IMG/VR virus record: IMGVR_UViG_3300037460_000056
Location: 1 to 29,316 of that record
Source: a virus
DNA length: 29,316 bases
Reading direction: 5' to 3' (one strand)
Below, piece after piece: positions 1-29,316 of the stretch. Position 1 is the stretch's first letter. Each line of letters begins with the position of its first letter. The notes under the pieces were generated by a model, which was not told where the DNA came from, searched no databases, and saw only the letters and a program-made list of their open reading frames with translations. A program made the position numbers and the translations under genes.

Positions 1-2
1 TG

Positions 3-728
3 ACATTCGACGCAGGCGGAGTGCTGTTCATTCAGCGTTACGTCTACAAGGTCTTCGGTCTGGCGTTCGCGCTTACCAAAGTCTTGGTCGAAGACGGCGA
101 CCACATTCGTATCGGTCGGATCTATTCTGAGCATCTCGCCCAGTCTATGATCGAAACGAAAGAGACGCTCTGCGCCAACATCCTCAACCGTGCCTTCAAT
201 GGTGCGTTCGTTGGTGGTGACGGTGTAGCGCTGAACGTTACCAATCACCCAATAGCACCGGGTGGATCTGCTGGTGGCGTTTTCTCGAACCTTCTGACGA
301 CAGCTGCAGCTTTATCGCAGACGTCACTTGAGCAGATGCTCATTCAGATCCGAAATGCCGTGGACAATAACGGCAAGCGGATTCGTTTGCAGCCTCTCAA
401 GATTGTCACTGGTCCGAGTCAGGTATTCCAAGCAGAAGTTCTGCTGAAGAGTGTCCTGCGCGCTGGCACAGCGAACAACGACATCAACCCGATCCTCTCG
501 ATGGGACTTCTGTCTCAGGGTCAGGCCAACCTGTCGCGTATCACGAGCACAACTGCATGGTGGGTCCAGACGGATGCACCTCGCGGCTTGCAGCTGATGA
601 AACGTCGCGGGCTGGAGAAGTCGATGGAAGGTGATTTCGAGACCGATTCCATGCGGTACAAGTCCACGGAACGATACATTCCGGACTGGACTGACCCGCG
701 TGCGGTTTACGGCACACCGGGACTTTAA
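3..728 (+). CDS. Major capsid protein (HK97-fold type), 5'-truncated
   Basis: This is the C-terminal part of the protein that forms the icosahedral head shell. The frame is open from the first bases of the window (first full codon at 3, reading TFDAGGV), so the true start lies upstream; the GTG at 21 is an internal Val codon. About 241 residues are visible. The segments NHPIAPGGSAGG, QPLKIVTGPSQVFQAEVLL and the closing YIPDWTDPRAVYGTPGL look like the A-domain and C-terminus of HK97-type capsid proteins related to the Mu-type major head subunit and to capsid proteins of environmental podoviruses. Context agrees: a decoration-like gene follows, and a strong hairpin lies just downstream, where the terminator of a highly expressed capsid gene is often found. 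The family call is from pattern recognition, not from a search. Confidence 0.82.
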   Translation, partial: TFDAGGVLFIQRYVYKVFGLAFALTKVLVEDGDHIRIGRIYSEHLAQSMIETKETLCANILNRAFNGAFVGGDGVALNVTNHPIAPGGSAGGVFSNLLTTAAALSQTSLEQMLIQIRNAVDNNGKRIRLQPLKIVTGPSQVFQAEVLLKSVLRAGTANNDINPILSMGLLSQGQANLSRITSTTAWWVQTDAPRGLQLMKRRGLEKSMEGDFETDSMRYKSTERYIPDWTDPRAVYGTPGL

Positions 729-741
729 GTTCCAAAACAGC

Positions 742-781
742 AGAAGGGTGGGGGGGCTATCGAATGTCCCCCCTAACTTCT
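742..781 (+). terminator. Hairpin just after the capsid gene, possible terminator or RNA-processing site
   Basis: An outer arm AGAAG (742-746) pairs with CTTCT (777-781). An inner arm of six G (751-756) pairs with six C (768-773), around an 11-nt loop. A small internal loop separates the arms. The hairpin begins 14 bp after the capsid stop, in the largest non-coding gap of the window (729-806). No T-run follows, so it is not a canonical intrinsic terminator. It could instead attenuate transcription or stabilise the capsid mRNA. Nothing else was seen in this gap except the ribosome binding site of the next gene. Confidence 0.55.
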
Positions 782-806
782 CCATACGTGAATTGGAGAA
801 ACCAAG

Positions 807-1493
807 ATGGGTTTAGTTAACATTCAAATGACCAACTTCGAGAACGGTGTAAACAACCGTAATGCCGCCGCGCTCTTCGGCTCGATGGCACAACTCGATC
901 CCACACGCTTCCATAATTACATGGAAGATTTCGATGAATTTATTGCTGCACAGTGGACAGCCGTTAGTACCGGTTCGACTGCGCAGGTAGCTGCTGACGG
1001 TGGTGTACTGCGGCTTATAACTGGAGCGGTGGCGACTAACGAAGAGTCGCTCATCAAACTCCCGGATAACTTCGACATCACCCAGCCGAGGCCGACCTAC
1101 TTCCGCGCGAAGATCGAAGTGGACCTTGCGAGCGAGGTCAACATCAACGTCGGTCTGGCCGACAGTGCTGCTCTGGCTCCAGCCAACTGCGTCCAGTTCC
1201 GCAAGGACACAGCTGATCTCGATCTGGACATTCTCGTTCGATCTGGTGCTGCGACTATCGACGAAGACACTGCTATCGCTGCTATTGCTGATGCCACGTC
1301 GTTCACCGTCGAGTTTTACTGGGACGGACAAGATCGGATTTACTACGGTGCCAACGGTACGCCTCTGGGCTTCCTTGACGCATCAACGTTGCCGGTTGGA
1401 CCTTTGGCTCCGACGATTAGTGTTTTCGCTGGTGCTGCCGGTGCCATAACTCTGGACCTCGATTACCTCTTCGCGGCGACTGAGCGTAGCTAA
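807..1493 (+). CDS. Jelly-roll (lectin-like) capsid decoration-type protein
   Basis: This 228-residue protein immediately follows the capsid gene and has a GGAGA ribosome binding site (794-798) eight bases before ATG 807. It opens with a short linker and then DFDEFIAAQWTAV, the start of a beta-rich domain. Further along, YFRAKIEVD, VQFRKDTADLDLDI, FTVEFYWDGQDRIYY and ITLDLDYLF alternate like the strands of a concanavalin/LamG-like sandwich. Proteins of this size and pattern commonly sit directly downstream of capsid genes in environmental podoviruses and are presumed to be head decoration proteins. No signal peptide or membrane segment is visible. The decoration role is inferred from position and fold. 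A head-fibre role is the main alternative. Confidence 0.62.
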   Translation: MGLVNIQMTNFENGVNNRNAAALFGSMAQLDPTRFHNYMEDFDEFIAAQWTAVSTGSTAQVAADGGVLRLITGAVATNEESLIKLPDNFDITQPRPTYFRAKIEVDLASEVNINVGLADSAALAPANCVQFRKDTADLDLDILVRSGAATIDEDTAIAAIADATSFTVEFYWDGQDRIYYGANGTPLGFLDASTLPVGPLAPTISVFAGAAGAITLDLDYLFAATERS

Positions 1494-1504
1494 GGAGAAC
1501 TGAC

Positions 1505-1828
1505 ATGAGACCCGTAAGAGTAACTACTTCGGGAGTCAGTACCTCTGCGGTGATTCCCATTGATCAATATCTCAACCCGACTAACATTGGGTTGGGTGTT
1601 GACATCACCGCTCCGGCGACGTACACGGTTGAGCATACCTTCGACGACGTGTTCGCTGAAGACTTCAACCCGGCAACGGCACTCTGGTTCCCTCATCCAA
1701 CCCTCGTAGGACTGATCGCTGATGCGGACGGTAACTACGCGTTCCCTCCAACTGGTGTCAGGCTGAACCAGACATTGGGTGCTGGGTCGGCAATCCTTAA
1801 CCTTATCCAAGCAGGAGCAGTATCATGA
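1505..1828 (+). CDS. Small beta-rich structural protein of unknown role
   Basis: This 107-residue protein starts at ATG 1505 behind AAGGAG (1492-1497). It begins MRPVRVTTSGVSTSAVIPID and continues with beta-type stretches (YTVEHTFDDVF, ALWFPHPTLVG). It ends in LGAGSAILNLIQAG. The pattern of a short N-terminal strand, a 'VEHTFDDVF' strand and an 'NYAFPPTGVRL' strand is one I associate with small proteins near head and fibre genes in podovirus genomes. Their function is not established. There are no cysteines, signal peptide or membrane segment. The stop overlaps the next start as ATGA, so the two are probably translationally coupled. It could be a second decoration or head-spike component. Confidence 0.6.
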   Translation: MRPVRVTTSGVSTSAVIPIDQYLNPTNIGLGVDITAPATYTVEHTFDDVFAEDFNPATALWFPHPTLVGLIADADGNYAFPPTGVRLNQTLGAGSAILNLIQAGAVS

Positions 1829-2373
1829 GCGGAGCAGGTATTGCTGGAGGCCAAGGAAGCCAGTCAATGGCTGCTTTGGAACTGCTCGCCAATCCTCAGC
1901 AGTTGCAGGCGAAGATCGATTCGCTTCAATCTGCTGAGGCATCTGCACGCGAGCAAATTGCTCTTGCTGGTCCTGCCAGTGAGATTCTTTCAATACGTGC
2001 GGCAATCGACGCCGATCAGGCAGCTGCACAGCAAGCGGTCGATGCTGCGCTTGATCAGGCCCAATCCCTCGTGGACGAAGCCAAAAATCAAGCGGAGTTG
2101 ATCATAGAAAAAGCAACAAAAGAAGCGGACACACTGGTCGATCAGGCAGCAAGTCGGAACGATGGCGCAAAATTAGCGCTGAGCCGTGCCGAGAATGCAG
2201 TGGCTGCCGTGGAATCCGAAAAGGGAGCCCTGCAAGTCCGTGAGGATGAGCTGGGTGATGCTGAAGCCTTACTCCACCAGAAAGCTGATGAACTCGCCAG
2301 TCGAGAACAAGAGCTTACAGGAGCACAATCGAGACTCGCTAAAGCGCGGGACGCGATTACCGCAGCTCTCTGA
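1825..2373 (+). CDS. Ala/Gln/Glu-rich coiled-coil protein
   Basis: This 182-residue protein overlaps the preceding stop as ATGA. After a Gly-rich start (MSGAGIAGGQGSQS), nearly the whole chain from about residue 20 reads as long helices rich in Ala, Gln, Glu and Asp. They have heptad-like spacing, for example AAAQQAVDAALDQAQSLVDE, then IIEKATKEADTLVDQAAS, then a second coil from about residue 115 to the end. There are no cysteines, aromatic residues or membrane segment. It lies between the decoration-like proteins and the first large fibre-like protein. Possible roles are a trimeric stalk, a fibre chaperone or a minor head protein. A scaffold is less likely because scaffolds usually precede the capsid gene. 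No function can be assigned. Confidence 0.6.
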   Translation: MSGAGIAGGQGSQSMAALELLANPQQLQAKIDSLQSAEASAREQIALAGPASEILSIRAAIDADQAAAQQAVDAALDQAQSLVDEAKNQAELIIEKATKEADTLVDQAASRNDGAKLALSRAENAVAAVESEKGALQVREDELGDAEALLHQKADELASREQELTGAQSRLAKARDAITAAL

Positions 2374-2381
2374 GGTAACCC

Positions 2382-4880
2382 ATGACTGCACAGTCAGGTC
2401 TGGGTTTCTCTGGGATCGTAGCAATACAGATTCCGGATGACGGTGCGCCCGGTACAGTTCTTACCAAGCTCACCGCAGACAACTACGACTACGACTGGTT
2501 AGCAGGCGGAGGTGGTGCGAGCACCATCATTGTCGAGGACGAGGGTGCCCCGGTTGGTGTTCCAGCCGACACCCTTGACTTCGTCGGCGCGGGAGTAGTC
2601 GCGTCAGGCGCAGGCACAACTAAGACGATAACAATCCCCGGAGGTGGTGGACCTGCCTCAACCGATTGGCTTGAGTTCGTATCTCAAGCTGTCAATCCCG
2701 GCGTAGTAGCAGCCAACACCCTCTATCAGGATGACGGTTCCAACTTTGATGTTGACTCGGTTGTCATGGGTGACCTTACAGTCCCCATGGTGCTGACTGA
2801 CAACGTTAGTATCGGTGATCCCGGCTTTGAGCAGGGTGGCATCGATGTCGGTGGCGTTACATTCAACGCTACATCGAAGATCAATGATTTCGGTGGCACC
2901 GTCGATGCGATGCTTGTGTTGCACCGTCACTCGACAGCGTTCGGGTCCAACTTAGTTTTCTCACGCTCGAACAGTGACACGTCAGCCCACGCTGCAATGA
3001 CCCCCGGACAGACTATCTCGCAGACAGTTAATGTCGGTTGGAGTGGTACGCATTACGACATCGCAGCCTTCTGCAATGTCGATGTTCCACTGGGCACGAC
3101 GGTCAGCCCGACGTCACTCGCGGGCGAATTCTCTTTCTACACGACGCCTGACCTCTCGAACATTTCACTACTGTCGCTGATCATTGGTTCTGATCAAATC
3201 ATATACGGTGACATCACTCCGGGTGGAACGCTGGACCTTCAAGGGTCTAAGGATGCAGACCGTGGGCGGATCATCGCGCATGGTGGTATCACCATCGACT
3301 GGGATTGGACGACTGATGCGGTCCCTGCAGGTGGCATCACATTTGCGGCAACCATCCCGGCTTCTGGTGGCATCGTCAATGCGAACATCACCATCGCGAA
3401 TGACATCACCATTGATGCCCCTCTCTTCATTCAATCTGCGTTGGACGACAACAGTCTGCTCGAATGGGTAGTGGCTCCGGGATTCGCAGTCACAACACTG
3501 TTCTTCGCTCGTCAAGTTTACCGGTCGCTGACTGCTGCTGTTCCTCCAGCACAGACTTTTGTCTACGCTGCTCAATGCTCCTATGACATTCAAGGTTCAG
3601 GAGCTGTAGTAGTAGCGAACTATCGTGCCTTGAGCTTCGCTCCTATCCTGCGAGCGCGGAATGCCGGTGACACTCTGACCATCAACAACGTCACGGGTTG
3701 CTTCGTTGGTCCTCTCTGGAATACGAACAACGCAACAGCCATTGTGGACTTCGGAACTATCCGTGGTGTGCACATGATCAACCCGGCACCTGTTCTTTTC
3801 GGTCAGTCTCTGGGCACTGAACGCGCTGCAAACATCATCGGCATCGACTATCTCAACATGACGCTCCCTGTCACCGGAGATCGTGTCGTAGTTCGATCAG
3901 CTCTTGCAGCTCTTACAAATAACTTCTTCCTCCAGAACAACGGTGGAGCAGAGTCTGAGTTCGGCTTCGGTGACATTCACTTCAACGACGATACGTGGGT
4001 CAAGTACGGAAACACTCAGGCTAATCCAGATGTGATTGTCGGATGGCAAGCCACTCAAGCATCAATGGTCTGGTCCACGTTCTTCGGTCTCGGTGCCAAC
4101 CCTCTCTACCTGCGTCCATCAGCGACAGACACATGGACGTTCCAACAGAACAACGCTGGGACTGCAGACATTGGTCTCGGCTTCAACGTTAACGCAATTT
4201 CGTTCGGTGTCGTTGATCCAGTACCGAATAGCAACAACTGGTTCGTGCGATTCGAGGGTCCAAACAACCGGCAGGTCCAGTCCGCTGGCGTCTATTCCGA
4301 TGTGTGGTGGACGGCAGGCGGCACCATCGATGTCAACGGTCTGGCCGCTACCGAGATCAACAGCTTCCGTGTTGATGCAAACGTCACAGCGTTGAATGGT
4401 GGTTCCGTGCAAGACCAGTCAGGACTTTTCCTTGCTGGCATGGGCTTCCCCGGCAGCGGTGTGGCAACCCGCATCCAATCGCTTCGTGTTACAGGACGTG
4501 CTCGCATCGATGGAGCCATCAATCTCGGCAGTCACGTGCCTGCGCAGATAACAGCGAACCAGAACGACTACCAGCTTGGAATTTCCAACGCACAACGCAG
4601 CATCAATTTGCTCGACAGTGACGCGGCTTACAACATCACTGGCATCGATTCAACATCAGGGAGCAATACTTACGGGCAACCGGGAGATCGAATCTGTCTG
4701 CACAACATTGGCGCGTTCGCTCTCACGATCACGCATCAAGATGTGCTGAGTCTGGCAGCGAATCGCATCATTACCTCAACAGGCGTAGGCTACGTCATCG
4801 GACCCGACGAGTGCGTCTGGCTCTGGTACGACGATACCGGCGTGGATCGATGGAGAATGCAGGAGGGTACTGGTGCGTAG
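2382..4880 (+). CDS. Large beta-rich fibre- or spike-like virion protein
   Basis: This 832-residue protein starts at ATG 2382, eight bases after the preceding stop, with GAGGT overlapping that stop. Residues about 48-88 form a compact module, IVEDEG..., ADTLDFVGAGV and TKTITIPGGG, shared with the fibre-like protein starting at 7949. The centre is rich in Gly, Asn, Thr and Asp with repeated short strands, as in beta-helical or fibrous phage proteins. Residues about 720-832 resemble a C-terminal beta domain frequent in phage fibre and baseplate-type proteins: PAQITANQNDYQ, NITGI, a hydrophobic 'LTITHQD' strand and a final 'WLWYDDTGVDRWRM' strand. The role is presumably host recognition or a head/tail appendage. 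No catalytic motif was recognised. The end overlaps the next gene by 8 bases. Confidence 0.66.
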   Translation: MTAQSGLGFSGIVAIQIPDDGAPGTVLTKLTADNYDYDWLAGGGGASTIIVEDEGAPVGVPADTLDFVGAGVVASGAGTTKTITIPGGGGPASTDWLEFVSQAVNPGVVAANTLYQDDGSNFDVDSVVMGDLTVPMVLTDNVSIGDPGFEQGGIDVGGVTFNATSKINDFGGTVDAMLVLHRHSTAFGSNLVFSRSNSDTSAHAAMTPGQTISQTVNVGWSGTHYDIAAFCNVDVPLGTTVSPTSLAGEFSFYTTPDLSNISLLSLIIGSDQIIYGDITPGGTLDLQGSKDADRGRIIAHGGITIDWDWTTDAVPAGGITFAATIPASGGIVNANITIANDITIDAPLFIQSALDDNSLLEWVVAPGFAVTTLFFARQVYRSLTAAVPPAQTFVYAAQCSYDIQGSGAVVVANYRALSFAPILRARNAGDTLTINNVTGCFVGPLWNTNNATAIVDFGTIRGVHMINPAPVLFGQSLGTERAANIIGIDYLNMTLPVTGDRVVVRSALAALTNNFFLQNNGGAESEFGFGDIHFNDDTWVKYGNTQANPDVIVGWQATQASMVWSTFFGLGANPLYLRPSATDTWTFQQNNAGTADIGLGFNVNAISFGVVDPVPNSNNWFVRFEGPNNRQVQSAGVYSDVWWTAGGTIDVNGLAATEINSFRVDANVTALNGGSVQDQSGLFLAGMGFPGSGVATRIQSLRVTGRARIDGAINLGSHVPAQITANQNDYQLGISNAQRSINLLDSDAAYNITGIDSTSGSNTYGQPGDRICLHNIGAFALTITHQDVLSLAANRIITSTGVGYVIGPDECVWLWYDDTGVDRWRMQEGTGA
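2515..2646 (+). repeat. Copy A of a module shared with the fibre gene at 7949
   Basis: This stretch encodes about residues 45-88 of the first fibre-like protein. Over 41 aligned residues (IIVEDEG to PGGG) I count 32 identical to copy B at about 8092-8214. The core ADTLDFVGAGV and TKTITIPGGG are unchanged. Both copies lie at the same distance from their start codons, about residue 48. Confidence 0.75.
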
Positions 4881-5199
4881 ATTCGACACAGTTTTCAGGA
4901 ACATTAAAGTCTTCCAGCCGGTGTCGGTGAACTTTCCTAACGTGGGCTCGATTGCGACGATTAGCGGCGACATCACGACCGTTACTAACTTTCCGTTTGG
5001 CACTGCGCTGATCGCTTGGGGGTTCCTCGAAGATGCCAGCATCATCCAAGACCTACAGATTCAGTTCATTTTCATCAACGCTGATACGCTTCGGTTTACC
5101 CTTTCAAACCCAACGGCTGGAGCTATCGATGCTGGCGCGTTGGACATGTGGTTCGTGACTGGCGAACTTAACGCTGACATAGATGACACACCGATATGA
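4873..5199 (+). CDS. Small beta-rich protein of unknown function
   Basis: This 108-residue protein starts at GTG 4873, inside the end of the fibre-like gene. The start is chosen because AGGAGGG (4861-4867) lies at ideal spacing upstream and gives MRRFDTVFRN. The sequence alternates hydrophobic and polar residues with strands such as FQPVSVNFPNVGSI, LIAWGFLEDA, LQIQFIFINADTLRFTLSN and LDMWFVTGEL, which suggests a small beta-sandwich. It has no cysteines, signal peptide or motif known to me. Position suggests a fibre accessory or small virion protein. The stop overlaps the next start as ATGA. Confidence 0.58.
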   Translation: MRRFDTVFRNIKVFQPVSVNFPNVGSIATISGDITTVTNFPFGTALIAWGFLEDASIIQDLQIQFIFINADTLRFTLSNPTAGAIDAGALDMWFVTGELNADIDDTPI

Positions 5200-5687
5200 C
5201 AACTATTAACGAAGCATGGCAGGCTGGGATCGACGCAGTTGTTGCAGACAACACGATCAACAAAGGCGACTTCGCTGACGCGATTCGCACAGTCATCACG
5301 AGTAACTTCAGCAACGCTGAGGCGACGGACTGGATCGACGCTGTTGCGGTCGAGGTTAACCGAGTGGGTGTCATCAACAACCCGTCGTACAATAATCTTC
5401 GTCTTCATATCATCGACGACGCGGTAGCGCATCGCGAACTGTTCGCTTCACTCAGTACTATTGGACAGCTGCCGGAAACACAGCCAGCCGTCCCAGCTCT
5501 GGAGTTGATCGAGCTGCGAGTTGAGCGAGATGAAATCAACACCAGCATCACAACGATGCAGGGCTTCAAGACTGGTGCGACGCGTCAGGTCAAGGATGCA
5601 CTGAACCAAGGCATCCAAAATTTGCAAGGACACAAAGAAGAGATTCGAAATCGAATCAAACAGATTACAGGAGATCCCGACTCATGA
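5196..5687 (+). CDS. Conserved-type phage protein with C-terminal coiled coil
   Basis: This 163-residue protein is coupled by ATGA overlaps to both neighbours. Residues 1-85 are mostly helical and contain EWQ/AWQAGIDAVV-like and ATDWIDAVAVEVNRVG segments followed by NNPSYNNLRLHIIDDAVAH. After a Pro-rich hinge (PETQPAVPAL, about 93-102), the remainder is a charged helix predicted to coil: ELRVERDEINTSITTMQ, then IQNLQGHKEEIRNRIKQITG. There is no membrane segment. It is encoded between a fibre-associated gene and the basic GG-motif protein. I do not recognise a function. A minor virion or assembly protein is plausible from context only. Confidence 0.57.
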   Translation: MTTINEAWQAGIDAVVADNTINKGDFADAIRTVITSNFSNAEATDWIDAVAVEVNRVGVINNPSYNNLRLHIIDDAVAHRELFASLSTIGQLPETQPAVPALELIELRVERDEINTSITTMQGFKTGATRQVKDALNQGIQNLQGHKEEIRNRIKQITGDPDS

Positions 5688-6403
5688 AGAAAAGTACAGG
5701 TGGACTACAGTACGTGAGCGAATTTTCGTTCCCGTCTGATCAAGGCTTCACTGGTTCCGCAGGCAAGACTCAAGTTAAGGGTTACCAGCGTGGCGGAGTA
5801 GTGAAGAAAAACATGGGCGGCTTCATGGGTCCAGAGCGTGAGATCCAAGTCGATGACGTGACGATCACGACACCTCGTGCCAAAGGTGGTGCCGTACACA
5901 ACAAGCTCGTTAAACACGGTGCGAAGATGGGCTTTGCCTATGGTGGTCGTGTGAAAGACACCTCTGGCGAGTTCAAAGCGAAGCGTGGTAAGCAGAAGAC
6001 AATGGACAGCGGTGTTCAGCCTGCACGTCGCGGGAAGAATGCTCGCAATGCGGCCCAAGCAGAAGCTGGTGGCACTGGACGATTACTTCCCGGACTGAAG
6101 AAGGGCGGCAGCATCAAAGGTAAGAAAGATTCTGGTGGAGGCGCACTGGCTGACGCTGCTCTTCGTCGTGCTCGTGAGGTGCTGAAGCCTAAAAAGCACA
6201 AGATGAAGAAGCCTGAAAAAGCTATTGATCGTGCAATGCGAAAAGGCTTGAGTAAACTTAAAGGCACAATGTCTGACGGTGATCGAAAAGCGATGAAGGG
6301 AATTGCAGGTGGGCTTAAGGCTTCGAAGGAAGGCATGCCGAAGAACGTGAAAATGGCAGGTGGCATGGTGCATAAAGCACGAGGTGGTAGCGTAAAAAAA
6401 TAG
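5684..6403 (+). CDS. Very basic Lys/Gly-rich protein with repeated GG motifs
   Basis: This 239-residue protein has about 40 Lys and 16 Arg by hand count, few aromatics and long disordered stretches. It is coupled by ATGA to the gene before it. A short motif recurs: QRGGVVKK (36-42), AKGGAVHNK (67-74), AYGGRVKD (86-92), KKGGSIKG (140-146) and a C-terminal pair MAGGMVHKARGGSVKK. Residues about 153-220 look helical and basic, as in many DNA-binding phage proteins. The composition fits an internal DNA-associated virion protein that neutralises packaged DNA. The GG motif is shared with the presumed ejection proteins further downstream. DNA binding is inferred from charge alone. A scaffold-like or RNA-binding role cannot be excluded. 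Confidence 0.62.
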   Translation: MKKSTGGLQYVSEFSFPSDQGFTGSAGKTQVKGYQRGGVVKKNMGGFMGPEREIQVDDVTITTPRAKGGAVHNKLVKHGAKMGFAYGGRVKDTSGEFKAKRGKQKTMDSGVQPARRGKNARNAAQAEAGGTGRLLPGLKKGGSIKGKKDSGGGALADAALRRAREVLKPKKHKMKKPEKAIDRAMRKGLSKLKGTMSDGDRKAMKGIAGGLKASKEGMPKNVKMAGGMVHKARGGSVKK

Positions 6404-6426
6404 CGAGGCGAGAAGCTGAGGATGTA

Positions 6427-6516
6427 ATGGATAGACACGTCAAAGCTCCTCGCCCACGCGGACATCAACAACGTCCACGCGGTGGACGGGGAAGTAGCGC
6501 ACGCGGAGCGAGATAG
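6427..6516 (+). CDS. 29-residue Arg/Gly/Pro-rich mini-gene
   Basis: A short frame starts at ATG 6427 with GAGG (6418-6421) five bases upstream. It ends in TAG at 6514-6516, immediately before the ATG of the connector adaptor at 6517. The product begins MDRHVKAPRPRGHQQRPRGG and ends SSARGAR: 8 Arg, 1 Lys, 2 His and no acidic residue except Asp2. It exactly fills what would otherwise be a rare gap in this tightly packed operon. Its RG/RP repeats resemble nucleic-acid-binding tails. It could be a real basic micro-protein, or a leader whose translation feeds the downstream start. The call rests on the start signal, the exact junction and the composition. Confidence 0.5.
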   Translation: MDRHVKAPRPRGHQQRPRGGRGSSARGAR

Positions 6517-7590
6517 ATGCCAACATCAGGAACAGTCGGTTCAACAGTTTTTTTGAACCAGCAACTTATCGACCACGCCTTCCGGCGTTGCAAGATGGTT
6601 GAGCAACAGATCACAGGCGAGCATCTGACGATTGCTCTCGAACTGCTGTGGCTGTACACCATGACGCTCAGCAACAAGGGCATCAAGCTGTGGAATGTTG
6701 ATCCGATCCTCTTACCGATCTACGAGCGTAACCAGACTGTGCCGTGTCCACTGGGAACGGAAGACACGTACACGATCAACCTGCGTAATGGTAATCGAGT
6801 CACTGGCGACGCAACTGCATCGGAAGGTGTTGCAGACAACGCGTTCGACGGTGATCTAGCGACAGCGTGCACGCAGTTGGCAGCACTGGGCACGATCACC
6901 ATGGATCTTGGTAGTGATGGCGCGACCGCAATCCCCACCTTCGGAATCATGCCCAACGTTTCCGGACTGTGGGACTACGTGATCGAAGCGTCGAACGATA
7001 ACTTCGTCACTGCGGTGACGTACATCACGAAGACTGAGCAGGAAGTTGTGCAGGACGAGTGGCTCTGGGAAGACGTGCAGGCTCCGTCTCGTGAAACTGA
7101 GTACCAGTACTGGCGGCTGCGTGCAACCGGTACCACGGTGCTCGATGTGATTGAGCTGGTCTACCAGAACAAGCCCAATGAGATTCCGATGTACAAGCTC
7201 AATCGGAACGACTACGCAAATCTACCTAACAAGGTGAGCACTGGGCGACCGACGCAGTTCTGGTATGACAAGCAACGCACGCGACCGGAGATCGAATTGT
7301 GGCCTGCACCCGGTGCTGAGTTCACGTTCGATCAGATAACAGGATTCATTCAACGACAGGTGCAGGACGTCGGTGCATTGACAGACGAACTGGAGGTGCC
7401 TGACCGTTGGTACCTTGCGATTATTTGTGAGCTTGCTCGACAGCTGAGTCGTGAGATTAAAGAGGTGGATGTTTCACAGTTGCCGTTCATCGATACCGAC
7501 GCAGAAAAATATTTGAAAGACGCATGGGATGGCGAGACCGACGAGTCGGAAGCGTACCTGCGTCCTAACATTTCACCGTACACGAGGTAG
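6517..7590 (+). CDS. Head-tail connector adaptor (P22 gp4-like) with discoidin-like insert
   Basis: This 357-residue protein is predicted to join the portal ring to the tail. Residues 1-85 are helical (LIDHAFRRCKMVEQQITGEH, LELLWLYTMTLSNKGIKLW) and end in a PILLPIYER strand, as in P22 gp4/T7 gp11-type adaptors. Residues about 225-357 carry the typical adaptor half: NRNDYANLPNKVSTGRPTQF, IELWPAPGAEF and the helix DRWYLAIICELARQLSR. Between them, about residues 95-220, lies an insert with F5/8-type (discoidin) features: VADNAFDGDLATAC, ITMDLG, YVIEASNDNF and YQYWRLRATGTTVLDVIEL. Such domains often bind sugars. Upstream, GGAG (6504-6507) inside the mini-gene serves as ribosome binding site. A second, insert-free adaptor is encoded at 13619. 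Confidence 0.7.
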   Translation: MPTSGTVGSTVFLNQQLIDHAFRRCKMVEQQITGEHLTIALELLWLYTMTLSNKGIKLWNVDPILLPIYERNQTVPCPLGTEDTYTINLRNGNRVTGDATASEGVADNAFDGDLATACTQLAALGTITMDLGSDGATAIPTFGIMPNVSGLWDYVIEASNDNFVTAVTYITKTEQEVVQDEWLWEDVQAPSRETEYQYWRLRATGTTVLDVIELVYQNKPNEIPMYKLNRNDYANLPNKVSTGRPTQFWYDKQRTRPEIELWPAPGAEFTFDQITGFIQRQVQDVGALTDELEVPDRWYLAIICELARQLSREIKEVDVSQLPFIDTDAEKYLKDAWDGETDESEAYLRPNISPYTR

Positions 7591-7592
7591 TC

Positions 7593-7949
7593 ATGCCAAT
7601 TTTTTTAGATCCAACAGGGAAGACAACGTACGGCATCGGCATTTGCCAGAGATGCTCGCGTAAGTTTTTCCTTGAAGATCTGCACTCGGACCCGAACAGT
7701 CCGGGGCTGAAGGTGTGCATCGATGATCTCGATGACTACGACCCGTATCGTCTGGCCCCACGTCAGGCTGATCGCATCACGTTGCCATTCTATCGACCGG
7801 ACGAAGACCTCACTGTTGGAGGTCCGGATCCAAACGTGAACTTCATCGGTGGTGTGCGTGAAGCTTTTGGTGACAGTCCCCGTGCAACGGAAGATGGTAG
7901 ATTACGTGTGCTTGAAGCATCAGAGATTGACGGAAATGAGGAAGCCTAA
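7593..7949 (+). CDS. Small Cys-containing structural protein
   Basis: This 118-residue protein starts three bases after the adaptor stop, behind GAGG (7584-7587). Its N-terminal half has C18-x2-C21 in GICQRCSRKF, H31 and C42 in LKVCIDDLDDYDPYRL. This could be a small zinc knuckle or ribbon, although only three Cys are present. The core 'CxRCSRKFxLxDL..DPNSPGLxVC.DDLDDYDPYRL.PR' is a pattern I associate with proteins next to connector genes in environmental podoviruses. The C-terminal half is acidic and probably disordered. It overlaps the next gene as TAATG. A connector or tail-attachment role is inferred from position only. Confidence 0.6.
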   Translation: MPIFLDPTGKTTYGIGICQRCSRKFFLEDLHSDPNSPGLKVCIDDLDDYDPYRLAPRQADRITLPFYRPDEDLTVGGPDPNVNFIGGVREAFGDSPRATEDGRLRVLEASEIDGNEEA

Positions 7950-10864
7950 TGCCTAACATAACAATTTCTGGTCTGCCATTTGCGACGTTGCCGTTGGATG
8001 GACCGAACAGCTTCTTCGAGGTGCAGACAATCGAAGCTGGCGTAACGGTCAGTCGCAAGGTTGCATCTGACGATATAAACCTATCCTCTGCCATTGTGAT
8101 TGAGGACGAAGGTGTTCCTCTTGCAGGTGGAGCCGACACGCTCGATTTTGTTGGCGCAGGCGTAACGGCAAGCGGTGCTGGTTCAACGAAAACAATTACG
8201 ATCCCCGGTGGGGGACAGGTTGACTCGGTCGTTAGCGGCGTAAACATCACCATCGACGCTACTGATCCAATTAATCCTATCGCTAACCTCGATGCAGCAA
8301 TCACTGGTATGACTGTCAACGGGGTCGTACTGACTGCAGGTGGTGTTGCGACAAATTACCTCGACGAAACAGGTGCCTATTCACTGCCACCGGGTAGTGG
8401 TCAGGTGGACTCGGTTGGTGGTGGCGTCAACATTAACGTTACCGGAACTGCTGTTGACCCTATTGTCAATCTCGATGCTGCGATCACAGGCGTGAGTGTT
8501 GACGGTGTGACATTGAATGCTGTAGGTGCAGCTACAAACTACCTCGATGAGAGTGGGGCTTACTCTGTGCCTGCCGGTGCTGGTGGTCAGGTGGACTCTG
8601 TTGCCGGTGGTACGAACATCAATGTGTCGGGTACTGGAGTTGACCCCATTGTCAACTTAGACGCTGCGATTACTGGAGTGTCTGTCAACGGAGTCACGCT
8701 TAGTAATGCAGGTGCTATCGGTGACTTCCTCAACGAGCAGGGAAACTACGTTGCTGCTGGAGGGTTCGATCCATCAGCTAACCAGACCATCACAGGCGAT
8801 TGGTCTTTTGAAGGCGAGGTGGTCCTCAACAACCCCGCTGATGATCTTGAGCTTCTGTCGAATGTGTCGCTAAACTTTAGGAATCCAGCCGATACCAGCA
8901 CCACATTCTTACAGTCGCAAGCCGGTCGGATGGAGTGGGGCATTGCTGGTGCTGGATTTGGTTCTGACTATTACTCCTTCGGCATCAGCTTCGCCAGTAT
9001 CCGCTTCCCACGTCCGCTCTACTTCAGTGAACGCGCAGCACAAATAACGCCCATCGCAGGTCAGGGTCAACTCTGGGTTCGCAACGATGCGCCGAACAAT
9101 CTCATATTCACCGACGATGATGGTACTGACTTTCAATTGAATACGGGACTTACACCTTGGACATCAGACATCGATGGTGGAGGGTTCAATCTGGAGGGTG
9201 CTGGTGTTGTCTTCTTGGTCGCGCAACCTACGGCTGATCCAGATGTTACTGGTCGAGGTCAAATCTGGGTGGAAGGAGTGCCGGGTGACCCACTCTGGAG
9301 TGAAGTTGAGTTACTCGCTGACTTCGATGGTGCTGATGGTGCGACTTCATACACCGAGATTTCGGTCAATACAGCTAGCGCAACGTTCTTTGGAACCGCT
9401 GAGCTAGACACTGCGGAGTTCAACTCTGGAGTATCATCTCTACTGCTTGACGGTAACAGTGACTGGGTCACCTTCCCTGATATTGCGGCTTATGATCTTG
9501 GAACACAAAGCTGGACCATCGAGGGCTTCGTTCGATTCAACACTCTGCCACCGCTACAGACGTCAGCAGGTCCCGGCTTCGTTTTGTACGATTCGAGAAA
9601 AGGCGGCAGTGCCTATGTTCAATACGGCATCATTCAAGATGCCTTTGGCTTCCGCGTCAGGCTTGTCGGTCAAGACTGGGGTGCTGAGGTTGGAACCATC
9701 AGTGGTGGCATTAGCACTGGCGTCTGGTATCACTGGGCAGTCACCCGAGATGTAGGCGGCGACAATAATATCCGTGCGTATTTCAACGGTCTCTACGAGG
9801 TTGCTGACTTCGGTGTTTCACCGGCTGATCTGGGTAATCCTGATGCAGCGATCATCATTGGTTGTCGCGATGCTACAGATGCATTCACGGATGGCTGGAT
9901 TGACGATGTTCGCATGACAGTCGGCACTGCCCGATACGCTGGAACTGGTGCGTACTCTGTACCGACTACTCCATACGCTGGTGCTCCCGCGCCTTTAGAC
10001 TTATTTTTCACTGATGATGATGGTCTAGACTTCCAACTGAACGCAGGAGGTGGTGGCGAATCCCTTCAGGCAACGATGGCTATCGGTGCTACCACGACGA
10101 TTGACTTAGAGATAATCACTGGCGCGGCACTTACGATCTTCGATGGTGCTGATGTTGACAGCGTCTCGATAGAGATCAACTCCACGACGATGGCTCCTGC
10201 GGAAGCGTTGGTCTTTCTCGCGACTGCTAACGTCGAGGTCTACTCCTTCGATGAAGGCATCAACATTGACAACGGAGATCTGAACTTAAATCTTGGTTCG
10301 GTAAACTTCTACAGATTCGGTGACTCGGTCAGCAGCAGTTTAGGCAGCGATGGCACTGACATAAGAATGCAGGTCGTTGGAGGCACATCTGTCTTCTTCG
10401 TTCAGGCTGACTCAATTCGTCAGAGTGAAGCAGCGGCTCCTGCTCCCAACATTGCGGGTAGAGGTCAGTGGTGGACACGTTCATCAGCTCCTTGCCGCCC
10501 GACTTACACTGATGACACCGACGTTGATCAGCTGCTTGATCCCTCGATCTCTGAAATCATTTCGGTGGTTGCAAGTCGAACGGGCATCCTGACTGACAAG
10601 GGTAAGACGGTAGCCTTCACGGGCGGAACTGTAGCCCAGACGATGACCATCCCTGCGAGCGGTGCGGTCGCTTATCAGATTGGTACGCTCCTCGCGTGGG
10701 ACAACAGCGGATCAGTTTCTATCAGCATTGCGATCACGACTGACACGTTGATCTTCGCGGATGACAATTCAACAGGAACAAGAACGCTGGCAGCAGGTGG
10801 AGCAGCGGTCGCTCAGTTAGTAGGTGCGGGTGTCTGGAAGATCGCAGGAGCAGGACTAAGCTAA
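7949..10864 (+). CDS. Large fibre-like protein with tandem repeats and a LamG-type domain
   Basis: This 971-residue protein is coupled as TAATG. Parts in order: N-terminal strand ITISGLPFATLPLDG (typical of phage fibre N-termini); the shared IVIEDEG-to-PGGG module (about 49-89); three 62-residue tandem repeats (90-275); and a unit ending GQLWVRNDAPNN...FTDDDGTDFQLN (about 362-398). A second copy of that unit begins GRGQIWVE (about 433) but is split by a concanavalin/LamG-type domain (about 452-665: SLLLDGNSDWVTFPD, SWTIEGFVRF, WYHWAVTRD, AYFNGLYE, GWIDDVRMT). It resumes at FTDDDGLDFQLN (about 687). A degenerate third copy lies at about 837. The C-terminal domain ends GAGVWKIAGAGLS. The likely role is glycan binding by a tail or head fibre. 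No hydrolase motif was seen. Confidence 0.7.
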   Translation: MPNITISGLPFATLPLDGPNSFFEVQTIEAGVTVSRKVASDDINLSSAIVIEDEGVPLAGGADTLDFVGAGVTASGAGSTKTITIPGGGQVDSVVSGVNITIDATDPINPIANLDAAITGMTVNGVVLTAGGVATNYLDETGAYSLPPGSGQVDSVGGGVNINVTGTAVDPIVNLDAAITGVSVDGVTLNAVGAATNYLDESGAYSVPAGAGGQVDSVAGGTNINVSGTGVDPIVNLDAAITGVSVNGVTLSNAGAIGDFLNEQGNYVAAGGFDPSANQTITGDWSFEGEVVLNNPADDLELLSNVSLNFRNPADTSTTFLQSQAGRMEWGIAGAGFGSDYYSFGISFASIRFPRPLYFSERAAQITPIAGQGQLWVRNDAPNNLIFTDDDGTDFQLNTGLTPWTSDIDGGGFNLEGAGVVFLVAQPTADPDVTGRGQIWVEGVPGDPLWSEVELLADFDGADGATSYTEISVNTASATFFGTAELDTAEFNSGVSSLLLDGNSDWVTFPDIAAYDLGTQSWTIEGFVRFNTLPPLQTSAGPGFVLYDSRKGGSAYVQYGIIQDAFGFRVRLVGQDWGAEVGTISGGISTGVWYHWAVTRDVGGDNNIRAYFNGLYEVADFGVSPADLGNPDAAIIIGCRDATDAFTDGWIDDVRMTVGTARYAGTGAYSVPTTPYAGAPAPLDLFFTDDDGLDFQLNAGGGGESLQATMAIGATTTIDLEIITGAALTIFDGADVDSVSIEINSTTMAPAEALVFLATANVEVYSFDEGINIDNGDLNLNLGSVNFYRFGDSVSSSLGSDGTDIRMQVVGGTSVFFVQADSIRQSEAAAPAPNIAGRGQWWTRSSAPCRPTYTDDTDVDQLLDPSISEIISVVASRTGILTDKGKTVAFTGGTVAQTMTIPASGAVAYQIGTLLAWDNSGSVSISIAITTDTLIFADDNSTGTRTLAAGGAAVAQLVGAGVWKIAGAGLS
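8092..8214 (+). repeat. Copy B of the fibre module shared with 2382-4880
   Basis: This encodes about residues 49-88 of the 971-residue fibre-like protein: IVIEDEG, ADTLDFVGAGV, ASGAG and TKTITIPGGG. It matches copy A at about 2515-2646 in 32 of 41 residues by hand alignment, while the surrounding sequences differ. It directly precedes the three 62-residue tandem repeats. Confidence 0.75.
8216..8773 (+). repeat. Three tandem 186-bp repeats in the fibre gene
   Basis: The units begin at CAG codons at 8216, 8402 and 8588 and each encode 62 residues. Each starts QVDSV, contains a form of NLDAAITG, then V(N/D)GV(V/T)L, then a form of LDE(T/S)GAYS(L/V)P. Unit 3 is the most diverged at its end (LNEQGNYVAAGG). 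Protein identity is high while DNA has drifted at third positions. This suggests an old duplication held by selection rather than a recent slippage event. Confidence 0.85.
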
Positions 10865-11346
10865 TGTCTCTGCTTCAACGAAAATTTTCATTGGCGCAGA
10901 AGAGCAGTATTCCTGCGGGCAATATCGCGTTGTCCAACGTCTTTCAAACTGTGCAAGATTTCGGTAACGATTTGTCCAATATAGGCATCAGACTTACGCC
11001 CGGAGGTATCTATCAATTCAGTGCTGAGGCAGGTACGGGGACTCCATTCTGGCAGGACGTTAACTTTGGTACTGAGTGGGTTGACGATGGTGGTGCGAGC
11101 AATGCGCAGTTCGAGGCGCAACTTGTTCTACTCAATGGAGGTAGTGTAAACAATCCTCAGTTCACCGGATGGAGCGGGTACAACGATTGGCAACCCATCA
11201 CTCAGAATTTGGCATGGACGGATATAAATGACATTCCTGCAACGTCTTCAATCGGTGTCATCATACAGGTTGAGGTCCGAGAAATTGCAACCCCGGCTAA
11301 CATAGTCACAGATCAGTATGAGGGTGTTGCGGATAACGAACCATAA
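10864..11346 (+). CDS. Small accessory protein of the fibre operon
   Basis: This 160-residue protein overlaps the fibre stop as TAATG, with AGGAGCAGGA just upstream as ribosome binding site. It begins MSLLQRKFSLAQKSSIPAG and is beta-rich and aromatic: IYQFSAEAGTGTPFWQDVNF, FTGWSGYNDWQPITQNLAWTD and SIGVIIQVEVREI. There is no Cys, membrane segment or coiled coil. I do not recognise the family. Immediate coupling to a large fibre suggests a small partner, either an assembly chaperone or a tip protein, but this is inference from gene order only. Confidence 0.57.
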   Translation: MSLLQRKFSLAQKSSIPAGNIALSNVFQTVQDFGNDLSNIGIRLTPGGIYQFSAEAGTGTPFWQDVNFGTEWVDDGGASNAQFEAQLVLLNGGSVNNPQFTGWSGYNDWQPITQNLAWTDINDIPATSSIGVIIQVEVREIATPANIVTDQYEGVADNEP

Positions 11347-11355
11347 ATTTTACGT

Positions 11356-11367
11356 GGGCGAAAGCCC
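11356..11367 (+). other. Short GNRA-loop hairpin in an intergenic gap
   Basis: GGGC (11356-11359) and GCCC (11364-11367) pair around a GAAA tetraloop, in the 40-bp gap between the fibre accessory gene and the next gene. The stem is only four base pairs and no T-run follows, so it is unlikely to terminate transcription. It may separate translation of fibre and lysis genes or be incidental. Confidence 0.3.
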
Positions 11368-11386
11368 TAACTTAGGAGAAGAAAAA

Positions 11387-11689
11387 ATGGCAAAGCAAGA
11401 AGTAACAGCAGTTCAAGTTCAAATGGCTGCAGCAGCAGGTGTGACGCTACTGCAGGTTGATGATCTACCAGTGCCGCTGAAGGTAGCGAAGTCTGGTGCA
11501 CTCGGAGTTTTGGAAGGTATGTTGCAAGCGATAGCGAACGGTGAAGTCGTACTCGCACAGCCACAGCCGGAAAATATTGGAGGAGGTGCACCAAACCCTC
11601 CCATGGCTCCCGTGGAAACCCCACCCCAAGAGGACCAAGAGCCAAACGGGGTGGAGGAAAACGCCGCAAACGAAGACGCTGACGCGTAA
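11387..11689 (+). CDS. Small protein with acidic, Pro-rich tail
   Basis: This 100-residue protein starts at ATG 11387 because AGGAG (11374-11378) lies eight bases upstream. A longer frame from 11318 would overlap the preceding gene and lacks this signal. Residues 1-55 are a small helical domain (VTAVQVQMAAAAGVTLLQVD, then ALGVLEGMLQAIANGEVVL). From about 57 the chain is disordered, Pro-rich and then acidic (NPPMAPVETPPQEDQEP, ENAANEDADA). There is no signal peptide or membrane segment. It opens the block that leads into the lysis genes. Function unknown; a small virion or regulatory protein are both possible. Confidence 0.57.
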   Translation: MAKQEVTAVQVQMAAAAGVTLLQVDDLPVPLKVAKSGALGVLEGMLQAIANGEVVLAQPQPENIGGGAPNPPMAPVETPPQEDQEPNGVEENAANEDADA

Positions 11690-11700
11690 GGGATAGGATC

Positions 11701-12048
11701 ATGGCTGCGAGAGAAGTTTCAATAAGCACAATTTTTAGCACCGTTGCGTCTCTCGCGGTTGTGATCCCCGTTCTGTGGTACGTCGGCAAGCCACTCATCT
11801 CGTCTGCATTGGCTGAAGACTTCAAGGAGATTGCACAACAGCAGGCGCAGCCAATTAAGTCTGCGTTCTCGGTGCTGCTTACACGTGACATCAACTCACT
11901 GCGTAAAGAGATCGCGGCGTTGAAGTTCCGGCAACGTCAGGACACCGACTGGACTTCGGATGATGCGGAGTACCTGACTGATCTGGAGATCGAGCTGGAA
12001 GCATTGAAAGAAGCGAAAGAGCAACTGGAACCTGAAAACACATCATGA
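11701..12048 (+). CDS. Membrane-anchored coiled-coil protein, candidate inner spanin
   Basis: This 115-residue protein has one N-terminal hydrophobic segment (about 8-28, TIFSTVASLAVVIPVLWYV) and then a charged helix. From about residue 63 it forms a likely coiled coil (DINSLRKEIAALKF, LTDLEIELEALKEAKEQLE). It lies directly before the lysozyme-like gene (ATGA overlap), with the holin and a lipoprotein two and three genes on. The topology, one membrane helix plus a coiled coil in a lysis cassette, fits an inner-membrane spanin subunit of Gram-negative phages, with the lipoprotein as possible partner. This is inference from layout. A membrane-anchored virion protein is the alternative. Confidence 0.5.
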   Translation: MAAREVSISTIFSTVASLAVVIPVLWYVGKPLISSALAEDFKEIAQQQAQPIKSAFSVLLTRDINSLRKEIAALKFRQRQDTDWTSDDAEYLTDLEIELEALKEAKEQLEPENTS

Positions 12049-12503
12049 TTGATCGCGAACAATTTATTGACCTGATCATCGAGCCGACTCTCGAAGATCT
12101 GGGCTTGTATTCGACAGCAGCTTGCGAGCTGGTGCTGGGCACATGTCTTCAAGAGTCGAGACTTATTTACATCAAGCAACTGGGCAGCGGTCCAGCGTTG
12201 GGCGTGTGCCAGATGGAGCCCACAACGCATGATGACATCTGGAATAACTACCTGCAGTACCGTGACAGACTGGCAGCAGCTGTGTCTGAGATCGGAGGTC
12301 CGGATTCGCGAGAGCTGATCTGGAATTTGAAGTACGCAGTTGCGATGTGTCGTGTGCATTACAGGCGTGTGCGCGCTCCACTCCCGCAAGCAGGAGACCT
12401 GAAACATCAGGCTGCTTATTGGAAGGAGCACTACAACACAGATCTCGGACGTGGCACGACGGACGAGTACATCAATAGCTGGAGGAAAGGTCATGAACGT
12501 TAA
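12045..12503 (+). CDS. Lysozyme-like (transglycosylase-type) endolysin
   Basis: This 152-residue protein has a compact lysozyme-superfamily pattern. A helix ending in the catalytic-type Glu37 (LGTCLQESRL) is followed by GPALGVCQMEPTTHDDIW (about 49-66), equivalent to the 'GLMQ' strand-turn of soluble transglycosylases. NLKYAVAMCRVHYRR (94-108) and AAYWKEHYNT (124-132) are further helices of the fold. It would cleave peptidoglycan glycan strands at the end of infection. It has no signal peptide, so it would need the holin encoded next, whose start lies inside its 3' end. It could instead be a virion-associated muralytic enzyme because it sits among structural genes. The small size suits a single catalytic domain. 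Confidence 0.66.
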   Translation: MIDREQFIDLIIEPTLEDLGLYSTAACELVLGTCLQESRLIYIKQLGSGPALGVCQMEPTTHDDIWNNYLQYRDRLAAAVSEIGGPDSRELIWNLKYAVAMCRVHYRRVRAPLPQAGDLKHQAAYWKEHYNTDLGRGTTDEYINSWRKGHER

Positions 12504-12723
12504 CACTCTCACAGGGGCACTCATTGCAGCGCTGATTCTATTCGGATCAAGCGTTGTGACACTGTTCACTAACAACCCAGACATGACGTTCGCCGATCTA
12601 TCAACGGCAACGTGGGTCTCTCTTCTGGGTGGTGCAGCAATTGCATTTCTGAAAGATTACCAAGCGCTCACGGTGCGGCGTACGGTGAATAAAATTTCCG
12701 GCACCGGAGATGGAGGTATATAG
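12493..12723 (+). CDS. Holin-like small membrane protein
   Basis: This 76-residue protein starts at ATG 12493, chosen over an in-frame ATG at 12451 because GGAGG (12481-12485) is seven bases upstream and the longer form would add a basic tail read from the lysin gene. It has two hydrophobic segments, about 6-25 (LTGALIAALILFGSSVVTLF) and 39-53 (ATWVSLLGGAAIAFL). A basic C-terminus follows (KDYQALTVRRTVNK). Two helices and a charged tail are usual for class II-type holins, which permeabilise the inner membrane at a set time. It overlaps the lysin by 11 bases and is followed by a lipoprotein gene. Confidence 0.66.
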   Translation: MNVNTLTGALIAALILFGSSVVTLFTNNPDMTFADLSTATWVSLLGGAAIAFLKDYQALTVRRTVNKISGTGDGGI

Positions 12724-12724
12724 A

Positions 12725-13132
12725 ATGAGGAAACTCGACTACCGCTACGCATGGTTAATGCTCTGGCTCTTTGCTCTTGCAGGATGTCAGTCCGCGAACC
12801 CTCTTGCGGCAGCGGAAACATCTGAGCAGCGAGCGTATGCTGCTTACGGCACGTTTGTCATCGTACAAGAAAAGGCGGCTGATCTTGCTGAAGATCCAGC
12901 TATCCCTCGCGGTGTCAAATTACGCATCATTCAGGCAGAGGAACGAGCGAAGCCGGTGGCCGACAGTTTGTTGGACGCCTACACGGCATTTCTAATTATT
13001 AAGGGCGAATTCGACGCGGGAGAAACAAGCGAACAGCGCTTACTCAGTGCGTCGAGGGAACTTGATGATTGGATTACAAAGTTAGCTCCCCTGATAAACG
13101 AAATAATTCGTAACATCAAAGGAGCACAATAA
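12725..13132 (+). CDS. Phage lipoprotein of the lysis cassette, candidate outer spanin
   Basis: This 135-residue protein starts at ATG 12725. GGAGG (12712-12716) is eight bases upstream, so the earlier ATG at 12710 is not preferred. Residues 1-20 are a signal peptide with basic start and hydrophobic core (AWLMLWLFALAG). A lipobox L18-A19-G20-C21 predicts cleavage and lipid attachment at Cys21. The mature part is helical (TSEQRAYAAYGTFVIVQEKA, LDDWITKLAPLINEIIRNI), with two copies of an ETSEQR segment. Lipoproteins next to holin and lysin often act as outer-membrane spanins in Gram-negative phages. This one is longer than typical o-spanins and lacks their Pro-rich stretch, so another envelope role such as exclusion or release remains possible. 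Confidence 0.6.
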   Translation: MRKLDYRYAWLMLWLFALAGCQSANPLAAAETSEQRAYAAYGTFVIVQEKAADLAEDPAIPRGVKLRIIQAEERAKPVADSLLDAYTAFLIIKGEFDAGETSEQRLLSASRELDDWITKLAPLINEIIRNIKGAQ

Positions 13133-13134
13133 CA

Positions 13135-13608
13135 ATGGATCCAATCTCACTAGCAATACTCGCAATCAACGGTCTGAGTACGGTGTTGTCCAACCCTGCA
13201 TTGGGTGGTGGCAGTAGCGTGCGGTTAGGCCAAGCCTCCGAGCTACTCGGCATACTCGGTGCCCTAATTACACAGGGTGACGACGCGCTCGACGATCTCA
13301 AAGCGTTCACTGAAACCATCGAAGAGATGGCTGCAAAAGGTAGAGCACCTACTGCCGGTGAGTGGGACGTCATGCGTGCCAGATCTGACGATGCGCATGC
13401 ACGTTTGCAGGCAGCGAAGGAGGAGCTTCTTGAAGAAGAGGAACCTGAGTTTGTTCCCGTGGACCGAGGGGGCAACCCACTCGAACCAGAGACGGAAGAA
13501 ACTGTGGACGACGAAGTACCAACCGACTCCGTTGACCCTGAACCAGCTTCACCCGCAGAAGATACGTTGCCGGATGATGACGCCCCCGTCGTCGATCCCA
13601 ACGCGTAA
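13135..13608 (+). CDS. Small protein with acidic C-terminal tail
   Basis: This 157-residue protein starts two bases after the lipoprotein stop, behind AAAGGAG (13119-13125). The N-terminal region (residues 1-45) is hydrophobic and helical: DPISLAILAINGLSTVLSNP, LGQASELLGILGALITQGDD. It is followed by a helix-rich middle containing 'KGRAPTAGEWDVMRARSDDA'. From about 98 the sequence is strongly acidic and Pro-rich, ending DDDAPVVDPNA. I associate this N-terminal pattern with a family that follows holin and lipoprotein genes in environmental podoviruses; its function is unknown to me. It has no cleavable signal peptide. The hydrophobic start might associate with the membrane. Confidence 0.57.
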   Translation: MDPISLAILAINGLSTVLSNPALGGGSSVRLGQASELLGILGALITQGDDALDDLKAFTETIEEMAAKGRAPTAGEWDVMRARSDDAHARLQAAKEELLEEEEPEFVPVDRGGNPLEPETEETVDDEVPTDSVDPEPASPAEDTLPDDDAPVVDPNA

Positions 13609-13618
13609 GGAGTAGCTA

Positions 13619-14263
13619 ATGCCGGTCTCGATGACATTCGACTCACTACAGGCAGACCTTCGGGCCTATCTGGAGCGAGGCACAGCTGTCGATCCAACCG
13701 TATTCGACCAACTGCCCAGCCTTATTAATCTGGCTGAGCGTGAGTTGGCAAACCGGTTGAAGATCCTCGGCTTCGTGACTGTGGTCACAGACACGTTAGG
13801 TGTTGGACAATCGGTAATACCTAAGCCTGATCGCTGGCGTGACACTATCAGCATCAACTTCGGTGTGGGCGCAACACAGGTACGCACCCCCTTGTTTGCC
13901 CGAAGCTACGAGTACTGTCGGCGCTATTGGCCGGATGAAGATTTGACTGCTCAGCCGAAGTTCTACGCTGACTACGATTACTTCAACTGGCTGATCGCTC
14001 CGACAGCTGACTTCGCATATCCATTCGAGGTCAATTACTGGGAGTTGCCTGCGCTACTGGATAGCGTCAACCAAACGAATTGGTCGTCGGACTTTGCCCC
14101 GAACGCCCTACTTCATGGCGCGCTCCTGCAGGCAACTCCATTTTTAAAGAACGACGAACGCATCGCAACGTGGGAAGCGATTTACGAAAAGGACGTTGCG
14201 ATTCTTGAAGGGCAAGACATGAAACGCATCATCGATAGGAACGTTACGAGGGAGAACGTCTGA
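13619..14263 (+). CDS. Connector adaptor protein (SU10/P22 gp4-type)
   Basis: This 214-residue protein is the canonical, insert-free adaptor that sits between portal and tail. It opens with MTFDSLQADLRAYLERG and the helix LPSLINLAERELANRLKILG. A strand pair follows (VGQSVIPKPDRWRDTISINF). Then comes the diagnostic half: LFARSYEYCRRYWPDEDL, PKFYADYDYFNWLIAPTADF, PFEVNYWELP, and the helix NALLHGALLQATPFLKNDER with IATWEAIYEKDVAI. Length and order match adaptors of the SU10/P22 gp4 type. AAGGAG (13607-13612) precedes ATG 13619. The stop overlaps the next start as TGATG. A longer adaptor with a discoidin-like insert is encoded at 6517, so the virion may carry two rings or alternative versions. 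Confidence 0.74.
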   Translation: MPVSMTFDSLQADLRAYLERGTAVDPTVFDQLPSLINLAERELANRLKILGFVTVVTDTLGVGQSVIPKPDRWRDTISINFGVGATQVRTPLFARSYEYCRRYWPDEDLTAQPKFYADYDYFNWLIAPTADFAYPFEVNYWELPALLDSVNQTNWSSDFAPNALLHGALLQATPFLKNDERIATWEAIYEKDVAILEGQDMKRIIDRNVTRENV

Positions 14264-16629
14264 TGGGTTACACAAACGTATTTGGTGGAGAGTTGATCTT
14301 CCCCTCGCAGACGAGCTACCTCGAAATCACAACGGCTATTGACGTCCAACTTGTCTGGCCGCGTGAGCAGCAAATTGAAGGGAACGATGTTGTAGCAGAC
14401 TTCCTCGACATTAATGCTTCGGTACTCGGTCTCAACATCGACATGCCTGACGCTCGTTCTGTGAGCACAGGCAACAAGACAACCATCAGTGCGATAGGTG
14501 ATGACTTCACGTTGCGTGATGCTACGGGTGGTGTCATCCAGTTCGCAACGAACGGCACGCAGTGGGTCATCGTACTGACTGATAACTCGACCGAGGCTGG
14601 CATATGGTCGGGCTTTCAACTGGGAGCAGCCACAACACTGGCGTCTGCTGCTGCGTTAGCTGGTTCAGGTTTGCAGGCTGCTGCTTTTGGTCTGCTCGAA
14701 CAGATCATCGACTCCGATGAAGAAGCTGCGACACCTTTTGATGTGGTTGACGGTGATCGAGCGAAGTGCTTGATCTACACGGCAGGTGCAGGTACCGCGA
14801 ACTTGCCGTCAGCAGGAACAGTTTTCAACAACTGGTTCTGCATGATCCGTAACTCTGGTAGTGGCACGCTCAATGTGTTGCCTCCGTCTGGTCAGATCGA
14901 TGGTGGCGCAAGTATTAACCTCGATCCAAACGACAGTGCATTCTTCTTCACGGATGGCACCGACTATTACACCATCGGGCTTAGCTCCGGCTCGACCATT
15001 GCGTTCGACTTCGTGTCGCTTGCGGTACCGGGCTCTGGTGACTTCGTACTCTCTGGTGCAAACCTCGACAGGATCTCGTATCGATTCACGGGCGCACTGA
15101 CGGGTAACCGACGCATCGTTGTACCCAATACGACGCAGCAGTACTGGGCAGATAATCAGACGAGTGGAGCTTTCTCATTGGAGGTCGTCACTGCAGCAGG
15201 CGCAGGAATAACCATCCCACAAGGGCAGAGCGTAATTGTTTATTGCGATGGCACTGACGTAATCAACGCGACGTCATCTACCAGTGTGGCATTCCCGATC
15301 ACCATCGGTCAGGGTGGTACGAGTGCGACGACAGCATCGGGCGCACGTACGAATTTGAATGCTGCGTTCGACGGCATCTTGATTGAGACGCAAGCACTCT
15401 CCGGTCTAGCCGGTGGTGGTGATCTCACAGCTAATATGCAGCTCTTGTTGGACGTCGATAACCTGACAGCAGAGACGGTCATCGATACTGCAGCAGACTT
15501 TGTTGGTATCTGGGATGCAGACGCAGGCGCGATGCGTAAGTTCCTCATCGAGGACGTGGTGCCTTCACCTGATAGCTTGGTCGATAGCGGTGGCAACATT
15601 GCAGTATTTGCTGCTGGTAGCAGTAACGTACAGCTACGCAGTGTTGGTGACTCGGACTCAGTACCTCGTCGGCTGCAATTCACGTGGCAGGATGAGACGG
15701 TCGTCGGTTACATCGGTTGGAACTCCTTCTCGCAAGAGATGTTCATCACCAACTCGATCAACCATGCAGATGGCACCATCGAGATCTTCACCAACCATGC
15801 CAGTGCAGAGATTTTGATAGGCAATAGGCTTCGTATTCTGTCTGGCCTTCAAGTTCGTGGTAGTGCCAATAACAACGCAAGCATTCAATTGACGACTACG
15901 GCTTACGCAAACCGCGCATCCATTGGCTATGGCGGCAGCGATGAACTCATCTTTGAGAATCTGGCACAACAGACTATTACCTTCCAAGGCGAGGATAGCA
16001 TCACCGCTACCGTCTCGATGTTGGAGATGAATCCAAACACAGGTTGTCATCTGTTCTGGAAAGGTGATGGTGAGATTGCACGCAGTGCATCACTAGCTAA
16101 TGGTGGCTTCGAGGTCAACAACACGTTGACTGGTGGAGGCTTCGAACGTGTCCTAACAGTCAGCGATAGTCCTTCAGTTGTGCAAGCTGTGAAGACAGCG
16201 AATGAAAATGTCGTTGCTTCAACCACGTACCAGAACGACAACCACCTGATCAACATTGTATTAGCTGTAGGTCGTTGGGGGCTTTCCGGATTTTTCCAGT
16301 ATGGAGTCACTAACGCTTCAGCTGGTTTCAAATTCCGTTGGACCGATACCGGAGGCTCGTTTGCAGGTGCTCCCTACACGTTTACTTACCGGGCGAACAC
16401 TGGAACAAGCCCATCGAATGCGGACACATACTTTACTACCCTAGATGGATCAACTGGAGCATTGATTACATCACTCAACACTGGAGAAGGTGTTGGTTGG
16501 CTCAATGGCAACTGCGAGATTATTACAAGCCCAATCACTCTGACTACTCAGTGGGCTCAGGTCGTCGCCACAGGTACGACATCGTTTGCTGAAAACAGCT
16601 GGCTACGATTCACTCGGACAGATACATAA
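14263..16629 (+). CDS. Large fibre-like virion protein
   Basis: This 788-residue protein is coupled by TGATG to the adaptor. Residues 1-105 form a beta domain (ELIFPSQTSYLEIT, VQLVWPREQQ, RSVSTGNKTTISAIGDDFTL, WVIVLTDNS) of the kind found at virion-binding ends of fibres and needle-like proteins. Two beta modules follow (about 160-245, with FMIRNSGSGTLNVLPPSGQ-like text, and about 255-350). Next is a fibre-type junction FPITIGQGGTSATTASGART (about 347-366), then Gly/Asn/Thr-rich shaft sequence. The C-terminal part (about 670-788) is a beta domain (FQYGVTNASAGFKFRW, WAQVVATGTTSF) that may be the receptor-binding tip. The role is inferred to be host attachment. No enzyme motif was seen. The end overlaps the next gene as TAATG. 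Confidence 0.65.
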   Translation: MGYTNVFGGELIFPSQTSYLEITTAIDVQLVWPREQQIEGNDVVADFLDINASVLGLNIDMPDARSVSTGNKTTISAIGDDFTLRDATGGVIQFATNGTQWVIVLTDNSTEAGIWSGFQLGAATTLASAAALAGSGLQAAAFGLLEQIIDSDEEAATPFDVVDGDRAKCLIYTAGAGTANLPSAGTVFNNWFCMIRNSGSGTLNVLPPSGQIDGGASINLDPNDSAFFFTDGTDYYTIGLSSGSTIAFDFVSLAVPGSGDFVLSGANLDRISYRFTGALTGNRRIVVPNTTQQYWADNQTSGAFSLEVVTAAGAGITIPQGQSVIVYCDGTDVINATSSTSVAFPITIGQGGTSATTASGARTNLNAAFDGILIETQALSGLAGGGDLTANMQLLLDVDNLTAETVIDTAADFVGIWDADAGAMRKFLIEDVVPSPDSLVDSGGNIAVFAAGSSNVQLRSVGDSDSVPRRLQFTWQDETVVGYIGWNSFSQEMFITNSINHADGTIEIFTNHASAEILIGNRLRILSGLQVRGSANNNASIQLTTTAYANRASIGYGGSDELIFENLAQQTITFQGEDSITATVSMLEMNPNTGCHLFWKGDGEIARSASLANGGFEVNNTLTGGGFERVLTVSDSPSVVQAVKTANENVVASTTYQNDNHLINIVLAVGRWGLSGFFQYGVTNASAGFKFRWTDTGGSFAGAPYTFTYRANTGTSPSNADTYFTTLDGSTGALITSLNTGEGVGWLNGNCEIITSPITLTTQWAQVVATGTTSFAENSWLRFTRTDT

Positions 16630-17006
16630 TGGTTGCGATTGTAAAAGCACTCCCCAAAGGGATCTCGATAGAAATGCGAGAGACCATGCAGCGTGCTCTC
16701 GATGAGTCTGATACCCAATTGAAGAAGGGAGTCACGATTAAACCGTGGATGGAGAACGTGTTTACTACGAAGCACATCAGGGAGATGGTGCCGCTCAAGC
16801 ACACCGGTTCAGAAGGTTGCGAGCTGATTGCGCTGTTCTATGATCACTGGCCTGAGGATGGTGAGGTGTTGGATGCTTACCATGCAAAACTGTTAGACAA
16901 TACCAACCCAGATCCTTTGCAGTTGTTCACGTGCGATACGTGTAAGCAGGTACTCAAAGATCCGAGCGAGCTGCGTGCTTTACGACCGGAGGAATATCTT
17001 GCCTGA
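16629..17006 (+). CDS. Small CxxC-containing protein between fibre and nozzle
   Basis: This 125-residue protein is coupled by TAATG to the fibre gene, and its end overlaps the nozzle start by 8 bases. It begins MVAIVKALPKGISIEMRETM and is largely helical (QRALDESDTQLKKG, MENVFTTKHIREMVP). It has C64 and a C102-x2-C105 pair (FTCDTCKQVL) near the C-terminus, suggesting a metal site, possibly completed by a partner. I do not recognise the family. Its position inside the adaptor-fibre-nozzle run points to tail assembly. Together with the CxxC protein at 7593 it is one of two small Cys proteins tied to the two adaptor regions. Confidence 0.57.
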   Translation: MVAIVKALPKGISIEMRETMQRALDESDTQLKKGVTIKPWMENVFTTKHIREMVPLKHTGSEGCELIALFYDHWPEDGEVLDAYHAKLLDNTNPDPLQLFTCDTCKQVLKDPSELRALRPEEYLA

Positions 17007-18546
17007 ACAACCCGCATTGCTAGCGTCTGCCCCCGGTATTAAACGGGACGGGACGCGTTTCGATAGCGAGCACTACCTCGATGGTCAGTGGTGCAGGTTC
17101 CAGCGTGGCAAACCGAAAAAGATTGGCGGCTATCAGCAGGTCACCGACACCGTGCCTGAAATTACACGCGGTATGCATTCGTTTTCTTCTGACAACATTC
17201 AGTACCTGCACCTTGGTCACCCGAACACTCTCGGCCAGTACCAAGTGTCACAAGGATCACTGAACACGTTTAATGATCGGACACCGGCAGGCTTCGCGGC
17301 AAACCTCGACAACCTGTGGCAGTTCGACATCTTTGCTGACACCAGCGGCACCGGTAACCACGTGCTGATGGCACTCGCTCCGCCGAACGCTGCGAACATC
17401 GACAACTCCATAGCGGGAACTCTGTACCTCGATTCCATCGAAGCTTCCACCGTGCTTAACACGACGGGACTCCATGCGGATTGGAATGGTGGTGCTGAGG
17501 GTCCTGTCAGTGGAGGCCTCGTGGTCAGCGGTGTGTACATTTGGACCTTTGGCAGTGACGGACTCATCCTCCAGTCGCAAGCCAACAATCTTTCTGTGGC
17601 ACCTGTTGCTATCAACATTGGCACGCAGAAGATCGTGAAGGGCATGCCTCTTCGCGGATCGGGTAACGGTCCCGCTGCATTGTTCTGGGGTCTCGACTCA
17701 GTCATCCGTGCCACTTCGACAGGTAGCACTCCCGCCTTCGCGTACGACATTATTGCTCGTGGCACAACCATCATGAGTTCTCAAGGCGTCGTTGAGATGG
17801 ACGGCATTTATTACTGGCCCGGAGTGGATCGGTGGTACATGTTCAACGGTGTCGTGCGAGAGATTCCAAACAACATGAATCAGAACTGGTTCTTCGACAA
17901 CATCAACTTCAGTGCACGGCAGAAATGTTTCGGCATGAAGATCCCACGCTACGGTGAGCTGTGGTGGTGTTACCCAAGAGGCAGTGCGACCGAGTGCACG
18001 CATGCAATCGTTTACAACGTGCGCGAAGGTTACTGGTTCGACACACCGCTGCCTGATAACGATGACCTCAATCAAGGACGCTGCGCAGGCATCTACGCCG
18101 ACGTGTACGAGCGTCCCTTCATGGTCGATAACTTTGAGACGGCAAACGGTCGCACACTCTGGCAGCACGAAGTGGCGTTCGACAAGATCCGCCTGAGCAA
18201 CATCAGTGCAGTGCGTTCATTCTACGAAACGCATGAGTTCTCGTTGCTCGACCAGAACATATCGAACAAGTCTCTGCGTATTGCACGGATCGAACCTGAC
18301 TTCGTTCAGGCAGGTGACATGACCGTGGAGGTGAAGGGTCGTGCGAACGCGAAAGCTCCCGTCGTGACCTCAGATCCGCAGACCATATTTGAGACTCCGT
18401 CGAGTAGTGACGAAGAAACTGTTAAATTTAAAGACATCCGGCGGCTAATGAGCTTCAAGTTCGAGTCGAACACAGGCGGAGGCAACTTCGAACTGGGTAA
18501 GACCTACGCTCACATCGAGCCAGCCGACGGCAGGGTTGAGTCATGA
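16999..18546 (+). CDS. Tail nozzle protein (P22 gp10-like, beta-propeller type)
   Basis: This 515-residue protein likely forms the tube-like nozzle below the adaptor ring. The start is TTG 16999: GGAGG (16988-16992) lies six bases before it, and the product then begins MPEQPALLASAPGIKRDGTR, as usual for this family. A GTG at 16975 would place that signal inside the gene. Diagnostic stretches are DGQWCRFQRGKPKKIGGYQQ (about 32-51), HLGHPNTLGQYQV, a repeated strand-turn layout with Trp/Tyr (GVYIWTFGSDGLI, GIYYWPGVDRWYMFNG) and RQKCFGMKIPRYGELWWCYP. Then follow the blade-like AIVYNVREGYWFDTPLP and a C-terminal beta domain. Length and order suit podoviral nozzle or tail-tube proteins. The stop overlaps the next start as ATGA. 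Confidence 0.74.
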   Translation: MPEQPALLASAPGIKRDGTRFDSEHYLDGQWCRFQRGKPKKIGGYQQVTDTVPEITRGMHSFSSDNIQYLHLGHPNTLGQYQVSQGSLNTFNDRTPAGFAANLDNLWQFDIFADTSGTGNHVLMALAPPNAANIDNSIAGTLYLDSIEASTVLNTTGLHADWNGGAEGPVSGGLVVSGVYIWTFGSDGLILQSQANNLSVAPVAINIGTQKIVKGMPLRGSGNGPAALFWGLDSVIRATSTGSTPAFAYDIIARGTTIMSSQGVVEMDGIYYWPGVDRWYMFNGVVREIPNNMNQNWFFDNINFSARQKCFGMKIPRYGELWWCYPRGSATECTHAIVYNVREGYWFDTPLPDNDDLNQGRCAGIYADVYERPFMVDNFETANGRTLWQHEVAFDKIRLSNISAVRSFYETHEFSLLDQNISNKSLRIARIEPDFVQAGDMTVEVKGRANAKAPVVTSDPQTIFETPSSSDEETVKFKDIRRLMSFKFESNTGGGNFELGKTYAHIEPADGRVES

Positions 18547-18809
18547 GTATCATCGATCCACGCGGCTTCGACGACGTACGCGACTGGGCTGACATCATGA
18601 CTGGGCAACTGGGTTTCTTCACTGATCCAGTGCAGGGCTCAGACGATAACTTCGAACGACTGGACGACCCATCGAAGTGGCAGGAGTGGGCATGCGGTGT
18701 GTTCGGCGGAACAGATCCATTGGGACAGGACGTCCCCGATCCAAATGATTATGACGACTGGAAAGAATGGGCAATGAGAATGTTCTCAACGACAAATTTT
18801 ACGGGATAG
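18543..18809 (+). CDS. Small acidic Trp-rich protein
   Basis: This 88-residue protein is coupled by ATGA to the nozzle gene. It contains two related segments: DDPSKWQEWACGVFGGTDPL (about 41-60) and DDWKEWAMRMFSTTNF (about 71-86). Each has a W-x-E-W-A core followed by a Phe, which suggests an internal duplication of a small helix. It is acidic and has one Cys. The family is not known to me. Sitting between the nozzle and the internal protein block, it could be a tail plug, a nozzle-tip component or a chaperone of the next protein. Confidence 0.55.
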   Translation: MSIIDPRGFDDVRDWADIMTGQLGFFTDPVQGSDDNFERLDDPSKWQEWACGVFGGTDPLGQDVPDPNDYDDWKEWAMRMFSTTNFTG

Positions 18810-18813
18810 ACCG

Positions 18814-20751
18814 ATGGCTAAAGAAACTACTTCCAGAGCACCGACAGCTGCCGAAGGCATTCGTGCAAGACGAGGTCTGGCTTCCATGCTGGCAGAGCAA
18901 GGCGGCGACCAAGAGACTGTTGATGCTGCGGAGCTGATTGAGTCCATGCCGGGTGGTCCCGAGCTGCTTTACTCATTCGCTGCGCAACAACTGTTGAAGA
19001 AGGCTGGCGTCAAGTCATCAGAAACTCAGAAGGTGAAGCTCTACGAGATCGGTGGCTACGTCGAGAAGGCCGAGGGTGGTCTGGCAGAAGCTGCCGAGAC
19101 GACACGTAAAGGTGGGCGCAACGGTGACTCGATGATGGTGCACATGACGCCTGAAGAGTTGGGCGTTCTCGAAGGAATGTGGGGCAAGGCTGACATCAAC
19201 CCGAACACCGGCATGCCTGAGTACGGATTCTTCTCCAAGATCTGGAAGAGCGTGAAGAAGGCAGTGAAGAAAGTCTTCAGTTCCAAGATCTTCCAGATCG
19301 TTGCTCCAATCGCACTGAGTATGTTCGCTCCCGGACTCGGCACGTGGGTTGGCAGTCTGATACCGGGCGTGACAGGTGCTGGTCAGGCAATTGTAGGTAA
19401 CGCACTGCTGCGTGGCGGCATGTCCGCTGCCGGTGGTGGTGATTTCATGTCCGGTGCCATGACAGGTGCTATCGCTGGAGGTCTCGGTGACGTTGCAGGC
19501 GGCTGGGTGAAAGAGATCGCTCCCGGACTGTCTGATTCAACCGCAGCCATCGTTGGTTCAAGTCTAGCGAGTGGTGCTGGTTCCGAGCTGACTGGTGGTG
19601 ACTTCGTTGAAGGTGCCATGTCAGGCGCACTGACTCAGATGATGCAGCCGACGGTAGAGAACCTCGCTGGCAAAGGTCAGGAGATGTTCGGGCTCGAAGC
19701 GCCTCCTGAGGGTGGCATCCTTGCACAAAAAGCGTCGCCAGAAACTATGATGGCACGTGAAGCCGCAAAGCAGGGCACCGAGGGTGCACTCGCACAAGCG
19801 AACGTGAGTCTGGATGAAGGACTGGCACCGGGTGAGATGGGTCCGCCTGCACCACCTCCACCGGGCTACGGTGAACCCGGCACTACGATGTCAGGTCCTC
19901 CGGAAGCACCGATTGTTACTCCTGCCGGAGGCACGCCAGCACCCGGTACGGCTCCACCTCCGGGCGGCATGGACACACTGATGAAGTACGGGATGCCTCT
20001 CTTGATGGGAGCCAGTGCAATGAGTGGCGACTACGAAGAGGGTCAACCTCCGCAGATGGATCCGGGCATGCTGGAAGATCTTCCGATCTACGACAGCAAT
20101 CGTCAGTGGATTGGTCCCAATGATCCGAACGCTTACTACAGGTACGGGCAGCAGGGAGCACCACAGTCAGGCGAACAGCTCTTCGTCACGCCAGATCCTT
20201 TCTCCGGAGAGACCGGCACGCCGACGGTAGGTCCGACCGGTGGACTGGGTGCACAGGATCAGATCGCTGCGCTGATGCAACAAGGTCAACCTGTCCCGGC
20301 CAACATGGTCCGGGGTAACGGTGGACGACTGCGAGCAGCTGGATACAATCTCGATCCCAACACGGGGACATGGATGCCACCTCCTCCACAGCTGGGTCAG
20401 GGAACTGGCTTCTCCATGGGCGGAGCGGCTGATTACTTCTCTCAGAACGCCGACGTACCGTCCGCCATACCCACTGTGAGCGCTTCTGGTGGATACACGC
20501 AGGGACCGGGCACTGGTAGGTCCGACGACATCCCAGCGCGACTGAGCGATGGTGAGTACGTCATAGACGCAGAAACGGTGGCACTCTTAGGTGACGGATC
20601 CGGCAAAGCTGGAGCGCAACGGTTGGATGAGATGCGACAGAACATGCGTAAGCACAAAGCGAAGAACCTGAGCAAGGGTGGCTTCAGTCACAAAGCGCGG
20701 TCGCCTGAGAATTACATGCCACGGCTTAGAGCTGCGGCTGGGAGAGCGTAA
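18814..20751 (+). CDS. Internal virion/ejection-type protein with tape-measure-like motif
   Basis: This 645-residue protein is probably packaged in the capsid. Features in order: GG motifs YEIGGYVEKAEGGLAEA (77-93); a MVHMTPEELGVLEGMWG segment with NPNTGMPEYG (about 109-138); a Lys-rich amphipathic helix KIWKSVKKAVKKVF (about 143-156); a hydrophobic stretch IFQIVAPIALSMFAPGLG (about 159-176); and a long Ala/Gly region to about 290. A Pro/Gly-rich disordered part follows (about 330-530). The C-terminal module contains GPGTGRSDDIPARLSDGEYV (about 566-585) and ALLGDGSGKAGAQRLDEM, a signature also seen at ends of tape measure and ejection proteins. The likely role is to cross the host envelope with the DNA. 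A membrane pore role is inferred from composition. Confidence 0.66.
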   Translation: MAKETTSRAPTAAEGIRARRGLASMLAEQGGDQETVDAAELIESMPGGPELLYSFAAQQLLKKAGVKSSETQKVKLYEIGGYVEKAEGGLAEAAETTRKGGRNGDSMMVHMTPEELGVLEGMWGKADINPNTGMPEYGFFSKIWKSVKKAVKKVFSSKIFQIVAPIALSMFAPGLGTWVGSLIPGVTGAGQAIVGNALLRGGMSAAGGGDFMSGAMTGAIAGGLGDVAGGWVKEIAPGLSDSTAAIVGSSLASGAGSELTGGDFVEGAMSGALTQMMQPTVENLAGKGQEMFGLEAPPEGGILAQKASPETMMAREAAKQGTEGALAQANVSLDEGLAPGEMGPPAPPPPGYGEPGTTMSGPPEAPIVTPAGGTPAPGTAPPPGGMDTLMKYGMPLLMGASAMSGDYEEGQPPQMDPGMLEDLPIYDSNRQWIGPNDPNAYYRYGQQGAPQSGEQLFVTPDPFSGETGTPTVGPTGGLGAQDQIAALMQQGQPVPANMVRGNGGRLRAAGYNLDPNTGTWMPPPPQLGQGTGFSMGGAADYFSQNADVPSAIPTVSASGGYTQGPGTGRSDDIPARLSDGEYVIDAETVALLGDGSGKAGAQRLDEMRQNMRKHKAKNLSKGGFSHKARSPENYMPRLRAAAGRA

Positions 20752-22043
20752 TGGGAAGCAGCCTAGATTTTCTGTTTGAGGGAAAGCCTCCACAATCTGT
20801 CACAACCTACGGGCAGACGGTGGAAAACATCCCCAAGTGGATGTCGGATTACACGCAGGGACTGATCGCACGAGCGAACGCAGCCGCTGCTGAACCTTAC
20901 ATTCCGTACGGTGGTCCGAGGATCGCTGGCTTCACGCCGGAGCAACAAGCTGCGTTCGGCATGGTTGAAGAGAACGTCGGTGCGTACCAGCCTTACCTCG
21001 AAGCAGGGGGTGCGGGCTACATGGGTGGGCTCAATCGTGCTGCGAACATCTCTGGTGCTGCACAGCCTTACCTCGACGCCGGGTCAAAACAGTGGACCGA
21101 CGAAGGCGTCGCTGACTCTTACATGAGCCCGTACATCGGGAACGTACTCGACCGACAGGAAGCACTCGCCACGCGCACGTTGGAAGAAGAATTTATGCCT
21201 CGCATCTCCGGCATGTTCGGTGGTGCAGGTCAGTATGGTTCTCGTGGTGGCACAGGCTCGATGGAAGACATCGCTATCAGTGGCTCACGCGACATTCAAG
21301 AAGGCCTCGAAGCCCAGCGGCTCGAAGCACTTCACGGAGCGTACGGTCAGGGTGCAGACATCTTCGGTGCCGACATGACGCGACAAGGCGAGCTGGGACG
21401 CATCGCAGGAGCACTCGAAGAAGCTGGTGCCGCGAGCATGTACGCCGGAGCCGAAGGTCTTGGCCGAATGGGCGAAGCATCTCAACGCATGGGTCTCACG
21501 GATGCAGCAGCAATGGAAGGCATCGGTGCGCAACAGCAGGGACTGGATCAGGCAAGCCTCGATATGGCGTACAACGACTTCCTCGAACAACGTCAGTTGC
21601 CATTCGACCGGCTAGCGTTCATGTCCAACACCATACGCGGACTGCCGATGAGCACATCACAGACACGAACCGACGTGGGACCGGCAGATATTTACCAGCC
21701 GTCACCGCTGTCACAGATGGTGGCTGGCTACGGTGTGTACCGTGGACTCCAAGGAGACGGCAACGCGGAAGGTGGTTACATTGATGACTATGCGGAGGGT
21801 GGGTATGCGTACCCAAAAGGATACGCGCAGGGCGGACTAGCTGAGTACGCTTTTGGTGGGCAGGTACTCGACAGCATTCGATCAGGAATTGCGAAGAGAT
21901 TTCCGACCTTCAATAAGTGGATGGGCAAGTGGGGCTACCCTGATATAGGCGACAGTATCGGAGTAAGTCGAGGCAAACAGCTTACGACCAACGATGAATC
22001 TACGAGCCGCAAGAACAATTGGCGAGCTGACAAACAGGACTGA
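20751..22043 (+). CDS. Internal virion protein with C-terminal GG-motif cluster
   Basis: This 430-residue protein is coupled by TAATG. Residues 1-130 include PKWMSDYTQGLIARAN, YGGPRIAGFTPEQQAAF and 'YMSPYIGNVLDRQ', a pattern I associate with podoviral virion proteins of environmental phages. Residues about 135-300 are long helices rich in Ala, Gln and Glu, with a Gly-rich interruption (GMFGGAGQYGSRGGTGS). From about 338 to 375 there are four GG motifs in a row: AEGGYI, AEGGYA, AQGGLA and AFGGQV. A basic tail with KRFPTFNKWMGKWGYP follows. It has no cysteines and no clear membrane helix. It is probably an ejection or inner-core protein. The role of the GG cluster is unknown. Confidence 0.6.
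   Translation: MGSSLDFLFEGKPPQSVTTYGQTVENIPKWMSDYTQGLIARANAAAAEPYIPYGGPRIAGFTPEQQAAFGMVEENVGAYQPYLEAGGAGYMGGLNRAANISGAAQPYLDAGSKQWTDEGVADSYMSPYIGNVLDRQEALATRTLEEEFMPRISGMFGGAGQYGSRGGTGSMEDIAISGSRDIQEGLEAQRLEALHGAYGQGADIFGADMTRQGELGRIAGALEEAGAASMYAGAEGLGRMGEASQRMGLTDAAAMEGIGAQQQGLDQASLDMAYNDFLEQRQLPFDRLAFMSNTIRGLPMSTSQTRTDVGPADIYQPSPLSQMVAGYGVYRGLQGDGNAEGGYIDDYAEGGYAYPKGYAQGGLAEYAFGGQVLDSIRSGIAKRFPTFNKWMGKWGYPDIGDSIGVSRGKQLTTNDESTSRKNNWRADKQD
21763..21874 (+). repeat. Cluster of four GG short motifs
   Basis: Within about 37 codons the gene encodes AEGGYI, AEGGYA, AQGGLA and AFGGQV, each preceded or followed by Tyr or Phe. Codons differ between copies, so this is peptide-level rather than recent DNA-level repetition. 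Related single copies occur in five or more other proteins of the window. Confidence 0.7.
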
Positions 22044-22047
22044 GCTA

Positions 22048-23325
22048 ATGGCAGACATACAAGGCGGACTAGCAGCGGTAACGGAAGAGGAAGAGGTGTA
22101 CGGTCCTCCTTCTCCGGGCATTGCGCCTGAGGAAATCGTTGCGCGTACGACGGGTGGTCCTGATCCGGGGCAAAGTCTTACGCAAATGATTCTGCAGGGC
22201 AAGGAGTCGGCTATTGAACGGCTGCGAGCTACGCGTGAGAACCTCGCGGATCGTCGAACCAAAAACGCGCAAAGGGAGAAGCAGGACAAGTGGCTTGCTA
22301 TTGCACAGTCAATGCTCACACCTACGCGGACGGGTGGCTTCGGTGAGAGCGTCGGCATGGCTGCAGGTGCGGTGCGTGATGTGTCAAGTCAAGGCGCAGA
22401 TACGCGCGCAGGATTCGCCGCCGAAGAAGCGCAGATCACTGCCGATGAGATCGCAGCTGAAGGTGATGCACTCAATCAGTTGATCGCGTTGGATAAGCAG
22501 GGCAGAACGAAATTCACCCAGACTACCGTGGGTGGTCCCGAAGCAGCAGTCCATCCTGAGGATACGAAGAACTCACCTGCTAACCAGCGCATGGTTTTGG
22601 TTCAGGCGTATCAGGATCCTTCGCTACCGGGTCCTGAGGGTATCCGGACGGTCTTCCTCAAAGGTGACGATGGCGAACTGATTTTGTCTGTCGAGCGTAA
22701 CGATCCTCGCCGCATGGCAGAGATCGAGCGTGCTAAAGAACGTGCAGGGGCAGAAGAGCAGAGATCTCAGTTCCAAATTGGTGACGCACTGATTGCCAAG
22801 GGCAGCATGGTAGATATCCAACGCGCCATGGCAATCTTGGAGCAGATAGATCCGGGGAGGATTACGACCAGTGGCATCAACGCACTGAAGAATAGAATCG
22901 CTAACATCCTCGGCATTGACTTCGGTGACACAGCAGATCTTACCGAGCTGCAGATGATCATCGCTGAAAATTACATGGAGCGCTTGGCCGATCTGAAAGG
23001 CGCGTCATCCGATACTGACCTGCGCGAGATGAAGAGTATTTCAGCAGGCATCGGACAGAATGCCACAGCAAACTACCGACAGTTGGTACGCATGCGTGCA
23101 GTTTATAACCGCATCATCAAGCGCGGCATTCGTGAAGCGCACCAACGTGGCAACTCGGATTACGTGTACGACTTGTGGGATGGGTACGACTCAGAGATTC
23201 CGGTCCTCCCCAAAGGGTCCAAGGGGCAGAAAGCATACGACGAACTCGAAGTTGGTCAGATGTATTACGAAGACTATGGTGGCGCAGCGTTTACCAAACG
23301 TGCACCGGCTGAAGAAGAGGAATAA
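22048..23325 (+). CDS. Putative internal virion protein with helical C-terminal domain
   Basis: This 425-residue protein starts at ATG 22048, which gives MADIQGGLAAV, a form of the window's GG motif. An in-frame ATG at 21994 would overlap the preceding gene by 50 bases without a clear ribosome binding site. Residues about 45-165 are charged helices with a Gly-rich turn (TPTRTGGFGESVGMAAGAVR). From about 262 a helical domain reads MVDIQRAMAILEQIDPGRIT, ILGIDFGDTADLTELQMIIA, DTDLREMKSISAGIGQ and ANYRQLVRMRAVYNRI. This fits the pattern of a domain I associate with phage virion or DNA-transfer proteins. The end is acidic (PAEEEE). There are no membrane segments or cysteines. It most likely travels with the DNA; the exact role is unknown. 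Confidence 0.6.
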   Translation: MADIQGGLAAVTEEEEVYGPPSPGIAPEEIVARTTGGPDPGQSLTQMILQGKESAIERLRATRENLADRRTKNAQREKQDKWLAIAQSMLTPTRTGGFGESVGMAAGAVRDVSSQGADTRAGFAAEEAQITADEIAAEGDALNQLIALDKQGRTKFTQTTVGGPEAAVHPEDTKNSPANQRMVLVQAYQDPSLPGPEGIRTVFLKGDDGELILSVERNDPRRMAEIERAKERAGAEEQRSQFQIGDALIAKGSMVDIQRAMAILEQIDPGRITTSGINALKNRIANILGIDFGDTADLTELQMIIAENYMERLADLKGASSDTDLREMKSISAGIGQNATANYRQLVRMRAVYNRIIKRGIREAHQRGNSDYVYDLWDGYDSEIPVLPKGSKGQKAYDELEVGQMYYEDYGGAAFTKRAPAEEEE

Positions 23326-23328
23326 ACC

Positions 23329-25995
23329 ATGGCGGAACAGACATCACGTTTCGGCGACACTCGGCTCGATGAAGATGAAGTTGTTGAAGAGGCTGCAGTA
23401 CTTGAAGGGCGTGCCTTAGAGACGGGTCGCTTCGGTGACGCTACACGTGATCCTGTGGGCAGTGCACAACAGGCTGTCCAGTACGTGCGCAGCGGTGAGG
23501 CTGAAGGCATTGAGATTCCACAGCCAGCGGGTGCGTTCTCTCCGTTTCCGGATGCGCCGGGTACGTCAGCTGCTGCAGAAGGTTCTTACGAAATTGCCCC
23601 GGCTGGTGAGGAGGGAGAGCCACGTGAGTTTGCTTTAGATGAGGAGGGGAACAGGATCCCCATTCTTAATGAGCAGGGTGAACTCGCACAAAAACAGTTG
23701 CCTGAAATGTTCATCGGAACTTCAGGTCCGACTGATGAGTACAAACGCTTGCTGGATGAGCAGAGAGCGATAATGGACGATCCCGATAGAGGCTTCTGGG
23801 CTCATGCCGCACTCTCTCAACAGCTGATGGAGTTGCAACAGTCTGGGCGAATGGTTGAGCGCATCGGCACCGGCATGGGCGAGGGGATGAGCTTCGGGGA
23901 TAAGGCCTTGATCTCGGCAGCAGCCTTAACCATGTACGACCCCGGTGAGGTTGGACAGATGCTGACGCAAGTCGATCCTAAGACAGGTGAGCGTCGGTGG
24001 CCGCAGTTTGGAATCACGCACGCACCTGACGGAACGATGATTGTCTCCAACAACATCAACGGAGCGCAGGCTGTCGTTAACCGACCCGGTATGAGCCCGA
24101 TGGATATTGCGCAAGGTGCAGGTGCCGCTGCGATGTTCACACCTGCCGGTCGCGCAACGGGTGCGATGACATCGACAGCAGGACGCATGACTGTCGGTGC
24201 GCTGACGGCTGGTACAACCGAAGCAATCATTCAGCAAGGTCAGGAGATGGCTGGTGGTCAGTTCGATCACCTCGATGTTGCACTCAGTGCAGGCATCGGT
24301 CCTTTGATCGACGTGGCACGTCCAATGATGGGACTGGTGCAGCGTAGTGGTCGGTTCATTGGCAGTTACGTCCCCGAAAATTTCTTCGGACTCCAGACCA
24401 AATGGCAGGGCATCCAAGCGGTGATCCCTGAGTACAAAGCGAGGGTCTTAGGCTTCGCCAAGGACATGACGTCTCGTCTGCAATCTAAGCGACCTGCTAT
24501 CGTCACGACGCAGGACGCAGTGCCTGAGGCGCACACACCATTCCGTCAGATCCTCTTGAAGATGGTCGAGCGTCTGCCGCTCACAGGTACTGGTGGACTG
24601 CGTACTGCACAACGTGAGGAGCGAGTTGAAACACTGCGCTGGTTGGCTGATCGTTTTCACCTGAATCCGAATACCAACTACGGTGCTCAGGTGCTTGACA
24701 GTGTTAACCGCAACGCGGGTGCGGCTATGCAGTCAGCACGCGCTGGAGTTAACAGTGCCGTCGATGCGATGCAAGGTAACGACGTCATCCTCCGTGACTT
24801 CCGTCTGACCATTCGCGACATGATCGAGGCCGAGACGAAGCTTGGAGATCTGGGCAACAAGGGCACCATCGCACTGCTCGATAAAGTACGCAACCAAATA
24901 TGGCAGGGTGTTAAGACGCCACCGGGACAAACTTTCCCACGTGGCTTCGGCACGATGAATGACTGGCTGGAGTATCTGTACACGCAATCAGCGAACGGAC
25001 CTCCGGGAGCCCGTCAAGCTATAGGTGAAGTAGCTGACGCACTCCGTCGAGATCTCTCACGTCACGCTACTGAAGAGGGTGGCGAGGCAGGTGCTCGTTA
25101 CCTCGCATCTACCTTAGAAGTCGATCAAATTCTCAAAGAGCAGGGAAGTAAAACGCTGCGCGCACTCATCGAGGCAGGCCAAGTCGATGAGAAGGTGATG
25201 CGTACTGCACTGATGTCAGGCGACGATCAGACGGTGCGTCTGCTGATGGATAACCTCTCCCCTGACGGTGTGAATGCTGCTCGCCAGATGGTGTTGAAGG
25301 ATGGCATGCGTGCTGCGGGATGGCGTCGAACAAAAGCAGAAGAGGCTCTAGTACACCCTGCCAAGTTCCTTAGTTGGATGAATAAGCCAAGCGTTGAGCG
25401 GCAGCTTCGGCGTCTCTTCCCGGACGGACAGGATCGTCAGATGCTGGATGGCATGGCTGAGTACCTCAAGATGACCGAGGCAGCGGGTAACATCGGTAAG
25501 GGTGTCGGCATGGCAGCGTCCGGTGGCTTCGGTCAGAAATCCCTGAACGCAATGAATCTGGTCACGCTAGGACTCATCGGTGGAATTGGTAATGCGTACC
25601 AGAGTGGGCCTGTCCGTAATTTACTACTGCGCCTGTACCATGTGAAGTCCGATCCTGCACTGAAGGACGACATCATGCGGCAGATCACTCCGCTGCTGAT
25701 GGCAGGTGGCCGAGCCATGGCTCAGGACTGGGACGAAGACGATCCGCACGACATGGTGTACGTCTCCGATGAATTCGCTGAGGAACAGGAGATGCGGGAC
25801 CAGACAATGATCAACCAAGGCATGGAGCAGCTCCGCACCGCTGCAGGTGCCGAGGACGAAGAAGAGGGCATGACTGCCAAGCTGCTACGCATGATTGGTT
25901 TCGGTGACGACGAGGAAGGAGAAGAGGCAGCTCCCGTCATGACCGATGAAGAGACGATGGAGTTCATTCGAATGGAACAGGAGCGAGAAGAGTAG
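23329..25995 (+). CDS. Large internal virion/ejection protein (888 residues)
   Basis: It starts three bases after the previous stop with AGAGGA upstream. An RFGD motif occurs twice near the N-terminus (7-10 and 34-37), followed by a disordered acidic region to about 125. A segment with Ala/Gly-rich, weakly hydrophobic text lies at about 256-328 (AQGAGAAAMFTPAGRATGAM, TVGALTAGTTEAIIQQGQEM) and may touch membranes. The rest, about 345-800, is a long helical body with many Arg/Glu pairs (ERVETLRWLADRFHL, QAIGEVADALRRDLSRH, LRALIEAGQVDEKVMRTALM). The C-terminus is acidic. Size, composition and position resemble the large inner-core ejection proteins of podoviruses. There is no visible transglycosylase Glu motif. 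It overlaps the terminase start as TAGTG. Confidence 0.6.
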   Translation: MAEQTSRFGDTRLDEDEVVEEAAVLEGRALETGRFGDATRDPVGSAQQAVQYVRSGEAEGIEIPQPAGAFSPFPDAPGTSAAAEGSYEIAPAGEEGEPREFALDEEGNRIPILNEQGELAQKQLPEMFIGTSGPTDEYKRLLDEQRAIMDDPDRGFWAHAALSQQLMELQQSGRMVERIGTGMGEGMSFGDKALISAAALTMYDPGEVGQMLTQVDPKTGERRWPQFGITHAPDGTMIVSNNINGAQAVVNRPGMSPMDIAQGAGAAAMFTPAGRATGAMTSTAGRMTVGALTAGTTEAIIQQGQEMAGGQFDHLDVALSAGIGPLIDVARPMMGLVQRSGRFIGSYVPENFFGLQTKWQGIQAVIPEYKARVLGFAKDMTSRLQSKRPAIVTTQDAVPEAHTPFRQILLKMVERLPLTGTGGLRTAQREERVETLRWLADRFHLNPNTNYGAQVLDSVNRNAGAAMQSARAGVNSAVDAMQGNDVILRDFRLTIRDMIEAETKLGDLGNKGTIALLDKVRNQIWQGVKTPPGQTFPRGFGTMNDWLEYLYTQSANGPPGARQAIGEVADALRRDLSRHATEEGGEAGARYLASTLEVDQILKEQGSKTLRALIEAGQVDEKVMRTALMSGDDQTVRLLMDNLSPDGVNAARQMVLKDGMRAAGWRRTKAEEALVHPAKFLSWMNKPSVERQLRRLFPDGQDRQMLDGMAEYLKMTEAAGNIGKGVGMAASGGFGQKSLNAMNLVTLGLIGGIGNAYQSGPVRNLLLRLYHVKSDPALKDDIMRQITPLLMAGGRAMAQDWDEDDPHDMVYVSDEFAEEQEMRDQTMINQGMEQLRTAAGAEDEEEGMTAKLLRMIGFGDDEEGEEAAPVMTDEETMEFIRMEQEREE

Positions 25996-26558
25996 TGCCA
26001 GCGAAACGAATCAATCGCAGGGCAAGGAATAACCACGGTCAGATAATGCCATCTGGCTCCCGTGTATTCCTGCCTGACTTCCCCGATCAGATCCGCGCGA
26101 TCATGATGAATGGCATGGACGAGGACGACATCTCTGAAGTGTTCGACATCAGTCGCAGGCAGATGGGCATCTGGAAGGCGCAGTACCCACACTTCAAGAA
26201 GGCTGTTGAACAGGGCTACACCGATGCAGATGCTGCGGTGTTGAATGCTCTGTTCCAGACAGCGACCGGCTACACGCACGACGAAGAAAAGATAATGATG
26301 TGGGACGGTGAAGTCATCCGTGCCGACACCATCAAGCATTACAAACCTGACGTGCAAGCGATCAAGTTGTGGCTGACCAATCGTCAGAAACAAAACTGGT
26401 CCGACCGTAAAGAGACTCAAGTCAGCGGCAAGGAAGGAGCACCCATTGGTATTCGTGACGAGACGAAGATGGAAGTCATGTCCAGCATCCTGTCACTGAT
26501 TCAACCGAAGCCCGACAACGCAGTGATCGACGGGCGCACCGGAGAAGTGGAAGAGTAA
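25995..26558 (+). CDS. terS: Small terminase subunit (TerS)
   Basis: This 187-residue protein is the DNA-recognition part of the packaging motor. It starts at GTG 25995, coupled as TAGTG with GAGCGAGAAG upstream; ATG 26046 is a possible alternative. After a basic N-terminus comes a helix-turn-helix: FPDQIRAIMMNGMDEDDISE and VFDISRRQMGIWKAQYPHF (about 30-70). Then follows the TerS signature AVLNALFQTATGYTHDEEKI, the hairpin MMWDGEVIRADTIKHYKPD and AIKLWLTNRQKQNWSDRKE. The acidic C-terminus would contact the large subunit. The large terminase is not in the window. It is unusual that TerS lies between two internal-protein genes rather than directly before TerL. Confidence 0.8.
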   Translation: MPAKRINRRARNNHGQIMPSGSRVFLPDFPDQIRAIMMNGMDEDDISEVFDISRRQMGIWKAQYPHFKKAVEQGYTDADAAVLNALFQTATGYTHDEEKIMMWDGEVIRADTIKHYKPDVQAIKLWLTNRQKQNWSDRKETQVSGKEGAPIGIRDETKMEVMSSILSLIQPKPDNAVIDGRTGEVEE

Positions 26559-27862
26559 TGGGTTTAGGTTCCTTCATAAAAAAAGTACACGATCCCTTCG
26601 GTCACCAGAAGAAGACTAAGAAGGAGCTTGGGCGTGCTTCCAAGAAGCTTGGTCTGGATGACATGCTGGCGTTCGAGAAGAACAATCTGTCGTACTGGTG
26701 GGACGCGATCAGGGATGACCCTGAACGTTTGTTGATGCCTATCTTTGGTGCTGACCCTATACAGTCGAAGGTCTTCGGCGAGATCTTGGGCAAAGACTAC
26801 GAGCCAATGCTTAACCAGCTAGGTGGTCCATCCAAAGGTGCGTACATCGACGCAGCGGAGAAAGGAATTGACACTGGACCAAGTGCCGGTGCACATCAGG
26901 TAGCTGCAGCGATTGCATCTTGGTACGCAGGCGGAGCACTTGCCGCAGCTGCTCCCGCAGCGGTACCTATATCACAAGCCGGTGGAGCTGCAGTAGTTGG
27001 TGCAGGAGCAGGTGCGGCTGACGCAGAATTCGATCCTATTGATCTGGGAGGTCTGGAGCAACAGTATCAAGTACCCGGTAGTTTACGTGTACCTAACGTT
27101 CCCGGATTTGCTGAAGGTGGTGACGTTGACAGCGCACCTTGGCCTGACTCCACGGAAGCAGAAGATGCAGCGTATGCTTTAGCGGCGCAAGCAATCGACA
27201 TGGAGTTCGAAGGCAACATCGTTAAACAAGGTGGCCCGCAACTGCAAGGCGTAGTAGAGGCAGAGCGAGCACGAATGTTACCTGTCGGCACCTACAATGT
27301 GCAGGGTATGTATCGACCTCCCGGTGCCGAGTCAATCATGGAAGAAGGTGGTAGGTACGGACTCATCGCTGACAAGTTAAGGGAGAGAGGTCTCGAAGGA
27401 CCGGGAGAAGACACTGTTGCAGCAGTCGGTGCTGCGAATGCTAATGATCAGCTTTGGGCTCACGAGTTTGGTCATCGACGCGACCACCAGAGAGGGGGTG
27501 GCAGCGAACGGTACCGGTTGATTCATGACGCCTTTCGGTCGGACACCCCATTCGAATGGGCTGAAGCAGTAGGCCGATGGTACACATGGAACCGGAGACG
27601 TTGGGCAGATAACGACAACATTAATACTTACCAAGATGTCGAACGAGATCTCAAAGAACAGATTGAACGCAGTCGTCACACGCTTCTAGGAACTGAAGTG
27701 GACGCGCGGAAAGAACAGGGTTCTGTGCCCATGAAGCGGGAAGGAATTTTCAACCGTGAGACACTGCTTAAAGATCAGGCAGACCAGATGGAACGTCGCT
27801 CCCACAGTTGGAGCATCGATAAGTACAACACTGCAATCCAAAAGATAAAGGATCAGGAGTAA
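26558..27862 (+). CDS. Putative internal virion protein with zincin-like HEFGH motif
   Basis: This 434-residue protein is coupled by TAATG to terS. The N-terminus (MGLGSFIKKVHDPFGHQKK) is basic. Residues about 111-153 are Ala/Gly-rich and hydrophobic (HQVAAAIASWYAGGALAAAA and on), a possible membrane segment. FAEGGDV (184-190) is the window's GG motif. Then LWAHEFGHRRDH places H302-E303-x-x-H306 in a helix, with E333 and E336 (FEWAEAVGRW) about 30 residues later as possible third zinc ligand. This suits a gluzincin-type metallopeptidase active site. The C-terminal region is charged helices. It may cleave virion proteins or host envelope targets after entry. Activity is inferred from the motif only, and a degenerate, inactive domain is possible. 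Confidence 0.58.
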   Translation: MGLGSFIKKVHDPFGHQKKTKKELGRASKKLGLDDMLAFEKNNLSYWWDAIRDDPERLLMPIFGADPIQSKVFGEILGKDYEPMLNQLGGPSKGAYIDAAEKGIDTGPSAGAHQVAAAIASWYAGGALAAAAPAAVPISQAGGAAVVGAGAGAADAEFDPIDLGGLEQQYQVPGSLRVPNVPGFAEGGDVDSAPWPDSTEAEDAAYALAAQAIDMEFEGNIVKQGGPQLQGVVEAERARMLPVGTYNVQGMYRPPGAESIMEEGGRYGLIADKLRERGLEGPGEDTVAAVGAANANDQLWAHEFGHRRDHQRGGGSERYRLIHDAFRSDTPFEWAEAVGRWYTWNRRRWADNDNINTYQDVERDLKEQIERSRHTLLGTEVDARKEQGSVPMKREGIFNRETLLKDQADQMERRSHSWSIDKYNTAIQKIKDQE

Positions 27863-27864
27863 TC

Positions 27865-29316
27865 ATGCCAAGTAGATCACCCGCGCAAGCCGCACTAATG
27901 AGAGCCGCTGCTCACGGCTGGAAGAAGCCGGGGGGCGGAGGTCCATCGCGAGCAGTCGGAAGAGAATTCATGAACGCCGACCAAGCTGTCGGCATGTACG
28001 AAGGCGGGCTCGCACCCATGGCTGATATTATTCAACGAATGGATGCGCCGGGTCTGAACTTCCAAGAAGGTGGCGACGTGTCGTTTAAGCAACTCGCCCG
28101 TCAGTTTGGGAGTGGCATCAAAGGTTACTTCAGAGCAATGAGGGCAATAGAGGCTGGCGAGTATTTCAAAAATGAAGACGGGACTTATTACCAAGCGGAG
28201 CCAACGATACTGGCAGCGCAGGCACCCGAAGATGCTCCACCAGTGATCGCTCAAGGTCCTCGACAGAACCGAGGACCCCGTGGTCGTAGAGGTGGAGGTG
28301 GTGGACCTCGCGGTGGAGGCGGAGGCGGAGGTGGTGGTCCTACCCCGGACGATACCTGCCCGTCTGGTTTCCGTCGTCGAGGTGGACAGTGCGTACCTGT
28401 TGGAAGCGAACCTCCACCGCGAATCATTCCACCAGCTGTGCCTCCCGTGGACTACACGCCACCGGATCGCAGGGCAGGTCGAGACACTGAATACAGTGCT
28501 GCTTTACGTGCACACAAAGAACGTATGGCACAAACATTAATGGTGCCACCGGGTGGCTTCGCTGAAGGAGGTGCAGTGCGGCCTGCTCACGCAGAAGATG
28601 CGGCGAAGGGTGCGAACCCATACCCGAGCGGCTCAGCTCGCTATAGTTTGTGGGAACGGAAGTATCACGTAGATCCACCTCCACCCCCACCTCCTGCAGA
28701 AGAGGAGGAAGAGATTGGTTGGCTTGCATCTCTGTTGGGTAAGAAGACAGCATCAGAGACTCGCACTGAACGGGAGCTAGAAGAAATGGAACAAGCACAT
28801 GGTGGTTACATCAACGGCTATGCGTATGGTGGACTTGCGCAAGCAAACTTTGGGCGTCCCCCGATGGGTGGCGTACCTCGACAGATTCAAGGCAACATGT
28901 CTCCCCGCAGAGGTGGCGTGCCTCCGCGTATGAAACCGCAGATGGATCCACGAGCTATGCCGCCGAACATGGCTCCGCCTCCCGGTAAAGATCCGCGCAT
29001 GATACCTCCCAGTGTGGCTGGTGGTGGTAGGGGTGACCCAAGAGCAATGCCTCCGCAGGGTGGAGGTGGTCGAGGTGGCATCCGTGAAATGATGCAACAG
29101 ATGCAGCAGCGGCAAGGTGGAATGCGTGGTGATCCGAGGTCAATGCCTCCGCAACCATGGCGTGGAGCACCTCCGCCTCGAATGAGACCACCACCGGGTG
29201 TAGATCCCAGAGGTGGACCCGGTGTAGTTCCCGGTGGTGGAGGTGGCGTGCCCGGTGGACCTATGATCCCTCCGAACTTGCGGGGTCACATGCAGCGTTC
29301 GCGGATGATGAATCGT
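27865..29316 (+). CDS. Gly/Pro-rich disordered virion-type protein, 3'-truncated by window
   Basis: One uninterrupted frame of 484 codons runs from ATG 27865 (AGGAG five bases upstream) to the last base, so the stop lies outside. The N-terminus reads SPAQAALMRAAAHGWKKP and VGREFMNADQA (about 5-41), a short helical pattern I associate with phage proteins. GG motifs are MYEGGLA (44-50), FQEGGDV (66-72), FAEGGAV (232-238) and GYAYGGLA (318-325). Residues about 132-158 are RGG/Gly-rich. C165-PSGFRRRGGQ-C176-VPVG is a lone Cys pair. A run of seven Pro is followed by five acidic residues (about 276-290). The last 150 residues repeat RGGVPPRM, DPRAMPP, DPRMIPP and DPRSMPP. The protein is mostly unstructured; the role is unknown, presumably virion. 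Confidence 0.62.
   Translation, partial: MPSRSPAQAALMRAAAHGWKKPGGGGPSRAVGREFMNADQAVGMYEGGLAPMADIIQRMDAPGLNFQEGGDVSFKQLARQFGSGIKGYFRAMRAIEAGEYFKNEDGTYYQAEPTILAAQAPEDAPPVIAQGPRQNRGPRGRRGGGGGPRGGGGGGGGGPTPDDTCPSGFRRRGGQCVPVGSEPPPRIIPPAVPPVDYTPPDRRAGRDTEYSAALRAHKERMAQTLMVPPGGFAEGGAVRPAHAEDAAKGANPYPSGSARYSLWERKYHVDPPPPPPPAEEEEEIGWLASLLGKKTASETRTERELEEMEQAHGGYINGYAYGGLAQANFGRPPMGGVPRQIQGNMSPRRGGVPPRMKPQMDPRAMPPNMAPPPGKDPRMIPPSVAGGGRGDPRAMPPQGGGGRGGIREMMQQMQQRQGGMRGDPRSMPPQPWRGAPPPRMRPPPGVDPRGGPGVVPGGGGGVPGGPMIPPNLRGHMQRSRMMNR

Follow-up and report, generated by a model that had tools for sequence, protein, structure and literature searches.

The open reading frame at 6517–7590 of the window (the whole 29,316-nucleotide stretch analyzed here) is, as judged by profile comparisons and structure models, a tail adaptor of the T7/SU10 type, a ring protein of the dodecameric type. 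The middle of this protein is, on the same kinds of evidence, a β-sandwich of the F5/8 type C (galactose-binding-like) family, and the insertion is real, old, and conserved. The window contains structural genes of a phage, and its close kin are podophage-like genomes of approximately 57 to 62 kb. The reading frame starts with ATG and is preceded by GGAG at 6505–6508, 8 bases upstream. The gene is divided as follows:

6517..7590, plus strand: predicted tail adaptor 1 with inserted F5/8-like domain (P0001), 357 aa, stop codon included; from the reading frame, its relatives, and the model.
6517..6798, plus strand: N-terminal adaptor core, residues 1–94, with helices 14–24 and 34–53 and strands 59–67, 74–76, and 81–94; from the alignment with insert-free adaptors and the secondary structure of the model.
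6799..7170, plus strand: inserted jelly-roll, F5/8 type C/CBM32-like, residues 95–218; from a single gap against the insert-free profile, fold matches, and Pfam matches in 27/55 relatives.
7171..7587, plus strand: C-terminal adaptor core, residues 219–357, with an LNRxDYxxLPxK segment, strands 226–281, and helices 296–313 and 319–338; from the alignment and the model.

The segments ADNAFDGD, TMDLG, YVIEASNDNF, and YWRLRATGTT, on which the sequence-only reading had based a discoidin-like domain within a head–tail adaptor, are all found in the translation of P0001. The pattern goes beyond chance because relatives occur in 40 IMG/VR loci in a single-sequence search and in 281 related stretches in an alignment-based search, the best 80 of these 281 being kept. 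A tblastn search of 50,697 phage records matched P0001 in 12 of them. Five match over the whole length, namely four Caulobacter phages (36% identity) and ctpbd312, which is annotated as a tail adaptor; the other seven match the C-terminal part only, six of them being proteins of 220 to 231 residues that lack the middle and the seventh the 312-aa protein of HTVC027P, which carries another, different insert. Several database relatives are annotated as tail adaptor, portal-adaptor, or Pam1 adaptor, and many copies as hypothetical protein. P0001 is matched by no Pfam family at E 0.1, SU10_adaptor (PF24175) and F5/8 type C included, and NCBIfam holds no family for the four proteins tested; therefore, P0001 bears no curated name. 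In PHROG, a weak match to phrog_12985 (E 3.3e-8) covers residues 213–334. Solved structures searched by sequence with single proteins returned nothing useful, and the same holds for the insert-free profile.

The adaptor assignment is carried by the two flanks. In hhalign, the profile of 55 insert-bearing sequences (A3) aligns to that of 41 insert-free sequences (A4) with a probability of 99.9 and an E value of 3.9e-36; residues 1–94 and approximately 219–357 are aligned, and approximately 95–218 form one single gap. SU10_adaptor is matched by 38 of the 41 aligned insert-free members, with a best E value of 5e-15 for the protein termed L208, and at E 0.1 by only two of the 55 insert-bearing members (best 1.1e-4). 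The AlphaFold2 model of P0001 (pLDDT 84.8, pTM 0.68) features helices 14–24, 34–53, 296–313, and 319–338 and strands 59–94 and 210–281, which together form a four-helix bundle with dock strands. The model of insert-free L208 features the same architecture minus the insert, at middling quality (pLDDT 73.6, pTM 0.45), and the C-terminal portal-embracing part has low pLDDT and is not resolved in either model. The best Foldseek matches of the L208 model are portal–tail adaptors—those of cyanophage A4, VP1, GP4, KHP30, Pa223, B2, and SU10—with TM-scores that are low (0.2–0.4), as expected for hinged domains. By VIA, L208 matches the adaptor of LME-1 (Z 11.5, 2.6 Å over 105 residues), P22 gp4 (Z 10.9), T7 gp11 (Z 10.4), and Sf6 gp7 (Z 9.7), with VP1, Carin-1, HRP29, GP4, and others at Z 10–11.5; several of the long alignments have an rmsd of approximately 11, and only the shorter ones, with 2.4 to 3.6 Å over approximately 100 residues, are strong. 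The earlier proposal of a portal–tail ring adaptor carrying a separable discoidin-like insert is borne out by hhalign, the models, and the Pfam matches of the relatives.

The insertion site can be located with respect to the fibre dock of known adaptors. In the excerpted description of the T7 tail (PMC6702177), gp11 has three parts: its helix bundle is accompanied by a fibre dock, made of five antiparallel strands, and by an embracing helix at the C terminus. SU10 gp11 is built likewise, with a dock, in the excerpted description of that phage (PMC9509320). Both excerpts give the dock as absent from the adaptors of P22 and Sf6. The window adaptor shares with T7 and SU10 gp11 (PF24175) the four-helix bundle, the β-dock between helices 2 and 3, and the location of the gene among structural genes. 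In T7 and SU10, however, the small dock is all that is present, whereas the window adaptor adds a 124-residue F5/8-like module between the dock strands. P22 gp4 and Sf6 gp7 resemble it in the helix-bundle fold, as the Z scores of the insert-free model indicate, but the insertion site has no counterpart there, given the lack of a dock in the two excerpts. The label gp4-like of the sequence-only reading, hence, holds for the helix-bundle fold but calls for refinement: dock-like strands are present in the models of both P0001 and L208, which a P22 gp4-type adaptor without a dock domain would not have. In the P0001 model, the insert sits between dock strands 81–94 and 210–224; the equivalents in the L208 model are strands 80–90 and 98–104, joined by a turn at 91–97. 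The domain is therefore a dock-hairpin insertion. By analogy with T7 and SU10, whose docks carry the fibres at the outside of the ring, an outward display of the domain near the neck is plausible, and the copy number of modules on the ring would likewise be that of these phages.

Residues 92–219 of P0001 are modeled as a separate jelly-roll with 10-residue pLDDT means of 84 to 95, and the monomer prediction thus gives no sign of the middle being part of the adaptor core—the outcome that the sequence-only reading had named as its refutation. The best VIA match of this jelly-roll is the CBM62 of Xyl5A (2yg0; Z 17.6, 2.0 Å over 124 residues, 22% identity). Foldseek matches it to 2yfu at E 9.5e-8; many CBM32 modules are among the VIA and Foldseek matches, and the Foldseek matches also include APC10/Doc1 chains. 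F5_F8_type_C (PF00754) is found in 27 of the 55 insert-bearing members (best E 4.5e-8), P0001 itself being unmatched, and PF22633 in 12 of the 55. Searched against the PDB, the A3 profile hits glycosidases that bear CBM32 modules, at E 0.004–0.02. The discoidin-like character read from the sequence is, hence, upheld by the fold matches and by PF00754 in the relatives. The insert alone, searched by tblastn in the 50,697 phage records, yields the adaptor of ctpbd312 (E 2e-11) and, apart from two rows at chance level, nothing else. Domains of the F5/8 type C, CBM32, and CBM62 families are, as a rule, attached to proteins that are secreted or located at the surface. The insert has in common with them the fold, a D-x-D-x-x-T loop, and the family text; unlike them, the copy in the window sits inside a virion ring protein.

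Homologs with and without the insert, for which a search had been proposed, both exist, and their flanks align around the one gap. Across 332 aligned proteins of the fetched loci, a total that includes both P0001 and the copy of it in its own locus, L041, the span between P0001 residues 94 and 219 holds 118 to 126 residues in 92 proteins, 94 or 97 in 81, 75 in one, and 0 to 20 in 158, the class frequencies being meaningless because the relatives were gathered by class-specific queries (best 80 loci each), some with patterns inside the insert. The length of about 125 residues read at the outset is, hence, right for the window protein. The classes are discrete, with no protein between 20 and 75 or between 75 and 94 residues. 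These numbers replace earlier ones from a split HMMER count (98 full, 74 short, 158 none, and 1 partial of 331 loci), in which some short forms had been misplaced as full.

The insert-free adaptors of Roseobacter phage CRP-901, Pelagibacter phage HTVC023P, DSL-LC04, and Planktothrix phage Pag-Yong1 are homologous to P0001 over both flanks and have 0 to 20 residues where the window protein has 124. The adaptor of the Caulobacter phages RW, RLK, KcrB, and GB2A (327–328 aa) is 36% identical over its full length and has the insert; here it comprises 94 residues and lacks the positions of T116, C118, G125, and W152, with D111 and E213 mostly lost. In a tree calculated without the insert columns by a quick method, with a warning of long branches joining, from 81 of 83 representatives (L303 and L326 being excluded as partial), the insert and no-insert states are separated by one change on a branch with an SH-aLRT of 99, although the class-specific gathering may have missed an insert-free sequence within the insert clade. 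The shortened forms are one group (SH-aLRT 96) nested inside the insert clade. Within the sampled tree, the sequences demonstrate a single origin of the insert. The simple reading is that the insert was gained once and later shortened once; counts alone cannot separate gain from loss, and one gain is favored because insert-free rows dominate outside the clade and the domain belongs to a family known elsewhere. The adaptor of Pelagibacter phage HTVC027P (L045:5503–6438) carries an insert of another kind in this region, 75 residues long within the aligned span, which suggests that unrelated domains can be accommodated in the dock region. The adaptor of phage 023Pt_psg01 (L330:2629–3723) bears approximately 120 extra N-terminal residues, which end in YYCTAHSGMGN text and have no Pfam match; similar text occurs inside the CxxC-type protein 3′ of the adaptor of locus L219, as if an accessory domain moves between neck genes.

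Conservation of the insert falls slightly below that of the core. Over 55 sequences, pairwise identity averages 0.472 in the insert, against 0.537 and 0.527 in the flanks. The dN/dS ratios in 10 pairs of five sequences amount to 0.080–0.199 for the insert, 0.047–0.121 for the N-terminal flank, and 0.037–0.107 for the C-terminal flank, with the insert above both flanks in nine of the 10 pairs. As estimated from these alignments, strong purifying selection acts on the insert, whose rate of evolution is nearly as low as that of the ring core. Residues G104, D111, G143, W184, D186, and R200 are invariant in 67/67 unique full inserts; together with the low dN/dS, this indicates constraint on the fold of the insert. 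Three of the conserved positions may bind a metal ion:

6826..6870, plus strand: putative calcium loop, G-x-A-x-N-A-F-D-x-D-x-x-T-x-C, residues 104–118; conserved, and missing or altered in the shortened clade.
7153..7155, plus strand: E213, a putative third ligand for calcium where the domain ends; E in 66/67 full and 10/58 short unique sequences.

D111, T116, and E213 presumably correspond to the calcium ligands of CBM32-like domains, that is, an Asp, a loop Thr, and a Glu near the end. They are present in 67/67, 62/67, and 66/67 unique full inserts, respectively. In the 58 unique short inserts, D111 is replaced in 56—the short-form alignment being uncertain around positions 104–113—T116 falls in a gap in all 58, and E213 is kept in 10, with Gln in 38. 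G143, S159, W184, D186, and R200 are retained in 58/58.

The adaptor gene is followed by a small protein and a spike-like protein, and a second adaptor–fibre pair is found further downstream:

7593..7949, plus strand: CxxC-containing protein, 118 aa; directly 3′ of adaptor 1 in 90/90 full, 75/76 short, and 137/145 insert-free loci with room (iterated profile).
7949..10864, plus strand: spike- or fibre-like protein, 971 aa; Laminin_G_3 at residues 501–656 (E 1.5e-12), N terminus conserved, rest variable.
13619..14263, plus strand: second adaptor, insert-free, 214 aa (P0002), SU10_adaptor family; PF24175 at E 4.6e-23, phrog_2941 at E 2.8e-24.
14263..16629, plus strand: tail-fibre-like protein, 788 aa, directly 3′ of adaptor 2; phrog_12796 at E 1.7e-7.

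The CxxC protein, in which a further cysteine is present, belongs to no Pfam or PHROG family, and in some relatives, it bears long repeat-rich extensions. A single-sequence search had placed it in 0/158 insert-free loci; this apparent absence was overturned by the iterated profile. The orthology of the insert-bearing and insert-free adaptors is supported because this downstream protein is common to both. The distal parts of the spike are swapped between close relatives, and its N-terminal anchor is conserved. This anchor had been considered as the partner of the insert, since phmmer detected it in 49/98 full, 0/74 short, and 0/158 insert-free loci; the candidate was dropped when an iterated profile—a kind that can drift—placed the anchor family beside the adaptor in 68/85 full, 16/69 short, and 47/127 insert-free loci with room. 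The 832-aa protein at 2382–4880 has N-terminal text similar to that of the 971-aa protein (VEDEG.P...ADTLDFVGAGV), which suggests a module common to these two fibre-like proteins. By gene order, the phage appears to have two adaptor-plus-fibre units, with the 7949 spike after the CxxC gene and the 14263 fibre after the second adaptor. Paralogy of the two adaptors is unsupported: The A3 and A4 profiles have no significant match to P0002 alone (E 0.17 and 0.7), and the P0001 family and P0002 are linked as adaptors only through PF24175 and the fold. Relatives of both co-occur in the Caulobacter phages, HTVC023P, HTVC027P, and DSL-LC04. According to the introduction of a T7 paper (PMC11784390), a podophage tail contains between one and three dodecameric adaptors, and GP4 is represented by two different adaptor-like chains among the Foldseek matches of L208, so two adaptors are not new.

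The following arrangement is proposed. A complete F5/8 type C β-sandwich takes the place of the hairpin between two dock strands, and approximately 12 such modules, each perhaps stabilized by a bound metal ion, would surround the neck as a collar at the level at which T7-like adaptors hold their fibres. The module would offer a surface on which the base of the spike or fibre, or else the capsid rim, is docked or braced, and would not be the part that chooses the host. We consider it an even call whether some 12 modules do ring the neck at dock level as a fixed docking or bracing surface; a fixed structural collar is, in any case, more likely than a host-choosing tool. The host adhesion suggested by the sequence-only reading is disfavored because the insert is conserved while the neighboring spike turns over: In the 20 nearest loci, leaving aside the identical L001, the insert is 67–90% identical, and most distal spike segments are without a match. 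A related clade has, in addition, lost part of the module. Fibre anchoring, suggested alongside, is possible, but the insert is not required for it, since the spike anchor family also stands beside insert-free adaptors.

The modules might instead bind glycans, as 12 weak neck lectins that hold on to a common surface polysaccharide and add avidity to the spikes. The closest solved folds, CBM62 and CBM32, and the CBM32-bearing glycosidases found by the A3 profile point this way, as does a position that is in principle exposed to solvent. If it chose the host, the domain should turn over as the spike does; it is under purifying selection without such turnover, although conservation does not speak against the binding of a common ligand. 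The same fold is, moreover, widely used to bind protein or lipid, the APC10/Doc1 chains being an example, and the short clade retained a truncated form. On balance, glycan binding is improbable, though worth keeping in mind. We rate as rather unlikely that the domain lacks a partner and is carried in a permissive loop as a neutral or merely stabilizing passenger. The region does tolerate changes in length, with 75 residues of another insert in HTVC027P, a shortened form in the Caulobacter clade, and none in others, and of the three parts of the protein, the insert is the least conserved; against this stand the dN/dS of 0.08–0.20, the six residues invariant in all unique full inserts, and the discrete length classes. 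That the protein is no adaptor at all but a fibre or minor head protein sharing its helices would agree with the rarity of SU10_adaptor matches in the insert-bearing members and with the many copies annotated as hypothetical. It is very hard to reconcile with the E value of 3.9e-36 to insert-free adaptors, the adaptor fold matches of the latter, the common downstream neighbor, and the adaptor annotations, and we give it hardly any weight.

The literature search, with most subscription journals outside its scope, revealed no adaptor described as containing a discoidin or F5/8 domain. The adaptor, the domain, and necks with several adaptors are each known; their combination was not found in that literature. 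The adaptor ring is among the most constrained parts of the virion, and T7-like phages hold their fibres at the dock hairpin. The presence of a conserved module of lectin fold at this very hairpin indicates that the outside of the ring is open to domain insertion. This gives a name to a protein annotated only as hypothetical in several records, and it provides a definite neck structure that can be put to the test in a clade with culturable Caulobacter phages among its members. More tentatively, and with the balance somewhat against it, a 12-fold lectin-fold collar inside the adaptor may be a widespread, previously undescribed neck design, in which the dock hairpin hosts accessory domains—the discoidin domain here and another in HTVC027P—and would thereby provide a second, host-independent adhesive or docking surface.
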